Part shown: one piece after another, positions 1-64,000 of the stretch | Position numbering within the stretch: the stretch's first letter is position 1 | How the letters are laid out: each line of letters opens with the position of its first letter | Assembly (NCBI GenBank): GCA_945878555.1 | Contig: CAMDWI010000008.1 | Coordinates: forward strand, 1 to 64,000 | Reading direction: 5' to 3' | Length of the DNA: 64,000 nt | DNA from: Klebsiella pneumoniae | GTDB taxonomy: Bacteria > Pseudomonadota > Gammaproteobacteria > Eutrophobiales > Eutrophobiaceae | The notes under the pieces: generated by a model | The model's input: only the letters and a program-made list of their open reading frames with translations | Database searches by the model: none | Told to the model about the DNA's origin: nothing | Program-made: the position numbers and the translations under genes

Positions 1-149
1 CGAAATCCTGTTCAGATTGGGCACGGGAATATTACCGTGACAGACCGTTAGCCGCATGGATGCGGCGCTCGAGCGTACATGGATGTATTCACAGCGTGTC
101 TGGAAGGGTAATATTCCCGTGCCCAATCTGAACTGTCGTGGATTTCGGA
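1..149 (+). mobile_element. MITE-like element, copy 1, inside a hairpin target
   Basis: A 122-bp core (11-132) has perfect 26-bp terminal inverted repeats beginning TTCAGATTGGGCACGGGAAT. It is flanked by CTG on both sides (8-10 and 133-135), which looks like a 3-bp target duplication. Outside that, CGAAATC on the left and GGATTTCGG on the right are the arms of a short hairpin. The 70-bp interior contains two small palindromes with GG loops (GCCGCATGGATGCGGC and TACATGGATGTA) and no credible gene; the 81-aa ORF of the track here is an artefact. A second copy lies at 29880-30029. No transposase is present, so any movement would need an enzyme acting in trans. The left arm is cut by the window edge. 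Confidence 0.8.
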
Positions 150-188
150 GCAGGTATCTGGTATCAACCCTGCAGTTGCTAAGGAATG

Positions 189-221
189 ACCCGGGTTTCA
201 GATTCGATCTGAAACCCGGGT
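189..221 (-). terminator. Hairpin after the OmpA-like gene
   Basis: A perfect 15-bp stem (ACCCGGGTTTCAGAT and its complement) with a 3-nt loop lies 8 bp downstream of the stop codon of the minus-strand OmpA-like gene. There is no strong T-run after it on the minus strand, so it may be a weak terminator or a 3'-end stabilising hairpin. Confidence 0.6.
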
Positions 222-228
222 CCGGTTA

Positions 229-1707
229 CTACTTGCCCGGAAAATCAAATATGATGTTGATCCTGCGGTTTTCCTGCTGGCCTTCAAGGCTGGTGTTGTA
301 GGCGATACGGCGCGTGTCACCAAAACCTTCAGTAGAGAACCGGGTGCGACTCAGGTCAAATTCGTTCACCAGCACATTGACCACACTCTCGGCGCGTTGT
401 CTGGAAAGCTGCATCTGCTGTGCCGGACCGCCGGTCTGGTTGCTGGTGTGTCCTTCCACCGTAGCCTTGACAGTCGGGTTCGCCTTCATGAAGCTCGCGA
501 CCTTTGCCAACTCTGCACGGTACTGTTGATCGACATCGGAACTGTCCTTCCCAAACTCCATTTCCATCGCCATCGTTACCCTGGCCGGAACCACGGTCAG
601 TCCTTCAATGTCTGATGCACAGGCAATGATGGTATTGATGCGACGGTTCTGGCGTTTACCTATCTCGGTAGAATTGTCCGCAATCGGTCGTGTCTCACCA
701 TACCCTACCGCCTTGAGCCTGGATGAACTGATATTGAAACTCTTCATCAGATAGGCAACCACACTTTCGGCACGACGCTGTGACAGGGTCAGGTTAGCCT
801 CAGGTGTACCAACATTATCTGTATGGCCTTCAACCACGGCCGTGGTTTCGACATACTTGTTCATGAACTTGCCGACCACACCCAGTTTCTCTTCATCATC
901 GCGCTGGATATTATCCACGTTAATCTCGAACTGCATGTCAAGGATGCTACAATACTGCTCGGTTTTCATCGCGACTGGTACAGGCACAATCACCAGTGCC
1001 GGCTTCGGTTTCGCTGCTGGTTCGTCTGCAACACGTTCAGTTTTTCCGCCAAACCGGTAGACCAGGCCGACAGAGTACAGATCGATGTCACCATTGTTGC
1101 CAACGGCGTCATTGATACGATAACGCTCGGCCTCGGCACGGATTCCCAGTGCTTCCGTGAAATTGTACTGGAGTCCAAAACCAAACTTGTAATTGGTATC
1201 GCGCTCACTCGGCGATGGATCCAGCACATTGACCAGTCCGGTCCCGACGAAGGTATCCTTTGATTTGTGGTGATTGACACCGGCGCGGGCGAAGGCGGAA
1301 AACTGTTCGGTAATCGGCAGGATTCCGACGAGGTCCAGATTAATGCCTCTGACCTTGATTTCACCATCCAGCGTTCCGGGTGGCACGGTCATGGCTGAGT
1401 ATCCAAACTTACCAAGATCAAAGTAACCGCCTTCAACAGCGAAATTCCTGTGCAACTGATATCCACCGAAAATCTTGAATCCACGGTCACGGTCATCATC
1501 TTCGATGGTTACCGAGGAAAAACCCTGATTGAGCAGGTTCTCATTGATACGATCATCATCGATATTTGCCCGGGTCTGGCCAAAATTGAACCCGGCGTAC
1601 AGGCCTGTGTCCGCAGCCATGGCTATCGGGCCCAGGAACGCGGCAATCAATGTGGTCAGTCCCAGCGCACCGGTTATGCTTGCCAGTTTGGTTATAATAA
1701 ATTTCAT
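229..1707 (-). CDS. OmpA-like outer-membrane protein with two tandem OmpA C-terminal domains
   Basis: The start at 1707 is preferred over the ORF-track start (1758) because it is preceded by a GGAG ribosome site and begins a clean signal peptide (MKFIITKLASITGALGL..., cleavage near AMA-ADT). The mature protein has an eight-strand-type beta-barrel of about 180 residues ending VYRFGG, then a Pro/Ala linker, then two OmpA-type peptidoglycan-binding domains. The first carries VVEGHTDNVG and LSQRRAESV, which have the Asp and Arg used to bind diaminopimelate. The second carries VEGHTSNQ and LSRQRAESV, so the Asp is replaced by Ser while the Arg is kept. It probably tethers the outer membrane to the cell wall. 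One OmpA domain is the family norm; the duplication is unusual. Confidence 0.88.
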   Translation of the reverse strand: MKFIITKLASITGALGLTTLIAAFLGPIAMAADTGLYAGFNFGQTRANIDDDRINENLLNQGFSSVTIEDDDRDRGFKIFGGYQLHRNFAVEGGYFDLGKFGYSAMTVPPGTLDGEIKVRGINLDLVGILPITEQFSAFARAGVNHHKSKDTFVGTGLVNVLDPSPSERDTNYKFGFGLQYNFTEALGIRAEAERYRINDAVGNNGDIDLYSVGLVYRFGGKTERVADEPAAKPKPALVIVPVPVAMKTEQYCSILDMQFEINVDNIQRDDEEKLGVVGKFMNKYVETTAVVEGHTDNVGTPEANLTLSQRRAESVVAYLMKSFNISSSRLKAVGYGETRPIADNSTEIGKRQNRRINTIIACASDIEGLTVVPARVTMAMEMEFGKDSSDVDQQYRAELAKVASFMKANPTVKATVEGHTSNQTGGPAQQMQLSRQRAESVVNVLVNEFDLSRTRFSTEGFGDTRRIAYNTSLEGQQENRRINIIFDFPGK

Positions 1708-1822
1708 GTCTTTTCTCCAGGATAAAATAATGGCCTTGTGCGCCTCAGCAGAGTCCATCCTTTCAGGATGAACTCTGCTGTATTTGTGATTACAATCTGC
1801 ATTGGGTTGTATACGTTACGCA

Positions 1823-3889
1823 TTATGGTGCTGGTACATTAACGATGGTGTTCACCAGGGTAACTGAAGCAATCAGGGACAACAGCCTGCCATTGACGGT
1901 CACCGGCGTGATGTTGCCGCTGGTCGAGACTACGACTCCGGAATTGGCAATTATGTTTCCTTCCATCGTACCGCCACCTGCCGGATTGATAGTCGCAGTA
2001 GAGCCAACCTGCCAGAAGACATTCTTCGCCTGGGCGCCGCCGATCAGAATGACACTGCGGGAAGCAACCAGAGGCACACCCGGTGAACCCACATTGAGCG
2101 CGCTGCCCATCTGGAACACCCAGACAGCATTGGGGTTGCCACCGCCATCGAGTGTGAGGTCCCCGCCCAGGTCTATGTCATATGTCGTCGCAGATGTGTA
2201 AACGCCAGGCGGAATGGTTCGTCCTCCCAGTTGGAGGGCACCGGGTCCGACCCCACCGCAGGACGGACAGTCTGCCAGACTTGCCACATTCTTGCCTCCA
2301 GGCATGGCTGCAGGACTGAGTGCGATAAAGGCCGCCTGTGCATCCAGGCGGGCCTGCGACGCGATATTACATTGGGCAATACTTGAACCCGCAGACGATG
2401 GTCCCGTGGTCGAAGGCGCGCATGTAAAGATCGTCCCGTTCACTAAACCGCAACCTGTCGCCAGCAATGGTGTACCCGGGCAAACTTCGTTAAAGGTGTC
2501 TGCCGCGTCGTGGAATCCATCAACCGCCGCATTAGCGACAGTTGTGGAGCCGATATCTCCATTGACGATGGTCAGATTTCCGTCGTTGGTCATTCCTGCA
2601 GTACCCCCGAACGCGCCGAAAGGAGAGGCTGTCAACAGGGGAACCGGCAGGGTACAGGCCCCTGTAGCCGGACCGGGGGTAAAGGTAAAGGTGAACGCAC
2701 TCATATCTAATGTATTGGCCGTCGGGATTGCATTGTCCTTCACACCGGTGGCACCACCGCTAATCGTGCCCGTATACGGTGCCCCGCCGGGAGCGAGTGC
2801 GACAGTTGGCGTAAACGTCGCAACGCGCCCTGTGGCGATATCAAGAGCCACAGTTCCATTAACGACAGCCAGGGCATTATCAGTGACCACAAAATTTGCA
2901 GCGACCGATACATCGTTCATTCTAAAACCGGATGGCACTGTGAAGGTCGCACTGACAGAATTGGGGCACAAGGCCGAGGTGGAAGATACCGAGATATTTC
3001 CCGGCGGCACAGGAGCAGCCGCAGTCGTAAATGTCCATACATAATTACTCGCTGCCGGCAACGGGGCTTGATTGCCTGCCAGTGCATTAAGCGCGATATC
3101 GGTGGCCGCAGTCGTAATTGTGGCAGTATAGGTAGTGCTGGCAGCAAGTACAGCCGCTGGAGTAAAGGTTGCAGTCCTGCTACCGACGGAGTAGGTCACC
3201 GGAACTGCAGCACCCGTTACCGGAGTTGTGCCGGGACCTGTCAGCGTAAAGGTACCCGTCGCAGTAATTGATGCAGGTGCCATATCCTCGGTGAAGATCG
3301 CCGTGATTGCACTGTTGGTCGGCACCGCAAGGGTTGGTCCCGGGACTGTTGTTACCGGCTCGGTCAATGTCACCCTGGGGCGCGTCACGTCTGGTGTAGC
3401 CGCTGTTGTGAATGTCCACACATAGTCACTGGCCAGTGAAAGTCCTACTGTGTCATGCGCCAGTATTGTAATAGTCGCTCTGCACAAGGTACTGGCCGGC
3501 AGATTCGGTAATGCCGGAAGCGTAAGCGTAGCCACATTGCCGGCTGCCAGATAGGAAACTGCCCCGCTGAAAGCAGTGCCACCTGCAGGACATGTCAGTG
3601 TAAAGCTGGACGAGTTAATCGTGCTGGATTCCATAGGCTTGCTGAAAGCTGCCGTGATTATTTTCGTATTGATCGGCACGCCTGTCGCATTCACAGCAGG
3701 TGCAACCGCCGTGACGGTTGGCGGGATGGCAACTACGACGTTCCCCAGTATCGGGTCCCGCATCTCTGCGTTACCACCATTTTCATCATCGCTGCCACCA
3801 CCACAGCCTGCCAATACAGCCGTTAGCAGCATCACCATAAGCCACGTCAGGTAACCGTGGCGTTTATCGTATTTATTGATTTTGTTCAT
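1823..3889 (-). CDS. Surface lipoprotein with Big_5 repeats and a DUF3494 (ice-binding-like) domain
   Basis: The 688-aa product starts with a lipoprotein signal (lipobox LAGC followed by GGGSDD). Three bacterial Ig-like (Big_5) repeats follow, each of the type 'PTVTAVAPA...G VP.NT.I...FSKPM' and ending WTFTTAA. The last ~230 residues match the DUF3494 family, with landmarks FGAFGGTAGMTNDG, GDIGSTT, the LDAQAAF region and a Gly/Thr/Val-rich beta-solenoid with VFWQVGSTATI. DUF3494 proteins include ice-binding and ice-adhesion proteins from cold-adapted microbes, but many members have no proven ice activity. The Gly/Asp-rich lipobox context suggests outer-membrane anchoring. Ribosome site AAGAGG lies upstream of the ATG. 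It is separated from the OmpA gene by about 115 bp. Confidence 0.82.
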   Translation of the reverse strand: MNKINKYDKRHGYLTWLMVMLLTAVLAGCGGGSDDENGGNAEMRDPILGNVVVAIPPTVTAVAPAVNATGVPINTKIITAAFSKPMESSTINSSSFTLTCPAGGTAFSGAVSYLAAGNVATLTLPALPNLPASTLCRATITILAHDTVGLSLASDYVWTFTTAATPDVTRPRVTLTEPVTTVPGPTLAVPTNSAITAIFTEDMAPASITATGTFTLTGPGTTPVTGAAVPVTYSVGSRTATFTPAAVLAASTTYTATITTAATDIALNALAGNQAPLPAASNYVWTFTTAAAPVPPGNISVSSTSALCPNSVSATFTVPSGFRMNDVSVAANFVVTDNALAVVNGTVALDIATGRVATFTPTVALAPGGAPYTGTISGGATGVKDNAIPTANTLDMSAFTFTFTPGPATGACTLPVPLLTASPFGAFGGTAGMTNDGNLTIVNGDIGSTTVANAAVDGFHDAADTFNEVCPGTPLLATGCGLVNGTIFTCAPSTTGPSSAGSSIAQCNIASQARLDAQAAFIALSPAAMPGGKNVASLADCPSCGGVGPGALQLGGRTIPPGVYTSATTYDIDLGGDLTLDGGGNPNAVWVFQMGSALNVGSPGVPLVASRSVILIGGAQAKNVFWQVGSTATINPAGGGTMEGNIIANSGVVVSTSGNITPVTVNGRLLSLIASVTLVNTIVNVPAP

Positions 3890-4291
3890 TTACTTGGCCT
3901 CTTGTAATCCGGGATTCTGTTGATGTAGCCGACCGGCATATCTCCGGCACTGGCCCTAGATACCTGCACAACAGGCACATTGCGCAAGGCTTCATATATG
4001 TGATTATCCGACATAGTCCTGTTGCAGTTCTGTACGATAGCGAACACAGATTGAATATATGTTCGAATGAATAACAAGATTCCATCAGTGCGGTCACCCG
4101 CACTGATGGAATAAATCTGGATCCGCACAGACCTGCAAACTCGGGGGAGGGAGCAGCAGAATCAGGGGGAGTGATATGCGGATTCAGGTGACCAATTTAC
4201 CCTGACAATCAGTCTTGTACTGTTCGGTAACACACACGTTTATAAAAAAATGACCCGATAGAAAATTATTTTCCAGAGTCAGCAGCAGGAT
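3890..4291. other. Gene-free stretch with a terminator hairpin
   Basis: About 400 bp without a credible gene. It should contain the promoter of the DUF3494 lipoprotein gene (upstream of 3889) and holds a perfect inverted repeat at 4079-4112, listed separately. I see no RNA gene in it. Confidence 0.5.
4079..4112 (-). terminator. Perfect hairpin downstream of the DUF3096-like gene
   Basis: A 15-bp perfect stem (ATTCCATCAGTGCGG and its complement) with a TCAC loop lies about 180 bp downstream of the small minus-strand DUF3096-like gene. It is followed on that strand by the moderately T-rich CTTGTTATT. It is a plausible intrinsic terminator. Confidence 0.55.
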
Positions 4292-4444
4292 TCAGAAGCT
4301 GTAGTTATTGCCACCTAACAGTACAATTAATCCTGACACTATCAGGTAAGCAGCAACGATATAGTTAAGTAATCGTGGCATGGCCAGGATTAAAATTCCG
4401 GCTATCAACGATACCATCGGGGCAAGGCCAAATGTAATATTCAC
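4292..4444 (-). CDS. DUF3096-like 50-aa membrane protein
   Basis: Not in the ORF track. A GTG start preceded by AAGGAA (9 nt away) opens a 50-codon frame encoding VNITFGLAPMVSLIAGILIL..., followed by MPRLLNYIVAAYLIVSGLIVLL. This has the two hydrophobic segments and the central PRLLNYIVA motif I associate with DUF3096, a family of ~50-residue double-span membrane proteins of unknown function that often sit near stress genes. It lies 61 bp downstream of the 205-aa membrane protein gene on the same strand and may be cotranscribed with it. Confidence 0.75.
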   Translation of the reverse strand: MNITFGLAPMVSLIAGILILAMPRLLNYIVAAYLIVSGLIVLLGGNNYSF

Positions 4445-4504
4445 TTTGAGATTTCCTTCTGGACTATAACGGACATGCGTCCGGCAAGATTATATTGAAC
4501 TGGT

Positions 4505-5122
4505 TCAGGGACTTATTAAAAACAACATTCCATACTGGACTACTACCAGAAGTGCACCGGTCGTAATGACCATTCCTGTAGCCCTGGGGTATCTCTCAAC
4601 CCATCTGTCAAAGGCTGTATGCATGGTGTCACACCCCAGACTCTGGCTGCGAAAGGAATACCAGTGATTTGTATGTGATTCAATCTTGTGTAATTTATCA
4701 GGGAAAAATATCATCATTAAACCGGTTGGTATTACCAGCAGACCGCCGACGATCAGCATCCAGCGCACAGATTCTATAATCCAGCCCACATAGGGCTGAC
4801 TGATATCCAGTCTGAAGGCAGTTGTAACGCTGGCAACATCAACCTGGACAACCAGTACAAATGTTGAGTAGACCGCAGCGGCTACAAACAGGAAGCCAAA
4901 CAGTGCCTGCAAATACCTTGACGTGATACTGCTATCACGGGGAACTGCAAGCCATTTTACACTGTGACGCATTGATACCCAGTTATTGGCCCTGCCAAAC
5001 AAACCATGCATACCTGCGCTGTTATATATCAGTCCAAGCCCTACCGCCATACCCACAACACCGAAGACAAGGAAAAACCGTATAACTGAATTAAATAAGA
5101 CCTGGTCTATCACAGGGTTCAT
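4505..5122 (-). CDS. Uncharacterised multi-span membrane protein
   Basis: I do not recognise the family. The 205-residue product has about four hydrophobic segments: near residues 12-32 (IRFFLVFGVVGMAVGLGLIY), 68-90, 112-135 and 180-203. A soluble stretch with basic and aromatic residues lies between the third and fourth. There is no signal-peptide cleavage site or catalytic motif. No strong ribosome site precedes the ATG at 5122. The small DUF3096-like gene follows it on the same strand. The sequence composition and clean reading frame support a real gene. Confidence 0.65.
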   Translation of the reverse strand: MNPVIDQVLFNSVIRFFLVFGVVGMAVGLGLIYNSAGMHGLFGRANNWVSMRHSVKWLAVPRDSSITSRYLQALFGFLFVAAAVYSTFVLVVQVDVASVTTAFRLDISQPYVGWIIESVRWMLIVGGLLVIPTGLMMIFFPDKLHKIESHTNHWYSFRSQSLGCDTMHTAFDRWVERYPRATGMVITTGALLVVVQYGMLFLISP

Positions 5123-5300
5123 AATAGACAGTCCGGAATGTCAGACAGCATCCCTGGTGGAAAAGCTCCGGAGTTGATATTCATGTTTTATACCATGTGT
5201 ATTTTGTGGGAAACTATGTCAAATTTTATTTTCAGCGAAAATAATGACACGTAGCATTCATGAGGTTCAGTGCGTTTGCACACACAGCAAGCACTGATTA

Positions 5301-5945
5301 TTAGCGGGGCTGCCAGTTCATTGCCGACTCTGCGCAAAAGGATGCCAGCCGTTCCATAACCTTTTTTACCGCAAGATTGGCCGCTACAACCCCTCCATAC
5401 GGATCCTCACTCGCGACCGGTACAATTTCATCAAACTCCTCCCATCCGACCACATCCCGGGTATTGTTATCTACCATATAGGCACGCAAGGTAAAGCGTA
5501 CGCGACCCGGCTGGCTACCGACCTCATGCTGTAAACGGATTATCCCGGTATCCAGTCTGAAGTGACCTATCGCTGAGCTCGGCGTCTGCATAACAGCGCG
5601 AAACATGCCGCTATTCTCAACCGCAGCAATAATCAGTGGCGCCAGCATCCGCGCCGGCGTATCTATCCATTCATTGTGGGCATAATATTCAAGCTTGTGG
5701 GCATCGCGTACATAGATAATGCGCGGCGTATCAAATCCAGCCGACGCATGTGGAGAATTGATTATCAATATGGGTGCCGTGTCCGCGACCGATACCGGCG
5801 TAGATACGATACCGCTATCCAGCGTGTAAAATGAAGGTTGCTCAATTTTCGTCGAACGCAAGGCACCACATCCACTGGACAGTATCAACACCACCCCGGC
5901 CAGACAGATCCACCCGGCACGTGTGCAAGCGGAGAAATGATTCAT
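5301..5945 (-). CDS. PqiC/ABC-transport auxiliary lipoprotein
   Basis: A 214-aa lipoprotein (signal ending ILSSGC) with the fold family called ABC_trans_aux or DUF330, whose members include E. coli PqiC. Typical landmarks are PSFYTLDSG after the signal, the stretch RIIYVRDAHKLEYYAHNEW and TPARMLAPLI. It is the last gene of the four-gene lipid-transport operon and its start overlaps the end of the MCE gene by 4 bp. By analogy with PqiABC it should sit in the outer membrane as the docking partner of the MCE protein. The substrate is unknown but phospholipid is likely. Confidence 0.85.
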   Translation of the reverse strand: MNHFSACTRAGWICLAGVVLILSSGCGALRSTKIEQPSFYTLDSGIVSTPVSVADTAPILIINSPHASAGFDTPRIIYVRDAHKLEYYAHNEWIDTPARMLAPLIIAAVENSGMFRAVMQTPSSAIGHFRLDTGIIRLQHEVGSQPGRVRFTLRAYMVDNNTRDVVGWEEFDEIVPVASEDPYGGVVAANLAVKKVMERLASFCAESAMNWQPR

Positions 5946-6892
5946 GGTTGTATTACTCCTGTTGATGTTTCACCCGGTCCTTCCGGTACCGGCATACGTC
6001 CGAACAGCAGCCCGGCCGGATTTCGTTCTGTCTGTTCACTCAGACGACGCAAGGAATTAGACAACACACTCAGTTCACTGAGCAGACGCTCCAGTTCCGG
6101 TAATGTTTCCGAGGTAAAGCGTTTGATATCACCACCGACTTCATTGAACGTACTGGCTGCACTTTTGCTGGCCAGTGCAGCCTCGTTCCCCATCTGCTCC
6201 ACGGATTTGGCACTGAGACTTATCTGCTCTATGACCGGTTCGAGTTGTTCGGATGCACGTGCAGTATTATCGAACGTACGGGCTGCACTGATTAGACCCG
6301 CGTCCAGCGACTCTTTGCGCACAGCGATGGTACGCGCCACCGCAGAGATATCGGCCAGTGCAGTCTTGAATGCTGTCCGGTTTTCGTCGCTAAGTATCGC
6401 GTTGATATTATTTGATGTGCTGTCCAGTTTTGCCAGCACAGTGGTGAGTACGTTTTCCAGACGCGCACTGAGAGAAGGCATGGTCTTGATCACCGGCAAC
6501 CGACCCTTGCCGGGAGCACGCAGTATCCCGGCATCCCTGGCACCCCCGCTGAGTTCGATGTAGGCAATACCCGTCAGCCCCTGGATTTTCAGAATTGCGA
6601 CAGTGTCCACCTTGATTACAGTGCCACGTTCGATTGCGAAGATCAGATTCACCCGTTCCGGATTACCGGGTTCCAGCCAGATTTCCTGCACCTTGCCTAC
6701 TTCAACACCGTTATATTTAACCGGCGCACTCAGATTCAGTCCGGCCACTGATTCCTCTTCTATCGCCAGATAAAGGTCATATTTTGTCTGAAACGCGCCA
6801 CCCGAGGCGAGCCAGAGCACCACTACGGTGAATATAGCGCCAAGGAAAAGCACAAACGCGCCGACCAGGGCATAATTTACTTTTGTTTCGAT
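5942..6892 (-). CDS. MCE-domain (MlaD/PqiB-like) lipid transport protein, probable ATC start
   Basis: The ORF track begins at GTG 6853, but that lacks a ribosome site and clips the protein. Reading 13 codons further gives (I)ETKVNYALVGAFV, matching the usual METKxNYxLVG start of MCE proteins. The codon at the Met position (6892-6890) is ATC, and AGGAG lies 6 nt before it. No ATG, GTG or TTG exists between the upstream stop and 6853. After one membrane span come the MCE domain (about residues 40-120, ending GIAYIELSGG) and a long helical tail. It should bridge the periplasm and carry lipids between the ATPase-permease pair and the lipoprotein. It would overlap the ATPase gene by 16 bp. Confidence 0.85.
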   Translation of the reverse strand: METKVNYALVGAFVLFLGAIFTVVVLWLASGGAFQTKYDLYLAIEEESVAGLNLSAPVKYNGVEVGKVQEIWLEPGNPERVNLIFAIERGTVIKVDTVAILKIQGLTGIAYIELSGGARDAGILRAPGKGRLPVIKTMPSLSARLENVLTTVLAKLDSTSNNINAILSDENRTAFKTALADISAVARTIAVRKESLDAGLISAARTFDNTARASEQLEPVIEQISLSAKSVEQMGNEAALASKSAASTFNEVGGDIKRFTSETLPELERLLSELSVLSNSLRRLSEQTERNPAGLLFGRMPVPEGPGETSTGVIQP

Positions 6893-7713
6893 GACAAGCT
6901 CCTGTGATTTTCACGCCCTTCCCTGCCGGATTGCTGCTGTTCCCGCGCAGACCTGCCTCGTGGTCCGTCAAAAAATTGCCGGACAGACGGATTTTCGATG
7001 TCTGCGAGTTCAGACATCGAACCGATGGCTTGCACCTTGCCCTTGTCAAGTACAGCTACCCGATCGGCAACTTGCCATAACAGGTCGAGATCATGTGTAA
7101 TCATGACGATTGTGAGTCCGGACTGGTCGCGCAGTTTGCGAACCAGATCATCAACGCCCGCAGCACTGACAGGGTCAAGTCCGGCTGTGGGTTCATCAAG
7201 AAACAGCAGTTCCGGGTCAAGTGACAAGGCCCTTGCAAGTGAGGCACGTTTCATCATGCCGCCGCTAAGTTCGGAAGGATATTGCGCTCCACTATCCGGA
7301 TTAAGTCCCGCCATCGTGAGCTTCAAGGAGGCAATTTCATCGATCAAGTCATCTGCCAGTCCTGTATGTTCCCGCAATGGCAGTCCGACATTTTCTGTGA
7401 TGGTTAATGACCCAAACAGACCTCCGTGCTGGAACATCACCCCCCAACGCTGGCGGAGTGCGAGTGCTTCTGCAGCACTGATTTTATCCAGTTCAATACC
7501 CAGCACACGGATCGTTCCTGAATCCGGTTGTTGCAGCAGGATCATTTCGCGCAACAAGGTTGATTTTCCTGAGCCACTACCACCAATAATGGCGAATATT
7601 TCTGCTTGCTGTACTTCCAGATTAATGTCGGTATGTACAATATGGTCACCATAGCGCGTTGCCACCTTGCTAATCTCTATAACAGCCTCTCCTGCATGAG
7701 CAAGGGTTTGCAT
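6877..7713 (-). CDS. MlaF-like ABC transporter ATP-binding protein
   Basis: A 278-aa ABC ATPase with Walker A GGSGSGKST, signature LSGGMMKRASLARAL, Walker B LLFLDEPTAGLDP and the switch His in MITHD. The signature variant LSGGMMKR is typical of the MlaF/Ttg2A group that drives lipid transport with MlaE-type permeases. It lies directly after the permease gene (adjacent codons) and before the MCE gene. The C-terminus carries a Lys/Arg/Gln-rich tail (RGRSAREQQQ) of unknown role. Confidence 0.9.
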   Translation of the reverse strand: MQTLAHAGEAVIEISKVATRYGDHIVHTDINLEVQQAEIFAIIGGSGSGKSTLLREMILLQQPDSGTIRVLGIELDKISAAEALALRQRWGVMFQHGGLFGSLTITENVGLPLREHTGLADDLIDEIASLKLTMAGLNPDSGAQYPSELSGGMMKRASLARALSLDPELLFLDEPTAGLDPVSAAGVDDLVRKLRDQSGLTIVMITHDLDLLWQVADRVAVLDKGKVQAIGSMSELADIENPSVRQFFDGPRGRSAREQQQSGREGRENHRSLSSKQK

Positions 7714-8850
7714 CTATAGGTCCAGCGCACTGAATGCAATAGAAAACAATGCATCGGCGACAATCACGAGAAAGATAGACTGGACCACGCTACGAGTAGT
7801 CTGACGTCCAACACTGTCTGCACCACCTCGGGTACGAAATCCCTGGAAACAACCAACCACAACAATGATTGCAGCAAACACCGGGGCCTTGCCAATACCG
7901 ATCATCAGTGTACTCATGCTGACTGCCTTGACGAACCGATCAAGGAACTCACCGTACCCGATATCCAGCTGCACATTTGCCATGATCATGCCCCCGATTA
8001 CCCCGAGTACATCTGCATAAACCGTCAGTAGTGGTAACGCAATCATCAGCGCAATCACTTTTGGCAGGACCAGCATATCCAGCGGGATCATGCCTATCGT
8101 TCGCATTGCATCAATCTCTTCGGTGACAGACATCGTTCCTATTTGCGCGGCATAGGCGGAGCCCGATCGACCGGCAATGATTATAGCGGTGATCAACGGT
8201 GCAAATTCGCGCAACATGGAAAACCCGACAAGGTCGGCCACAAATATACTGGCGCCATAACGTCTGAGTTGATCGGCGCCCTGATACGCGACCACTATTC
8301 CCAGCAAAAACGACAACATTCCGACGATTGGTAATGCGTCAAATCCGGCGGTACGAATATTGAACAGTACCGGCCGCCAGCGCAATCGGGCCGGATGTGC
8401 CATACAACCCGCAAGCGCTGATGCAGTTTCACCAATAAAGCCGAGCAATGCCAGCATCTCACTGAATGTTGCGACTGTATTCCTGCCCAGTCCCTCCAGT
8501 TTCTGACTTGTGGCATGGACCTCCGGTTTAACAGTGTCTGACTGATCGTTCAGATGCTGTCCGGTAAGCTCCAGCATTCTGCAGTATTCAGGCTGCAAGT
8601 CCCGCATTTGCACAACAGTGCCCTGCTTGTGTAATCGTTTAATCATCTTTTGCAGAACCCAGGCACCGGCAGTATCGAGAGCTTGTATGCCTGCACCGTC
8701 AATATGAACATCCGCCTGCGCGGGTACTTGCAGCATGTTCAGTTCTTGCCCGACCGTACCCAGCTGACGAGCGGTCCAGGATCCGGACAAGGTGAGGTCC
8801 TGCGGTGTCGTCCGGGATATCGCAGCAGGTATCACCGACAAGGTTTTCAT
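7714..8850 (-). CDS. MlaE-like permease with an N-terminal STAS domain
   Basis: A 378-aa fusion. Residues ~15-110 form a STAS-like domain (LSGSWTARQLG...VHIDGAGIQALDTAGAWVL), the role played in E. coli by the separate MlaB protein. Residues ~130-378 form the MlaE permease with its conserved motifs (IVGMLSFLLGIVVAYQGADQL, GRSGSAYAAQIGTM, EEIDAMRTIGM). The fusion places the ATPase regulator and permease in one chain and explains why no mlaB gene is in the operon. It is the first gene of the operon, and its promoter region is shared with the divergent M48 protease gene. Confidence 0.9.
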   Translation of the reverse strand: MKTLSVIPAAISRTTPQDLTLSGSWTARQLGTVGQELNMLQVPAQADVHIDGAGIQALDTAGAWVLQKMIKRLHKQGTVVQMRDLQPEYCRMLELTGQHLNDQSDTVKPEVHATSQKLEGLGRNTVATFSEMLALLGFIGETASALAGCMAHPARLRWRPVLFNIRTAGFDALPIVGMLSFLLGIVVAYQGADQLRRYGASIFVADLVGFSMLREFAPLITAIIIAGRSGSAYAAQIGTMSVTEEIDAMRTIGMIPLDMLVLPKVIALMIALPLLTVYADVLGVIGGMIMANVQLDIGYGEFLDRFVKAVSMSTLMIGIGKAPVFAAIIVVVGCFQGFRTRGGADSVGRQTTRSVVQSIFLVIVADALFSIAFSALDL

Positions 8851-8986
8851 AGATGAACCGACATTAGATGAAACAGTATCCCGTGTTTGTTCGCCATCGT
8901 ACAGAACTGGCGGGGTCAGGGAATTACATTAAACGAGGTTCTGAATTGAACTGGCCTTCCCGGATTAAAATATGGAGCAAGATACA

Positions 8987-9799
8987 ATGATCTCATCACG
9001 GCCCCTGGTAGTGCTTTTTATTTTCCTGTCTGGACTGCTATCTGGCGGTTGCGCGACTACCACCTCCGGCGGCTCGGTCGGCTCGGACCGGTCGCAATTG
9101 ATGCTGATATCCTCGCAACAACTCGATCAGATGGCCGCTGAGACGTACACTAAAATGAAGGTGGATGCATCGTCGAAACGTATACTCAACCAGGACCGTA
9201 CCATGCTGGGACGACTGACCAAAATTGCCGGCAGGATTCAACCGCAAACCAGGGTCTTTCGTACGGATGCACCCGCCTGGAAATGGGAAGTTAACCTGAT
9301 CACCAGTGAAGAATTGAATGCCTTCTGCATGCCTGGAGGCAAAATCATGTTTTACTCCGGGCTGATCAAACAGTTACAACTGTCTGACGATGAAATTGCC
9401 GTGGTCATGGGGCATGAGATTTCACATGCCTTACGCGAACATTCGCGTGAACAGATATCCCAGGCGATGGCCGCACAAACAGCAATAGGTATCGGCGCGT
9501 CACTGTTTGGTCTGGGAGAAGGTGCATCGGGTATGGCAAATGCCGGTTATGAGGCCCTGGTGGCAAGCAAATTCAGCAGGACAGATGAGAGTGAAGCTGA
9601 TCGTATCGGTCTGGAGCTGACTGCCCGTGCCGGTTATGACCCGCGAGCCGGTATCACCCTCTGGCAAAAGATGATCAATGCCAGCAAGGGCAACAGACCA
9701 CCGGAATTTCTCAGTTCCCATCCGACCGAAGCCAGTCGTGTACAGCAGATCCAGTCGTTGTTACCGACTGTCATGCCACTTTATGAAGCAACCCGCTAG
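8987..9799 (+). CDS. M48-family metallopeptidase lipoprotein
   Basis: The start at 8987 (MISSRPLVVLF...) is favoured over 8972 because GGAG lies 9 nt upstream of it. The signal ends LLSGGC, a lipobox, so the protein is probably a periplasm-facing lipoprotein. The zinc site is VVMGHEISHALREH (HExxH), with the third ligand in the downstream DESEADRIGLEL segment, as in the M48B/LoiP-BepA group that degrades or refolds outer-membrane proteins. Length (270 aa) fits the family. Its 3' end overlaps the convergent cyclase gene by 29 bp, so the two mRNAs are antisense to each other there. Confidence 0.9.
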   Translation: MISSRPLVVLFIFLSGLLSGGCATTTSGGSVGSDRSQLMLISSQQLDQMAAETYTKMKVDASSKRILNQDRTMLGRLTKIAGRIQPQTRVFRTDAPAWKWEVNLITSEELNAFCMPGGKIMFYSGLIKQLQLSDDEIAVVMGHEISHALREHSREQISQAMAAQTAIGIGASLFGLGEGASGMANAGYEALVASKFSRTDESEADRIGLELTARAGYDPRAGITLWQKMINASKGNRPPEFLSSHPTEASRVQQIQSLLPTVMPLYEATR

Positions 9800-10928
9800 T
9801 ACTGTCTTGCAAGAAGGCCATTCCTTCCGGGACGGGTAAGTTGTTTTTGCTGTTGAGGAACCAGGTTTGCATCTCATCCTTACCCTTGATCTCGACAGAA
9901 CCGCGATTTTCAAGCAGGTAGTTTTCATTCAGACGACCTCGGGTAGACCCTGTTATCTGGATACGCCCGGCCACACCGTGGGACTCCATCCGGCTGGCTG
10001 TATTAACCACATCTCCCCACAGGTCATAGAGAAATTTACGCTTGCCTATGATCCCGGCAATGACTGGACCGGTATCGATACCGACACGTATCTCAAGATG
10101 ATAGGGACTATGTCTGTTAAAGTCATCCATGGCCGCGATCATCTCGAGCGCCATGTCTGCAGCATGGATGGCATGATCATGAACATGAACTGGAAGGCCT
10201 GCAACAGCCATATAGGCATCGCCTATTGTCTTGATCTTCTCAAGTCCGTTCTTGTCGGCAATGGCGTCGAATCGCGTGAAGATGTCATTGAGAACCTTTA
10301 TCAAAACGTCCGGGCTGACAGTTGTCGAAAACCGCGTGAACCCGACGATGTCTGCAAACAGGACCGTCGCCTCCTCGAAGTTATCAGCAATAACTGCTGT
10401 AATGTTGTCTGAAATGACTTCTGAATATCCTTTCAGGCGATCAACGATCGGTTTTGGTAATACGTTAAGTAACAAACGTTCCGAGACTTTCTGTTCCTCG
10501 ATCACCTTTTCGTAGAGTTTTTTTGTCCTCTGGTACAACAAGCGAACTTCCAGCATGTTGTGTACCCGGAGCAGTACCTCTGCGATGTCAAACGGTTTGC
10601 TGATAAAATCCCTCGCCCCGGCATTCAGCGCACGCAGCTTGTGGTCCGGCTGCGCAGTGATTACCAGAACGGGCAGATAGTTACTTGATTCAATTTCTTT
10701 CAGTTGTTCCATCACCTGGAATCCGTCCATGCCGGGCATCTGCAGGTCGAGCAGAATCAGGTCGTACCTGTTGCTGGAGTACAACTCACAAACCTGAGCT
10801 GAATCCGTTGTGGAACTAACGGATACGTAACCGGCGTTCTGAAGCACCTGTTCGAGCAGACGGACATTGGCCGGCTTGTCGTCAACAATCAGGATTTTGC
10901 CATGCAGTATTTCAGCTGTTTCTATCAA
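9771..10928 (-). CDS. Response regulator with class III nucleotide cyclase output
   Basis: A 385-aa protein: receiver domain (residues ~11-128, phospho-Asp in LILLDLQMPGMDG, Lys in ISKPF), a helical linker (~130-175) and a class III cyclase domain (~185-365). The metal-binding Asp lies in TVLFADIVGFTRF. The base-selecting region has Lys in EKIKTIGDAYMAV and Asp in LYDLWGDVVNTASRM, which suits adenylate rather than guanylate cyclase. It overlaps the end of the upstream hybrid kinase by 4 bp, so the kinase is the likely phosphodonor. The cAMP assignment is inferred from these residues only. Confidence 0.9.
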   Translation of the reverse strand: MIETAEILHGKILIVDDKPANVRLLEQVLQNAGYVSVSSTTDSAQVCELYSSNRYDLILLDLQMPGMDGFQVMEQLKEIESSNYLPVLVITAQPDHKLRALNAGARDFISKPFDIAEVLLRVHNMLEVRLLYQRTKKLYEKVIEEQKVSERLLLNVLPKPIVDRLKGYSEVISDNITAVIADNFEEATVLFADIVGFTRFSTTVSPDVLIKVLNDIFTRFDAIADKNGLEKIKTIGDAYMAVAGLPVHVHDHAIHAADMALEMIAAMDDFNRHSPYHLEIRVGIDTGPVIAGIIGKRKFLYDLWGDVVNTASRMESHGVAGRIQITGSTRGRLNENYLLENRGSVEIKGKDEMQTWFLNSKNNLPVPEGMAFLQDSTSGLLHKVA

Positions 10929-13927
10929 GTTATCTCCTTGCTACTTTCTGGCGCTTCCATGGATGAGGCCGATATGTCCAGTGCTTCATCCAGCGCATCC
11001 ATGAACTCATTGACCTTGAATGGCTTGGTAAGATAGCGCATGAATCCTGCTTCCAGCCCCTTGTTGATATCACTACGCACTGCATTTGCACTTATCGCGA
11101 TTACCGGGATGTGTGTCGTCAACGGGTCGTCCTGCAACATTTTTAATGCCTGACTACCGCTAATGCCGGGCAAATTTATGTCCATCAGGATGACGTCCGG
11201 TTTTTCATTGTGCGCGAGTTCAACCCCAAGAATGCCGGTTACAGCTGTAAGCAGACGTATGTCGGTACGGCGCGCAATCAATTGTTCTACCAGCATCATA
11301 TTTGCCGGATTGTCCTCTACATAGAGCAAGGTTCGGGGATGCATACCTTGCTTTACTGTCTTTACAGTCCTGATAGTCGAACTCTCTACTGCAATTCCGG
11401 GTTTGGTCGTCGTCTCCAGTTCAAACCAGAAAACGGTTCCAACACCCACTGTACTGTCCACCCCTATCACACCTCCCATCAGTTCAGTAATGCGCTTGCT
11501 CATTACCAGGCCGATTCCAGTCCCTTCCTCCGTACTACTCTCCCGACCGAGCCGGTTGAACGGCTGAAACAGTTGGGTCAGTTTTTCCGGCGCCAATCCC
11601 GCACCTGTGTCAGCGATACTGACACGGGTACGCCCGGCTTTGCCCGCAGTACACGCAACAACAACCGATCCATTTGTACTGTTGTATTTAATCGCATTGG
11701 AAAGCAGATTGATAAAAACCTGCTTCAAACGGGTCCGGTCTGCCATGACAAAGTTGTTGACTCCTGGTCCGGGAAAAGTCATTTTGATACCACGCTTTTG
11801 TGCCAGCGGCTCGATCATTGCCTCGCATTCAAGCATGACTTCGGCCAGAGACACAGGCTCCTTGGACAAGGACAGTTTTCCGGACTCAATTACGGCAAGA
11901 TCGAGGATCTCGTTGATCAGTTCAAGCAGATACCAGCCCGCATGGAGTATCTGATCTATGCTGGCCTTTTGTGAGGGTGTGGCCGGCGGAGTGTCTGAAT
12001 TCATCAATTGTGCAAATCCCAGAATCGCATTCAGGGGGGAACGCAGTTCATGGCTCATGCTGGACAGGAAATCAGACTTGGCGAGGTTGGCCTTTTTTGC
12101 CACGGATATGGCACTCTCCAGCTCAATGTTCTTCTCCTGCAGAACCTGATCCAGACGTTTGCGCTCGGTGACGTCGCGTGCAGCAGCAAATACACCCTGC
12201 AGTGTCCTGTCCCGATCATAGAAGGTAGTCGCATTGTAGGAAACAACGGTTTCCTCACCGTCTCTGGCACGCGCAGTGAGCTCGAAATCGGTCACTTTTT
12301 TCAGGCTTAACACCTGTTTTATGGCGGCCTCGGCCCGTTCCGGATCGGTAAAACAATTCTTGAACGGGGCACCGATTAATTCATCACGAGTGCTACCGGT
12401 CAGCGCCTCCGTCTGTTTGTTTACATCGGTAATGATACCGGACGGATCGGTAGTCATAATTGCGTCTATATTCGATTCAATCAGGGAACGTGTGTAAAAC
12501 TGCTGATCACGCAGACGCTGATCAAGCTTCTTCTGCTCTGCCTCTACCTGCTTGCGTGCGGTATTATCAGTGCCGATCAACAGGTAACCAATTATTCCGC
12601 CCTGGGCATCGCGTAACGCAGTAACAGATACCACGGCCGGGAAGCGGCTTCCATCCTTGCGGATATAAGTCAGTTCATAGATATCCTCGATTCCACGCGA
12701 GGCCTTGAACACCAGCGCCTCAAAACCTGGCGTAATCGGGGTAGACAGTTCCGCACTCAAGGCCTTGGCCCGGGCGATGACTTCCTGGGGATCAGAGATA
12801 TCGGCCGGGGTAATCTTGTTCATCACATCGGCTGCCACGTAACCCAGCATACGCTCGGCACCTACATTAAAAATCTGGATGACACCTTTTGCATCGGTAG
12901 CAATGCTTGAAAAATTTGCACTGTTAAAGATAGCATTCTGCAGGGCTCCTGCCTTCAGCAGCTCGGCTTCGGCGTGCTTGCGTGCGGTATTATCAGTACC
13001 TATCAACAGATAACCAATAATCCCGTTTTCATCTTCGGCGTCACGCAGGGCGGTAACTGACACGACTGCCGGAAAACGACTGCCGTCCTTTCGGATATAG
13101 GTCAACTCATAGATATCTTCAATACCGCGTGAGGCCTTGAATACCAGCGCCTCAAATCCAGGCATAATTGGGGTCCCGAGTTCAAGGCTTAACGCCCTGG
13201 CTCGGGCAATCACTTCCTGCGGGTCAGAGATATCAGCAGGGGTAATCTTGTTCATCACATCGGTGGCCGCATATCCCAGCATACGCTCCGCACCAACGTT
13301 AAAGATCTGGATTACGCCCTTCGCGTCCGTTGCAATACTGGAGAAGTTGGCGCTGTTGAAGATCGCACTCTGGAGTGCTCCGGCCTTGCGCAGAGCCTCT
13401 TCTGCATGCTTGCGTGCAGTATTATCGGTACCAATCAACAGATAGCCTATGATCCCTTGCTGTTCATCACGCAGTGCCGTAACCGACACTACTGCCGGGA
13501 ACCGGCTGCCATCCTTGCGGATATAGGTCAATTCATAGATGTCCTCGATTCCACGTGAGGCCTTGAACACCAGTGCCTCGAATCCCGGGGTAATCGGGGT
13601 ATCGAACTCCAGACTCAACGTCGCTGCCCGCTCTACCACTTCCTGTGGGTCTGAGATATCGGCCGGGGTTATTTTGTTCAGTACGTCTGCTGCTGCATAA
13701 CCCAGCATGCGCTCGGCACCGACATTAAAGATCTGGATAACACCCTTTTCATCTGTTGCAATACTGGAAAAGTTGGCACTGTTAAATATGGCATCTTGTA
13801 GCGCACCTGTCTTGAGCAGGTTTCTTTGACGTCGAAACTCCGTTATCCCGCCCACACCAGGATGTTTATCATCAATCCTGTCATCGGATACCGTTTTTAA
13901 CACCGAATCTTCCACATTTATTGCCAT
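10925..13927 (-). CDS. Hybrid sensor histidine kinase with three near-identical PAS units
   Basis: The start at ATG 13927 (MAINVEDSV) is preferred to the TTG at 13969. No membrane span is visible, so it should be cytoplasmic. In ORF-track numbering, three PAS units begin near residues 54, 196 and 340, each 142-144 residues long and almost the same (FNSANFSSIATD... GYLLIGTDNTARK). A fourth, unrelated PAS follows (~505-625). The kinase core has His in SMSHELRSPLN (~640) and an ATPase domain with DTGAGLAPEKL and GTGIGLVMSK. A C-terminal receiver (~880-995) has the Asp in LMDINLPG. The cyclase response regulator follows with a 4-bp overlap. The long DNA repeats mean assemblies here may collapse units. 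Confidence 0.9.
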   Translation of the reverse strand: MAINVEDSVLKTVSDDRIDDKHPGVGGITEFRRQRNLLKTGALQDAIFNSANFSSIATDEKGVIQIFNVGAERMLGYAAADVLNKITPADISDPQEVVERAATLSLEFDTPITPGFEALVFKASRGIEDIYELTYIRKDGSRFPAVVSVTALRDEQQGIIGYLLIGTDNTARKHAEEALRKAGALQSAIFNSANFSSIATDAKGVIQIFNVGAERMLGYAATDVMNKITPADISDPQEVIARARALSLELGTPIMPGFEALVFKASRGIEDIYELTYIRKDGSRFPAVVSVTALRDAEDENGIIGYLLIGTDNTARKHAEAELLKAGALQNAIFNSANFSSIATDAKGVIQIFNVGAERMLGYVAADVMNKITPADISDPQEVIARAKALSAELSTPITPGFEALVFKASRGIEDIYELTYIRKDGSRFPAVVSVTALRDAQGGIIGYLLIGTDNTARKQVEAEQKKLDQRLRDQQFYTRSLIESNIDAIMTTDPSGIITDVNKQTEALTGSTRDELIGAPFKNCFTDPERAEAAIKQVLSLKKVTDFELTARARDGEETVVSYNATTFYDRDRTLQGVFAAARDVTERKRLDQVLQEKNIELESAISVAKKANLAKSDFLSSMSHELRSPLNAILGFAQLMNSDTPPATPSQKASIDQILHAGWYLLELINEILDLAVIESGKLSLSKEPVSLAEVMLECEAMIEPLAQKRGIKMTFPGPGVNNFVMADRTRLKQVFINLLSNAIKYNSTNGSVVVACTAGKAGRTRVSIADTGAGLAPEKLTQLFQPFNRLGRESSTEEGTGIGLVMSKRITELMGGVIGVDSTVGVGTVFWFELETTTKPGIAVESSTIRTVKTVKQGMHPRTLLYVEDNPANMMLVEQLIARRTDIRLLTAVTGILGVELAHNEKPDVILMDINLPGISGSQALKMLQDDPLTTHIPVIAISANAVRSDINKGLEAGFMRYLTKPFKVNEFMDALDEALDISASSMEAPESSKEIT

Positions 13928-14250
13928 GGTGATACCTGGTTTCGTAAGTCGTAGAATTTCATTCACCAAAATTATCTGTCGGTATATTGCAGGTGATGGT
14001 TAGTCGACTATCTGCCGCTCAATGCACTGTATTTTGCGGACAAGTCCCGCCCCCCTGTTGATGCGGGTACCATTCCGCGCATGTTCCCGATCAGAATCTA
14101 CTGCATGATGTTCAATGTATCTGTGCGTCACCACACATGACAGGATGTCATTAAAGCAGACCCTTTTATGTACGTTAGCGCACTGAGCATCCTCTTGTAT
14201 GATCCTGATAATCGCTGTTGCGATAACTGCACAACTGAAGACTGATATTG
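13928..14250. other. Divergent intergenic region with a 16-bp palindrome
   Basis: About 320 bp between the hybrid kinase gene and the divergent PBP-like gene. Both promoters should lie here. The only clear structure is the palindrome at 14169-14184, listed separately. Confidence 0.5.
14169..14184. promoter_or_regulatory. Palindromic operator-like site, copy 1
   Basis: TGTACGTTAGCGCACT matches 15 of 16 bases of TGTACGTTAGCGCACA at 22937 and is close to TGTACGTTATCGCACA at 22841. The consensus TGTRCGYT-ARCGYACA is an inverted repeat with the TGT...ACA ends typical of Crp/Fnr-type sites. It is centred about 75 bp upstream of the ATG at 14251. That the nearby Crp/Fnr regulators bind it is an inference. 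Confidence 0.55.
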
Positions 14251-14691
14251 ATGAATTTTAAGAGAAAATTGAAATTTTCCACGTTATTGCCATTTTACCT
14301 GGTGATAAGCCTGGTCAACTGCGCGACATCAGCAGATGTTGTGGCCGTTGTCTCGGCCAGCTGCACCATAAACACCTTGAGCAAAAACGAGGTCAGGAAT
14401 ATTTTTCTTGGCCTTGAGGATCAGACTACAGACAGCCTGAAAATAATCCCGATTGATCAGGCAGAAAACTCACCTGTGCGCCATGAGTTTTACCTTATGC
14501 TGGACAATAAGTCCCCGACACAGGTCAAGGCACATTGGTCTCAGGTCGTCTTCACTGGCAGGGGATTGCCACCCGATCAGGTTGCAAACAGCGAAGAGAT
14601 GAAGCTCTATCTGCTGACTCATCCCGATACGATTGGATACCTTGAGAAGGAGATGGTGGACGACAGTCTGAAAATAGTATTTCCTCAATAA
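14251..14691 (+). CDS. Small PstS-like periplasmic substrate-binding-domain protein
   Basis: The 146-aa product (ATG 14251, directly after a TTG that the ORF track used) has a signal peptide ending near NCATSADVV. The mature part resembles one lobe of PstS-type phosphate-binding proteins: VVAVVSASCTINTLSKNEV at the N-terminus, then VRNIFLGLEDQ and a C-terminal GYLEKEMVDDSLKIV. Such short 'phosphate ABC transporter substrate-binding-like' proteins often lie beside sensory kinases and cyclases and may act as sensors rather than in uptake. It lies between two signalling transcription units, and a 16-bp palindrome sits upstream. The ligand is unknown. Confidence 0.75.
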   Translation: MNFKRKLKFSTLLPFYLVISLVNCATSADVVAVVSASCTINTLSKNEVRNIFLGLEDQTTDSLKIIPIDQAENSPVRHEFYLMLDNKSPTQVKAHWSQVVFTGRGLPPDQVANSEEMKLYLLTHPDTIGYLEKEMVDDSLKIVFPQ

Positions 14692-14753
14692 ACTATTAAA
14701 TAATGTATTGTCTTTTCACATGGATACTAATGGTGTCCCTGTCGCAACTAACT

Positions 14754-16673
14754 TCAAACAGTATTATCCTCATGTATTGTTGATTTCTTTTTATAACTCG
14801 CAATCACGACACAATTACGTCCCGCTGCCTTGGCACTGTACATGGCCTCATCTACCGAACGTACAAGATCATCACCACTGCAGCCATTGCCAGGGAATGC
14901 TGCAACGCCGAATGAAGCCGTCACCCGGACAATACCCACTTCTGATTCAACCTGCATTTCAGCTACAGTGGCTCGTAAATGCTCTGCACGTTTTTGAGTA
15001 ACCTCCAGCGTCATGTCCGGCAGCAGCAGCAAAAATTCCTCACCTCCATACCGACACACAATATCACTGCCACGGGCTGAAGCTTTCAACAGCTCTGCGA
15101 ATAACCGCAGCACTTCGTCACCGAACAGATGTCCATGAATATCATTTATGCTCTTGAAATGATCGATGTCGCATAATATCAGTCCGATTGAACCAGCCTC
15201 ACGTGTAGCACGGATCAATTCGCGCCGCATTACATCATTTAGATAACGACGGTTAAACAGGTCTGTCAGCGGGTCGCGTATAGTCTGCTCGCGGAGTTGT
15301 TCCTGCATTTTCTGCATTTCCTCCTCGACAAGTTTGCGATCGGTAATATCAGTCGCAATACCGACCAGGTAGGGTTTTATAGCTGTATCCAGTCTTGCCG
15401 CACTTAAACTGAAATAACGTATCCCTGACCTGGTAATCAGCCGTGCCACAATAGTGGCAGTCCCGTGTTCAAAGCCTTCCCGGATGTTTTTTGCAACTAA
15501 CGGACGATCCTCCTCATATACCGTATCCAGTGCAGTGGTTATCGCCATCTGGGCATCAGATAGATCCAGCATATCTTTCATGTTATTGTTCCAGCGGACC
15601 ATGCAACCGTTGCTATCAATAACACAAAATCCTTCCGGTATACTCGCAATCAGCGTGTTCGAGAAGTTTCTTTCATCCTCAATGACCTGTTCAGCAAGCT
15701 GGCGCCTCAGGGTGTTGGTCTGACTCATGCGCGCCCATGCCATAACAATCAGTAACACTCCAATACTGCTTGCGAAAGCACGCCAAAGATAGATCTGGCG
15801 TTGCTGTCGTGTAGCCAGCATCTGTTCTTCTTCAGACAATCCCGCAACGATAGCCAGCGGGTAATTGAAAATCAGATGTGCGTCAGTAAAGCGCCGTACT
15901 CCGTCCCAGTTGTTGGTGATTAGTCTCGCTGTATTAATCCAGGAATCTGCGAGCGTGATCCTGGCAGCAAAATCCACACTACCGCCGCTTGATATCACTG
16001 CACCACTGCGTCTGACACGAAACTTGCCGTCAGCCCCAACCACACCCAGCACACCCTGTTCCCCCAGTTTTGCCGCTTCGTAACCACTAACAAAATATCC
16101 TGCATCTACTGCTATGACCACCATGCCAGTAAAACTTCCGTCCGTCGTAACCAACTGGCGACTGAAATACAGCGTCCATTCACCGGTCTCCTGATTCAGC
16201 ACCGGGAGACCAACACCAAGCTCATCTTTCACGTGACTACCGGGAATGTATTCATAGCCCCCAATACTGGACATTGTGGCGTGACTCGTGCTGGCCACAA
16301 CTTTGCCCTTGTTGTCAATTATTGTGACGATGAACAACAGATCGACAGGCAATAACTTTCTCGCTTTTAACTCTGCCAGCACACTGTCACTTCCTCCCTG
16401 TTCGTATGCATACATGACTACCTTCAGGGTATTATCAATTTCGTCCAAGGCTCGCAACACCTGTGCTTCATAGGAAATCGATATTTCATGCACCAGTACT
16501 TTTGCCGTGTTCACAGCGGCTACACGCTCACTGTTAATCAGGATTATCGTTGTGACCCAGATCAGTGACAGCATGATTACTGCAATCACTGGATACAGGA
16601 TGCGTGGCTCTGTCGTCTGGCTTAACCGTAACCAGACTCTGGTGGCTGTATCGCTATGGTAATGTGGCATCAT
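14754..16673 (-). CDS. Membrane diguanylate cyclase (Cache-PAS-GGDEF)
   Basis: The 639-aa protein has a membrane span at ~25-48, a periplasmic Cache-type sensor region (~55-290, with VVASTSHATMSSIGGYEYIP), a second span (~300-320), a PAS domain (~345-455) and a GGDEF domain (~475-625). The active-site motif is RYGGEEF (~543). An RGSD motif lies five residues upstream and matches the RxxD inhibitory site, so product feedback by c-di-GMP is likely. The gene follows the 1365-aa PAS-GGDEF-EAL gene by only 11 bp, suggesting cotranscription of a synthase and a phosphodiesterase. Confidence 0.92.
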   Translation of the reverse strand: MMPHYHSDTATRVWLRLSQTTEPRILYPVIAVIMLSLIWVTTIILINSERVAAVNTAKVLVHEISISYEAQVLRALDEIDNTLKVVMYAYEQGGSDSVLAELKARKLLPVDLLFIVTIIDNKGKVVASTSHATMSSIGGYEYIPGSHVKDELGVGLPVLNQETGEWTLYFSRQLVTTDGSFTGMVVIAVDAGYFVSGYEAAKLGEQGVLGVVGADGKFRVRRSGAVISSGGSVDFAARITLADSWINTARLITNNWDGVRRFTDAHLIFNYPLAIVAGLSEEEQMLATRQQRQIYLWRAFASSIGVLLIVMAWARMSQTNTLRRQLAEQVIEDERNFSNTLIASIPEGFCVIDSNGCMVRWNNNMKDMLDLSDAQMAITTALDTVYEEDRPLVAKNIREGFEHGTATIVARLITRSGIRYFSLSAARLDTAIKPYLVGIATDITDRKLVEEEMQKMQEQLREQTIRDPLTDLFNRRYLNDVMRRELIRATREAGSIGLILCDIDHFKSINDIHGHLFGDEVLRLFAELLKASARGSDIVCRYGGEEFLLLLPDMTLEVTQKRAEHLRATVAEMQVESEVGIVRVTASFGVAAFPGNGCSGDDLVRSVDEAMYSAKAAGRNCVVIASYKKKSTIHEDNTV

Positions 16674-16684
16674 TGATTATTGAT

Positions 16685-19600
16685 TCAGGCGGAAACTACA
16701 GCGAGAAACCTGCTTTCGAAAACATCAAGTGGCAATGGTTTACTTATGAAAAAACCCTGGATTTCATCACAATTCAGCAAGCGTAATAAACGCGATTGCT
16801 CTTCGGTTTCTACACCTTCCGCAACAACTTTCAGCTTCAGCGAATGTGCCAGGTTAATAATTGTAGATACCAGGGCCAGCCCTTCAGGACTTTTTGTCAT
16901 ATCTATTACAAATGATCGGTCTATCTTCAGGATATCCACTGGAAGCCGCGACAAATAATTGAGCGAGGAGAATCCTGTGCCGAAATCATCGATGGCCATA
17001 CAAATACCCATCTCGCGGAGTGCCTTGAGACTGCTGATAGTGTGGCTAATATCCTCCATAATCAGGCTTTCAGTGATCTCCAGTTCCAGGCCATTTTTTG
17101 CCTCCGGGTCTACATCAATTGCCTGCCGGATCTCGGCGATGAACCCGGGGTTACGTAATTGCAGGGATGATACGTTAACCGCAATACGCACGGCCGGTTT
17201 ACCGGTGTTGCGCCAGTGCAGATAGTCGTTTACGGCCTTGTACAGTGCCCAGCGACCCACTTCATATATCAGTCCGGTCTGTTCAAGAATCGGTATAAAC
17301 CGACCAGGGGGGACCAGCCCTGTTTGCGGGTCATTCCACCTTATCAGTGCTTCCGCTCCGGCAAGCTTACCGGTTACCAGATTTACCTTTGGCTGGTAAT
17401 GCAGTACAAATTCCCCCTTGTCAAGCGCACGACGCAACTGGTTTTCCAGGGTCAGATTACCTGCGACGGCCTCGGTCATTTTCTGACGGTAAAACAGATA
17501 GCGTGCGCCACTGAGCTTCGCATTTTTCAGTGCAGCCTCTGCATTCCTGTACAAGATATCTGCGTTGGCCCCGTCATCCGGAAAGATAGCCACACCCACC
17601 TTTGCCGAAACCCTGAGCACAGTATCATTCACACGGAACGGGTGGTCCACCAGCGCCTTCATGGTTTTCTCAAACAGGTGTGACAGGTTGCCTGACGGAT
17701 TCAGCACCGGAATCACCAGTGCAAAATGGTCCGCATCAATACGGGCCAATCCTGCCGGGTCTCCGCCGCTACTCTGTATCAACCACTCTGCCACCTGTTT
17801 CAGCAAGACATCACCGGTGGTCCGGCCCAGACTGTTATTGATATTTCTGAAGCGTTCCAGATCCATCAGACACAAGGCCAGTTTGTGTCCGCCTCCGAGT
17901 GCAGTATGAATATGCTGCGCCACACGCTCAAGAAACAGATTACGGTTCGCCAGCCCGGTCAGCACATCATAATAGGCCAGATATTTGAGTCGGTCCTGAT
18001 TGTCGATATGATAGATTGCAAACGCAATATCACCCGCAAGCTCTCTCAACAACTCCAGTTCTTCCTTGTGGAAGAATTCCGGTTCGCTGGAATACAGTGC
18101 CAGCACACCTATGGCCTCTTCCTCCACCAGCAGGGGTAATATAACCATGGAACGTACACCCGCCTCTGCATACTTGTCGCCCAGCAACACCTGTGAATCA
18201 TTTTGCGAATCATTCGATACGATGGCAATCTTCTCCCTGACTGCACGTGCCACCATTGTGGTTGAATGTATCTCGCGTGAAGATACCAGTTGTTTGACTG
18301 CCGCGAGCAATTCCTCATCCTTGCCTGCAGAAGCGACCGGGACAACCATCTGCGTAAGCTTGTCTACCTCACCTATCAATGCCATGCTGAATCCGCCAGT
18401 CTCCACAGCAATCCGGCAAGCCTCCCTGTACAACTCTTCACGATCATACACTCGCACGATGAGTGTATTGATACCACTTAACATGGCATATACACGATTC
18501 AGGTATTTGATTCTGATCTCGGCCTGTTTGCGTCCGCTGATGTCCTGAATCTGGGAGATAAAATATTGTGGCAGTCCTTGCAGGTTACGAATCAGGGAGA
18601 CATCCAGCAACACTGTAACCAGATGCCCTTTATGGTGTAAATAACGTTTCTCCATCTGGTAGTGGTCTATTTCGCCTGCACTGAGACGGCGCAAATACTC
18701 CATATCGGTATCAAGGTCCTGTGGATGTGTCATTTCCTGAAAGGTCAGGGTGAGCATCTCGGCCTCTGTATAACCAACCAGTGCACAAAGCGCCTTGTTT
18801 ACCTTTATCCATCTCCCATCGGGCGCTACAAGCGCCATCCCGATAGGAGCATACTCAAACGCCCCCAATAATTGCTGTTCACTTTCGCGCATAGCCTGCT
18901 CGGCTTGTTTGCGCCTGGTAATGTCCCAGTTCACACCTATCATGTGCGTGGCGGTACCCTTCCCCGAACCATACACCAGTGCATGTGCCTCAACGTGGTG
19001 AATTTCGCCATTTGGCCACACGACACGGAATTCAATATTGAAATCACGAACTCCGGCGATGGCATCCGCTATGGCGGCATCTCCTGCCTTGCGATCATCG
19101 GGATGCAGGCCTTTTTGCCAGGCATCATAGGCCCCGCTGAAATCTTCCTTGCTGATACCATACAGGGAATACATTTGTGCATCCCATACCAGTTTGTTAG
19201 CCACCACATCATATTCCCAGATCCCGATATTCGCTGATTTGGTTGCCAGTCCGAGACGCTCACGACTTTCCAGTAACAGTTTTGATTCAAGCTTGCGTCT
19301 GGTTTCATGGTCAAGATTATCCAGTGCAAAACTGATTTCGGACGCCAGATCAACCAGCAGGTCGCGCACCGGTTCCTTGAAGTACTCAACCTCTCCGGAA
19401 TACAGGGTGAAAGCACCAACCACCTTGCCGTTTCTGTGTAATGGTAACGCCGCAGATGCAAAAATCCCGGCTCGCACAGCATAATCACGCCATATCAACG
19501 TTAACGAATCATTCATGCAGTCCTGACACCAGTATGGCCGGTCCTCACGGATGGCGATGCCTGTCTGGCCACTTCCAGCGGGATCGTCTGAAGCTACTGA

Positions 19601-20782
19601 TATATTCACAGACTTGAGATATCCGATGTCATCACCATAACTGGCAACCGGTGTCAACATCTGCGTCGCAGGATCAATCATGCCTACCCACGCCATTTTC
19701 ATTCCACCATATTGCACTGCTATATGGCAGATTTTCAGGAACAATTCTTCCTCACTGGTACAATGCACTATGGCCTTGTTGCACTGGCTAAGGGCAGTGT
19801 TTATGTTGGTAAATTGGCGGATTTGCTCTGCGGCCGCCCGGGTGTCTGAAATGTCCTTTGCCACCCCTGCGATGCGCACAATCTTTGCATTGGTATCGCG
19901 GACCGGGAATCCCCTCGACTCTATCCATCTGACTGAACCATCCGGCCGGATTATTCGGTATTCGATATTAAATTCACCTGTCAATAATCCTTGCCTGCTT
20001 TTTTCCAGGGTGAACAGGCGATCATCGGGATGAATCGATTCGAGCCAGGATTCCGGATTCGCATACAAGCTCGCACAGCTTCGACCCCATATCTGCGCAT
20101 AGGCCGGGCTGACATACAGCATGCGATTTCCATCTGCATCACGCAGAAAAAATACATCCCGAATATTTTCTGCCATCTGCCGGAACCGGGTCTCGCTGGC
20201 GCGCAGGCTTTGCCTGGACTTTCGTTCTGCGGTGACGTTCAGATGCATAACAACGGCGCCTGCAGGATAACCTTTACCGACGGGGGTCACAATCAGCATG
20301 AACCACCGATGTTGTGTCGGTGAGTGGCACGGATAAACGATAGAAAAACGGTCTGTTGTTCCATCAAGTACTTCACGGATACCTCTGGCGGCCCTGCCCG
20401 ATTCGAATGACCCTACCCCGTTCGTCCGGTCACATATCTCAAGGTAATTTAGACCCAGCCCATACCCGGAACTGGTGAGATCATTTACCCTGGCAAACTG
20501 TCGCCATGATTCATTGACAGAAATTATCTTGCCCTTGCTATCCAGCAAGGCGATGTTTGCAGGCAAGGCATCAAGGGTAGCTGTATGTCTGATGGCATCA
20601 CTGAGCCGGATCTGTTGCTGGACACCCCTCAGGTTATATACATGTCCGTTTTGATCCAGAAAGGTGTCAATCTCTCCTCCCGTAACCTGTTCAAGCAGAT
20701 GAAGATTACTGTTCAGGGTTCTTATTAATACGTGTATTTTCTCATCCTGATTCCCCTGTGACTCTGGAATCTCCGGATTCAC
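16685..20782 (-). CDS. Multi-PAS/GAF GGDEF-EAL protein, probable c-di-GMP phosphodiesterase
   Basis: A 1365-aa cytoplasmic protein. Visible modules in order: PAS (~60-190), PAS (~195-320), GAF (~330-480), PAS (~495-615), PAS (~620-745), GAF (~755-915), GGDEF (~925-1090) and EAL (~1105-1355). The GGDEF motif is degraded to IDADHF, so this domain should not make c-di-GMP but could be regulatory. The EAL domain keeps GAEALIRW, LELEITESLIMED, DDFGTGFSSLNYL, KIDRSFV and VAEGVETEEQ, so it should be active. It overlaps the KaiB-like gene by 4 bp and is followed closely by the diguanylate cyclase gene. Confidence 0.92.
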   Translation of the reverse strand: MNPEIPESQGNQDEKIHVLIRTLNSNLHLLEQVTGGEIDTFLDQNGHVYNLRGVQQQIRLSDAIRHTATLDALPANIALLDSKGKIISVNESWRQFARVNDLTSSGYGLGLNYLEICDRTNGVGSFESGRAARGIREVLDGTTDRFSIVYPCHSPTQHRWFMLIVTPVGKGYPAGAVVMHLNVTAERKSRQSLRASETRFRQMAENIRDVFFLRDADGNRMLYVSPAYAQIWGRSCASLYANPESWLESIHPDDRLFTLEKSRQGLLTGEFNIEYRIIRPDGSVRWIESRGFPVRDTNAKIVRIAGVAKDISDTRAAAEQIRQFTNINTALSQCNKAIVHCTSEEELFLKICHIAVQYGGMKMAWVGMIDPATQMLTPVASYGDDIGYLKSVNISVASDDPAGSGQTGIAIREDRPYWCQDCMNDSLTLIWRDYAVRAGIFASAALPLHRNGKVVGAFTLYSGEVEYFKEPVRDLLVDLASEISFALDNLDHETRRKLESKLLLESRERLGLATKSANIGIWEYDVVANKLVWDAQMYSLYGISKEDFSGAYDAWQKGLHPDDRKAGDAAIADAIAGVRDFNIEFRVVWPNGEIHHVEAHALVYGSGKGTATHMIGVNWDITRRKQAEQAMRESEQQLLGAFEYAPIGMALVAPDGRWIKVNKALCALVGYTEAEMLTLTFQEMTHPQDLDTDMEYLRRLSAGEIDHYQMEKRYLHHKGHLVTVLLDVSLIRNLQGLPQYFISQIQDISGRKQAEIRIKYLNRVYAMLSGINTLIVRVYDREELYREACRIAVETGGFSMALIGEVDKLTQMVVPVASAGKDEELLAAVKQLVSSREIHSTTMVARAVREKIAIVSNDSQNDSQVLLGDKYAEAGVRSMVILPLLVEEEAIGVLALYSSEPEFFHKEELELLRELAGDIAFAIYHIDNQDRLKYLAYYDVLTGLANRNLFLERVAQHIHTALGGGHKLALCLMDLERFRNINNSLGRTTGDVLLKQVAEWLIQSSGGDPAGLARIDADHFALVIPVLNPSGNLSHLFEKTMKALVDHPFRVNDTVLRVSAKVGVAIFPDDGANADILYRNAEAALKNAKLSGARYLFYRQKMTEAVAGNLTLENQLRRALDKGEFVLHYQPKVNLVTGKLAGAEALIRWNDPQTGLVPPGRFIPILEQTGLIYEVGRWALYKAVNDYLHWRNTGKPAVRIAVNVSSLQLRNPGFIAEIRQAIDVDPEAKNGLELEITESLIMEDISHTISSLKALREMGICMAIDDFGTGFSSLNYLSRLPVDILKIDRSFVIDMTKSPEGLALVSTIINLAHSLKLKVVAEGVETEEQSRLLRLLNCDEIQGFFISKPLPLDVFESRFLAVVSA

Positions 20783-21129
20783 TGGACCATCGTCTCCAGA
20801 CCCAATGCCTTCAGTACCATTTGCGTATGACCCAGAGTACCAATTATCCTGCAGGATGGTGCAGGCGTGACCTTCACCAGGGTTGGAGTAACGGCCACAC
20901 CATCTGCCAATGCCCTTCCGGGTTCAAGTAATACATCTACAATTTCAAATTCATGTAAACCTGGAAGATATTTCTGGCAAAGCTCTGTCAGATTGGCAAT
21001 CGCCAGTGCCGAGTTCTGTGTATCGTCTGCCACATAAAGACGGAACTGGAAACTTGCAGACAAGGGTACGCCGGAGTCCTTGTCAGGACTGGTGGATACG
21101 CCCACATAAGGTGATGGTACGGGTTTCAT
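20779..21129 (-). CDS. KaiB-like protein
   Basis: The 116-aa product contains the KaiB/thioredoxin-like fold: FQFRLYVADDTQNSALAIANL, CQKYLPGLHEFEIVDVLLEPG and VAVTPTLVKVTPAPSCRIIG. KaiB partners the ATPase KaiC in the cyanobacterial clock, but KaiB-like proteins also occur in non-photosynthetic bacteria, some linked to stress resistance. No kaiA or kaiC is in this window. The gene is translationally coupled to the PAS-GGDEF-EAL gene (4-bp overlap) and starts 25 bp after the Crp/Fnr-type gene, so it is embedded in a regulatory operon. A role as an adaptor to c-di-GMP signalling is an inference from context. Confidence 0.85.
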   Translation of the reverse strand: MKPVPSPYVGVSTSPDKDSGVPLSASFQFRLYVADDTQNSALAIANLTELCQKYLPGLHEFEIVDVLLEPGRALADGVAVTPTLVKVTPAPSCRIIGTLGHTQMVLKALGLETMVQ

Positions 21130-21154
21130 TCCCCTGCAAACTTACAGTCCCGCA

Positions 21155-21895
21155 TCAGGAAAACTGCCGGGTATATGCCATGCCAGCCAGCTCGTAACAT
21201 ATGCAGGATGCTGCTTCCATACCGGCACGGTCAAGAATAGAGATATCGCCACGGCTATAACTGATCAGTCCGTGCTTTTGCAAACCTCCAGCTGCAATGG
21301 TAACCGCGCTCCTTTGCACACCAAGCATATTGGCGAGGTGCTGGTGGGTCAGATGGAAATGGTCCGAATTTGCACGATCATGAGTCATTAATAACCAGCA
21401 GGCCAGCCTCTCATCAACTTCATGAAACCGGCTGCATGCAACAGTTTGGGATAATTGCACAAGTAACACATACAGATATCGACCTAGCATACTGTGCATT
21501 GCAGGATTTTCACGCAAGCTACGTCTGTAATCATTTATCGACATCCTTAATGCAACACCAGGCCCCTGCACAACCACACTTAATGGAGATTCCCGTACAC
21601 CCAGGGCGACCGTTGCACCAAGCATCCCTTCGTTACCGATTAACCCGACCTCCTGGGGCGCATGTTCATCTACTGCACACACCAGCGAGATTGAACCACT
21701 GAGAGGAAAATAAACATGATGAAGATTTATCCCGGGTTGTCCAAGAACCATGGCTGATTCCAGATGAACAGTTTCACAACATTTCAATATTTTGATCAGT
21801 TCCCTGTCCGGTAGACTTGCCAGTAAACGGTTCACCGGTTTTATCAGAGACACAAGGTTTACCTGGAGCGTGGGGGAATCCCGGGGATGGCACAA
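21155..21895 (-). CDS. Crp/Fnr-family regulator 1
   Basis: Up to 246 aa: cyclic-nucleotide-binding-like beta-roll (VYFPLSGSISLVCAVDE, GLIGNEGMLGATVAL) followed by a Crp-type winged helix (HLTHQHLANMLGVQRSAVTIAAGGL). The track start is a TTG. An internal GTG at 21853, with CAGG eight bases before it, would give LVSLIKPVNRLLASL as the N-terminus and is at least as likely. There is no Fnr-type Cys cluster at the N-terminus. It is the paralogue of the next gene upstream and probably heads toward KaiB and the c-di-GMP genes in one operon. Confidence 0.85.
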   Translation of the reverse strand: MCHPRDSPTLQVNLVSLIKPVNRLLASLPDRELIKILKCCETVHLESAMVLGQPGINLHHVYFPLSGSISLVCAVDEHAPQEVGLIGNEGMLGATVALGVRESPLSVVVQGPGVALRMSINDYRRSLRENPAMHSMLGRYLYVLLVQLSQTVACSRFHEVDERLACWLLMTHDRANSDHFHLTHQHLANMLGVQRSAVTIAAGGLQKHGLISYSRGDISILDRAGMEAASCICYELAGMAYTRQFS

Positions 21896-21994
21896 AATAG
21901 ATGCTCAAGCTATCTCGATAATGTAATTTATGAATTCCTTCTGCGAGCGTCTGTACGCTAGCCAACACATGTTGGTCGGACAATACAGAGCTAT

Positions 21995-22795
21995 CTAGAG
22001 TCGGGAGATTAATTCCAGGGTTTTGCTGGCTACAGCATTTTTATGCAGATATGGTAACAGCCGGTCCGTCTCTTTTTTAACAACTTCATAACATTCACAG
22101 GACAGTGTTTCAAGCTTGAGACGATCAAGCACAGTGATCTGGCCCCGGCGGTATTCAATAACTCCCTGTTCCTGTAGTTTGCCGGCAGCATCAGTAACAC
22201 CTTCACGCCGGACACCCAGCATATTGGCAATCAGTTCCTGGGTCATGGTAAGGCGGTTACTGGGCAGGCGATCAAGCGATAATAGCAACCAGCGGCAGAG
22301 TTGCTGGTCTATTGAGTGGTGGCGATTACAGACTGCGGTCTGTGCCATCTGCGTCATCAGTGCCTGTGTATAGCGTAGCAGCAAATTATGTAATGCCCCG
22401 TGACGGTTGAATTCGTCCTTGAGCCTTTGACCTGCCAATCGATAGGCTGTACCTGCACTCTGTACAATTGCCCGACTCGGTGTGCTCTCCCCTCCCATAA
22501 ACAGCGCAATACCAATCATCCCCTCATTTCCTACTACCGAAATCTCTGCTGAAGCACCTGATTCCATTACATAGAGCAGCGATATAATAGAGTCTGTCGG
22601 GAAATAAACATACCGGAGCGCATCTCCCGATTCATAGAGTGACTTCCCCAAAGGCAGGTCTATCATCTCCAGATGGGGAAAGAGTCGTCCCGTGACATCA
22701 TCGTTCAAGGCCGCCAGAAGATGATTATGAATGGGTGTTTGCAGCTCGGGATTCCGGGCGTGACTGTTGGCGTGAGGTAGCATATCTATGCTCAT
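21995..22795 (-). CDS. Crp/Fnr-family regulator 2
   Basis: A 266-aa paralogue of the adjacent regulator, with the same beta-roll signature (YVYFPTDSIISLLYVMESG, ISVVGNEGMIGIALF) and winged helix (LTMTQELIANMLGVRREGVTDAAGKL). The canonical cAMP-contact Arg-Ser pair of CRP is not evident, so the ligand is unknown. No good ribosome site precedes the ATG at 22795. A palindrome with TGT...ACA ends lies about 50 bp upstream, which fits autoregulation. A 99-bp gap separates it from regulator 1. Confidence 0.87.
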   Translation of the reverse strand: MSIDMLPHANSHARNPELQTPIHNHLLAALNDDVTGRLFPHLEMIDLPLGKSLYESGDALRYVYFPTDSIISLLYVMESGASAEISVVGNEGMIGIALFMGGESTPSRAIVQSAGTAYRLAGQRLKDEFNRHGALHNLLLRYTQALMTQMAQTAVCNRHHSIDQQLCRWLLLSLDRLPSNRLTMTQELIANMLGVRREGVTDAAGKLQEQGVIEYRRGQITVLDRLKLETLSCECYEVVKKETDRLLPYLHKNAVASKTLELISRL

Positions 22796-22840
22796 ATTGT
22801 TTTATATACAGTCATAGTATAGGCGGGTATTGGACTGTTA

Positions 22841-22856
22841 TGTACGTTATCGCACA
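22841..22856. promoter_or_regulatory. Palindromic operator-like site, copy 2
   Basis: TGTACGTTATCGCACA, centred ~53 bp upstream of Crp/Fnr regulator 2. It lies with copy 3 in the 304-bp gene-free region (22796-23099) between the regulator and the divergent DUF883 operon. Two sites on the two sides of a divergent promoter region suit control of both units by the same regulator. Confidence 0.6.
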
Positions 22857-22936
22857 TTAAACAGTAATTATCGACATAAACCCTCCTTCAGAATCGCTCG
22901 TCTGCCACGGCATGTTATACGGCAAATTCTGCTTAA

Positions 22937-22952
22937 TGTACGTTAGCGCACA
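22937..22952. promoter_or_regulatory. Palindromic operator-like site, copy 3
   Basis: TGTACGTTAGCGCACA, a near-perfect inverted repeat (TGTACGTT against TGTGCGCT), 148 bp upstream of the DUF883 gene. Its distance from the ATG leaves room for a promoter just downstream. Confidence 0.6.
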
Positions 22953-23099
22953 GTGTTTTCCCTGCTAAATTCTGTAGTCTTGTGGCTGGTCACATCACGT
23001 CCATTATCCTGCCTCTACCTGTGCTTACACAGGCATGTATGGCTGAAACCAGACAGGATTCAAACTGAAAGTAGTCATAAATAACAACCGGAGTACGCC

Positions 23100-23414
23100 A
23101 TGAAAAGTAAGAATGAAAATATTACACGGGAACAGCTTATTGCCGATTTCAAGGTTGTAATACAGGATGCCGAGGCCTTACTCAAGGCAACCGCAAACAA
23201 GGGTGATGCCAAACTGGACGAAATCCGTGCCCGGGCAGAGCAATCGCTCAATGGTATAAAGGCCGGTCTGGGCGAGGCGGAAACCGCATTAATCGATCAG
23301 ACCAGGGAGGCAGTTCATTCTGCTGATGCCTATGTTCATCAGAACCCGTGGAATGCCATCGGTATCGCGGCTGGTGTGGGCCTGTTACTTGGTCTGCTGA
23401 CCAGTCGTAACTAG
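23100..23414 (+). CDS. DUF883 (ElaB/YqjD-like) membrane-anchored protein
   Basis: A 104-aa protein with a long amphipathic helical region (residues ~10-75) and a C-terminal membrane segment (IGIAAGVGLLLGLLTSRN), the layout of E. coli YqjD and ElaB. Those are inner-membrane proteins that bind ribosomes in stationary phase. The motif HQNPWNAIGIAAGVGLLLG is diagnostic. A GGAG site precedes the ATG. It is followed at 10 bp by YqjE-like and then YqjK-like genes, reproducing the E. coli yqjD-yqjE-yqjK order. Confidence 0.9.
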   Translation: MKSKNENITREQLIADFKVVIQDAEALLKATANKGDAKLDEIRARAEQSLNGIKAGLGEAETALIDQTREAVHSADAYVHQNPWNAIGIAAGVGLLLGLLTSRN

Positions 23415-23424
23415 TCTGGCGGAC

Positions 23425-23817
23425 ATGTCTGTATCTTCAAATGGCAACAGACAGGGATTACTGAAGTCACTGGGTACATTTGCCTCCAGCCTGCTTGTAA
23501 TCGTCCATACCCGACTGGAATTATTATCGACTGATCTGGAGGCAGAACGTGAGCACCTCTACAGCCTGATATTATTGACGCTGGCAGCATTGCTTACTGT
23601 CGGCATCGGCGTGGTACTCGCCACTATCGTGTTGGTAATGTTCTTCTGGGATACACACCGGATTGCCATACTGGGAATATCGGCTGCAGGTTATCTGGGT
23701 ACTGGTCTGGGGATACTGTTCTTTGCCTTGCACAAGGCAAGGAATAGACCAGGGATACTGGCAGCAAGCATGAAGGAACTTGTCAGGGACTGGCAACAAC
23801 TGGATCCACGCAGGTGA
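23425..23817 (+). CDS. YqjE-like phage-holin-family membrane protein
   Basis: A 130-aa protein with two central membrane segments (LILLTLAALLTVGIGVVLATIVLVMFF and ILGISAAGYLGTGLGILFF) preceded by an amphipathic helix (LLVIVHTRLELLSTDLEAEREHL). This is the pattern of the Phage_holin_3_6/YqjE family, whose cellular function is unknown. It lies between the DUF883 and YqjK-like genes, and its stop overlaps the GTG start of the latter. Confidence 0.88.
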   Translation: MSVSSNGNRQGLLKSLGTFASSLLVIVHTRLELLSTDLEAEREHLYSLILLTLAALLTVGIGVVLATIVLVMFFWDTHRIAILGISAAGYLGTGLGILFFALHKARNRPGILAASMKELVRDWQQLDPRR

Positions 23818-24107
23818 GCAAGAAGCTGAAACAGATTGCATTGAAGCGTGAACAACTGCAACAGCAGATTGCCCGGCAACGGATTGTCATGGCCAGGGAT
23901 ATCGAACCCCTGACAAAACCACTGGCTGTTGCCGATCAGGCGCTGGAATTACTGCGGCGCGCTAGTGCACATACCGGGTTGGTTGTCGGCGGTCTCATAA
24001 TCCTGGCCACCTGGCGCAACCGTGGCCCGGGAAAATGGTTACGTCGTGGCTGGTTGACCTGGGAAGTTTCCCAGAATCTTCTAAAACGACTAACAGCAAA
24101 TAAATAA
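23814..24107 (+). CDS. YqjK-like protein
   Basis: A 97-aa basic protein with a coiled N-terminal half rich in Gln/Arg (KREQLQQQIARQRI) and a hydrophobic segment (AHTGLVVGGLIILATW). It starts with GTG inside the end of the YqjE-like gene (4-bp overlap). It corresponds in position and general features to E. coli YqjK; its function is unknown. The assignment rests more on gene order than on sequence motifs. Confidence 0.78.
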   Translation: MSKKLKQIALKREQLQQQIARQRIVMARDIEPLTKPLAVADQALELLRRASAHTGLVVGGLIILATWRNRGPGKWLRRGWLTWEVSQNLLKRLTANK

Positions 24108-24247
24108 ACGGATCAGATTTCCAGATTCCATAAATCCATATGCGTGCCATCGCACTGACGGCATATATCCCTGCTGTCAATATCTTCCCGACATTTCAAT
24201 ACTGGCAATCCGCATAAGCGAGACCAGAAATTACAGGGAGAAATACA

Positions 24248-24625
24248 ATGGTTAAATCAGGGAAAAATAATCAGCAAAAGATGCCTGACCTTCACCGGTC
24301 TACGACACCCGCGGAAGATATAACTCCACTTGTCGCTGCTGCTGGCAATGAAGATCTCATGGTCCAGCCGCAACCACTACAACAGCCTGAAACACAGCCA
24401 CAACAACAGCAACAGTCCATGCCCAGTGTCAATGAAGTCAAGGGCAAGTGGAAACAACATGTGGGTTCGGCAAAGATCGCCTGGGGCAAGCTGACCGAGG
24501 ATGAGTTGCTTGAATCTGAAGGACATGCACAGAAACTGGCAGGACTGGTACAGGAACGTTATGCCTTGTCTCTGGAAGAAGCTAACCTGCAGGTCAAAAA
24601 ATTTATCGAACAACATAATATTTAA
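24248..24625 (+). CDS. CsbD-family stress protein with a Gln/Pro-rich N-terminus
   Basis: The 125-aa product ends in a CsbD-like domain (residues ~58-122: VNEVKGKWKQHVGSAKIAWGKLTEDEL...). The first ~55 residues are an added low-complexity segment rich in Gln and Pro (QPQPLQQPETQPQQQQQ) not usual in CsbD proteins, which are normally ~60-70 aa. CsbD proteins are abundant general-stress proteins of unknown mechanism. A clear AGGGAG site precedes the ATG. There is no signal peptide. Confidence 0.85.
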   Translation: MVKSGKNNQQKMPDLHRSTTPAEDITPLVAAAGNEDLMVQPQPLQQPETQPQQQQQSMPSVNEVKGKWKQHVGSAKIAWGKLTEDELLESEGHAQKLAGLVQERYALSLEEANLQVKKFIEQHNI

Positions 24626-24714
24626 CGACAACCAACCTGCCAGCTGTCAGGTTCATGCAGGACAGCAGGCGAATGGCGTAGTAATCCATATATAACTATC
24701 CGGAGTAAAAAATC

Positions 24715-25509
24715 ATGTTTAAACAAACCCGTAAACTGACACTTGTGTCAGCAATTGCATTGGCAATATTGGCAATGAGTAATTCCGCATCAGCAGATGA
24801 TGATGATGTAACCGAAGCGCGCCAGGAATCCCAGATCTGGACAACCTATCTGTTAAGCCCATATCTACGTGCCCATGACATCCAGGTAACTGTGGATGAT
24901 GGCGAGGCTACCCTGACCGGCAAGGTTGATGAAGACGTCAACCGGGATCTCGCAAAACAGATTGCGCTGGGTGTCAGCGGGATCAAAAAAGTGGACAACC
25001 AGATTGTGGTAATGGCGGATTATGAACCACCAAAACGCACGGAACGGACCTATGGCGAGGTGGTTGATGATGCGTCAATTACCGCTGCGGTAAAGTCGAA
25101 GCTCGTATGGAGCAAGTATACTGATGGCCTGTCTGTTAACGTTGAAACCAATTCAGGCAAGGTGACACTGAAAGGAAGCGCCGACAGCAGCACCTCCCGG
25201 GATCTGGCCAAAAACCTGGCAATGAATACACGTGGCGTCACCTCTGTGGACAATCAACTGGTTATTGATGAGAAGAAACCCAAAACAGTTGAACAGGTCA
25301 TTTCGGACACCTGGATAACTACCAAGGTAAAATCCACCTTCATGTATTCTGAAAATGTCAGCAATCACGACATCGCAGTCACTACCAGCAATGGTATCGT
25401 TACGCTTACCGGCAAGGTTGAAAGCGGTGCAGAACATGCACTGGCAATCGAACTCGCACAGAATGTGCGTGGCGTAAAAAGTGTTAATTCATCAGGTCTC
25501 GTGCATTAA
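24715..25509 (+). CDS. Exported protein with three BON domains (OsmY-like)
   Basis: A 264-aa protein with a signal peptide cleaved near SASADDDD. Three BON domains follow at about residues 32-100, 112-182 and 190-262. Each has the signature of a central Gly strand and a 'GV..V.N.+.V' end (VSGIKKVDNQIVV, TRGVTSVDNQLVI, VRGVKSVNSSGLV). OsmY of E. coli has two BON domains and is a periplasmic osmotic-stress protein thought to act at membranes. A GGAG site lies before the ATG. It forms part of the stress block that starts at 23100. Confidence 0.9.
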   Translation: MFKQTRKLTLVSAIALAILAMSNSASADDDDVTEARQESQIWTTYLLSPYLRAHDIQVTVDDGEATLTGKVDEDVNRDLAKQIALGVSGIKKVDNQIVVMADYEPPKRTERTYGEVVDDASITAAVKSKLVWSKYTDGLSVNVETNSGKVTLKGSADSSTSRDLAKNLAMNTRGVTSVDNQLVIDEKKPKTVEQVISDTWITTKVKSTFMYSENVSNHDIAVTTSNGIVTLTGKVESGAEHALAIELAQNVRGVKSVNSSGLVH

Positions 25510-25707
25510 TATTTTCAACTATCACTGAGATGCATTGCCGTACAGACCGGATTGACGGTTTGTGCGGCAGTGCAGTTCATCCAGCATTTCGCCGTTAATG
25601 TATCACCATACGTACGCCACCGAACCGAACTGCACCGGTTAACCCTCGAAAATACAGTCAGAGCCGTTTGCAATGTAGCATCGGCAGCCCAGACGAGGAC
25701 TAACCAC

Positions 25708-26103
25708 ATGAAGCCGACAGTATTATTCAAAAACTCAATCAAGCCCGGGTATGCAGCCCTGATAGCATCCCTGTTACTTGCCGGTTGCGCATCCGCACCA
25801 AAACCACCGACCCAGGCCTTACAGGCGGCTGAACTGGCCATTACCAGTGCCGAGCAGGCACGTGTGGCAGATTACGCCTCACTCGATCTGAACAATGCCC
25901 GTCAGAAGCTGGTCGCCGCCAATACGGCGGTAGATGCCAAACAAATGGAACTGGCATTGCAACTGGCCGAGCAGTCCCGCGTTAATGCCGAACTTGCCTC
26001 TGCAAAGGCGGAAATGATGAAGGCTCGTGACATCAATGAGGAAATGCAAAAGAGCATTGATACCCTCAAGCAGGAAATGCAACGTAACACAGGAGTACGC
26101 TAA
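25708..26103 (+). CDS. DUF4398 lipoprotein
   Basis: The start at 25708 is chosen over the ORF-track start because GAGG precedes it and it opens a lipoprotein signal (lipobox LLLAGCASAP). The mature ~105 residues are a helical, Ala/Gln/Glu-rich DUF4398 domain: AAELAITSAEQARVADYASLD, ARQKLVAANTAVDAKQ. Its stop codon overlaps the start of the downstream OmpA-family gene by one base (TAATG), so the two are translationally coupled. The product is likely an outer-membrane-anchored periplasmic helical protein; its function is unknown. Confidence 0.85.
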   Translation: MKPTVLFKNSIKPGYAALIASLLLAGCASAPKPPTQALQAAELAITSAEQARVADYASLDLNNARQKLVAANTAVDAKQMELALQLAEQSRVNAELASAKAEMMKARDINEEMQKSIDTLKQEMQRNTGVR

Positions 26104-26993
26104 TGATAATCCGGACCTGTAACCAAAGCAGAACAATAGTTGCCACCATTGCATTCACTCTGATATTGACTGCATGTTCCACTCCACCAACAAAGCCCGA
26201 TGGTGCTGCTACAGCTCGCAGCAAGCTCACATCGTTGCAGTCTGACTCACAACTGGCGAGTCTTGCTCCGGTCGAGATCAAGGAAGCCGAAATGGCCGTG
26301 CGTGCAGCAGAAGTGCCACAAAAGGATGCCGGCCTGGCGAAACATCTGGTATTTATGGCCGACAGCAAGGTAGAAATCGCAAAGGCCAGGGCGCAGAGTC
26401 GACTGTATGAAGATCAGCGTGCCGGACTTGGCGAGCAAAGCGAAAAAGCCCGACTGGATTCCCGTACCCGTGAAGCAGATCAGGCGCGACAAGATGCCGA
26501 TTCTTCGCGTATTGAAGCTGATGTCGCGCGCAGTGAAGCCGAGATGGCGCGTATGTCCGCCGAAGAGGCCAGACAAACGAATGCCGACTTGCAGCAGCAA
26601 ATCAACGAACTCAATGCCCGGGAAACTGATCGTGGACTGGTAATGACACTGGGTGATGTACTGTTCGAGACCGGCAAGTCTGATCTGAAAGGAGGTACTA
26701 CCAACAATCTGGGTAAACTCGCCATGTTCCTGAATAAATATCCGGACAGGACTGTAGTCATAGAAGGACATACGGATAATGTCGGTGGTGAGGATTCAAA
26801 CTTCAGCCTTTCCCAACGCCGGGCTGATTCTGTGAAATCTTTCCTCGTAAATCAGGGTATCAATTCGTCCAGACTTACTACATCCGGCATGGGTGAAGGT
26901 ACGCCTGTCTCCGGTAATGACACCGCTACCGGCAGGCAACAGAATCGCCGCGTGGAGGTAATCATTTCCAATGTCAACTTGTCATCCAGATAA
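26103..26993 (+). CDS. DUF4398-OmpA lipoprotein
   Basis: A 296-aa lipoprotein (lipobox LILTACSTPP) with a DUF4398-like helical region (~35-110), a long coiled coil rich in Arg, Ala, Asp and Glu (~110-185), and an OmpA-type peptidoglycan-binding domain (~190-290). The last has GDVLFETGKSDLKGG, VIEGHTDNVG, SLSQRRADSV and RQQNRRVEVII, so all ligand-contact residues are kept. It probably links the outer membrane to peptidoglycan. It is coupled to the upstream DUF4398 gene and followed by a strong hairpin with a T-run (27031-27074). Confidence 0.9.
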   Translation: MIIRTCNQSRTIVATIAFTLILTACSTPPTKPDGAATARSKLTSLQSDSQLASLAPVEIKEAEMAVRAAEVPQKDAGLAKHLVFMADSKVEIAKARAQSRLYEDQRAGLGEQSEKARLDSRTREADQARQDADSSRIEADVARSEAEMARMSAEEARQTNADLQQQINELNARETDRGLVMTLGDVLFETGKSDLKGGTTNNLGKLAMFLNKYPDRTVVIEGHTDNVGGEDSNFSLSQRRADSVKSFLVNQGINSSRLTTSGMGEGTPVSGNDTATGRQQNRRVEVIISNVNLSSR

Positions 26994-27004
26994 TCATTAA
27001 CCGG

Positions 27005-28486
27005 ATGTCTCTGGCCTGTATGTCTGTGTACTTCCGTCCTGCTCGAACAGAGTCGTGCAGGACGGAAGTTTTTTCGCGCAGACATTATCAGCCAGTAGTA
27101 TTCCTCGCCAACCTGCTCATTTTTCTGAGCAGCCTCTCCGGTTGTGCAAGCCTGCCTGATACCAGTAAGGAAATGGATATCCTGCTCACGCAACAGGTGG
27201 AGTTCGAGGGTGAGAATGGATCGGTCAGCAAGGCAAGAACTGCGGCAATACTCACCCGGCTGGGAGGCCAGTCCGATGAAAACGATGTGCTGGTGAAACA
27301 TCTGGCCTTCGAACAGGAAATTAATGCGGGCAGCCCATTGGTACTGGGCAATAAACTCTCCTTATTGCAAAACGGCCCGGAAGCGTACCAGGCCATGTAT
27401 GTTGCCATCCGCAATGCGGTAGATAATATCAACCTGGAAACCTATATCTTCGATGATGATGTAATCGGCAACCATTTTTCTGACCTGTTACTGGAGCGTC
27501 AGGCAGCTGGTATTCAGGTCAATGTCATATATGACAGTTTTGGCGGTATTGCCACAGCGGCGTCGTTTTATGACCGGTTACGGGCGGGCGGAGTCAATAT
27601 ACTGGAATTCAACCCGCTTAACCCGCTGGCCGGCAACAAGGACGCATGGCTGCTTAACAACCGTGACCATCGCAAGCAGATGATAGTTGACGGACGTATT
27701 GTATTCACCGGCGGGATCAATATCAGCAGTACCTACTCAAGCACGCCCGGTGGCAGACTTGCTGCCCGGATCCGGAAGAAACCTGAAGGCCATGCTACCA
27801 GCTGGCGTGATACACATATCCAGATTGAAGGTCCTGTGGTCGCCGAATTCCAGAAACTGTTCATGGAGACCTGGGAACGCCAGAAGGGTGAGCCACTGGC
27901 AGCAAAAAACTATTTTCCCGAACTGAAGCCACAAGGCAATGAAATTGTCCGGGTCATCGGCAGTACACCCACCGATCCGGCCAGCCTGATCTATCTGACG
28001 CTGGTTTCAGCGATTACCCATGCACAAATCAAGGTCCATATTACCGTCGCCTATTTTGCGCCAGACCCGCAATTACTGAAGGCACTGATCGATGCGGCGC
28101 AACGTGGCGTTGAGGTTGTGCTGATACTTCCAAGCTACTCGGACTCCGCTTCAATATTCCATCTCGGTCGTTCTCACTACACCGAGTTGTTGCGAGGTGG
28201 CGTAAGAATACATGAACGGCGTGGCGCACTGATGCATGCTAAAACAGTGTGTATTGATGATGTCTGGTCGACCATCGGATCAACCAATATGGACTGGCGC
28301 AGTTTCCTGCATAACGACGAAATCAATGCTGTCATTCTGGGGCGTGGATTTGCCGCGCAAATGGAAGCAATCTTCAACGGTGACCTGAAGGAGTCTGAAG
28401 AAATCATCCTGTCCCGATGGAAAAAACGTTCATGGTTGACGCGCCTGAAAGAACATCTTGCCATGATGGGCGCCTACTGGTTATAG
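27005..28486 (+). CDS. Phospholipase D/cardiolipin-synthase-like lipoprotein
   Basis: A 493-aa product with two complete HKD motifs: DHRKQMIVDGRIVFTGG (~225) and LMHAKTVCIDDVWSTIGSTN (~410). This places it with cardiolipin synthases of the ClsC type and related phospholipase-D enzymes. The N-terminus carries VVFLANLLIFLSSLSGC, a likely lipobox, so the active sites should face the periplasm. The start is uncertain: ATG 27005, ATG 27020 and GTG 27026 all lie before a terminator-like hairpin, and no standard start codon exists between that hairpin and the lipobox. It lies in the stress block and ends 15 bp before the antiporter gene. Confidence 0.87.
   Translation: MSLACMSVYFRPARTESCRTEVFSRRHYQPVVFLANLLIFLSSLSGCASLPDTSKEMDILLTQQVEFEGENGSVSKARTAAILTRLGGQSDENDVLVKHLAFEQEINAGSPLVLGNKLSLLQNGPEAYQAMYVAIRNAVDNINLETYIFDDDVIGNHFSDLLLERQAAGIQVNVIYDSFGGIATAASFYDRLRAGGVNILEFNPLNPLAGNKDAWLLNNRDHRKQMIVDGRIVFTGGINISSTYSSTPGGRLAARIRKKPEGHATSWRDTHIQIEGPVVAEFQKLFMETWERQKGEPLAAKNYFPELKPQGNEIVRVIGSTPTDPASLIYLTLVSAITHAQIKVHITVAYFAPDPQLLKALIDAAQRGVEVVLILPSYSDSASIFHLGRSHYTELLRGGVRIHERRGALMHAKTVCIDDVWSTIGSTNMDWRSFLHNDEINAVILGRGFAAQMEAIFNGDLKESEEIILSRWKKRSWLTRLKEHLAMMGAYWL
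27031..27074 (+). terminator. Intrinsic-terminator-like hairpin at the start of the PLD-like gene
   Basis: A perfect 12-bp stem (CTTCCGTCCTGC with GCAGGACGGAAG), a 14-nt loop and a run of six T. It lies 38 bp after the OmpA-type gene and falls inside the first codons of the PLD-like reading frame. It could end the upstream operon, or attenuate readthrough into the PLD-like gene. Confidence 0.75.
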
Positions 28487-28501
28487 GCGTATCCGGATCA
28501 T

Positions 28502-29830
28502 ATGACGTTCGCGATCTGGGCAATTATTATTGGCACCCTGTTAATCACGATGGCCTTGTCCGGATCGTTGCTGAAAAGGCTGCCATTGAGTACGGCAATG
28601 TTGTACCTGGCCACAGGAGTAATCCTTGGGCCTGCAGGATTGTCCATGCTGACTCCCGACCCGCTTTTAAATTCTTCCGGTCTTGAAAAAATCGCCGAGA
28701 TTGCAGTGTTGATTTCCCTGTTTTCTGCCGGCATGAAACTCGGGCTGCCACTATCGAACAAACACTGGCGTTTGCCGGTAAGGCTTGCCTTTATTTCCAT
28801 GACCCTGACGGTGGCACTGGTCGTCCTCATCGGTACACTGGGACTCGGCATGTCACCGGGTCTGGCTATATTGCTGGGAGCAATCCTCGCACCCACAGAC
28901 CCTGTGCTCGCCTCTGACGTACAGGTTGCAGGTGACAAGGACCGTGACAGGCTGCGCTTCAGTCTGACCGGTGAAGGTGGATTGAACGATGGCGCGGCGT
29001 TCCCTTTTGTCATGCTGGGACTGGGCATGCTCGGCCTGCATGATCTGGGTATGTGGGGGTGGCGCTGGCTGGTAATTGATTTATTCTGGGCAGTTGCTGC
29101 GGGCTTGCTGATCGGGGCAGGGTTCGGCGCCATGATAGGAAAACTGGTGGTGTACATGCGCAGCCGTCATCATGAGTCGGTCGGGCTGGACGAGTTTCTG
29201 GCGCTGGGGCTCATTGCCCTGGCCTACGGTGTAGCGGTACTCTGTCACGGCTACGGTTTTCTTGCTGTATTCGCTGCCGGGCTTGCCCTGCAACGTGTCA
29301 AGGAACAACATATAATTGAGAACAGGACGGTAATGGAACCAGCCGGTGCGCAGGTAGGGCAAACGGAGGAACAACGTGCTACCGACCCGGAACATGCCAG
29401 CGCCTACATGATGCAGGCAGTTCGCGGTTTCAATGAGCAACTGGAACGGATTGGTGAGGTCGCCGTCGTCCTGGTCATTGGCGCGATGCTCGCCTACTCC
29501 CATGTTACCGGTAGTGCCGTATGGATGGTAATACTGCTCATCCTGATTGTACGTCCTGTGTCGGTATGGATTGGGCTACTCGGTGCGCCTGTATCACGTG
29601 ATCAACGCATGCTGATTTCCTGGTTCGGGATCCGGGGAATCGGCTCGATCTATTACCTGTTGTATGCGATCAATCATGGATTACCACTGCCACTGGCTGA
29701 CCAACTGATCACGATTACCCTCGCCACGGTCACGGTATCCATCGTATTGCACGGAATCTCGGTGACACCCCTGATGTCGCTCTATGCAAAGAGAAAGGCA
29801 CGACGTTCGCACAGAAAATCAGGCAGGTAG
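28502..29830 (+). CDS. NhaP-type (CPA1) cation:proton antiporter
   Basis: A 442-aa membrane protein with about a dozen hydrophobic segments. Family landmarks: PLSTAMLYLATGVILGPAGL, LPVRLAFISMTLTVAL, ILAPTDPVLASDVQ (the TDP-type ion-site motif), GLNDGAAFPFVMLGLG and WFGIRGIGSIYYL. It should exchange Na+ or K+ for H+ across the inner membrane. The start at 28502 is 15 bp after the PLD-like gene, so cotranscription is likely. The C-terminus is short and basic (KRKARRSHRKSGR), without a regulatory TrkA domain. Confidence 0.9.
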   Translation: MTFAIWAIIIGTLLITMALSGSLLKRLPLSTAMLYLATGVILGPAGLSMLTPDPLLNSSGLEKIAEIAVLISLFSAGMKLGLPLSNKHWRLPVRLAFISMTLTVALVVLIGTLGLGMSPGLAILLGAILAPTDPVLASDVQVAGDKDRDRLRFSLTGEGGLNDGAAFPFVMLGLGMLGLHDLGMWGWRWLVIDLFWAVAAGLLIGAGFGAMIGKLVVYMRSRHHESVGLDEFLALGLIALAYGVAVLCHGYGFLAVFAAGLALQRVKEQHIIENRTVMEPAGAQVGQTEEQRATDPEHASAYMMQAVRGFNEQLERIGEVAVVLVIGAMLAYSHVTGSAVWMVILLILIVRPVSVWIGLLGAPVSRDQRMLISWFGIRGIGSIYYLLYAINHGLPLPLADQLITITLATVTVSIVLHGISVTPLMSLYAKRKARRSHRKSGR

Positions 29831-29879
29831 ACCTGTACGATATCCAGTTACACGAAAGTATTTATTCTAAATAACTTTT

Positions 29880-30029
29880 CCGAAATCCACGACAGTTCAG
29901 ATTGGGCACGGGAATATTACCGTGACAGACCGTTAGCCGCATGGATGCGGCGCTCGAGCGTACATGGATGTATTCACAGCGTGTCTGGCAGGGTAATATT
30001 CCCGTGCCCAATCTGAACAGGATTTCGGA
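29880..30029 (+). mobile_element. MITE-like element, copy 2, opposite orientation within its hairpin target
   Basis: The core at 29896-30017 matches the core at 11-132 in the same orientation, with one interior difference seen (GGCAG against GGAAG) and identical 26-bp ends. Its flanks, CCGAAATCCACGACAG on the left and CAGGATTTCGG on the right, are the reverse complements of the right and left flanks of copy 1. CAG borders both ends. The core therefore sits in opposite orientation relative to the same 24-bp hairpin target (CCGAAATCC-loop-GGATTTCGG). It lies in the 229-bp gap between the convergent antiporter and ABC-permease genes. Confidence 0.82.
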
Positions 30030-30059
30030 ACAGTTATTTAGTGCCTATGGTGCAGTATT

Positions 30060-31094
30060 TCACATCCGCCAGCGTTTTTTCATCACCCACCATGACAGAA
30101 ACAACAGGACCAGACCGGCCGCTAACAGATAAACCAGATCCTGTGTGTAGTCAGAAAGCTCTCCACCTTCCAGCAGGACAGACCTGAACGGCTCGTAAAA
30201 ATGAAATGACGGTAACACAGGTGCAACACTGCTCAGGCTACTTGAAAAATCTGACAATGCCGCCGGCAACAGATTCGGCAGGTAAAACAACACACCCAGA
30301 GTGCGCGCGCTGGCCTGACTGCCACAGAGAAAGCCTAGAAAGATCCCGAACGCACTGAAACAAAACGCTCCAGCCACCAGCAACACAGCACATGCCAGGG
30401 TACTGCCAGCACCAGGGTAATATCCGCCCAGCAATTGCAGTAACCCCGCCGCAATACCGATCAGGATTATACCGAGCAGCAATTTTGCCACCAGCCATTC
30501 GATCTCCCGAACGGGTGTCTGTAACAATCCCAGCAACAGGTTCTTTTCCTTTTCCTCCGCAACCTGTACCGGCAAAATAATGAACCCGACCAGCAGCACC
30601 AGCATCAGGACCCAGGTCGGCAATGTCTGTTGCTGGATTCCGCTGTCATGCAAGGCCTGGACCCGGCCAATCCAGTTTTTGGTCTTGCCCTCAAATACGT
30701 TCTGTAATGCTGTAATACTCTCGACGATCGCGAGGGTCTGGTACGAGGCCCTGGTCAGGACTACCAGATCCATTTCACCCGGATTATCCACAGAGTTTGT
30801 CAACATGCCGTCTATTTTTTTATCCTGCAACAGGTTTTCACCTGCCTCAGTATCAACAAGCCAGGTAATTGCAAAGGCCTGGTCGGCCGCCTTGATACTG
30901 TCGAGCATGCCTGCAGAATAGTCTGCATCACCCAGAAGACCGATCCTGATCGTTTGTAAATCCGCTCCTTCCTGATCAACCAGTTGCAGCGATACAAACA
31001 CAAACAGCGGTATGAATATCACCAGCAGCAAGGTCTTGTTGGTAAACGCGATGGCCAGATCATTTCGCGTCAGCGTCACTACATTACGAATCAT
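30060..31094 (-). CDS. ABC-2 type transporter permease
   Basis: A 344-aa membrane protein with the ABC-2/NatB layout: one N-terminal span (KTLLLVIFIPLFVFVSLQL), an extracytoplasmic domain of ~140 residues, then about five spans in the C-terminal half. The last spans include LLQLLGGYYPGAG and FLCGSQASARTLGVLFYLPNLLP. It overlaps the ATPase gene by 4 bp. The pair should form an exporter, but substrate cannot be inferred. Confidence 0.85.
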   Translation of the reverse strand: MIRNVVTLTRNDLAIAFTNKTLLLVIFIPLFVFVSLQLVDQEGADLQTIRIGLLGDADYSAGMLDSIKAADQAFAITWLVDTEAGENLLQDKKIDGMLTNSVDNPGEMDLVVLTRASYQTLAIVESITALQNVFEGKTKNWIGRVQALHDSGIQQQTLPTWVLMLVLLVGFIILPVQVAEEKEKNLLLGLLQTPVREIEWLVAKLLLGIILIGIAAGLLQLLGGYYPGAGSTLACAVLLVAGAFCFSAFGIFLGFLCGSQASARTLGVLFYLPNLLPAALSDFSSSLSSVAPVLPSFHFYEPFRSVLLEGGELSDYTQDLVYLLAAGLVLLFLSWWVMKKRWRM

Positions 31095-31774
31095 ACGTAC
31101 AGATTCTCGTATATGCTTGAACTGAAATATTCCGAGGGTGTACCGTCAAATACCAGTCCACCCTGATGCAGGGCGATGATTCGCGTTGCCAGTGTCTTGA
31201 TTTCTTCTGGCCGGTGTGAGGTAAACAGGACTGTCTTGCCAGAGGCGTGTATTTCCCTGATCACGCTGTAGATGTGTCTGGTCATCTCGAAATCCAGCCC
31301 TGAAGTCGGCTCATCCAGCAGTAACATCGGAGGATCTGCCATTAACGAGCGGCCTATACTTACCCGTTGTTTCAGCCCCTTGGAAAGCACATCAATACGG
31401 CTGCGACGAAAGGGCAGCAGTTCAAATTGCTGCAACGTCTGTTCGACCCGTGCCATCGGGACCTGGAAAAGACGGGCAAACAGTTTCAGATTGTAATCAA
31501 CTGAAAAGAAGTCAAACAGATTTGGCTTTTCCGGGACGAAACCGAGCTTGTTGACCAGCGCCGCGCGATTCTGCAGGTCTATCCCCTCGATACTGGCGCA
31601 GCCACTGTCAGGCACTATCCATCCCGCCAGTATTTTCAGCAGGGTCGACTTGCCGGCTCCATTGTGACCGATGATGGCAACCGACTCGCCTTTTTTTACC
31701 CTGAAGCTGGATGCATGCAAACCGCGCCCACCTTCATAGATTTTTTCAAGTTGATTAATTTCAAGTTGTAGCAT
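31091..31774 (-). CDS. ABC transporter ATP-binding protein
   Basis: About 227 aa from ATG 31774 (the track uses GTG 31783). Walker A is GHNGAGKST, the signature is LSKGLKQRVSIGRSLM, Walker B is MLLLDEPTSGLD and the switch His is in LFTSHRPEEI. The signature has LSKG in place of LSGG, as in several ABC-2 exporter ATPases. It is the first gene of the two-gene exporter operon. No strong ribosome site is visible. Confidence 0.87.
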   Translation of the reverse strand: MLQLEINQLEKIYEGGRGLHASSFRVKKGESVAIIGHNGAGKSTLLKILAGWIVPDSGCASIEGIDLQNRAALVNKLGFVPEKPNLFDFFSVDYNLKLFARLFQVPMARVEQTLQQFELLPFRRSRIDVLSKGLKQRVSIGRSLMADPPMLLLDEPTSGLDFEMTRHIYSVIREIHASGKTVLFTSHRPEEIKTLATRIIALHQGGLVFDGTPSEYFSSSIYENLYV

Positions 31775-31875
31775 GGCAGGCACAGGTGAATCCAGGGAGG
31801 TAATACTGCGGATATACCTTGCTCGTCAACGATGGGTCCGTATTTCGGAACAAGATATATCCGCATCCGGTTTTA

Positions 31876-31941
31876 TTATGTTCTCTGTGCCAGATAAATA
31901 ATGGTAAAAACCAGTACCACTGCAAGTAATATACCTATCAT
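31876..31941 (-). CDS. Candidate 21-aa membrane micropeptide
   Basis: The sequence GGAGGAG followed 7 nt later by ATG opens a 21-codon frame encoding MIGILLAVVLVFTIIYLAQR and T, then TAA. It is a single hydrophobic helix with a basic end. The ORF track merges it into a longer frame starting at 32079, but the strong ribosome site favours the short form. Similar tiny membrane proteins are known in bacteria, but I do not recognise this one. It is divergent from the small membrane protein gene at 32215. Confidence 0.6.
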   Translation of the reverse strand: MIGILLAVVLVFTIIYLAQRT

Positions 31942-32214
31942 GATTAACTCTCCTCCAGATGAAACGAATGAACAGAATGCTACGGTGCGAACAGCAACTC
32001 CAGGCTTTCTACAGCCTTGCCAGTTGACCAGACTCTCTACCACCGTGCTGATGAAAAACAGAAACAAAACTAGACTCAAGGCCGGTTTATGTCTGTGCGC
32101 TGGATAACATAGTGTCTTATGAACAGTCTTTGTGTGCTGTCGTACAGAATAAAATTGTCCGTTTGTTTATTGTGCAGACTGACATCAAACCACTTGCCTG
32201 ACGGAGAAAGAAAG

Positions 32215-32361
32215 ATGCTTGAAACCATTGCCATAATACTACTCATCCTGTGGGCTCTGGGGCTGGTCTCGTCCTATTCCATGGGTGGATTTATCCACGT
32301 ACTACTGGTCATCGCCGTCATTGTTGTACTGATCCGGTTGATACAGGGCAAAAAACTCTGA
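32215..32361 (+). CDS. Lmo0937-like 48-aa membrane protein
   Basis: The start at 32215 is chosen because GGAG lies upstream; the ORF-track start at 32119 would add an unrelated leader. The product, MLETIAIILLILWALGLVSS followed by YSMGGFIHVLLVIAVIVVLIRLIQG, has the two helices and the S-x-x-MGGFIH motif of the Lmo0937 (DUF5670) family of small membrane proteins of unknown function. These are often found with CsbD and BON genes. Confidence 0.82.
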   Translation: MLETIAIILLILWALGLVSSYSMGGFIHVLLVIAVIVVLIRLIQGKKL

Positions 32362-32422
32362 ACCCCATTTAACTGAAACAGAATTGTCTACCCCAGGAAT
32401 TCTGATGACTGGAGAGTATTAA

Positions 32423-32641
32423 ATGAACATACAACAAATAGTCGCAATATTGTTAATCGTCGTCGGTGGCTTCGGACTGGCTTATGGTGGCTTTAGTTAT
32501 ACCAAAGAGACCCATCAGGCCGATTTGGGACCGATACAGCTGTCATTTGATGAGAAAGAACGCGTCAACATTCCATTGTGGGCTGGTATAGGCATGATCA
32601 CTGTAGGTGGATTGTTGCTGCTTAAAACCGGGAAGAGCTGA
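32423..32641 (+). CDS. Small two-span membrane protein
   Basis: A 72-aa protein with two membrane segments (IVAILLIVVGGFGLAYGGFSY and WAGIGMITVGGLLLLKTG) joined by a charged loop containing KETHQADLGPIQLSFDEKE. A GGAG site precedes the ATG. I have seen this layout near stress genes (similar to DUF3185-type proteins), but the family call is uncertain. It probably shares a transcript with the Lmo0937-like gene 61 bp upstream. Confidence 0.72.
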   Translation: MNIQQIVAILLIVVGGFGLAYGGFSYTKETHQADLGPIQLSFDEKERVNIPLWAGIGMITVGGLLLLKTGKS

Positions 32642-32653
32642 GTAAAACCATCA

Positions 32654-32701
32654 AAGGGACTGAACACGGCTTAAAGTATGATATACCGTGGTCTGTCCCC
32701 T
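32654..32701. terminator. Hairpin between convergent genes
   Basis: GGGACTGAACACGG (32656-32669) pairs with CCGTGGTCTGTCCC (32686-32699) with two mismatches, between the convergent small membrane protein gene and queD. It could act in both directions. Confidence 0.5.
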
Positions 32702-32706
32702 GTTAA

Positions 32707-33063
32707 TCAATCACCACGATATATACAGCCGGCGGTGCAGGTTTCCTTCACTTGCACCGAAGTCAGTCCTGGCAGCACATTGACCAGCCTGCCCCATATC
32801 CAGCGGGCCAGGTTTTCACTGGTCGGATTTTCAAGACCGCTGATGTCATTCAGATAACGATGGTCCAGCATCTCAAATAACGGCCTGAACGCCTTGCCGA
32901 TATCGGCAAAATCGATGACCCAGCCGAATTTCGGATCCAGCTCACCATCAACAGTCACCAGGATCCGGAAAGAGTGGCCGTGCAACCGTCGGCACTTGTG
33001 CTCCTCCGGCAGGTTTGGCAACAGGTGTGCCGCCTCGATCTGGAATTCCTTGAATACCTGCAT
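32707..33063 (-). CDS. queD: 6-carboxy-5,6,7,8-tetrahydropterin synthase QueD
   Basis: A 118-aa protein of the PTPS/QueD family, which converts dihydroneopterin triphosphate to carboxytetrahydropterin on the way to queuosine. The zinc and catalytic residues are visible in [26 protein letters not shown] (ligand His residues and the catalytic Cys in KCRRLHGH). HRYLNDI and [12 protein letters not shown] are also typical. Ribosome site GAGG lies before the ATG. It follows dat on the same strand by 20 bp, so it probably belongs to the end of the cell-wall operon, an unrelated pathway. Confidence 0.93.
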
Positions 33064-33083
33064 GATTACAACCTCAACCCGGA

Positions 33084-33947
33084 TCAGGCCTGTTGCAGGC
33101 GCTGCTTGAAATCGTTAAACAGCTTCACAGCAGACTTCCAGTGTACACCGGGGACACCGCTACCCACCTTGTTTCCGTCGAGCTGCACCACTGGTGCAAC
33201 TCCCGCCAGTGAACCGGTGATCCATATCTCATCGGCACGACGTAACTGTTGTTCTGTGATGGCCGCTTCCTGACAGGGTATACCTGCCTGATGCAACAAC
33301 TCGACCAGCAGGTCACGGGTTACACCCGGCAGGATCGTCCTGTCCTTTGGTGGTGTAGTCACTGTACCGTTACTGTAGATAAACACGTTGCTCGCGGCAC
33401 CTTCGGTGACCATGCTATCACGCAGCAAAATCGCCTCGGACGAGCCATCCGTCTTCAGTGCGATCTGTTTAAGCATGATATTCGATAATAATGTGACTGC
33501 CTTGATATTGCAGTACTTCCAGCGGATGTCCTCATGCGTAATCGCAGAGATGCCCTTTTCGTAATTTTTTGGTGTAACCGGGCGACACATCACGAACACG
33601 GTAGGAACGAGCGACGCATCATAAAGGTGGTCCCGGCCCGGGCCGACGCCGCGGGTGACTTCCAGATAGATGGACCTGTCTGTTGCGGCGGGATTCTGCC
33701 GTACCAGCTCATTAAATATCGATTCCCATTCGCTGTTTGTATGCGGATTTTTTATATCAATTGCCGCCAGACTATTCTCCAGTCTGACCAGATGCTCCGC
33801 CAGCCGGAACACGGTATTGCCATAGACCGGAATAACTTCATAGACGCCATCGCCAAACAGGAAGCCCCTGTCGAGCACGGAGATGTTTGCCTGCTGAACC
33901 GGCATGTAACTGCCGTTCAGGAATACGCTGAAGTCCTGGGTGCTCAC
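33084..33947 (-). CDS. dat: D-amino-acid transaminase (class IV PLP enzyme)
   Basis: A 287-aa fold-type IV aminotransferase. Landmarks: [33 protein letters not shown] at the N-terminus, the PLP Lys in [15 protein letters not shown], and [19 protein letters not shown]. It starts with GTG overlapping the dacA stop by 4 bp. Its location after dacA supports D-amino-acid transamination (D-Ala/D-Glu) rather than branched-chain amino acid synthesis, as in other gammaproteobacteria with the dacA-dat order. Substrate specificity is inferred from context. Confidence 0.88.
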
Positions 33948-35086
33948 TGGAAAAACAACCTGACTTCGTCCTTGACCCTGTCGATAATACTGCCCTCGTT
34001 GATCGCATCGAGCGCAACCAGTGGACGACTGGCCAGCTCTTCAGTATCGAGCATAAACTTTACCTTGCCCAGCACCGCTCCGCTGCTGACCGGTGCAATA
34101 ATGATCGGCTCAAATTCAGTCACCGGTTTTAACTGTTTGTACTGGCCCCGCGGCACGGTCACCCAGACTTCTTCATTGACGCCCAGATTCAGCGTATCCG
34201 TCTCCCCTTTCCAGACCGGGCTGGTCGTAATCATCTCACCCGGACTGTATAACTTGTGCGTCTCAAAAAACCGGAACGCAAAATTCAGCAATGCACCTGA
34301 CCCGCGAGCCCGGGATTCCATACTGCCCGACCCCATCACCACGGTAATCAGGCGCATGTCCTCGCGCACGGCGGAAGACACCAGACAAAAACCTGCAGAT
34401 TCGGTATGGCCTGTCTTGATGCCATCGACACTGTTATCGCGCCACAACAGCAGATTGCGATTAGGCTGGGTAATACCGTTGAATTCAAATTCCTTCTGGG
34501 AGTGCCAGACATAGATTTCCGGATGATCCCGTATCATTGCACTCGCCAGCACCGACAGGTCACGCGCCGTCGTGTAATGATTCGGGTCCGGCAGACCGGT
34601 GCTGTTGGTAAAATGCGTGTTGGCCATGCCGAGCTTCGCGGCATACTGGTTCATGACCTCGGCGAATACCTCTTCGGTACCGGCGATATGTTCGGCCAGC
34701 GCCACACTGGCATCATTGCCGGACTGGATAATGACACCCTTGAGCAGATCCTCAACTGTGACCTGCTTGTTCACTTCGACAAACATGCGCGACCCTTCCA
34801 TGCGCCAGGCCTTCTCGCTGATCAAAACGAGGTCACTCATCTTGATGTTGCCTTCGTCTATCTCGTTGGTAACCACATAGGTGGTCATCATCTTGGTCAG
34901 ACTGGCGGGCTCTACGCGTTTATCTATCTCTTTCTCGGCGAGGATACGTCCGGAGTTATAGTCCATCACCAGATATGCTGTCGCATCGATGTCCGGTGCA
35001 GCGGGGACGATGGCCGCGCCTGCCTGCTGCCAGCAGGTAACGACAAGAAGGAATGAAACCAGGAATTTTAGCTTGTTCAAATACAT
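33944..35086 (-). CDS. dacA: D-alanyl-D-alanine carboxypeptidase (PBP5/6 family)
   Basis: A 380-aa peptidase S11 protein with signal peptide (cleavage near GAAIVPAAP). Active-site motifs in order: SLTKM (Ser-x-x-Lys), SGNDA (SxN) and KTGHTE (KTG). After the catalytic domain come the beta-sheet domain and a C-terminal amphipathic helix ([14 protein letters not shown]) that anchors PBP5-type enzymes to the inner membrane. It trims the terminal D-Ala of peptidoglycan stem peptides. It lies between rlpA and dat in the elongation operon. Confidence 0.95.
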   Translation of the reverse strand: MYLNKLKFLVSFLLVVTCWQQAGAAIVPAAPDIDATAYLVMDYNSGRILAEKEIDKRVEPASLTKMMTTYVVTNEIDEGNIKMSDLVLISEKAWRMEGSRMFVEVNKQVTVEDLLKGVIIQSGNDASVALAEHIAGTEEVFAEVMNQYAAKLGMANTHFTNSTGLPDPNHYTTARDLSVLASAMIRDHPEIYVWHSQKEFEFNGITQPNRNLLLWRDNSVDGIKTGHTESAGFCLVSSAVREDMRLITVVMGSGSMESRARGSGALLNFAFRFFETHKLYSPGEMITTSPVWKGETDTLNLGVNEEVWVTVPRGQYKQLKPVTEFEPIIIAPVSSGAVLGKVKFMLDTEELASRPLVALDAINEGSIIDRVKDEVRLFFQ

Positions 35087-35123
35087 ATCATTTGTCCGGT
35101 CTTGTACGCCAGAACGGCATAGT

Positions 35124-36041
35124 CTAGTCAGTAGTTATCTGGTGTTCACTGATACCCAGTGAACCCAGCTCGGAAACGATCCGGTCTGCAACAGAAACAT
35201 CGTCTATCGGACCGATCCTGACACGGTAAATACGACTGCCGTTGACCTCGGCCTCGCTGATATTTGTCAGGTTGTTCGCCAGGACGCCAAGTTTATCATA
35301 CATTTTCTGTGCATTGGCCAATTGTGAAAATGCACCGACCTGGATATAAAAACCCGCACTACTGACGCGGCTGATCGGTATGGACACCGTCACCACCGGC
35401 GCTTGTACCGCCGATGCAGGTGTGGATTTAGCAGGGGTATTTGAGGCGACATAACCGGTATCAATGGCCCGCACCTCGACCACGCCGGTTCCCTTGCCGA
35501 GAATACCGAGCTTCGAGGCGGCGGTATAGGACAGATCAATCACCCGGTTGTCATGGAATGGTCCACGGTCATTCACTTTCACAACGATACGCTTTCCGGT
35601 CTGCAGGTTGGTCACTTCAGCATAGGTCGGCAAGGGCAAGGATTTGTGGGCGGCGGTCATGCCATACATATCATACGTCTCGCCGCTGGAGGTGCGGCGC
35701 CCGTGAAACTTTTCACCGTACCAGGAGGCTATGCCCCTCTCGCTGAAACCCTTGCTGCTGTTCATCACGTGATAGGTCTTGCCATTGACCACATACGAAG
35801 GAGGATTGCCATATTTGCTTCTGGGCTCGTCCCGGGGGACAGCATCCGGAATGGCGGACACATCCACACTACCGGGGCGTGGGCCACGATCCTGATCCGG
35901 ATTCGGGTTCGGCAGGCTGACGCGGGGCAGTACACCACCGCCACCGCAGGCATGAATGAATAACGATACCCCAACCATCAACAGTGTCCGCCAAAGGCGC
36001 ATGCACGGTTGCGCCGTGCTTTTACAACCCGGGTTTACCAT
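35124..36041 (-). CDS. rlpA: RlpA-family septal ring lytic transglycosylase lipoprotein
   Basis: A 305-aa lipoprotein (signal ending FIHACGGG). The start at 36041 is preceded by AGGA, which overlaps the mltB stop. The double-psi beta-barrel domain spans about 95-190 (GIASWYGEKFHGRRTSSGE, the catalytic-type Asp in VVKVNDRGPFHDNRVIDLS). A C-terminal SPOR domain (~225-300, FYIQVGAFSQLANAQKMYDKL) binds denuded glycan at division sites. Members cleave naked glycan strands in some species. Gene order mltB-rlpA-dacA is conserved in gammaproteobacteria. Confidence 0.93.
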   Translation of the reverse strand: MVNPGCKSTAQPCMRLWRTLLMVGVSLFIHACGGGGVLPRVSLPNPNPDQDRGPRPGSVDVSAIPDAVPRDEPRSKYGNPPSYVVNGKTYHVMNSSKGFSERGIASWYGEKFHGRRTSSGETYDMYGMTAAHKSLPLPTYAEVTNLQTGKRIVVKVNDRGPFHDNRVIDLSYTAASKLGILGKGTGVVEVRAIDTGYVASNTPAKSTPASAVQAPVVTVSIPISRVSSAGFYIQVGAFSQLANAQKMYDKLGVLANNLTNISEAEVNGSRIYRVRIGPIDDVSVADRIVSELGSLGISEHQITTD

Positions 36042-36042
36042 C

Positions 36043-37047
36043 CTATTCCTGCACCTGCGCTACCGGTTTACCCTGTCCGGCGGCTATTTCATCGGCAAGC
36101 TGGAACACGGCCATTGCATACAACGGACTGTGATTGTAACGGGTGATGACATAAAAATTGGTGAACCCGAGCCATAACTCGACACCGTTCTCCAGTTCAT
36201 AACTCAACAACTTGGCCGGCATCTCCGGCTTGCGATCCGCCGGGGTGGACACGCCATATTCAACCATCTGCGCCAGCGTCAGCTCCGGTTTCAGGTCCTT
36301 GTTTATCAGCATCAGGTAACGGTCGCCAGACACGTCCGCACGGACGGCGATCTCTTCACCACTGATCCAGCCATGTTCGCTGAAATAATTCGCGACACTG
36401 CCGATCGCATCGGCAGGATTGTTCCAGATATCAATATGTTTATCACCGTCAAAATCGACTGCAAAGTTGCGGTAGCTGCTGGAGATAAACTGCGGGATAC
36501 CCATCGCACCGGCGTAGGAACCCTTGAGCGAATGCGGGTCAAGCTGCTGCTCACGGGTCAGCAACAGAAACTGTTCCAGCTCACTGCGGAAAAATTCGCC
36601 ACGTTTCGGATATTTGAATCCCAGCGTCACCAGCGAATCAATGACCTTGTATGACCCGGTATTCTTGCCATAACGCGTCTCGACACCGATGATGGCGGCG
36701 ATGATCTCACGCGGAACACCGAACTGTTGTTCGGCCCGATCCAGAATCTCGCGGTGCTCGACCAGAAACTCGCGTCCCAGACGTATCCGCTCGTCCTGGA
36801 TAAATATCGGCCGGTATTTATACCAGGGCTTGGCCTCGGCCGGACGGGCTATTGCTTCGAGTATCGTAGCGGATACCTGCGCCTGGCTGAACATGGACAA
36901 CAACTGTGACTCTTCAAATCCGTGGCGACTGACCATCTCACCGACAAACTTTCTCACATCTGCCTCTTGTTCAATCTGGGCATGTAAAGATGATTGTGCC
37001 AGTACCAGGCCGACGAAACACAACATTGCGATGGCAGTTTTTTTCAT
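36043..37047 (-). CDS. mltB: Membrane-bound lytic murein transglycosylase B
   Basis: A 334-aa exported protein (signal MKKTAIAMLCFVGLVLAQ...). The family motif with the catalytic Glu is IIGVETRYGKNTGSYKVID. Other landmarks are GSYAGAMGIPQFISSSYRNFAVDFDGD, IGSVANYFSEHGW and a C-terminal WLGFTNFYVITRYNHSPLYAMAVFQL. The N-terminal signal has no lipobox Cys, unlike E. coli MltB, so it may be soluble in the periplasm. It cleaves the MurNAc-GlcNAc bond with 1,6-anhydro product. It follows rodA by 5 bp. Confidence 0.93.
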   Translation of the reverse strand: MKKTAIAMLCFVGLVLAQSSLHAQIEQEADVRKFVGEMVSRHGFEESQLLSMFSQAQVSATILEAIARPAEAKPWYKYRPIFIQDERIRLGREFLVEHREILDRAEQQFGVPREIIAAIIGVETRYGKNTGSYKVIDSLVTLGFKYPKRGEFFRSELEQFLLLTREQQLDPHSLKGSYAGAMGIPQFISSSYRNFAVDFDGDKHIDIWNNPADAIGSVANYFSEHGWISGEEIAVRADVSGDRYLMLINKDLKPELTLAQMVEYGVSTPADRKPEMPAKLLSYELENGVELWLGFTNFYVITRYNHSPLYAMAVFQLADEIAAGQGKPVAQVQE

Positions 37048-37052
37048 ATTTA

Positions 37053-38144
37053 TTAATCCGATAAGAATCGACGATGGGTATTTACACTCATTACAATGCC
37101 AAAACCAATCATCAGGGTCACCATCGACGTCCCCCCGTAACTGATCAGCGGCAAGGGGATACCAACCACAGGTAACTGTCCCGAAACCATGCCGATATTG
37201 ACAAGAATATAGACAAAAAATGTCAGAATGATGCTGGTTCCAAGGATCTTGCCGAAGGTCTGTTGCGCGTTCATTGACAGAAACAGACCACGGTAGATGA
37301 TGAACAGGTAGATACCCAGTAACACCAGCACGCCGGTAAAACCGAATTCTTCACACAATACAGCAAAGATAAAATCAGTCGATCGCTCCGGCAGGAATTG
37401 CAGATGTGACTGGGTCCCGTTCAGCCAGCCCTTGCCGTACATGCCACCCGAGCCTATCGCAATCATCGACTGGATAATATGGTAGCCCGCGCCGAGCGGG
37501 TCCTGCTCGGGATCGATAAAGGTCAACACACGCTGACGCTGGTATTCATACATAAACAGCCATGACACCGGGGCCAGCAGCGCCGCCAGCAGTCCGACAC
37601 TGGCAAAATAACGCCAGCTCATGCCGGCGACAAACAGCGTCGAGAAACCGGCGATACTGACAAGTATGGCCGTACCCAGATCGGGTTGCTTGACGATCAA
37701 CAGGGCCGGCACCAGGATCAGCATGATGGTCATGAATATCTGACCGAAAGAAGGTGGCAAGGCGCGTTCGGCCAGATACCAGGACAATAACATCGGCACG
37801 GCCAGCTTCATCAACTCGGATGGCTGGAACCGGATCACGCCAAGGTCCAGCCAACGTTGGGCGCCCTTGCCGATATATCCCATGATCAATACCAGCACCA
37901 GCAGCACCAGGCCGGCCATAAATATCCAGATAGACATTCTTGCCATCTGCGTCGGCGTGATCTGGGAGATTGCAATCATCAGTCCAAATGCCAGCCCCAT
38001 ACGCATGGCCTGCTGATAGACCGTGCTGATTTCCTGACCGCTGGCACTGTAAAGAATTACCAGCCCGAACGCACACAGTACCAGCAGTCCACACAACAAG
38101 GGGACATCCACATGTATACGTTCAAAGAAGGTCTGCTGTTTCAT
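37053..38144 (-). CDS. rodA: Peptidoglycan glycosyltransferase RodA
   Basis: A 363-aa SEDS membrane protein with about ten spans. SEDS landmarks: WLDLGVIRFQPSELMKLAVPM, KQPDLGTAILV (with the key Asp), SMIAIGSGGMYGKGWLNGTQ, FLPERSTDFIFAVLCEEFG and GIPLPLISYGGTSMV. It polymerises glycan strands with its partner PBP2 during side-wall growth. Its start overlaps the end of mrdA by 23 bp, which fits tight coupling of the pair. Confidence 0.96.
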   Translation of the reverse strand: MKQQTFFERIHVDVPLLCGLLVLCAFGLVILYSASGQEISTVYQQAMRMGLAFGLMIAISQITPTQMARMSIWIFMAGLVLLVLVLIMGYIGKGAQRWLDLGVIRFQPSELMKLAVPMLLSWYLAERALPPSFGQIFMTIMLILVPALLIVKQPDLGTAILVSIAGFSTLFVAGMSWRYFASVGLLAALLAPVSWLFMYEYQRQRVLTFIDPEQDPLGAGYHIIQSMIAIGSGGMYGKGWLNGTQSHLQFLPERSTDFIFAVLCEEFGFTGVLVLLGIYLFIIYRGLFLSMNAQQTFGKILGTSIILTFFVYILVNIGMVSGQLPVVGIPLPLISYGGTSMVTLMIGFGIVMSVNTHRRFLSD

Positions 38145-40011
38145 ACGACACTGGTCCCTGCACCGGCTCCAGCCGGTTCAGATAATCATCAAATAACTTT
38201 CGTGCTATCGGCGCTGCATTCGCCGATCCACCCCCGCCGTTCTCCAGAATGATCGATACGGCTATCCTTGGACTTTCCAGTGGAGCAAACGCCACAAACA
38301 GCGCATGGTCGTGCAGCTCCTTTGCCAGCTTGTCTGCCTCGTACTTCTCGTCTCTGGCCAGACTGAATACCTGTGCGGTACCGGATTTGCCGGCAAACAG
38401 ATATGAGGCGCCCTCGCTGATACGCCGGGCCGTACCGTTCGGCGCATGCACAACATCATTCATTGCCGAGATAACCCGGTCCCACTGCTCTTCCGTATTA
38501 CTGACCGTATGCAACTGCTCAGGTTCCCCCTGCCGGACTATCTTGTCTGTCACCGGGTCTCGTGCCTCGGCAAATAATCTCGGCTTCATAACCTTGCCAC
38601 GATTGGCGATACCTGCTGTGCCGACAGCCAGCTGTAACGGCGTGGTCAGGATCGTGCCCTGACCTATGCCGATGTTGACTGTCTCGCCGGGATACCAGGC
38701 CTCGTTATAGGTCTTGCGCTTCCATTCACGTGAGGGCAACAGGGCGGCAGATTCTCCGGTAATGTCGATGCCGGTCTTTTGTCCGAGGCCAAACTGGTAG
38801 AGCGATTCGTAGATGCGATCGATGCCAAGATCATGGGCAAGTGCATAGAAATAGATATCACAGGATTCCGCAATCGCCTTGGTCAGATTGGTATGTCCAT
38901 GACCGTCGCGTTTCCAGTCGCCCTTGCGCACGCTGGTGCCCTTGAGAATATACCAGCCAGGACACCAGGTGGAGTCGGTAGCGGTACGCACACCGTAATG
39001 CAGCGCCGCCAGTCCAAGCATCGGTTTGATGGTGGAGCCCGGCGGATATTTGCCCTGCAGGACGCGGTTCAGCAAGGGGGTCTCGGCAGAGGACAGATAT
39101 TGCTTGTACGTCTTTGAATCTATCCCGTTCACAAACAGGTTCGGATCATAGCCGGGTGAGCTGACCATCGCCAGCACACCGCCGGTCACCGGGTCCATCG
39201 CCACGATGGCACCGCGTTTACCGGCTAGCGTCTGTACGGCGAGATTCTGCAAGGACGAATCGAGTGTCAGATACAGATTACGGCCAGGTACTGGCGGGGT
39301 ACGGTCGAGTACCCGGACCACCCTACCCTGCGCATTCACCTCGACCTGCTGGTAACCAACCCGGCCATGCAGGATGTCTTCATAGGCCTTCTCGATACCG
39401 AGTTTGCCGATATGACTGGTGGCGCTGTAATTCGATGCATCTATCTGCTGCAATTCTTCCTCGTTGATCATGCCGACATAACCAATCACATGCGAGGTGT
39501 TTGCGCCCAGCGGGTAATAGCGGTTCAACCGCGCCACCACATCAACACCGGGGAAACGGTGCAGGTCGACCGAGATCCGGGCCACTTCTTCATCGCTCAG
39601 ATTGAACACCAGCGGTACACTCTCGAAGCGGCGCTTCTGTTTCAGCCGGGTACGAAACTGGCTGATGTCACTCTCCTCCAGCGCCATGATCACGGTCAGC
39701 TGTTCGAGCAGTTTATCCAGGTCCTCCACCTTTTCCGGCACAATCTCCAGGCTGAAAGACGGACGGTTGTCTGCCAGCAGCACTCCGTCGTGGCTGAAGA
39801 TCAGGCCGCGGGTCGGGGCAATCGGCACAACCTTGACCCGGTTGGATTGCGAGAGGGTGCTGTAGTGGTCATGCAGTACAATCTGCAGGTAAAACACGCG
39901 GCTCAGGATTGCGAGAAAACATAACAGCATCAGCGTGCCAGAAACGGCAATACGTCGGCTGACCATTGTGGACTCATGATCAGCGTTCTTGATTCGGGAC
40001 CATCTGGACAT
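38122..40011 (-). CDS. mrdA: Penicillin-binding protein 2
   Basis: A 629-aa class B PBP: one N-terminal membrane span (VSGTLMLLCFLAILSRVFYLQ), pedestal domains and a C-terminal transpeptidase. Active-site motifs are PPGSTIKPM (Ser-x-x-Lys), ESCD (SxN position) and GKSGTAQV (KSG). It cross-links new side-wall peptidoglycan with RodA. The final residues (PVQGPVSYETADLL) are encoded in the overlap with rodA. The upstream mreD gene ends 18 bp before its start. Confidence 0.96.
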   Translation of the reverse strand: MSRWSRIKNADHESTMVSRRIAVSGTLMLLCFLAILSRVFYLQIVLHDHYSTLSQSNRVKVVPIAPTRGLIFSHDGVLLADNRPSFSLEIVPEKVEDLDKLLEQLTVIMALEESDISQFRTRLKQKRRFESVPLVFNLSDEEVARISVDLHRFPGVDVVARLNRYYPLGANTSHVIGYVGMINEEELQQIDASNYSATSHIGKLGIEKAYEDILHGRVGYQQVEVNAQGRVVRVLDRTPPVPGRNLYLTLDSSLQNLAVQTLAGKRGAIVAMDPVTGGVLAMVSSPGYDPNLFVNGIDSKTYKQYLSSAETPLLNRVLQGKYPPGSTIKPMLGLAALHYGVRTATDSTWCPGWYILKGTSVRKGDWKRDGHGHTNLTKAIAESCDIYFYALAHDLGIDRIYESLYQFGLGQKTGIDITGESAALLPSREWKRKTYNEAWYPGETVNIGIGQGTILTTPLQLAVGTAGIANRGKVMKPRLFAEARDPVTDKIVRQGEPEQLHTVSNTEEQWDRVISAMNDVVHAPNGTARRISEGASYLFAGKSGTAQVFSLARDEKYEADKLAKELHDHALFVAFAPLESPRIAVSIILENGGGGSANAAPIARKLFDDYLNRLEPVQGPVSYETADLL

Positions 40012-40028
40012 AGGCTGGTGTTACCCGA

Positions 40029-40514
40029 TCAATAGACGTGGAATTTCCGCCGTACATCGCGGAGGATGATAAAAAGCCAGGGCCAGATAATCATGCTGGT
40101 AAAGGCCGGCGCCCAGTAGGTCCAGTGCTGGGGCGGAAACCCCATCATCGCGCGGATCCACAGCGTAAACAGCTGTGCCAGCAATAATAGTACACACACC
40201 AGCAAGGCCTGTTGCACCAGCGGAAACACCCGGATGCGCTGGTGCAGCTTGATGATAATCCAGGCGATGATCGTCAGCGCAATCGCGTTCTGACCAAACA
40301 CGGTACCCTGCTGCACATCAAGCAGCAGACCCAGCGTCCAGCCGATACCAATACCCACACGTTCCGGTATGGCCATGCACCAGTAGATCAACACGATGGT
40401 GACCCAGGCGGGCCGCCAGTTCAGCGCCCACTCCGGTAATGGCATCGCCGTCAGCATGTGCGCAATGATAAAACTGAAGATAATCACGGCACCGCCGTTA
40501 TGTCTTTTGCTCAT
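40029..40514 (-). CDS. mreD: Rod-shape-determining protein MreD
   Basis: A 161-aa integral membrane protein with about five spans. Landmarks are RPAWVTIVLIYWCMAIPERVGIGIGWTLGLLLDVQQGTVFGQNA, the usual central block of MreD. It links MreC to the elongasome. Its start overlaps the mreC stop by 4 bp. Confidence 0.93.
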   Translation of the reverse strand: MSKRHNGGAVIIFSFIIAHMLTAMPLPEWALNWRPAWVTIVLIYWCMAIPERVGIGIGWTLGLLLDVQQGTVFGQNAIALTIIAWIIIKLHQRIRVFPLVQQALLVCVLLLLAQLFTLWIRAMMGFPPQHWTYWAPAFTSMIIWPWLFIILRDVRRKFHVY

Positions 40515-41386
40515 GGCACGGGCACCACAGCGGGATCAACTGTCACGGCCGTGTGTTGATTATTCGGCCAGACCAGCAATACTTCACGGCTCTGCTCCAG
40601 CCTTGCACTCGGCTTTACCTCTACAGAGGAAAACGCCTCGCCAGGGACAATGGTGATCTTGCTGATGGTGCCGACCGGATATCCCTTCGGGAAGCGGTCA
40701 CCGAGACCGGAGGAGATGACAAGATCACCGACCACGATGTCCGCATTGGTCGGCAGGTTTTCCAGTAACAACCTGTCGTCTTCCCCGGTACCAACGGCGA
40801 CGGCACGCAGACCGTTGCGGTTGATCTGCACCGGCATCGCATGGGTAGAATCGGTAATGAGGATGACTGAACTGGAAAATGGATTCACGTGCAGGACCTG
40901 GCCCATGATGCCGTTTGCATCAACAACCGGCTGGCCACTGTAGATGTTTTCGCGCTGGCCCTTGTTGATGACGATCTGTTTGCGAAACGACTCCATTTCG
41001 ACTGCAACCAGCTCGGCAATCAGCACCTTCTCCACGCGCTCGCCCAGATTGACCGAGGACTCCAGCAGTTTGCGCAGCCGATTGTTTTCTTCTAGCAGCA
41101 CATCAAAACGTTGCAGTCTGGAATTGAGCAGCAACTGCTCCTCACGCAGACGGTTGTTTTCCTCGATCAGGTTTTTCTGGGAGACGACAGACTCGGATAT
41201 CAGACGGCTGGCCTGCAGCGGCATATTGACCACGTACTGCAGCGGATAGACCACGGTAGACAACACAGTCCGTACGGATTCGAGATGGCCCTGCCTGTGG
41301 TCAACAATCATCAGACTGATCGAGATCAGAATGAACAGTACTGTTTTTACATTCGTCGAAGGACCTTTCAGGAACAGTGTTTTAAT
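40511..41386 (-). CDS. mreC: Rod-shape-determining protein MreC, probable ATT start
   Basis: The ORF track starts at ATG 41311, which removes the membrane anchor. The frame stays open upstream through 25 further codons giving (I)KTLFLKGPSTNVKTVLFIL, which aligns with the E. coli MreC start MKPIFSRGPS. The codon at the Met position (41386-41384) is ATT, with GGGGGA six bases before it. The frame is closed further upstream by a TGA without any ATG, GTG or TTG. The rest has the standard coiled coil (ENNRLREEQLLLNSRLQRFDVLLEENNRL) and beta domains. MreC is the periplasmic scaffold for PBP2. Confidence 0.9.
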   Translation of the reverse strand: MKTLFLKGPSTNVKTVLFILISISLMIVDHRQGHLESVRTVLSTVVYPLQYVVNMPLQASRLISESVVSQKNLIEENNRLREEQLLLNSRLQRFDVLLEENNRLRKLLESSVNLGERVEKVLIAELVAVEMESFRKQIVINKGQRENIYSGQPVVDANGIMGQVLHVNPFSSSVILITDSTHAMPVQINRNGLRAVAVGTGEDDRLLLENLPTNADIVVGDLVISSGLGDRFPKGYPVGTISKITIVPGEAFSSVEVKPSARLEQSREVLLVWPNNQHTAVTVDPAVVPVP

Positions 41387-41409
41387 AGTAAATCCCCCGT
41401 GTCCGGATA

Positions 41410-42456
<1,047 letters not shown>

Positions 42457-42735
42457 TTATTAGAAAACCCTCACAGCATCGTGCTGCAATTATTTTTACG
42501 GATTGAAAAGTTCTTTATCGTTACAGATATGGGATACTGTAAACATCTGAAATACATGAGCGCCGGACAGGTTTTGTTGCATATGAACATAGATTTCCAC
42601 AGGCTATCTCAAACTTCTGCAAAAACAGGCTACAACTACCTGATTTAGATGTAATACTGTAACAGTGGCTAGCCTGTTGAGCAAGTAATCAGATATGATA
42701 AATGTCACGGAAAACAAGGACAAAAAAGGAACAGT

Positions 42736-43026
42736 TTGATGTCTCTACAACAGTCAGAAATCAGGACGATCGCCAGACTCGCACGACTAGCCGTCAGTGA
42801 GGAACAGATACCGGAGTACCAGCAGGCACTCGGCAACATCCTCGGACTGGTCGAACAGATGCAGGCGATCAATACCGATGGCGTCGAACCGCTGGCGCAT
42901 CCACTGGAAATTGGTGCGCGATTAAGACCGGATGAGGTCAGTGAAACGGATCAGCGTGAGAAATTCCAGCAGATCGCCCCGGAAACTGAAAACGGCTTCT
43001 ATCTCGTGCCCCGCGTGATCGAATAA
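42736..43026 (+). CDS. gatC: Asp-tRNA(Asn)/Glu-tRNA(Gln) amidotransferase subunit C
   Basis: A 96-aa GatC: IRTIARLARLAVSEEQIPEYQQALGNILGLVEQM and VEPLAHPLEIGARLRPDEV, with the C-terminal FYLVPRVIE, are diagnostic. It clamps GatA to GatB. Ribosome site AAGGAA lies before the ATG. Presence of gatCAB implies that at least one of Gln-tRNA and Asn-tRNA is made by transamidation. Confidence 0.96.
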   Translation: MMSLQQSEIRTIARLARLAVSEEQIPEYQQALGNILGLVEQMQAINTDGVEPLAHPLEIGARLRPDEVSETDQREKFQQIAPETENGFYLVPRVIE

Positions 43027-43077
43027 ACCCGAAATTTACCCTTATTTGCCCATAGACTGACCACAAAGGCCCCCAGA

Positions 43078-44532
43078 ATGCATCAACACACGCTCGCAGA
43101 GCTGTCCAGACTGCTGGATACCGGCAAAATCAGCAGTGTCGAGCTGACAAACCAGTATCTGGCCCGCGCCGAGCGACATAATCCGGTGTTAAATTGCTAT
43201 ATCAATACCACCCCGGAACTCGCACTGGCGCAGGCCGCCGCCGCCGACCAGCGCATCAGCAAAAAACAGCACGGCCCATTGACCGGCCTGCCGATCGCGC
43301 ACAAGGACATCTTCTGCCTCGACGGCACCCGGACCTCCTGCGGCTCGAAGATGCTGGATAATTTCATTGCCCCGTATAACGCGACCGTGGTTGAACGGCT
43401 GAACGAGGCCGGCATGGTCACGCTCGGCAAGACCAATATGGACGAATTTGCGATGGGTTCCTCGACCGAGACCAGCTTTTATGGCCCGTCGACGAATCCC
43501 TGGGACACAAGCCGGGTCCCCGGCGGATCTTCCGGAGGTTCCGGCAGCGCCGTAGCCGCCCGACTGGCCCCGGCCGCGACTGGCACCGATACCGGTGGGT
43601 CTATCCGCCAACCGGCTGCCCTGTGCGGTATCACCGGCCTGAAACCCACGTACGGCCTCGTTTCCCGCTACGGCATGATTGCGTTTGCCTCCAGCCTGGA
43701 TCAGGGTGGCCCGATGACGCAGACGGCCGAGGATGCCGCCCTGTTGATGAACGCGATGGTCGGGTTTGACCGCCGCGATTCCACCTCGCTGGAACGCCCG
43801 GCGGTCGACTATACCGCGACGTTGGGCGATTCGGTCGCTGGCCTGAAGATTGGTATCCCGAAACAGTATTTCACCGCGGATCTCGACAGCCAGACTGCGG
43901 CCAAGGTGCAGGAGGCGCTCAAGCAATTTGAACAGGGCGGTGCCAGCCTGCACGAAATCGACCTGCCGAACACGCACCTGTCGATCCCGGCCTATTATGT
44001 GATCGCCCCCGCCGAGGCGTCCTCGAATCTGTCGCGTTTTGACGGCGTGCGCTTTGGCTATCGTTGCAACAACCCGGTCGACCTGCTCGATTTATACAGC
44101 CGCAGCCGCGCCGAGGGCTTTGGCCGCGAGGTCAAACGCCGGATCATGATCGGCACCTATGTGCTCTCTGCCGGTTATTTTGATGCGTACTACCTGAAGG
44201 CCCAGCGGATCCGTCGGCTGATCCGCGACGACTTCCAGAATGCCTTGAAACAGGTCGACGTGATCATGGGCCCGACCACACCGATGCCCGCCTTCAAACT
44301 AAATGAACTGCTGGACGACCCGATTAGCATGTATCTGTCTGATATATTTACCGTTTCCGTCAATCTCGCCGGGCTGCCGGCGATCTCGATCCCGGCCGGT
44401 TTTGCCGGACAGCTGCCGATCGGCCTGCAGATCATAGGCGACTATTTCAGCGAGTCACGCCTGCTCAATATCGCCCATCAGTACCAGCAGCGTACCGACT
44501 GGCACAAACAGCTACCGGGAGGGTTCGCCTGA
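43078..44532 (+). CDS. gatA: Asp/Glu-tRNA amidotransferase subunit A
   Basis: A 484-aa amidase-signature enzyme that frees ammonia from glutamine. The Ser-cisSer-Lys triad is visible as [10 protein letters not shown] (Lys ~78), [12 protein letters not shown] (Ser ~153) and [13 protein letters not shown] (Ser ~177). The gene starts 51 bp after gatC and its stop overlaps the gatB ATG by one base. Confidence 0.97.
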
Positions 44533-45974
44533 TGTCATGGGAACCGGTCATCGGCCTTGAGATTCATGTACAGCTCGCGACCAAGAGCAAGCTGTTCTCC
44601 GGCGCCGCCACACAATATGGTGCCGAACCAAACGTACAGGCCTGCGCGGTCGACCTCGGTCTGCCCGGCGTATTACCGGTCATTAATGAGGCCGCGTTGC
44701 AGATGGCGATCAAGTTCGGCATTGCCGTGAACGCCGCAATTGCACCGACCTCCATCTTCGCCCGCAAAAACTACTTCTATCCGGACCTGCCCAAGGGCTA
44801 CCAGATCAGCCAGTATGAATTGCCCATCGTCGGCACCGGCAGTATTGATATCACGCTGGAAGACGGCAGCACGAAGACCGTGCGCATCACCCGCGCCCAT
44901 CTGGAAGAAGACGCCGGCAAATCCGTACACGAGGAATTTGCCAACCGCACCGGCATCGACCTGAACCGCGCCGGTACACCGCTGATCGAGATCGTCTCCG
45001 AACCGGATATGCGCTCGGCACACGAGGCCGCTGTGTACATGAAGAAGATCCACACGCTGGTCCGTTATCTCGGGATCTCCGATGGCAATATGCAGGAAGG
45101 CTCGTTCCGTTGTGATGCGAACGTATCGATCCGCCCGAAAGGCGAGACCCGCCTCGGCACCCGCGCCGAGTTGAAGAATATCAATTCATTCCGCTTCGTC
45201 GAGATGGCGATCAACCACGAGATCGCACGCCAGATCGAACTGCTCGAATCCGGACAGAAGGTGATCCAGGAAACCCGCCTGTACGACGCTGACCGCGACG
45301 AGACGCGCCCGATGCGCAGCAAGGAAGAAGCGAACGACTACCGCTACTTCCCCGACCCCGACCTGTTACCGATCCGCGTCACTGCCGAGGACATTGAAAA
45401 GATCCGCGCCGCGATGCCCGAGTTACCCGAACACAAACACGAACGCTTCATGCGTGAATACAACCTGTCCGACTACGACAGCACCCAACTGACCGCCAGC
45501 AAGGATCTCGCCGACTATTTCGAGACCGCCGTGCACACCGCTGGCGGCCAGGCGAAACTCTGCGCCAACTGGATCACCGGCGACCTGACTGCCGCATTAA
45601 ATGAACAGAACCTCGACATCGCCCACTCACCCGTCACCGCCACCCAACTCGGCGGCATGATCAAACGCATCGCCGACAACACCATCTCCGGCAAGATCGC
45701 GAAACAGGTATTCGAAGCAATGTGGAACCACGAAGGCGACGCCGATGCGATCATCGCCAGCAAAGGCCTGCAACAAGTCACCGACACCGGCGCGATTGAA
45801 AAGATCGTCGACGAAGTGATCGCCGCCAGCCCCGACCAGGTAAAACAATACCGCGAAAGCCCCGAAGACAAACGCGCAAAACTGATCGGCTACTTCGTCG
45901 GCCAGATCATGAAGAAGTCACAAGGCAAAGCCAACCCGCAACAGGTGAACCAGTTGCTAAAAGACAAGCTATAA
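44532..45974 (+). CDS. gatB: Asp/Glu-tRNA amidotransferase subunit B
   Basis: A 480-aa Gat[14 protein letters not shown] at the N-terminus, [28 protein letters not shown] and a C-terminal YqeY-like tail domain ending [13 protein letters not shown]. It phosphorylates and amidates the mischarged tRNA. It closes the gatCAB operon; repeat-rich, gene-poor DNA follows immediately. Confidence 0.97.
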
Positions 45975-46423
45975 ACCCGTCGTCGTCATTCTGGCGAACG
46001 CCAGAATCCAGTAAAACAATCCGCCGCAGGCGACATTACTCCCCAATCCTCCCCCACCGTCATACTGGCGAACGCCAGTATCTGCCGCACAGGATGTGCA
46101 AATGCCGCGGAGCGCATGGATGCGCGAGAGCGGCCAGTAAAATCATCCTGCCGCAGGCAACATTCGTCCCTATGTCAAATCTAGACACTCCCATACACCC
46201 CGGTCTATACTCCCCCCATCACCATCCACACATCACCGGGGGGATCACGATGTCCACAAGCTCGTACATATGTAAACATCCCTCATCAACACCCTGTCGT
46301 ATCTAATTGAACCACGGAATGGATATTCGGATATTTTACAGATATACCTGCCAGACTGGATCGCTTTAGTAAAAAATTAACGAGTCCTGTCAGGGTCTTG
46401 TTAGCAACTAATTTTGAGCAATA
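45975..46423. repeat. Gene-free repeat-rich stretch after gatB
   Basis: No credible gene. Two perfect palindromes of one type occur, each preceded by GTCAT: ATTCTGGCGAACGCCAGAAT (~45991) and ATACTGGCGAACGCCAGTAT (~46063). Each is followed by related modules (CCGCCGCAGGCGACATT and CTGCCGCAGGCAACATT). A third palindrome, GCGCATGGATGCGC (~46113), shares the ATGGAT core seen in the MITE-like elements. Further on, CCCCGG (~46198) and CCGGGG (~46238) could pair. The first palindromes may end the gatB mRNA. The boundary marks the start of the accessory region. Confidence 0.7.
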
Positions 46424-46642
46424 ATGACTAAAAATACTAAAGATTGGTTATTAGTCTACTTAATATCTTATCCTGCTATAGGCGTGCCAACTTTAGGTAT
46501 TGGGCTACTGCTTCCAATTGCCGGATTAGCAGGTATCGTAATTGGATTGTCTTGTACACATCCATATTACACAATCAGTTTTAAACTGCTGCTTGTATTA
46601 GCTTCATTGCTCTGCTTCATTAAGTTTTTGTATAGGATATAA
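46424..46642 (+). CDS. Small AT-rich membrane protein, possible integron cassette gene
   Basis: A 72-aa protein with two or three hydrophobic segments (VYLISYPAIGVPTLGIGLLLPIAGLAGIVIGL and FKLLLVLASLLCFIKFLY). Its codon use is much richer in A and T than gatCAB. Its family is not recognised and its ribosome site is weak. An attC-like structure follows 90 bp after the stop, which suits a gene cassette, but that is tentative. Confidence 0.5.
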   Translation: MTKNTKDWLLVYLISYPAIGVPTLGIGLLLPIAGLAGIVIGLSCTHPYYTISFKLLLVLASLLCFIKFLYRI

Positions 46643-46732
46643 ATATCGAGTTTATGTTTGGGGCAAAATATTAAATGCTTTGGGGTTTTACTTATTATGT
46701 TTTGCTGGAATATTCGGCCTAGGACCGGCTTA

Positions 46733-46824
46733 GCACATAACAAAGTGTTCGAATTGACGCTGGGAAGCTTAATGGCGCTTCGTGGTGTCTGTCGAGCCAG
46801 CGCACTTCAACAACAACGCTATAC
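46733..46824 (+). other. attC-like imperfect hairpin
   Basis: A 92-bp stretch starts CACATAACAAAGTG and ends CAACGCTATAC. Inner complementary boxes occur in order: AAGTG with CACTT, CGCTGG with CCAGCG, and GAAGC with GCTTC. This matches the nested, imperfect stem layout and size of integron attC sites. The right end GCTATAC differs by one base from the GTTRRRY core, so the site may be degenerate. No integrase gene is present. The next ATG begins 23 bp later, as is usual for cassettes. Confidence 0.45.
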
Positions 46825-46846
46825 ATAAGAATGAGATCTAAGGAAA

Positions 46847-47767
46847 ATGTCTAACGTTCGTCTACCGGTAGCTGTTTGCGCAGCTGTTGCGGAAGTATTG
46901 AATGGATCACATGATTCATTAAATGCTCTATTTGAAGCAGCTGGTGCACCGGGGCCACCACCAAATTTAGCTCATAACTCAAAGTGGAAAACTTGGCTGC
47001 AAAGGGTTGGAAATGATCCGGAAGTAAATAGTTTAGAGGTGCTTGGAAACTTAATAGAAGAATTCATGGACCTGCCTCCATTACCAAGCAATGGATCACT
47101 TGACAATATTTTTGGCTTCGAAACACCTGATCCCATCGAGGAATATAGTAAACGAAAGAATCGCTTGGTGAATGTCCTTGAAGAACATGGGTTTCGATAT
47201 TTCAGGGGCGGGAGAATAATCCAAATCGGACAACAGGAACCTATCGATATCGAACCCATTAAGGGTCAGCTAAAAGAAGGGAGTAAACCATCATCCTTGG
47301 ATGACCTTCTAAGGATAATTATTCGAGGTCTACCTAGAGCCATGCAACCCTTAATACACCGGAGAAAAGGGGCGCAGCCTTTATTATTCTCATCAGAGTA
47401 TGATATTCAAGATTTACTACACGCATTGTTACGACCTTGGATTTCTGATATTCGTCCAGAGGAGTTCTGTCCCAGCTATGCGGGTTCAAATACAAGAATG
47501 GATTTTCTACTGCCTGCACATAGACTTGTAATTGAGACAAAACGAGTGAGAGACAAAACACACGCATCAAAAGTTGGTGACGAGCTCATTATCGACATAG
47601 AGCACTACCGTAAACATCAAAATGCTGATCATCTTTGGTGTGTTATCTTTGATCCTGATTTGTATATAACTAACCCTAAAGGAATTGTTAGTGACCTAGA
47701 GGGTACTAGAACAACACCTGAAGGTAACGTGAATGTAAAAGTAATAGTGGTGGGTGCTAGTGCATAA
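46847..47767 (+). CDS. DpnII/MboI-like PD-(D/E)XK nuclease with a separate N-terminal domain
   Basis: A 306-aa protein. Its C-terminal ~120 residues look like the DpnII/MboI-type restriction endonuclease domain: SSEYDIQDLLHALLRPW, DIRPEEFCPSYAGSN and RMDFLLPAHRLVIETKRVR, giving the Asp...Glu-x-Lys catalytic core, then LIIDIEHYRKH. The first ~75 residues (LPVAVCAAVAEVLNGSHDSL..., KWKTWLQRVGNDPEVNSL) and a middle segment (LEEHGFRYFRGGRII) form separate units I cannot assign with certainty, though similar N-termini occur on abortive-infection proteins. No methylase is adjacent, so a defence effector is more likely than a classical restriction enzyme. The stop codon lies in a GCATAACAAG motif like an attC edge. 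Confidence 0.65.
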   Translation: MSNVRLPVAVCAAVAEVLNGSHDSLNALFEAAGAPGPPPNLAHNSKWKTWLQRVGNDPEVNSLEVLGNLIEEFMDLPPLPSNGSLDNIFGFETPDPIEEYSKRKNRLVNVLEEHGFRYFRGGRIIQIGQQEPIDIEPIKGQLKEGSKPSSLDDLLRIIIRGLPRAMQPLIHRRKGAQPLLFSSEYDIQDLLHALLRPWISDIRPEEFCPSYAGSNTRMDFLLPAHRLVIETKRVRDKTHASKVGDELIIDIEHYRKHQNADHLWCVIFDPDLYITNPKGIVSDLEGTRTTPEGNVNVKVIVVGASA

Positions 47768-47839
47768 CAAGGCGCTCGTTCGAATGATTCGAGGGCCAGC
47801 TAACGTACTTCCAAATTTGATTTCTAGAATAACTAATCA

Positions 47840-48490
47840 ATGAATATACTTTTTGACCTCGACGGAACTCTCACTGATCCAGGCCCTGGGTTTGTAAAGT
47901 GCATTCGATATGCCCTGGATGAATTAAAGATTGCTCCACCTTCGGATATGGAAATCGCAGCGCATATTGGACCGCCGCTAGAGGAGACGCTTTCCAGATT
48001 ACTTGGGCCTGCCAATGAACGCTATATACCGGAAGCCATACGATTGTACCGAGAGCGTTATTCAACGGTGGGTCTTTATGAGAATTCAATCTACAAAGGT
48101 ATCAGTGAAGCACTGGAGAAAATTCAGAATAGTGGTTCGCGAATTTTTCTGGCAACTTCCAAGCCCAGTGTCTTTGCCATAAGAATTATTGAGTATTTTG
48201 AGTTAAGCCTGTTTTTTTCCGGCATCTATGGGAGTGCTTTAGACGGCACGTATGCAGACAAAAGGCTATTATTGGCTCATCTGCTGGAGCGCGAATCCTT
48301 GAATGCAGCAGAATCTGTAATGGTAGGAGATCGGTTACATGACGTGCGTGGCGCTTTGGCTAATGGTATCAATTCAGTGGGTGTGCTTTGGGGCTATGGG
48401 ACTGCAAAGGAATTGATTGATGCAGGAGCCAATAAATTAATTCATACGCCAAATGAGCTACCTGAGGCATTATTATCTATTCGTAACTAA
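47840..48490 (+). CDS. HAD-family phosphatase (phosphoglycolate-phosphatase-like)
   Basis: A 216-aa HAD hydrolase with motif I FDLDGTLTD, motif II Thr/Ser in FLATSKPSVFA, a Lys near ADKRLLLAHLL and motif IV MVGDRLHDVRGALANGI. The C1 cap domain suits phosphoglycolate phosphatase/PpaX-type enzymes; the substrate is unknown. It is in an AT-richer context than gatCAB. No obvious ribosome site is present. It is followed by a terminator-like inverted repeat. Confidence 0.85.
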   Translation: MNILFDLDGTLTDPGPGFVKCIRYALDELKIAPPSDMEIAAHIGPPLEETLSRLLGPANERYIPEAIRLYRERYSTVGLYENSIYKGISEALEKIQNSGSRIFLATSKPSVFAIRIIEYFELSLFFSGIYGSALDGTYADKRLLLAHLLERESLNAAESVMVGDRLHDVRGALANGINSVGVLWGYGTAKELIDAGANKLIHTPNELPEALLSIRN

Positions 48491-48491
48491 T

Positions 48492-48527
48492 GGGGTTGGA
48501 GTGATTAAAATAATTCACCCCGGCCCC
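48492..48527 (+). terminator. Terminator-like inverted repeat after the HAD gene
   Basis: GGGGTTGGAGTGATT pairs with AATTCACCCCGGCCCC allowing wobble pairs. It shares the GGAGTGAT core with the hairpin at 50490-50518, so it may belong to a dispersed repeat family. Confidence 0.5.
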
Positions 48528-48574
48528 TTATCCTTAAAAACGCAGAGCCTTCTGAGCTAAGTCGTTAATTAACA

Positions 48575-49315
48575 ATGCCTACTCTACCTCAGTCCGACAA
48601 TGAAAAGATTCTGCATTTGATCGGCGCGATCGTGCTCACATGCCAGGATGTTGAGCGTCACCTCAAAATCACCCTGCCTTTCTCGAATTCGGATGACCCT
48701 AACCTTGGTGCTGCACTTAAACGGCTCGAAAAGCTCAAGAAGCGCACGTTGGGCGAACTTGTGGGAAAGCTAATAGATTCTTCGACCTCTGAATCACTTG
48801 ATTTTGCACAGCACTTGAATAACTTGGTAGTCAGTCGCAATCAAATTGTGCATCACTTCAATGAAACATACGGCTCACAAATAAGCGCAGGAGCCTATCA
48901 AGATGTTATCGTGTCCTTACAGGTAATCTTGGCTAATCTGAATGGCTTACGTTCCGAGCTACAGCAGTTAGCGCTTTTCGTTCTTGAAGGACTGAGAGAT
49001 GTAACTTTTTGCAACACGGCTGAGTACGAAGAAATGGCTACACTCTGTGCTTCTTCCCGTCAGCGTGTTGAGATTCCAAATGTAAAGACATCCAATGCCA
49101 AGTCACCCGATGACAGACTGGCGGCAATTATTGCGAATCTGCGCCAACGCGGCGCTTCAAAGCCACGAACTGTCAAGACACTCACTAGCACTATTAATTC
49201 ACTCTTTCAAAAGTCTCTCACAGAGACGGAGTTAAAATCCCTGTTGGAACAGCTTCAGAATAAGGGCATGATTTCCATTGCCGGGACGAAAGTTTCGTAT
49301 ACGTTGTCGGAATAG
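48575..49315 (+). CDS. HEPN-like protein with a C-terminal winged-helix-like domain
   Basis: A 246-aa soluble protein not confidently recognised. The N-terminal ~130 residues are helical and contain NLVVSRNQIVHHFNE, which includes the R-x4-H pattern of HEPN ribonucleases. Upstream helices (LIGAIVLTCQDVERHLKITL, LGELVGKLI) fit that fold. The C-terminal ~65 residues (AAIIANLRQRGASKPRTVKTLTSTINSLF... LLEQLQNKGMISIAGTKVSYTL) look like the OST-HTH/winged-helix modules found on some RNA-processing proteins. An RNA-targeting role, possibly in defence, is an inference. The ribosome site is weak. Confidence 0.6.
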   Translation: MPTLPQSDNEKILHLIGAIVLTCQDVERHLKITLPFSNSDDPNLGAALKRLEKLKKRTLGELVGKLIDSSTSESLDFAQHLNNLVVSRNQIVHHFNETYGSQISAGAYQDVIVSLQVILANLNGLRSELQQLALFVLEGLRDVTFCNTAEYEEMATLCASSRQRVEIPNVKTSNAKSPDDRLAAIIANLRQRGASKPRTVKTLTSTINSLFQKSLTETELKSLLEQLQNKGMISIAGTKVSYTLSE

Positions 49316-49353
49316 CGCCTGTAGTAGCTATTTAGAAACAAGGATAAGGGGGA

Positions 49354-49821
49354 ATGCATCAATTTCTGATTCGTGTTGATGACTTAAGTGGGTCTGAAAT
49401 CGCCCGCCTTCTGGAGGACCATTTACAGGCCATGTATCGTGTCTCTCCTCCCGAAAGTGTTCATGCCCTCGATCTTGAAAAACTGCGGCAACCCGAAATC
49501 ACGTTCTGGAGTGTCTGGTCTGGAACTCAACTGGCAGGCTGTGGTGCCTTGAAGGAACTGGACAAAGCGCATGGAGAAATCAAATCGATGCGTACTGTGA
49601 GCGAGTTCAAACGCCAGGGTGTTGCCTCCCGTCTTCTGCGACATATTGTTGAGGAGGCGCAGCGACGTGGTTATCGCAGGCTCAGCCTGGAAACGGGTTC
49701 CCAACCCTATTTCGAGGCTGCCAGACAGCTCTATGTGTCATTCGGTTTTGAGGTGTGTGGCCCGTTTGAAGACTATATCGAAGATCCGAATAGTGTATTC
49801 ATGACCAGATTGATTATATGA
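49354..49821 (+). CDS. GNAT-family N-acetyltransferase
   Basis: A 155-aa GNAT protein. The acetyl-CoA loop is FKRQGVASRLLRHIVEEAQRRGYRRLSLETG, and it ends with FEAARQLYVSFGFEVCGPF, typical of the PhnO/YafP-like group. AAGGGGGA precedes the ATG. The substrate is unknown. It starts 38 bp after the HEPN-like gene. Confidence 0.88.
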   Translation: MHQFLIRVDDLSGSEIARLLEDHLQAMYRVSPPESVHALDLEKLRQPEITFWSVWSGTQLAGCGALKELDKAHGEIKSMRTVSEFKRQGVASRLLRHIVEEAQRRGYRRLSLETGSQPYFEAARQLYVSFGFEVCGPFEDYIEDPNSVFMTRLII

Positions 49822-49862
49822 AAGCTGGACCGGTAACTACTATGATTACCAGGTACTAATTT

Positions 49863-50330
49863 ATGCACATAAGCTACCTTGCAGATCAACCACAACTCGC
49901 TGCACAACTCATCCCCGGCCTGCTAGACCATTGGCGTTACGTATTCCCTGTCCATACAGCCGCAGATCGCGCAGCAAAGTTCCGTACACACCAGAATTAC
50001 GACACCTTACCGATTGCCTGGATTGCACACGACAAGGACCTGGCATTAGGGACTGCGGCGCTACGTGTCCATGATTTGGAAGGACGGGAGGATCTCGGCC
50101 CCTGGCTAGGTGGTGTATTTGTCCAGTCGCAATACCGTGGACGCGGCATCGCTACCGCTTTGTGTGGCATGGTGGAGGCGAAAGCGGCCGCTATGGGGAT
50201 TACACGCCTGTATCTCTTTACGCATGGAGAAGAGAGACTCTATCAACGTATGGGTTGGGAACGTCTGGAACCGGTTGTATGGCATGGTCATCCATGTACG
50301 ATAATGACCAAGGTTCTTGATGTTTATTGA
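49863..50330 (+). CDS. GNAT-family N-acetyltransferase
   Basis: A 155-aa GNAT with motif A GVFVQSQYRGRGIATALCGMVEAKAAAMGITRLYLFT and a C-terminal ERLYQRMGWERLEPVVWHG. It differs from the preceding GNAT and is not a tandem duplicate. The substrate is unknown. It is followed by a copy of a 120-bp dispersed repeat. Confidence 0.87.
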   Translation: MHISYLADQPQLAAQLIPGLLDHWRYVFPVHTAADRAAKFRTHQNYDTLPIAWIAHDKDLALGTAALRVHDLEGREDLGPWLGGVFVQSQYRGRGIATALCGMVEAKAAAMGITRLYLFTHGEERLYQRMGWERLEPVVWHGHPCTIMTKVLDVY

Positions 50331-50354
50331 AGTGGGTAATATTTGCAGGAATTG

Positions 50355-50475
50355 TTTTATTACCGCCGTGCGGCGGTATTTTCTACTGGATTCCGGGGTC
50401 CGCATTCGCGGCCCCGGAATGACGACCTGTCATCACATGTTATTTTTGAGAAAGTTGGCCGGGATGTTTTACTTT
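50355..50475. repeat. Dispersed ~120-bp repeat, copy A
   Basis: It is about 90% identical by eye to 51900-52018 in the same orientation. It contains two palindromic units: CCGCC/GGCGG around a 4-nt loop, and CCGGGG...CCCCGG with a GTCCGCATTCGCGG-type interior flanked by TGGATT and AATGACG. Such extragenic palindromes are common in gammaproteobacterial genomes. The two copies flank the MerR-DUF2938-DUF2798 unit. Confidence 0.8.
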
Positions 50476-50489
50476 CATTTGGAAAGAGG

Positions 50490-50518
50490 CCGGAGTGATA
50501 TACTTTTAATCACTCCGG
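50490..50518. terminator. Hairpin between a GNAT gene and a MerR-type gene
   Basis: CCGGAGTGAT and ATCACTCCGG form a perfect 10-bp stem with a 9-nt loop, then ATCCTTTT. It lies between convergent genes and could stop transcription from the plus strand. Confidence 0.55.
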
Positions 50519-50570
50519 ATCCTTTTCACCCTATTAGCGTTAGTCTCCAAAATCCGGGATGAATTTCCTC

Positions 50571-50999
50571 TCAGGCCTGTCGCTTTTTTATCGTTTTACG
50601 TCTCTGTTTAGCGAACGTGCCTGCCGCTGCCAAACCCAGAAGCCGACGAAACTTCGGGCATTCCATATGACTCGGTGCCGGGCAGGCCGCTGCGTGCCGC
50701 AGTCCGTCACGCATCGATGTCAGCTTGCGTATTGTTCCATCTATCTCGTCCGCCTTGTCGGCAAGCAACTGCCTGTCAATCCGGGGCTTCCCCCCTGGCG
50801 CAAACATATGGGCAATCTCGTCCAGCGACAATCCAGCCGCGCTTGCCAACGTGATTAACGCCAGCCGCTCCAGCACGTCGGGTGCGAACTGGCGACGCAG
50901 TCCCTGTCTGCCTATCGAGGAAATTAATCCCTTTTGTTCATAGTAGCGCAGCGTCGAGGCTGGAATGCCGGCTTGTCGTGCCACCTGAGAAATATCCAT
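50571..50999 (-). CDS. MerR-family transcriptional regulator
   Basis: A 142-aa protein from ATG 50999 (MDISQVARQAGIPASTLRYYEQKGLI); the ORF-track extension upstream would run through its own promoter region. The winged helix is typical of MerR, followed by a dimer helix and a C-terminal Cys-containing stretch (AAACPAPSHMECPKFRRLL) that might bind a metal or sense oxidation. It is divergent from the DUF2938 gene, and the shared region has a MerR-type promoter (51008-51038). Confidence 0.88.
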   Translation of the reverse strand: MDISQVARQAGIPASTLRYYEQKGLISSIGRQGLRRQFAPDVLERLALITLASAAGLSLDEIAHMFAPGGKPRIDRQLLADKADEIDGTIRKLTSMRDGLRHAAACPAPSHMECPKFRRLLGLAAAGTFAKQRRKTIKKRQA

Positions 51000-51007
51000 A
51001 CTGGCCC

Positions 51008-51038
51008 TTGACTTAAAGTTGACTTTAAGTTGTACGAT
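51008..51038 (+). promoter_or_regulatory. MerR-type promoter/operator with 19-bp spacer
   Basis: TTGACT and TACGAT are separated by 19 bp, longer than the normal 17, which is the hallmark of MerR-controlled promoters. Between them lies the perfect inverted repeat ACTTAAAGT-TG-ACTTTAAGT. It faces the DUF2938 gene, and the divergent neighbour encodes the MerR protein. Confidence 0.8.
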
Positions 51039-51077
51039 ATCATCACTTTCAAATGGTGACAACAAAGGGAGGGCACC

Positions 51078-51569
51078 ATGCATTATTTGACATACACCTT
51101 ACTCTGCGGCATCGGCGCGACAATAATAATGGACGTATGGGGAGTCCTTCGCCGCTTACTGTTCGGTATCGCTGCACCGGACTACGGCCTGGTGGGACGC
51201 TGGTTTGTCTGGATGACCCGCGGCAAGTTTCGTCATGAATCCATCAAGTCATCGCCACCCGTGCGCTACGAAGGCGTGATTGGATGGACCACCCATTATC
51301 TGACGGGGATCGCGTTCGCGGCTGTACTGATCGGTATCGGGGGGCTCGGCTGGATGCAGCAACCTGCACTGGCACCGGCATTGATCGTCGGCATAGCGAC
51401 TGTGGCAGCACCGTTCCTGCTGATGCAACCCGGCATGGGTCTGGGCATTGCCGCTTCACGTACGCCGCGACCCTGCTTTGCCAGAATACAAAGCCTTATT
51501 ACGCATGCGGTTTTCGGGTTTGGACTTTATCTGTCCGGTTTGGCTACCAGTTTGGTGTTTCCGCTTTGA
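51078..51569 (+). CDS. DUF2938 membrane protein
   Basis: A 163-aa membrane protein with about four spans. Landmarks are TIIMDVWGVLRRLLFGIAAPDYGLVGRW, VIGWTTHYLTGIAFAAVLI and FLLMQPGMGLGIAASRTP, as in DUF2938. AGGGAGG precedes the ATG. Its function is unknown. The family commonly lies divergent from a MerR gene, as here, so it is probably induced through that regulator. Confidence 0.87.
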   Translation: MHYLTYTLLCGIGATIIMDVWGVLRRLLFGIAAPDYGLVGRWFVWMTRGKFRHESIKSSPPVRYEGVIGWTTHYLTGIAFAAVLIGIGGLGWMQQPALAPALIVGIATVAAPFLLMQPGMGLGIAASRTPRPCFARIQSLITHAVFGFGLYLSGLATSLVFPL

Positions 51570-51602
51570 AAAATTTTTTACAACTACCTACAGGAGAATA
51601 AT

Positions 51603-51830
51603 ATGTCTATACCTTCCCGTTTTGCACCAGTTCTATTCAGTGCCTTGCTCTCGGCCATCATGGTCTGCATTGTCTCTGCGTTCGTCCTAACTGTTTCACA
51701 AGGAATCGATGCCACCTTTCCTGCCCAATGGATCAAAAGTTGTCTGACGACATGGCCCGTCGCGTTCCCGACAGTTGCGATTGTGGCACCGTGGGTAAGA
51801 AGAGTAGTAGGACGCGTTACTGCCTCATAA
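51603..51830 (+). CDS. DUF2798 membrane protein
   Basis: A 75-aa two-span protein (LFSALLSAIMVCIVSAFVLTV and WPVAFPTVAIVAPWVRRVV) of the DUF2798 type. AGGAGA precedes the ATG. It is 33 bp after the DUF2938 gene and probably cotranscribed under the MerR-type promoter. Its function is unknown. Confidence 0.83.
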   Translation: MSIPSRFAPVLFSALLSAIMVCIVSAFVLTVSQGIDATFPAQWIKSCLTTWPVAFPTVAIVAPWVRRVVGRVTAS

Positions 51831-51839
51831 AAGCATAAA

Positions 51840-51892
51840 AGGGGTCGGAGACAAATGAGAATGACTGGCTTTTGTCTCCAACCCCTATTTTT
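51840..51892 (+). terminator. Intrinsic terminator after the DUF2798 gene
   Basis: AGGGGTCGGAGACAAA pairs with TTTGTCTCCAACCCCT (one mismatch) and is followed by ATTTTT. A related sequence with GTCGGAGACAA occurs at ~62912-62949, so it is also a dispersed repeat type. Confidence 0.75.
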
Positions 51893-51899
51893 CGGAAAA

Positions 51900-52018
51900 T
51901 TTTATTACCGCCCTGCGGCGGTTTTTTCTACTGGATTCCGGGTTCCGCATTCGCGGCCCCGGAATGACGACCTGTCATCACATGTTTTTTGAGAAACGTG
52001 GCCGGAGTGTTTTACTTT
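51900..52018. repeat. Dispersed ~120-bp repeat, copy B
   Basis: The second copy of the repeat at 50355-50475, same orientation, with small indels. Together with 52019-52136 it makes up a gene-free stretch after the DUF2798 gene in which I see nothing else. Confidence 0.8.
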
Positions 52019-52136
52019 AAATCTATCCAGCCACTTTTGTAATTCAGCGTTGAAAACCTGATGTCAGCGTAAAAACAACTGTTCAAGCTTCGAGTTATTA
52101 CGATTCGAGGGACAGTTTCTGATGGATCCCCACGAA

Positions 52137-52301
52137 TTACAAGTCTGCCGCATTTAGATTGATTTTAAACGTCATGAAGCTGGCGGCCTCAGAAATATGG
52201 CTCGGCGCCGCTTCACTCGCAAGCTGGATTTCCCTGTCTACTTCCGTTTGTCCATAGGCATAAGAAGCGACAAACAGGGCCATGAAAATACTGAATCTCA
52301 T
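52137..52301 (-). pseudogene. Truncated gene for a small secreted protein
   Basis: ATG 52301 has AGGAGA upstream and starts a signal peptide (MRFSIFMALFVASYAYGQT). The mature part (VDREIQLASEAAPSHISEAASFM) resembles the first ~25 residues of a family of secreted proteins that normally run on for another 100 or more residues. Here the frame changes to unrelated residues (TFKINLNAADL) and stops. It is probably a 5' remnant left by a deletion or rearrangement. Confidence 0.5.
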
Positions 52302-52337
52302 CACTGTTCTCCTGTGGCTAACACTAATATATATCAT

Positions 52338-52692
52338 GGGGGCTACTTATCATGGTATCGATCACTGTTTTCCCACACACGCCATTCCTGATATTGAATG
52401 GACCCATGAATCCAACCGTAGGTAGCACGCCCACAGCACGCAGCGGTTACAACCAGCAATGTGCCCCTCAAATTGAGATGGTTGTATTAATATACTGGGT
52501 ATAGTAGAGTCAAATTATAATCAAACAACTAACGAAGGGTCGTTGGTTTCTGGTTATTTGAGTGGGGTTGTTTTTGTTAAGTCTTATGTACATATGTTCC
52601 TATCGTTCAGATGATGATACAGAGGGATTAAGCACGCAGAATATCTTGGTAGTTGTAGAATAATAAACATATATACTCGGGGGGGTATTATC
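52338..52692. other. AT-rich gene-free region upstream of the TonB receptor gene
   Basis: About 355 bp without a gene, AT-rich near 52480-52680. It should carry the promoter of the TonB receptor gene. It ends in a run of seven G (52679-52685) located 7 bp before the ATG, in the place of a ribosome site. Confidence 0.5.
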
Positions 52693-55491
52693 ATGCTTAT
52701 CAAGGGAAAGGGTAACAAAAATTGCCTGTATATTGTTTTAGTTAATTCAATTATCTCATCAGTATTCCTATATATACCCGTTCTCCAGGCGCAGCAGGCT
52801 CTCGAAGAAGTCATTGTAACGGCCCAGCGTCGGGAGCAATCGATTCAGGAAGTCCCGATATCACTGGAGGCCTTTTCCGGCGATCTGCTTATTAGTGAAG
52901 GGCTACGGTCTATGGAAGATTTATCAAATTTCTCTCCCAGTGTCGAAATCGATGTTCGGACGATGGACCAGGACGTTGCAATTCGCGGACTGGGTACGAC
53001 AGGGAATAACCTTGGCCTGGAGCAGGCGGCCCCTATATTCGTTGATGGGGTTCATTTCGGACGAACTTCAATGATCCAGAGTGCTTTCCTGGATCTGGAA
53101 CGGGTAGAAGTATTACGCGGTCCTCAGCCAGTCTACTTCGGTCAGAATGCTACAGCCGGGGCATTCAGTCTGACTACTCGCAAACCTTCGCCTGAATGGC
53201 AAGGTGATATCAACCTCGAGTATGGTGATTTTGGACGTGTAGGTGTAGAAGGTGGAGTTGGTGGACCTATAACCGACACACTGGGTGTACGTATAGCCGG
53301 ACAATATGACAAAACGAGCGGTTACCTACAAGACATTGTGACTGGCGGCATGTTTCCTAAAGTTAAGCAATCCGCTGCCCGAGTTACACTGCAATGGACG
53401 CCAACCGACGCCTTTGAGATGACGTTAAAGGCCGACTGGTCGCAGCAGCGCAAAGGTGGAGACGGAACGGCGCGGTGTCTTACAGTCGCCAGCGCCGTTG
53501 CCGCGGGGACTCCACTCCCCGATCAGGACGAAGATGCTATCTTGATACCCGGTAATCCCGCATCCGATTACTTCAGCAACGAAGTTTATAAATTCCTGCC
53601 ACTTCCGGATTGCAGCGAAGGTGGTAAATTCGAAAGAATCGGTGTTATGCAGGGTGGCGCACAGACATTCACACCCATCCCGGTTATCCGTCATAGTCGT
53701 AGTGGCACAGGCATCATTGATATATCTACCATTGATTTCAGTGATAGCGGTAACGGCGTGGCAGTAGATAAATATCAGGCCCACGATGACTCTGACACCT
53801 TGCATTACCGACTGGGAATGAGCTATCGCTTTGATAATGGCAGTGTAATTGATTCAAGTACAGCCTATGTAGATTATGCCAGGGGCACCAATCATGATAA
53901 CGCCAATTCACCTATCGCGGGCAACCATCAAGTACGTGGTGAAGTTTTCGATATGATGAGTCAGGATTTACGCTATTACTCACCGAGAGGGGGCATGATT
54001 GAGTGGGAGGCCGGTGCCTACTGGCAGAAGGAAGACCTCGATATCGGCAATATAGGTGATCCAAAATATGCGACGATTTCAATCAGGGGTTTTTTAAATA
54101 ATCCAGTATGGCGCTATGGGAACTGGCAAGATGCAGATTGGTTAAGTGCTTATGGGAACTTTACTTTCAACTTCTTCGATGATAAGGCATCCATTGATAT
54201 CGGCGGGCGTTATTCCGACATAAGCAAAGTTTCATACGCTTCAGCTGAGGGCGCTCATTACATTTTTGATATCAATCCCGATGGTGTTGGCGATCCCAAT
54301 CCTGGTGACGGTATTGTTCGATCAACAAATCTGGATGGTACGGTCAGAAACGTCACGAGTCAGATATTTGATTGCGCCACCGGCTACTTTGCTTGTGGTG
54401 ATTTCGGTGCCGGGTACTGGACCCATGCCTGGCGTACAAGTCACATACCGGATGCATGGCACACCCAAGGTCCTGCCGCACTAGGACCCTTCTTTACCGG
54501 TAGTGGTGATGGTGGCACAGGCCCGCTACCAAATTTAAATTCAGGACCGCTACTGCGCGAACTCAAGGAAAACAGTTTTGACCCTCAGATCACCCTGCGT
54601 TATCGGGCTTCCGAGGACCTATCTTTCTATGGCAAATGGGCGACGGCCTACAAAGCTGGTGGGGCTAATATCAAAACCGGTATTTTAGTTGTCCGCGACC
54701 AATTTAATGTTGGAGGCGAGTATGCCGAGACCTTTGAGGTCGGAGCCAAGGGCAGTTTATTGGATGGCCTTGCCAATTATAATCTGACCGTGTTCACAAT
54801 AACGATAGATGATATGCAGATTGACACCAGGATACCTGTACTCGATCCAAGTACTTCTTCATCGGCATTAACGGGCCTTAGAGTTACCACCAACGCAGGT
54901 AAACAGCGGACTCGTGGTATCGAACTGGATGCGCGCTGGGCCGTGACTGAGCATTTGACAGCAGGTTTCTCAGGGGCTCTCATGGACGGGGTTATGCTGA
55001 AATATGAAGGGGCCGGTTGTACCGACTTCGAGTTTGAGCAGGCCGACACCGGACCCTGCCTTACCGCACAGGAGTCCATCGACATCTATGGGACTACGGG
55101 TTTCGGGGGCACTATCGACCGCAGTGGTTCAAAGGCGCCACGTACACCGGACTGGAAGTTTATAGTAGATCTGGACTACTGGATTCCAATGTTTGATGAT
55201 TATAAACTTAGTCTGGGCACCAAAACGACATTCTCAGATGGCTATATTTATAATGTCTCAAGTTTCGATCGGGAGGAAGCATATCCCAAGCGTGTTATTG
55301 CCAATCTAAATGCCGGTTACGGTGACCTGGATGGTACCTGGAATCTGCAATTCTACGCGCGTAATATCTTCAATGCGGGTGTAGAATTTTTCCCTGAATA
55401 TGTTGTCGATCCCGGCTGGATTCGAGGTATACCCTTGAGCGCCAGAAACTGGAGGTCCTATGGAGTTCAATTCAAGTATAATTATAATTAA
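52693..55491 (+). CDS. TonB-dependent outer-membrane receptor
   Basis: A 932-aa receptor with a signal peptide (cleavage near LQAQQALEE), TonB box EEVIVTAQRREQS, plug domain (~50-165: VPISLEAFSGDLL, VAIRGLGTTGNN, LEVLRGPQ-like VEVLRGPQPVYFGQNATAG) and a beta-barrel ending NWRSYGVQFKYNYN. The EEVIVTAQRR box and RGPQ...GAFSLTTRKP plug are typical of the Fe-siderophore/saccharide-type receptors of marine proteobacteria. The imported substrate is unknown. A G7 tract serves as its ribosome site. A strong terminator follows (55509). Confidence 0.93.
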   Translation: MLIKGKGNKNCLYIVLVNSIISSVFLYIPVLQAQQALEEVIVTAQRREQSIQEVPISLEAFSGDLLISEGLRSMEDLSNFSPSVEIDVRTMDQDVAIRGLGTTGNNLGLEQAAPIFVDGVHFGRTSMIQSAFLDLERVEVLRGPQPVYFGQNATAGAFSLTTRKPSPEWQGDINLEYGDFGRVGVEGGVGGPITDTLGVRIAGQYDKTSGYLQDIVTGGMFPKVKQSAARVTLQWTPTDAFEMTLKADWSQQRKGGDGTARCLTVASAVAAGTPLPDQDEDAILIPGNPASDYFSNEVYKFLPLPDCSEGGKFERIGVMQGGAQTFTPIPVIRHSRSGTGIIDISTIDFSDSGNGVAVDKYQAHDDSDTLHYRLGMSYRFDNGSVIDSSTAYVDYARGTNHDNANSPIAGNHQVRGEVFDMMSQDLRYYSPRGGMIEWEAGAYWQKEDLDIGNIGDPKYATISIRGFLNNPVWRYGNWQDADWLSAYGNFTFNFFDDKASIDIGGRYSDISKVSYASAEGAHYIFDINPDGVGDPNPGDGIVRSTNLDGTVRNVTSQIFDCATGYFACGDFGAGYWTHAWRTSHIPDAWHTQGPAALGPFFTGSGDGGTGPLPNLNSGPLLRELKENSFDPQITLRYRASEDLSFYGKWATAYKAGGANIKTGILVVRDQFNVGGEYAETFEVGAKGSLLDGLANYNLTVFTITIDDMQIDTRIPVLDPSTSSSALTGLRVTTNAGKQRTRGIELDARWAVTEHLTAGFSGALMDGVMLKYEGAGCTDFEFEQADTGPCLTAQESIDIYGTTGFGGTIDRSGSKAPRTPDWKFIVDLDYWIPMFDDYKLSLGTKTTFSDGYIYNVSSFDREEAYPKRVIANLNAGYGDLDGTWNLQFYARNIFNAGVEFFPEYVVDPGWIRGIPLSARNWRSYGVQFKYNYN

Positions 55492-55508
55492 ATAATCAAA
55501 GATCCAAG

Positions 55509-55541
55509 AGCCGGGGGTATCTGAATACCCCGGCTTATTTA
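55509..55541 (+). terminator. Intrinsic terminator after the TonB receptor gene
   Basis: AGCCGGGGGTAT pairs with ATACCCCGGCT (one bulged G), with a short loop and TTATTTATT after it. It is 18 bp after the stop codon, so the DUF1592 gene needs its own promoter in 55542-55769. Confidence 0.78.
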
Positions 55542-55769
55542 TTGCTAGTATGCCAAGTGCCGGTGGCGTTGGAACTCTCGCGTCAGGCCTATAACACCCG
55601 GTCGATTGACTCTATGCTTGCTACAATAATTAATGTCGTGATTGCCGTATGATTGAACATATTCACCTAAAATTACCTATACTGTTTATAAGTACCCTTA
55701 GATCATATTATTTGCCGAGTCCATAACCTGAATTAAACTCATTTTCAGGTAATTCCCGGGGGGGGGATA

Positions 55770-58175
55770 ATGCGTTCAAATCATATATTGTACTGGCTCC
55801 TGTTAAGTGTATTCAGTCTGCCCGTATCCGCACAGTCAGAACCTGACAGGTTTCAGGGCGTTATCAATCAGTATTGCGTGACCTGCCATAATGATCAGTT
55901 AAAAACGGCTGGCCTGTCCCTGCAGTCTGTAAACGCCGGCAATATCGGAGAAGGCGCAGAACTCTGGGAGAAGATCTTACGTAAAATCAAGGTGAAAACC
56001 ATGCCGCCCGCAGGGATGCCCCGGCCAGACGTTGCAACGTATGAAGCGTTTGCCCGGTTTCTTGAAACTGAACTCGACGGGCATGCCCGCAACAACCCCC
56101 ATCCTGGCAGGCCTGCCATGCGCCGTATTAACCGCACGGAATATACCAACGTTATCCGGGACCTGCTTGCGGTTGAAATCGATGAAGAATCCCTGTTGCC
56201 ACAGGATGATTCCATGTACGGTTTTGACAATATCGGAAGTGTGCTGACCCTGTCGCCAGTACTCACAGAGCAGTATATTGCTGCCGCACGCAAGGTCAGG
56301 CGGCAGGCCATTGGGGAGGTTGATATTCAGCCCTTGTTCGAGATTTATCGTGTCTCGGACAGCTCCTGGCAGGAAGACAGAATGGGCGAGGATCTGCCGT
56401 TTGGTTCGCGGGGGGGGCTGGCTATCAGGCATTTTTTCCCCGTAAATGGCGAATATGAACTCCAGGTGCGTCTGCAACGCAACTCCAGGGATTACATCCG
56501 TGGGCTACAGGATGGTAGTCACCAGATCGATGTACGTGTCGATGGAGAGAGGATAAAACTCTTTACTATCGGTGGCGAAAAACGGGGCAAATCTGCCGGA
56601 ATATTTTCAACGGCGTCCCAGGGCGATATTGAACAGGAAATCTACGAGCGTACCGCCGATGATGCACTGAATGTCCGCTTTTCCAGTGAGGCGGGTTATC
56701 GTCAGGTTACGGTTGCCTTTCTGAAGGATAGTTCGTTTGATGAAGGGCCGTTATACCCTGCTCATACCAATTATGACTTTTCGCAGTACAAAGGCGGCGA
56801 CCCCGGTGTACGCAGTGTTTCTGTTGGCGGGCCCTTCAAGCCTGAAGGAATCGGCCAGACAGTCAGCCGCGAAAAGATCTATATTTGTCAGCCTGCCAGT
56901 CTTGACGATGATGATTGCGCCAAGTCGATACTCACACGCATCGCAACCCGTGCCTTTCGTCGGCAGGTGTTGCCTGCTGAAACAGACGAGCTTATGGGCT
57001 TTTTTAAACGCGGGCAGAAGGAAGGCAGTTTTGATGAAGGCATTGGTCTTGCTATCGAACGCATCCTGGCCGGCCCGGAGTTCCTGTTTATTATCGAAGA
57101 GCAACCCGAATCAGTGGCGGCCGGTGAGATATATGCTATCTCGGATCTCGAACTGGCAACCAAACTGTCGTTGTTTCTCTGGAGCAGTTTCCCGGATGAT
57201 GAGTTACAGCAGATCGCGAGTGCCGGAAAACTGAAGAACTCCAGGGTATTAAACCAGCAAATTAAACGGATGCTGGATGACCCAAGGTCAGATGCCCTGT
57301 TAACGAATTTTGCCTTACAGTGGTTGAACCTGGGAAGATTAAATGCGGCCGCGCCGGATACAGAACTCTTCCCTTACTTTAGTGACAACCTGCGTCAGGC
57401 CTTCCGGACCGAGACCGGGATGTTTCTGAATTACATCATCAAGGAAGATCGTCCCTTGATGGAGCTACTGGATGCGGACTATACCTTTGTTAATGAACTC
57501 CTGGCAGAACATTATGGTATTCCGGATGTAGACGGCAGCCATTTCAGAAAGGTGAAACTGCCGGATCACAACCGTGGTGGCCTGCTGGGACAAGGCAGTG
57601 TACTCACCATAACCTCATACGCCAACCGCACATCACCCGTGATCCGCGGCAAATGGGTGCTGGAAAATATCCTGGGTTCACCACCGCCCCCGCCGCCAGC
57701 CAATGTGCCGGGACTGCGCGACAAAAATGATCAGGGCAAGGTCCTGTCCATGCGCGCCCAGATGGAACAACATCGAGCCAACCCCGTTTGCGCCAGTTGC
57801 CACAAGGTCATGGACCCTATTGGCTTCGCCCTTGAGAATTATGATGGCATAGGTAAGTGGCGGACTATCGATGCTGCCTCGGGATCGGCTATTGATCCCT
57901 CGGGCGCCTTGCCGGACAGTACCCCGTTTGTGGGGCCGGCCGGGCTTAAGGAAGTCATCCTGGAAAAACGCAGCATTGATTTTGTCCTGACCTTTGTAGA
58001 AAAGATCCTGACCTATGCATTGGGACGTGAAGTGGACTACCGGGACGCAGCGACCATACGCTCAATCATCAGCAATACCGAAAAAGATCAGCACAAGATT
58101 TCAGCATTAATCACCGCAATCGTAGAGAGTTCACCTTTCCAAATGAGGAGGGCCGTCAGTCATGATGATCTTTAA
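55770..58175 (+). CDS. DUF1592-type multidomain exported protein with two CxxCH motifs
   Basis: An 801-aa exported protein (signal ending VSAQSEPD). In order: a c-type haem motif CVTCHN (~36), DUF1587 (~115-185, RRINRTEYTNVIRDLLAVEID), a carbohydrate-binding-like beta region (~200-350), DUF1595 (~375-435), DUF1592 (~440-570), DUF1588 (~585-680) and DUF1585 (~700-795). A second CxxCH (CASCHKVMDPIGFALENYDG) lies near 673. These domains occur together mainly in planctomycetes and some proteobacteria; their enzymatic role is unknown. A G9 tract stands 3 bp before the ATG and a G8 tract lies inside the gene (56410-56417). The end overlaps the DUF1552 gene by 14 bp. Confidence 0.9.
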   Translation: MRSNHILYWLLLSVFSLPVSAQSEPDRFQGVINQYCVTCHNDQLKTAGLSLQSVNAGNIGEGAELWEKILRKIKVKTMPPAGMPRPDVATYEAFARFLETELDGHARNNPHPGRPAMRRINRTEYTNVIRDLLAVEIDEESLLPQDDSMYGFDNIGSVLTLSPVLTEQYIAAARKVRRQAIGEVDIQPLFEIYRVSDSSWQEDRMGEDLPFGSRGGLAIRHFFPVNGEYELQVRLQRNSRDYIRGLQDGSHQIDVRVDGERIKLFTIGGEKRGKSAGIFSTASQGDIEQEIYERTADDALNVRFSSEAGYRQVTVAFLKDSSFDEGPLYPAHTNYDFSQYKGGDPGVRSVSVGGPFKPEGIGQTVSREKIYICQPASLDDDDCAKSILTRIATRAFRRQVLPAETDELMGFFKRGQKEGSFDEGIGLAIERILAGPEFLFIIEEQPESVAAGEIYAISDLELATKLSLFLWSSFPDDELQQIASAGKLKNSRVLNQQIKRMLDDPRSDALLTNFALQWLNLGRLNAAAPDTELFPYFSDNLRQAFRTETGMFLNYIIKEDRPLMELLDADYTFVNELLAEHYGIPDVDGSHFRKVKLPDHNRGGLLGQGSVLTITSYANRTSPVIRGKWVLENILGSPPPPPPANVPGLRDKNDQGKVLSMRAQMEQHRANPVCASCHKVMDPIGFALENYDGIGKWRTIDAASGSAIDPSGALPDSTPFVGPAGLKEVILEKRSIDFVLTFVEKILTYALGREVDYRDAATIRSIISNTEKDQHKISALITAIVESSPFQMRRAVSHDDL

Positions 58176-59505
58176 AAAGGCAATTCACCGAAGGACGTTT
58201 CTGAAAGGTGCGGGCGCTTCCATCGCCTTGCCTTTTCTGGATGCCATGGTCCCCGCCCTGGCATCAGCCCGGGACAAGGCCGAGGTTCCCCGTCGATTCT
58301 CTATCCTGTATGCCCCGAACGGGATGAATATGGACCAATGGACACCAACAGCGACGGGCAAGTCGTTTGAGTTGTCTTCAGCGCTGGAACCATTTGCCCG
58401 GTACCGCGACAAGTTGGTTGTTTTGACTGGCCTTGATAATAACGAAGGCGACGCCCTGCCTGGAGAAGGAGAGACGGCCCCCCATGAACGGGCCGGTGGC
58501 GTATTCCTCACGGGTGTACACCCCATCCGCTATGGCCAGACCGGTATATCTCTCGATCAGATTGTCGCTATGGAGCTGGGCCAGAAAACCCAGGTGGCTT
58601 CTCTGGAAATGGGTCTGCATACGTCCGATGTAGTTGGGCATTGTGAGAAAGGCTGGAGCTGCGCGTTCATGAACACCCTCTCATGGCGTACACCCACGAC
58701 GCCATTGCCTGTTGAGTATCGTCCCCGGGCAGTTTTTGAACGATTGTTTGGTGACAATCGCAGTACCGATCCGGATGTCCGGTTGAACCGGATTGAAAAG
58801 GACAAGAGCCTGCTGGATGCAGTTACTGGTGCTGCATCACGCCTGGTAAGCAAGGTCGGACCGGAAGACCGGGTCAGGATCACCGAGTATCTGGATGGAA
58901 TGCGTGATGTTGAACGTCGTATCCAGATGGCAGAACAACAATCGGGTCGGGAAATCCCTTCGGTCGAGCGCCCTTCCGGCGTGCCATCCGGGTTTTCGGA
59001 TCATCTTAAACTCATGTTTGATCTGCAGGTGCTGGCTTACCAGACGGATATGACCAGGATGATCACGTTCATGATGGGACCGGAACAAAGCAATCGTACC
59101 TTCAAGGAAATCGGGGTCCCGGATGTGCATCATTCATTGTCACATCATCAACGCGACCCTGAAAAACTGGAAAAGCTTAGAAAGATTAATCGCTATTACT
59201 CGGAACAGGTGTCCTACTATCTTGATAAACTGGCGGCCACCCCTGACATTGATGGGTCATTGCTGGATAACATCATGATCATGTACGGCAGCGGGATCAG
59301 CGATGGTAACGACCACCTGATGCAAAACCTGCCGCTGGTCCTGCTTGGAGGTGGGTCGGGTCATCTGCAAGGTGGCTTGCACCTGAAGTTCCCGGAAAAG
59401 ACGCCGGTGGCAAATTTATATCTGACTGTCCTCGACAAACTGGGCATACAACTGGAAAACTTTGGTGACAGCCAGGGCCGTCTGGATATTGTATCAATCG
59501 CCTGA
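58162..59505 (+). CDS. Tat-exported DUF1552 protein
   Basis: A 447-aa protein starting with a twin-arginine signal (HRRTFLKGAGASIALPFLDAM). The body has DUF1552 landmarks: RFSILYAPNGMNMDQWTP, ERAGGVFLTGVHP, SLDQIVAMELGQKT and DNIMIMYGSGISDGNDHL. The fold is thought to resemble DUF1501/sulfatase-like proteins, but no reaction is proven. Overlap with the DUF1592-type gene shows translational coupling, and the two families are regular partners. Tat export suggests folding or cofactor loading in the cytoplasm. Confidence 0.92.
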   Translation: MMIFKKAIHRRTFLKGAGASIALPFLDAMVPALASARDKAEVPRRFSILYAPNGMNMDQWTPTATGKSFELSSALEPFARYRDKLVVLTGLDNNEGDALPGEGETAPHERAGGVFLTGVHPIRYGQTGISLDQIVAMELGQKTQVASLEMGLHTSDVVGHCEKGWSCAFMNTLSWRTPTTPLPVEYRPRAVFERLFGDNRSTDPDVRLNRIEKDKSLLDAVTGAASRLVSKVGPEDRVRITEYLDGMRDVERRIQMAEQQSGREIPSVERPSGVPSGFSDHLKLMFDLQVLAYQTDMTRMITFMMGPEQSNRTFKEIGVPDVHHSLSHHQRDPEKLEKLRKINRYYSEQVSYYLDKLAATPDIDGSLLDNIMIMYGSGISDGNDHLMQNLPLVLLGGGSGHLQGGLHLKFPEKTPVANLYLTVLDKLGIQLENFGDSQGRLDIVSIA

Positions 59506-59542
59506 ATCCGGATACGGGATCATAACCAGGATAAATTAATTT

Positions 59543-61024
59543 ATGAAAAGTAACTTCTTATATCCGTTAATCATACTGGTAAATATTACCTTTGCCGTGA
59601 ATGCGGATGGCAACTTCCCCCTGCTTGAAGCCGCCCGTAACCAGGACGTGGATACGGTGAAGGACCTGTTGAAAAGGCGTGTTGATGTCAACCAGATCTA
59701 CAAGGATGGCACTTCGGCCTTACACTGGGCGGCACATTGGGACAATCTGGAACTCGCAAGGTTATTGCTCAAGGCAAAGGCAGATCCGAATCATGCGAAT
59801 GCATACGGGGTGACACCCTTATATCTTGCCTGTACCAATAAAAACGGGGAGCTGGTAAAAAGCCTGTTAAAAGCAGAGGCCAATGCAAACGCGACTTTAT
59901 GGAGTGGCGAGACTGTCTTGATGAATTGCGCCAGACGAGGTGCGACTGATGCTGTGGCGGCATTAATTGAAAATGGTGCAGACGTGAATGCGTCAGAAAC
60001 TGAAAAAGGCCAGTCAGTCCTGATGTGGGCAGCAGCCGAAGGTCATGCGGATGTAGTCAAGCTTCTGCTGGAACACGGAGCGAATATATCATATCGATCA
60101 AAAAATGGATTTACCCCCTTGTTATCTGCAGCCCGGTCTGGTGATGTGGAAACCGCTGGATTATTACTGGCGGACGGTGCTGATCCCAATGAAGGCACAG
60201 ACAAACATGGAAACAGTCTGGTGGTGGCCAGTGCCAGCGGCCATGAAGAACTGTCTGTCTTTTTACTCAAGCATGGCGCAAATCCGGATTCCAGGGATGA
60301 GCATGGTATTACCCCCCTGCACTATTCCGTCCGTAATGGCATGTCGACCGTGAATGGTGTGCGTTACGATGCGGTATATCGCGTGCGCCCCCGGAATATG
60401 CGAGACCTGACCCATAGCCTTTTGCAGGCCGGGGCCGATCCTAATGTACAGATCCAGAAGAGTCACCGGCTGGGACCAGACGGGAGTGCCTTTGAAATGA
60501 CAGGCGCAACACCGTTGATTCTTGCCGCACTGTCAGCAGATGTCGTAACAATGAATCTACTGTCTGAATTCGAGGCCGATCCAGCCATAAAAGCCAAAGA
60601 CGGTGTGACACCGTTAATCGCAGCTGCCCAGTCCGCCTGTACAGGGTCTTGTGCGTTCAGTGGCGGGAATCAGGCAGGTAACGAAACTATTCTCCTCGCA
60701 CTGGAAGCAGTCAAAGCTGCCGTTGAAATGGGGGTTGATATCAATGCCGTCACCGAAAAGGGGCAAACAGCCTTGCACATGGCGGCCTTTACCGGCTCTG
60801 ACGAGATTGTGCAATACCTGGCAGATCATGGGGCCGAGATAAATGTCTCCGACAACTATGGTGAAACTCCCTGGAGTATGGCGTCGGGTATCAGTCCAGT
60901 CATCCGTTATCAGGGTTTATATGGCAAGCATGATAGTACCGCAGCTTTATTATTAAGTCTGGGTGCAAAGGTTGTGACCAGAGAACAAATGGATGACCAA
61001 TCGCCACCGCCACCTGGACAATAA
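59543..61024 (+). CDS. Exported ankyrin-repeat protein
   Basis: A 493-aa protein with a signal peptide (LYPLIILVNITFAVNADG) and about ten ankyrin repeats covering almost all of the mature chain. Examples are DGTSALHWAAHWDNLELARLLL, KGQSVLMWAAAEGHADVVKLLLEHGA and KGQTALHMAAFTGSDEIVQYLADHGAEI. Short non-ankyrin insertions occur near 285-310 and 375-390. It should be periplasmic or surface-exposed and act as a protein-binding scaffold. It lies 37 bp after the DUF1552 gene. Such ankyrin proteins accompany DUF1592/DUF1552 pairs in other genomes as far as I recall. Confidence 0.9.
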   Translation: MKSNFLYPLIILVNITFAVNADGNFPLLEAARNQDVDTVKDLLKRRVDVNQIYKDGTSALHWAAHWDNLELARLLLKAKADPNHANAYGVTPLYLACTNKNGELVKSLLKAEANANATLWSGETVLMNCARRGATDAVAALIENGADVNASETEKGQSVLMWAAAEGHADVVKLLLEHGANISYRSKNGFTPLLSAARSGDVETAGLLLADGADPNEGTDKHGNSLVVASASGHEELSVFLLKHGANPDSRDEHGITPLHYSVRNGMSTVNGVRYDAVYRVRPRNMRDLTHSLLQAGADPNVQIQKSHRLGPDGSAFEMTGATPLILAALSADVVTMNLLSEFEADPAIKAKDGVTPLIAAAQSACTGSCAFSGGNQAGNETILLALEAVKAAVEMGVDINAVTEKGQTALHMAAFTGSDEIVQYLADHGAEINVSDNYGETPWSMASGISPVIRYQGLYGKHDSTAALLLSLGAKVVTREQMDDQSPPPPGQ

Positions 61025-61051
61025 CCAGTTTGCAGTAATCAAAAAATCAAA

Positions 61052-61098
61052 AGAGTCAGTTTCGATAGATATCAGCGGTAACTATCGACTCTGACTCT
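61052..61098. terminator. Bidirectional terminator between convergent genes
   Basis: AGAGTCAG-TT-TCGATAG pairs with CTATCGA-CT-CTGACTCT around a 13-nt loop. On the minus strand it is followed by TTTTGATTTTTT, so it fits best as the terminator of the amidohydrolase gene, and it also lies just after the ankyrin gene. Confidence 0.72.
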
Positions 61099-61105
61099 GT
61101 ATCGA

Positions 61106-62803
61106 CTAAAAACCCCCTCCCGCCCTCGAGTAAACATTACGACCACCAACATAGGTGGCTAACGGCACAATTTCCCGTATCTGTTCTTCCGGCACAGTCA
61201 GCAAGTCCTGGGAGAGGATTAAAAAGTCAGCCAGTTTGCCAGGCTCTATCGAGCCTTTGATTTTTTCTTCATAGGTAAGATAGGCGTTATTAAGCGACAT
61301 GACCCGCAGCGCTTCCATACGCTCAATCTTCTGGTTTGCCCCGATAACCATTTCCTGATCCATAGTCTTGCGGGTCACATAGAAATAGATATTCAGGAAC
61401 GGGTTGTTGGGAAAACTTGGCCAGTCACTGCCTCCGGCGACGATGATGCCTTGATCCAGAAACTCCCGCATCGGCAAGACCCGTTCTGACCTTTGCTTAC
61501 CCCACGCACTCAGTATTTCATGGTAACCCGTGTAGGGTTGGTATTGCGCTGATATCATGACCCCCAGACGTTTGATACGCTCGATCTGATCGGGATGGAT
61601 GAGCTGTACATGTTCAACTATCCAGCGTCTGTCCTTAATGGATCGTTCCTGATGGGCAGCTTCATAGGCATCAAGTACCAGATCCAGCGTTCTGTCCCCT
61701 TCCACATGAATAGAAGGACGCCAGCCATAGCGATTCATCGTCAGGATGGCCTTTTTAAAACTCGCTTCGGGCGTACGAAACTCACCCCTGTCATTACCAT
61801 CGCTATCGCTATAAGGCTCGCGTACAGTGTCTCCGGGGTTAAACTCGGCAACTCCATCAATTCTTAACCATTCATCACCGAAACCGGAACCGACACCCCA
61901 GGGACTGAGCATTTGCTCAAGACCAGACTCCTCGCCGGCATTTAACTCAAGCCCCATACTGATACGCATACTCAGTGCGCCTTCGCGCCAGAGTTCGTAA
62001 TATGCCCGCATCACCTCAGGATAAAGTTGCAGGTCACGGATGCTGGTCAGGCCCATCGAATTCTGTTGGGCCATCATTTTTGCAAGCATGGCCTTTTTCT
62101 GATCGAGATCAGGCGGAGGAACGGCCCGGGCGGTAAGATGCAGGGCCGCTGCACCACGCCCGAACACCACACCATTCAGCGCGCCGGCCTTATCCTTGCC
62201 AACGGTAATCCTGGGTGGCATGGTATCCTGGGAAAGGCCCAGGGCGTTCAGGGCTGCAGTATTAACATATAATTTTTGTCGACTTTCAACTACGATAATC
62301 GGATGGTCCAGGCTAAGCTGATCCAGTTCCTGGATGGTAGGTGTGCGTCCTTCAGGAAACTTCGCGGGATCCCAGCCCCCCATTCGGGTCAATATTGATT
62401 CGCCGGGAGATGCATCCCTGACCGCCTGTTGCAGGCGTGTGAGCATCTCTTTCAGAGAACCCACATTTTCCATATCAATACCGCGTAAGGTCAGGAGGGC
62501 GAGATGATATTGGTGGCTGTGGTTGTCCATTAACCCGGGGACAACCGTGTGGCCACGAAGGTCAGTCAGGCGGGTGTCAGGTCCGGCAAGTGCCTGGATC
62601 TCGTCGGTGCTGCCCACCGCGAGAAAGCGGTCGTTTTTTACCGCAACAGCCTCGACGATACTCGATTCATTATCTACCGTAACTATCTTGCCATTGTAGA
62701 AAATCGTATCCGGGACGGTCGATAACATTTGCTGTGCAAATACAAAGAGTGGAGCAGCCGCGAGTGATAACAACATGATGGGTAGATAAATTCGCTTAAT
62801 CAT
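61106..62803 (-). CDS. Exported amidohydrolase (YtcJ-like, Amidohydro_3)
   Basis: A 565-aa protein with a signal peptide (LPIMLLSLAAAPLFVFAQQ). Metal-dependent hydrolase landmarks are VVPGLMDNHSHQYHLALL (the HxH site appears here as HSH), SIHVEGDRTLDLVLDAYE, WIVEHVQLIHPDQIERIKRLGV and VAGGSDWPSFPNNPF. The C-terminal GSIEPGKLADFLILSQDLL closes the composite domain typical of the family. Relatives act on formamide or amide derivatives of aromatic compounds; the substrate is unknown. It is convergent to the TonB/DUF1592 cluster. Confidence 0.9.
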   Translation of the reverse strand: MIKRIYLPIMLLSLAAAPLFVFAQQMLSTVPDTIFYNGKIVTVDNESSIVEAVAVKNDRFLAVGSTDEIQALAGPDTRLTDLRGHTVVPGLMDNHSHQYHLALLTLRGIDMENVGSLKEMLTRLQQAVRDASPGESILTRMGGWDPAKFPEGRTPTIQELDQLSLDHPIIVVESRQKLYVNTAALNALGLSQDTMPPRITVGKDKAGALNGVVFGRGAAALHLTARAVPPPDLDQKKAMLAKMMAQQNSMGLTSIRDLQLYPEVMRAYYELWREGALSMRISMGLELNAGEESGLEQMLSPWGVGSGFGDEWLRIDGVAEFNPGDTVREPYSDSDGNDRGEFRTPEASFKKAILTMNRYGWRPSIHVEGDRTLDLVLDAYEAAHQERSIKDRRWIVEHVQLIHPDQIERIKRLGVMISAQYQPYTGYHEILSAWGKQRSERVLPMREFLDQGIIVAGGSDWPSFPNNPFLNIYFYVTRKTMDQEMVIGANQKIERMEALRVMSLNNAYLTYEEKIKGSIEPGKLADFLILSQDLLTVPEEQIREIVPLATYVGGRNVYSRAGGGF

Positions 62804-62911
62804 TTGGTTCTACTCCTGTTTTCGTATTGCCAGTGATGATACTCAGCCACCAGACTTGCAGTCTCGAGGGTCAGTTTTCTCAAAACACACCGTGTTTCGA
62901 ACAATCAAAAA

Positions 62912-62949
62912 GAGTCGGAGACAATTGAGAATTATTTGTCCCCTGCCCC
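62912..62949. repeat. GTCGGAGACAA-type imperfect inverted repeat
   Basis: GAGTCGGAGACAA and TTGTCCCCTGCCCCC form an imperfect hairpin 7 bp downstream of the minus-strand hydrolase gene (stop at 62956). It resembles the terminator at 51840-51892 and may act as a terminator. Confidence 0.5.
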
Positions 62950-62955
62950 CGGATT

Positions 62956-64000
62956 TTAATCAACGCCGATTTCGTCTGTCCGCGCCTTTTCCAGATACCA
63001 GTCAAGGGCTTCATCGGTGAGCAGTCTGTCTGCATGCAGACTTTTGGCGACATCGGTTACACAGCTAACATAACGCTCGCGGGTCAATTTTTCATTGGGT
63101 CGCAAGATCCCGGTTTTTTCACCATTGCGATAGCGCACGTGCCAGACCTGCTGGATAGAGGGTCGTGTCATACGGAGCAAGCTGTTGGTCATATTCACGA
63201 GATGGCCATTGGCATCCAGTGGCTCCAGCCATTCTTCCTTGAATCCGGGCGGCCGCTTCTGGTTTACGTTGATTTGGGGAACCGGCATGGTCAGGTAAGG
63301 GACGAATAGCGCCGGGCTGGATCCGACGGCAGTACCATCTGGCCGATTCATATAGGGACGGTATATACCGCGTGGGCATGCCGTTTCAGGTAACTGAATG
63401 GCGGGCCCTGCGTCCGGGTCCAGCTCCCACACGTCTACCGCATCAATACGCGTATCAGGCGGTTTTTTACCCGTATCAACCCAGTCATACAACGCCTGAT
63501 GCAGCGCCATTTCAACACCGCCAATATCAATCATGTCCCTGGCTAGATCAGGATAATCAAAGGCCTCAGCGGATGCATCACTGTGACCGGTACCGGCGAC
63601 TACATAGGCTTTCCAGATGTTTCCCAGGCCCTTTTCAATATTGATACGGGTGTTTTCGAGTTTGTAGTCGTAATAGGTCCCCGGTACCCGCTCAAACAAG
63701 TGAGGTACGGTCGATGTGGAAGCACCGGGATAGGCGCCATGAATGACTTCGACTGTCGGAGGCATAAGACTCATTTGCTCACTGCCAAAGGCCAGCGTGT
63801 CGGTCTCACTGGGTTGCAATCGAAATGAGCCATTTTCATCTACTATCGCGGGTTCCCAGAAGTAGGCAGTCGATCCGTGCCCGGCGGCGGTGTCATTCAG
63901 AAAAAAGCCGTTGAACAATTTACTGCCCGTATGATCGACATTGACACCGTTGATAACAACAAAGCTGCGACCCAGCGCGGCGCCGGCAGAATGGCCCCGG
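62956..64000 (-). CDS. Alpha/beta hydrolase-domain protein (5' end outside the window)
   Basis: The ORF track starts at a TTG (63918), but the frame continues to the window edge and reads RGHSAGAALGRSFVVINGVN. GHSAG is a nucleophile elbow, so the real start lies beyond 64000 and at least ~345 residues are encoded here. The remainder has FLNDTAAGHGSTAYFWEP, HSDASAEAFDYPD (likely the catalytic His region) and CPRGIYRPYMNRPDGT, matching the 'alpha/beta hydrolase domain' (Abhydrolase_10-type) family. The substrate is unknown. It is on the same strand as, and upstream of, the amidohydrolase gene. Confidence 0.82.
   Translation of the reverse strand, partial: RGHSAGAALGRSFVVINGVNVDHTGSKLFNGFFLNDTAAGHGSTAYFWEPAIVDENGSFRLQPSETDTLAFGSEQMSLMPPTVEVIHGAYPGASTSTVPHLFERVPGTYYDYKLENTRINIEKGLGNIWKAYVVAGTGHSDASAEAFDYPDLARDMIDIGGVEMALHQALYDWVDTGKKPPDTRIDAVDVWELDPDAGPAIQLPETACPRGIYRPYMNRPDGTAVGSSPALFVPYLTMPVPQINVNQKRPPGFKEEWLEPLDANGHLVNMTNSLLRMTRPSIQQVWHVRYRNGEKTGILRPNEKLTRERYVSCVTDVAKSLHADRLLTDEALDWYLEKARTDEIGVD

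Follow-up and report, generated by a model that had tools for sequence, protein, structure and literature searches.

Anatomy of the element at the start of the window

The window considered here is a single stretch of 64,000 nucleotides whose first base is also the first base of contig C8 of its genome, G000, a draft assembly that is about 95% complete. It opens on a palindromic element, of which a second and complete copy lies further downstream (Table 1). The core of copy 1 spans 122 bp (11-132) and is delimited by perfect inverted repeats of 26 bp (11-36 and 107-132), around which a repeat finder run on the window returned slightly longer arms of 36 nt (10-45 and 98-133, 92%). CTG flanks the core on both sides (8-10 and 133-135), and further out CGAAATCC (1-8) is complementary to GGATTTCG (140-147) with TGTCGT (134-139) lying between, so that a hairpin remains when the core and one CTG are removed. 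From an energetic perspective, the strand of copy 1 folds at -49.5 kcal/mol with DNA parameters (z = -10.1), a value equalled by none of 200 shuffled sequences.

All these components had been correctly recognized in the initial annotation, which placed the element at 1-149; the anatomy stands, while the extent was underestimated, given that the whole unit reaches about position 158. The left end of copy 1 is missing because the window starts at the contig end, and the right end is decayed, with TG (159-160) in place of TA. Beyond it, between copy 1 and the end of an OmpA-like gene on the minus strand, a perfect 16-bp hairpin with a 3-nt loop (188-222) is probably the terminator of that gene.

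Table 1. Features of the two element copies found in the window (window positions).
Feature	Position	Strand	Remarks
Element copy 1	1..158	+	left ~11 bases and TA lost at the contig end; by-eye alignment with copy 2, L001 and L003-L007
Outer hairpin arm, 5' side, CGAAATCC (truncated)	1..8	+	
Middle arm GTTCAGATTGGGCACGGGAATATTACC	10..36	+	repeat finder; differs among copies and genera yet complementary
AGACC, 5' half of the stem that closes the three-way junction	42..46	+	covariation alignments
Hairpin 1, GCCGC-AUGGAU-GCGGC, loop ANGGAN	51..66	+	stem covaries, loop kept
Hairpin 2, GUAC-AUGGAU-GUAU	75..88	+	11/12 positions of the CsrA SELEX consensus RUACARGGAUGU
GTGTCT, 3' half of the junction-closing stem	96..101	+	covariation alignments
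Middle arm, 3' side	107..133	+	repeat finder
TGTCGT, unpaired side of the asymmetric internal loop	134..139	+	taken in the initial annotation for the loop of a target hairpin
Outer hairpin arm, 3' side	140..158	+	ends GTATC; consensus of copies GTTATT
Element copy 2, complete, C-TA-[29870-30038, 169 bp]-TA-G	29867..30041	+	unit limits taken from a sister copy with a filled/empty pair
Hairpin 1 of copy 2	29936..29951	+	
Hairpin 2 of copy 2	29960..29973	+	

Copies, boundaries and mobility

The inner core was found in about 62 places in its own genome (pattern search, up to 3 mismatches). Several of them, among the best 40 of 93 candidates from a first whole-genome search, are 97-100% identical and are therefore recent. 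Contigs C8, C32, C29, C24 and C26 of G000 start or stop inside or beside element copies, which shows the repeat to be a breakpoint of the draft assembly. Complete simple copies, with a unit length of about 169-170 bp, are organized as nested hairpins, in which an outer arm (CTAAATAACTGTTCCGAAATCC), an asymmetric internal loop (ACGACA / A) and a middle arm enclose the core; the middle arm varies among the simple copies but stays self-complementary, and the core is constant. The CTG on either side of the core, previously read as a duplication, turned out to be part of this internal loop, the side of which varies among copies. The ACGACA strand lies on one side of the core in L006, L007 and L009 and on the other in L001-L005, as would follow from an inversion of the core within its arms.

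The boundaries of the unit were sought by comparing the joined flanks of several copies with two sister genomes. One filled/empty pair was obtained: copy L005 reads CAACCG-CTA-[169 bp]-TAG-TCAC in G000, and the same-genus genome G004 reads CAACCG-CTAG-TCAC. The other genome, G003, is too diverged to give exact breakpoints. Since the empty site is a plain CTAG, the outer arms belong to a 169-bp element and TA is duplicated; the 2-bp TA duplication expected of a miniature element (MITE) of the IS630/Tc1-mariner type is thus present at this one locus. IS630/Tc1-mariner elements typically duplicate the TA of a CTAG target, and an IS630-type enzyme is what we infer as the mover. A transposase with matching ends, for which a search had been advised initially, did not emerge: a family search detected no DDE_3 transposase in the own genome or in the same-genus genomes G001-G004, and the outer-arm search of the own genome returned only element copies and one remnant.

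CTA/TAG is the commonest end pair, being found in 7 of the 39 copies with recognizable ends, which show 27 pair types in all; because the end bases vary so widely, the other copies give no firm support for CTAG. In 28 of the same 39 copies a long open reading frame stops at one or both ends of the unit, which fits insertion at stop codons. Some copies (for example L008, L023, L070 and L127) end in CTG...CAG, departing from CTA...TAG symmetrically at the two ends, a pattern that template switching would leave if one arm were used to correct the other.

The explanation first offered was that an element with 26-bp repeats inserts into a specific repeated hairpin and generates a 3-bp duplication. 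Two features speak in its favor, the flanking CTG trinucleotides and the hairpin that is left once the core and one CTG are taken out, as does a report that insertions of YPAL, a repeat of Yersinia, fall in or close to dyad symmetries (PMC2229807). Against it, the empty hairpin (GAAATCC-N0-12-GGATTTCG) was not found in the own genome, where the outer arm CTAAATAACTGTTCCGAAATCC has 22 matches (up to 3 mismatches), 21 of which are taken to belong to element copies, and the last one (C9:123096) to be a lone remnant without a partner. The arm is therefore seen only with element copies or as a remnant, never as an empty hairpin, and is a part of the element, the very outcome that the initial annotation had named as speaking against target specificity; moreover, the one empty site available is CTAG without any hairpin. 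With CTAG as the empty site and no unoccupied hairpin in the genome, a hairpin target combined with a CTG duplication was consequently rejected and is hardly credible. The other half of the proposal has held, as the many dispersed copies and the filled/empty pair support a non-autonomous mobile element, of which the feature is one copy: a TA-inserting hairpin element, or MITE, that abounds in this genus.

Structural variants

A group of copies (L014, L015, L072, L127, L093, L124, L142, L143, L085 and L152) has a different organization, named here the B-form, in which about 95 nt with more GGA hairpins, for example CCGTTACAGGGATGTAACGG, stand in place of hairpin 1. According to the predicted fold, this insert adds at least two further exposed GGA loops. 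In the B-form copy L072 the stem is changed (CCCGGTACAAGGATATACCGGG) and the loop is kept. At the orthologous locus L140 (G000:C16, ~2640-2796) G000 carries the simple form and G004:C67 a fused B-type form, so GGA hairpins have been gained or lost in place. Near the same locus, comparison of G003:C2:24852-25308 with L140 2214-4167 reveals about 1.5 kb that are absent from G003 and that in G000 consist of two element copies and the DNA between them, as if this stretch had been deleted, or inserted along with the copies. Some sister-genome copies have lost a GGA loop, reading ATGAAT in L102 and L111, and this loss weighs against a role of the loops as CsrA ligands. Furthermore, L145-L151, on contigs C1, C7, C14, C32, C33 and C36 of G000, form another subfamily of the core (GCACCCGAGCCTACATGGATGTATTCACGGCGT) whose arms are different, and its copies in C32 and C36 are closely spaced.

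Distribution and conserved fold of the core

A covariance model, built largely from loci collected with a pattern scan, detected the core in 76 of the 369 genomes sampled from the Gammaproteobacteria, belonging to 69 of 272 genera. At least 12 core candidates were present in 27 of the 76 carrier genomes, and true copy numbers are therefore higher. In genome contigs the core pattern was found in at least 84 stretches, which among the matches listed came from Gammaproteobacteria such as Microbulbifer, Marinobacter, Marinimicrobium and Sedimenticola or from uncultured bacteria. Viral contigs gave no match to the core pattern, plasmids and E. coli genomes no core by blastn (E 1e-5), and 15 loci no match to Rfam at gathering score.

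In the alignment of 45 hits from 38 loci, 92% of the paired cells hold a standard pair, vs 59% after shuffling and 34-44% when the partners are slid, and 433 cells are changed on both sides, compared with 119 in shuffles; a set of 31 sequences behaves alike (257 double-changed cells vs 73). The arms of loci from other genomes pair at 18.8 of 20 positions, and at 9.2 when partners are swapped. The two loops are far more constant than the stems that carry them. Hairpin 2 has the loop ANGGA in 45/45 hits, the scan pattern having included its GGA, and hairpin 1, which the pattern left unspecified, has GGA in 44/45; N is variable in both, and a C-G pair closes the loop in 45/45 hits for hairpin 1 and 43/45 for hairpin 2. 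Across 132 copies, hairpin 1 displays 45 distinct stems and A(N)GGA is retained in 119, and the stems of hairpin 2 change with compensation around a kept loop (CCCC/GGGT, GTCC/GGAT, GCAC/GTGT, GTAT/ATAT). Both ANGGAN hexaloops lie on one and the same strand, ANGGA is present in 169/169 copies collected with a regular expression that carried no loop requirement, and the predicted RNA fold of copy 2 keeps both GGA loops open. These alignments show the core to be an RNA-like module with a conserved predicted fold, and such a covarying module deserves an RNA family of its own, even if CsrA plays no part.

Gene context

Gene orientation was counted with a trained classifier; greedy longest-ORF calls gave unreliable counts. 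In this genus, of the 46 copies with a gene call on either side, 35 have convergent neighbors and not one has divergent neighbors. In tandem contexts the GGA strand is sense in 22 cases vs antisense in 15 in the other genomes (p = 0.32), and sense in 5 vs antisense in 6 in this genus; the lack of strand bias with respect to neighboring genes counts against an RNA role in cis. The convergent preference places the element at gene ends and says nothing on which strand matters, and it may merely reflect the presence of CTAG at stop codons together with avoidance of promoters.

This context could also be explained by a 3'-UTR hairpin that stabilizes or terminates upstream transcripts, as has been considered for Yersinia YPAL, with loops bound by another protein or by none. 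The predominance of convergent neighbors, the total lack of divergent ones and the open reading frames stopping at unit ends would all fit, and YPAL possibly alters the RNA stability of upstream transcripts (reviewed in PMC2229807). However, near-invariant ANGGA loops on variable stems are left unexplained, as stability alone tolerates any loop, and we judge this explanation quite improbable.

The case for CsrA

The consensus selected for CsrA by SELEX is RUACARGGAUGU, in which ACA and GGA are fully conserved and GGA is exposed in a hairpin loop (for a review see PMC4347634). Hairpin 2 of the element mostly reads GUACANGGAYGUAY, which agrees with the consensus at 12/12 positions when a purine stands at N and U at Y; the copies in the window score 11/12, and copies whose first stem base is C score lower. 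The host genome encodes one CsrA, of ordinary sequence. The trait of paired ANGGA-loop hairpins, characteristic of CsrA/RsmA-binding RNAs, is present in the aligned hits and in the predicted RNA folds. The loops, the fold and the gains of GGA hairpins in the B-form suggest that RNA of the element is bound by CsrA, and the twin ANGGAN loops would most likely serve as a ligand for the dimeric CsrA/RsmA protein.

The same loops might instead be kept for recognition of the extruded hairpin as DNA, by the mobilizing enzyme or by a host protein, with no part for RNA or CsrA. This would agree with the missing strand bias relative to genes, with a palindrome that folds on both strands and with the 97-100% identity of several own-genome copies, but it leaves aside that both loops are ANGGA with N free, are closed by C-G and lie on one strand, and that hairpin 2 closely matches a consensus selected on RNA. 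In known cases, DNA-hairpin recognition relies on features other than twin ANGGA loops: in REP and IS200/IS605 systems it is the foot of the stem or unpaired guide bases that are read. For these reasons a purely DNA-based role appears rather unlikely.

The reading that we regard as probable is that of a 169-bp MITE which inserts at the TA of CTAG and spreads twin predicted RNA ligands of the CsrA/RsmA type at the 3' ends of genes. According to this CsrA model, insertion would often coincide with a stop codon or the 3' end of a gene, and RNA of the GGA strand would form one long hairpin with a three-way junction on top, bearing the two ANGGAN hexaloop hairpins. Each copy, if transcribed as we infer, would attach a small putative CsrA ligand to a message at its 3' end, and many copies together could serve as a dispersed CsrA decoy.

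Relationship to known repeats and RNAs

The closest known relatives are YPAL and RU-2, repeats of Yersinia and Erwinia that are likewise about 168 bp long, form a long hairpin, and are intergenic and dispersed. RU-2 as printed (PMC2759123) shares the core CGCGCCAAGGATGGCGCGGCTCGAGCCTACATGGATGTATTTACGGCG with the element in an alignment, and its predicted fold also has open GGA loops. A survey counted YPAL in Yersinia genomes and three copies in E. coli (PMC2847712). YPAL is described as a dispersed repeat with target duplications of 3-26 bp, targets that span or adjoin a dyad symmetry, and ends without TA (PMC2229807), whereas the element shows a 2-bp TA duplication in CTAG, from one pair; moreover, the arms of YPAL are unrelated to those of the element. 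The Rfam family Ysr224 aligns to the opposite strand of the element, below threshold. In the open full-text literature, a scope that excludes most subscription papers, neither a report linking YPAL to CsrA nor a description of the element family was found. The core was therefore already known from YPAL; to this the present analysis adds how widely the family is distributed, its covariation, the two ANGGA loops and their match to CsrA, and ends unlike those of YPAL.

Among mobile repeats, the IS630/Tc1-mariner-type MITEs, such as Correia/NEMIS and ERIC, resemble the element in TA duplication, palindromic structure and lack of evident coding capacity, TA ends having been reported for Correia and ERIC (PMC2229807). 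The element differs from them in its conserved RNA-like three-way junction, and a DDE_3 transposase is lacking from the five genomes of the genus that were searched. Among RNAs, TwoAYGGAY (RF01731) has two hairpins with AYGGAY-type loops and occurs in taxa that include the gamma-Proteobacteria (PMC2864571); it is predicted to bind CsrA, with a tandem G-A in a stem (PMC4333381). The element too has two loops of this type, in which the second base is any letter and not only Y, but the Rfam model RF01731 gave no match in nine element loci up to E = 10, and TwoAYGGAY is not described as a mobile repeat (PMC2864571, PMC4333381), whereas the element is dispersed. The decoy RNAs CsrB, CsrC and RsmX/Y/Z share with the element several GGA hairpin loops, to which the B-form adds at least two. 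Unlike them, the element is scattered at gene ends in about 60 copies and its CsrA binding is a prediction.

Implications

A wider proposal, tentative and possible rather than probable, is that mobile hairpins scatter a predicted high-affinity ligand of the CsrA dimer at gene 3' ends throughout the class, transposition adding genes to the Csr/Rsm network or titrating it, with YPAL as one branch. The CsrA reading would offer a molecular hypothesis for YPAL, for which an effect on RNA has been put forward with no known partner. Should CsrA play no part, the element is still a covarying RNA-like module present in 69 of the 272 sampled genera and without an Rfam match at gathering score in 15 loci. 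If the loops do bind CsrA, a mobile element would be spreading sites for a global regulator through many gammaproteobacterial genomes, and this would represent a testable route for the rewiring of post-transcriptional networks.

Follow-up and report, generated by a model that had tools for sequence, protein, structure and literature searches.

The window, by which we mean the whole stretch of 64,000 nucleotides analysed here, contains two copies of an element present in many copies, probably a non-autonomous mobile palindrome of YPAL type whose inside has been turned around in place by way of its close inverted arms. Comparison of orthologous sites in two genomes of the same genus supports, from alignments, such a reversal in place at two loci at least. 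The element forms a new lineage among YPAL-like mobile hairpins and shows a strand-specific constraint.

Structure of the two copies in the window

Copy 2 (29867-30041, + strand), delimited by search, folding and Pfam, is as a whole an imperfect palindrome of 175 bp, which folds as RNA at -104 kcal/mol (z -13.9). Its left tip CTAAATAACTTTTCCGAAATCC (29867-29888, +) pairs with the right tip in the fold and is followed by an asymmetric bulge, ACGACA (29889-29894, +), and by the left inner arm (29895-29921, +), the sequence of which varies among copies while its complementarity to the right arm is kept. The conserved core (29922-29991, +) is homologous to the core of YPAL/RU-2. It holds two hairpins with GGA loops, hairpin 1 GCCGCATGGATGCGGC (29936-29951, +; loop GGA at 29943-29945) and hairpin 2 TACATGGATGTA (29961-29972, +; loop GGA at 29966-29968), the second GGA lying 23 nt past the first. 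The right inner arm (29992-30018, +) and the right outer arm (30019-30041, +), composed of A and the tip GGATTTCGGAACAGTTATTTAG, complete the element.

Copy 1 (1-161, +), whose left tip is cut off at the contig edge, consists of inner arms at 10-36 and 107-133, a core at 37-106, the bulge TGTCGT at 134-139 and a right tip at 140-161; its bulge thus lies to the right of the core, and that of copy 2 to the left. The blocks containing the cores (10-133 and 29895-30018) are identical at 123 of 124 positions and equally oriented, as the first-pass annotation had stated. That annotation also described the flanks as exact reverse complements of each other. This is true of 9 nt on one side, where the left end of copy 1 (1-9, CGAAATCCT) matches the right of copy 2 (30019-30027), and of 16 nt on the other, where 134-149 of copy 1 matches the left of copy 2, but beyond these stretches the match decays (70 nt at 86%). 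The asymmetry that can be seen comes from an internal loop, in which ACGACA stands opposite A. What is reversed around the cores is not one target sequence, as had been supposed, but the element's outer arms, which belong to the same imperfect palindrome of about 175 bp. With about 96 family members in the genome, the resemblance of the copies goes far beyond chance. The annotation was right in what it observed and partly right in what it took this to mean.

Copy 1 starts at base 1 of contig C8, and contigs C29 and C32 end in the same sequence as its first 147-149 bp; four other contig ends also lie inside the element. The assembly was thus interrupted at copy 1 by a repeat node that three contigs share, so it is less certain how this copy is phased with its unique flank, and its orientation depends on the assembler. 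These contig ends would fit a wrong short-read path through the palindromic repeat, with an orientation that is not real. We consider such an artefact very improbable for the family as a whole, because copy 2 and most other copies are internal to contigs, and reversed and unreversed sites alike were found inside contigs, in two separate genomes and in diverged sequence.

Copy 2 lies between convergent genes, a Na+/H+ exchanger (28502-29830, +) and an ABC-2 permease (30060-31094, -); the exchanger, the ABC transporter and a PLD-domain protein are found beside it, and a Pfam search of the neighbouring genes revealed no recombinase. The window also contains three repeats of about 300 nt, spaced 430 nt and 67-78% alike (12543-13700), and a 91-nt direct repeat with hairpins that is 96% identical (50355-50445 and 51900-51990).

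Family size and distribution

A covariance model made from 57 copies matched about 96 times in the source genome (G000) and about 52 times in a second genome of the genus (G004), and found no copies in three other same-genus genomes. The spacing of the window's copies, which had been remarked on for bracketing 30 kb of genes, is ordinary, as about 96 copies in 3.55 Mb amount to one per approximately 37 kb, and this genome-wide number rules out a composite transposon around that interval.

The element was carried by 52 of 274 sampled Gammaproteobacteria genomes. Among the matches listed in an exact-pattern scan of named genomes were Marinobacter, Rheinheimera, Stenotrophomonas, Yersinia, Pectobacterium, Pantoea, Methylomonas and others, and the same core was present in Yersinia similis. 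Across 58 genomes, the element had no visible association with RAYT (Y1_Tnp) genes; since it does not track them, a RAYT-driven REP/BIME repeat was ruled out. The tips are inverted repeats, CTRAATAAC...GTTATTYAG, and a search for this pattern, allowing 3 mismatches at most, detected it only in the elements and in a few single copies, with no pair of insertion-sequence size. A MITE of a known insertion sequence was rejected because no autonomous partner sharing the ends was found in the genome.

Two variants of the element were observed. A long-core subfamily (L091, L092, L192, L195 and L196) has about 80 extra bases within hairpin 1, and this additional domain contains further GGA hairpins with the loops TTAAGGAG and TACAGGGATGTA. 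At four places in G000 (C20:10453-10715, C36:12853-13119, C32:19124-19374 and C21:74409-74665), two elements lie in direct tandem, spaced by about 140-150 bp.

Core orientation at orthologous sites

We compared 43 element sites of G000 for which both flanks matched G004, mostly at 85-93% identity. The core had the same orientation at 26 sites and the reversed orientation at 8, and was absent from G004 at 9. An inversion model raised the alignment score strongly at all 8 reversed sites (for example from 331 to 482 and from 290 to 436), while the gain at the 26 same-orientation controls was never above 6. The comparison of loci in sister genomes that had been proposed for the window's own copies found no DNA-level match for those two loci in other same-genus genomes, but it did reveal reversals at 8 of 34 other sites. 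The suggestion that the core flips between its inverted repeats is consequently supported on an evolutionary time scale.

At two reversed pairs, L222/L203 and L089/L171, no other copy matched the arms as well as the orthologous locus did, indicating that the same insertion had probably been turned in place; a partial inverted duplication is also present at L089/L171. Unlike arms were seen at L188/L180 and L190/L214, a difference that fits independent insertion or arm replacement. The arms of the other four reversed sites cannot tell, mostly since they belong to an abundant subfamily.

These differences bear on whether the element is simply inserted either way round at preferred 3'-end sites, with no turning in place. 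The unlike arms at L188/L180 and L190/L214 speak for this explanation, and the strong bias towards gene 3' ends described below would allow one site to be used twice. Nevertheless, L222/L203 and L089/L171 are reversed and yet share locus-specific arms, and independent insertion leaves unexplained why, within one family, the core is reversed relative to its own outer arms; both orientations of the outer arms relative to the core recur in G000 and in G004. We therefore regard independent insertion as an unlikely general account. The earlier proposal of insertion in both orientations fits the two sites with unlike arms, but not the two that appear to have been turned in place.

The breakpoints of the reversals varied: some adjoined the core or fell within the inner arm, and others were close to the tips. 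This variation is consistent with the inverted arms of one element rearranging with each other. A dedicated phase-variable switch, in which a site-specific recombinase flips the core and so alternates which convergent gene has the GGA hairpins, would also produce reversals, and as the copies lie mostly between convergent genes, each flip would swap the sense gene. Such a switch is nonetheless extremely improbable: the breakpoints vary, no recombinase adjoins copy 2, about 100 copies are dispersed, and generic inverted-repeat rearrangement suffices.

No clean empty site, and with it no target duplication, was seen among the orthologous loci, and several core-less sites retain the outer hairpin (L115, L132, L174 and L206 in G004). 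At L115, which is orthologous to L091, the lost segment is bounded by CCGTG direct repeats. The core-less shells suggested that the core had been inserted into a pre-existing palindromic target; this candidate was set aside because the loss between the CCGTG repeats of L115 reads as a deletion. The case for mobility therefore comes from the patchy distribution, the copy number and what is published on YPAL, and from these we infer that the element moves by transposition.

Conservation of arm pairing and strand-specific constraint

In the arm helix, 91.6% of the arm cells were paired, and 24 of the 27 arm pairs showed changes on both sides. Covariation over the whole structure was 0.554, compared with 0.142 in shuffled and below 0.1 in slid controls. 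Within the core, stem 1 was variable with some compensation, and its loop was kept.

The odd pairs in the arms were strongly asymmetric, with a G.T to A.C ratio of 66:4 in the alignment used for covariation. With the register picked on Watson-Crick pairs only, the ratios were 49:3 in G000, 34:2 in G004 and 43:9 in a class-wide sample. This excess of G.T over A.C indicates a constraint on how the core strand folds, and it disfavours arms that are matched merely by neutral palindrome correction. Strand-biased deamination of C retains a residual likelihood as the source of the asymmetry. The constrained strand would presumably act as RNA or as single-stranded DNA.

Gene context

Copies lay between convergent genes in 69 of 116 cases, compared with 44 of 315 neighbouring gene pairs, and between divergent genes in only 1 of 116. 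At least one gene 3' end faced 115 of the 116 copies having called neighbours. These gene calls came from a simple codon-usage script and not from a published gene finder. A class-wide count of gene context on the pattern-scan loci was unreliable, with 22 copies inside called ORFs.

Among tandem genes, the core was in sense orientation in 15 copies and antisense in 31. These numbers speak against read-through and do not support a function as part of the upstream mRNA, so a role of the GGA strand as an mRNA 3'-UTR was left unsupported. Nor do the gene-orientation counts support the predicted CsrA binding of the hairpins. The GGA-loop hairpins resemble CsrA sites in type, and CsrA was encoded in 8 of 8 genomes tested, with or without elements. 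It is conceivable, although quite improbable, that the twin GGA loops are real CsrA/RsmA sites on a mobile hairpin found throughout the Gammaproteobacteria, that dispersed copies titrate or recruit CsrA, and that inversion between convergent genes decides which transcript carries the site.

Discussion

Close inverted repeats are able to rearrange with each other, and this forms the basis of the arm-to-arm mechanism that we favour. A strand-specific conserved core with two GGA hairpins is framed by fast-evolving, compensating inverted arms, and the element settles at the 3' ends of genes. Its close inverted-repeat arms would allow the inside to turn in place, and recombination or replication template switching between the arms is the most likely route. 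Such turning would explain why copies 1 and 2, for example, have identical cores but reversed outer arms. We infer that the turn is a generic rearrangement from arm to arm, with no dedicated recombinase.

Small palindromic repeats are usually seen as inert. Here, two genomes appear to show the inside of one reversed at the same place without loss of its strand-specific fold, and the core, described earlier from Yersinia, is now found across the Gammaproteobacteria. The family provides a natural system in which rearrangements of short inverted repeats can be counted. It also makes an old question, whether such repeats act as RNA, as single-stranded DNA or as neither, directly testable, CsrA binding included.

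Several known systems share features with the element. RF01731 (TwoAYGGAY) is a proposed CsrA-binding RNA (PMC4333381) and, like the element, has two AYGGAY-type loops in neighbouring hairpins; it gave no match above the cut-off, and a single weak match (27 against 43 bits) at L061 in a relative, on the same strand as the core of that copy. The SELEX consensus of CsrA, RUACARGGAUGU, is placed in a hairpin loop, and bridging occurs over 10-63 nt (PMC7652899). CsrA-binding RNAs of the CsrB/RsmZ kind have pairs of GGA loops 10-63 nt apart, a range that includes the 23 nt seen here. ERIC (RU-1), compared by its descriptions in the literature, likewise consists of dispersed, imperfect, intergenic palindromes of similar size, but its sequence differs. 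The Rfam family RF02770 (Ysr224, Yersinia sRNA 224) covers the strand opposite to that of the YPAL element in Yersinia similis and in Pectobacterium, and reached only 20 bits on the window, against a cut-off of 70 bits. At L246, L297 and L256, RF02770 was complementary to the YPAL element, so this Rfam family may annotate the repeat as an sRNA.

The closest parallel is YPAL/RU-2 itself. YPAL is known to insert close downstream of stop codons. YPALs are described as palindromes of 167-168 bp near dyad-symmetric targets, with duplications of 3-26 bp (PMC2229807), and are presumed to be mobile and to duplicate their targets (PMC2759123, PMC2229807); the publications consulted contained no account of reversal at orthologous sites. 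Our core aligned with the published YPAL/RU-2 sequence (PMC2759123) at a local score of 54, compared with at most 26.5 in 500 shuffles. Both are palindromes of about 168 bp that form one long hairpin (175 bp here), and they share a homologous core, many intergenic copies, dyad-symmetric surroundings and a position at gene 3' ends, as in 115 of 116 copies here. They differ in arms, tips and host lineage. According to a review, YPAL has internal inverted repeats, whereas the present element has inverted tips; for this reason we regard it as a relative with a similar way of working, and not as YPAL proper.
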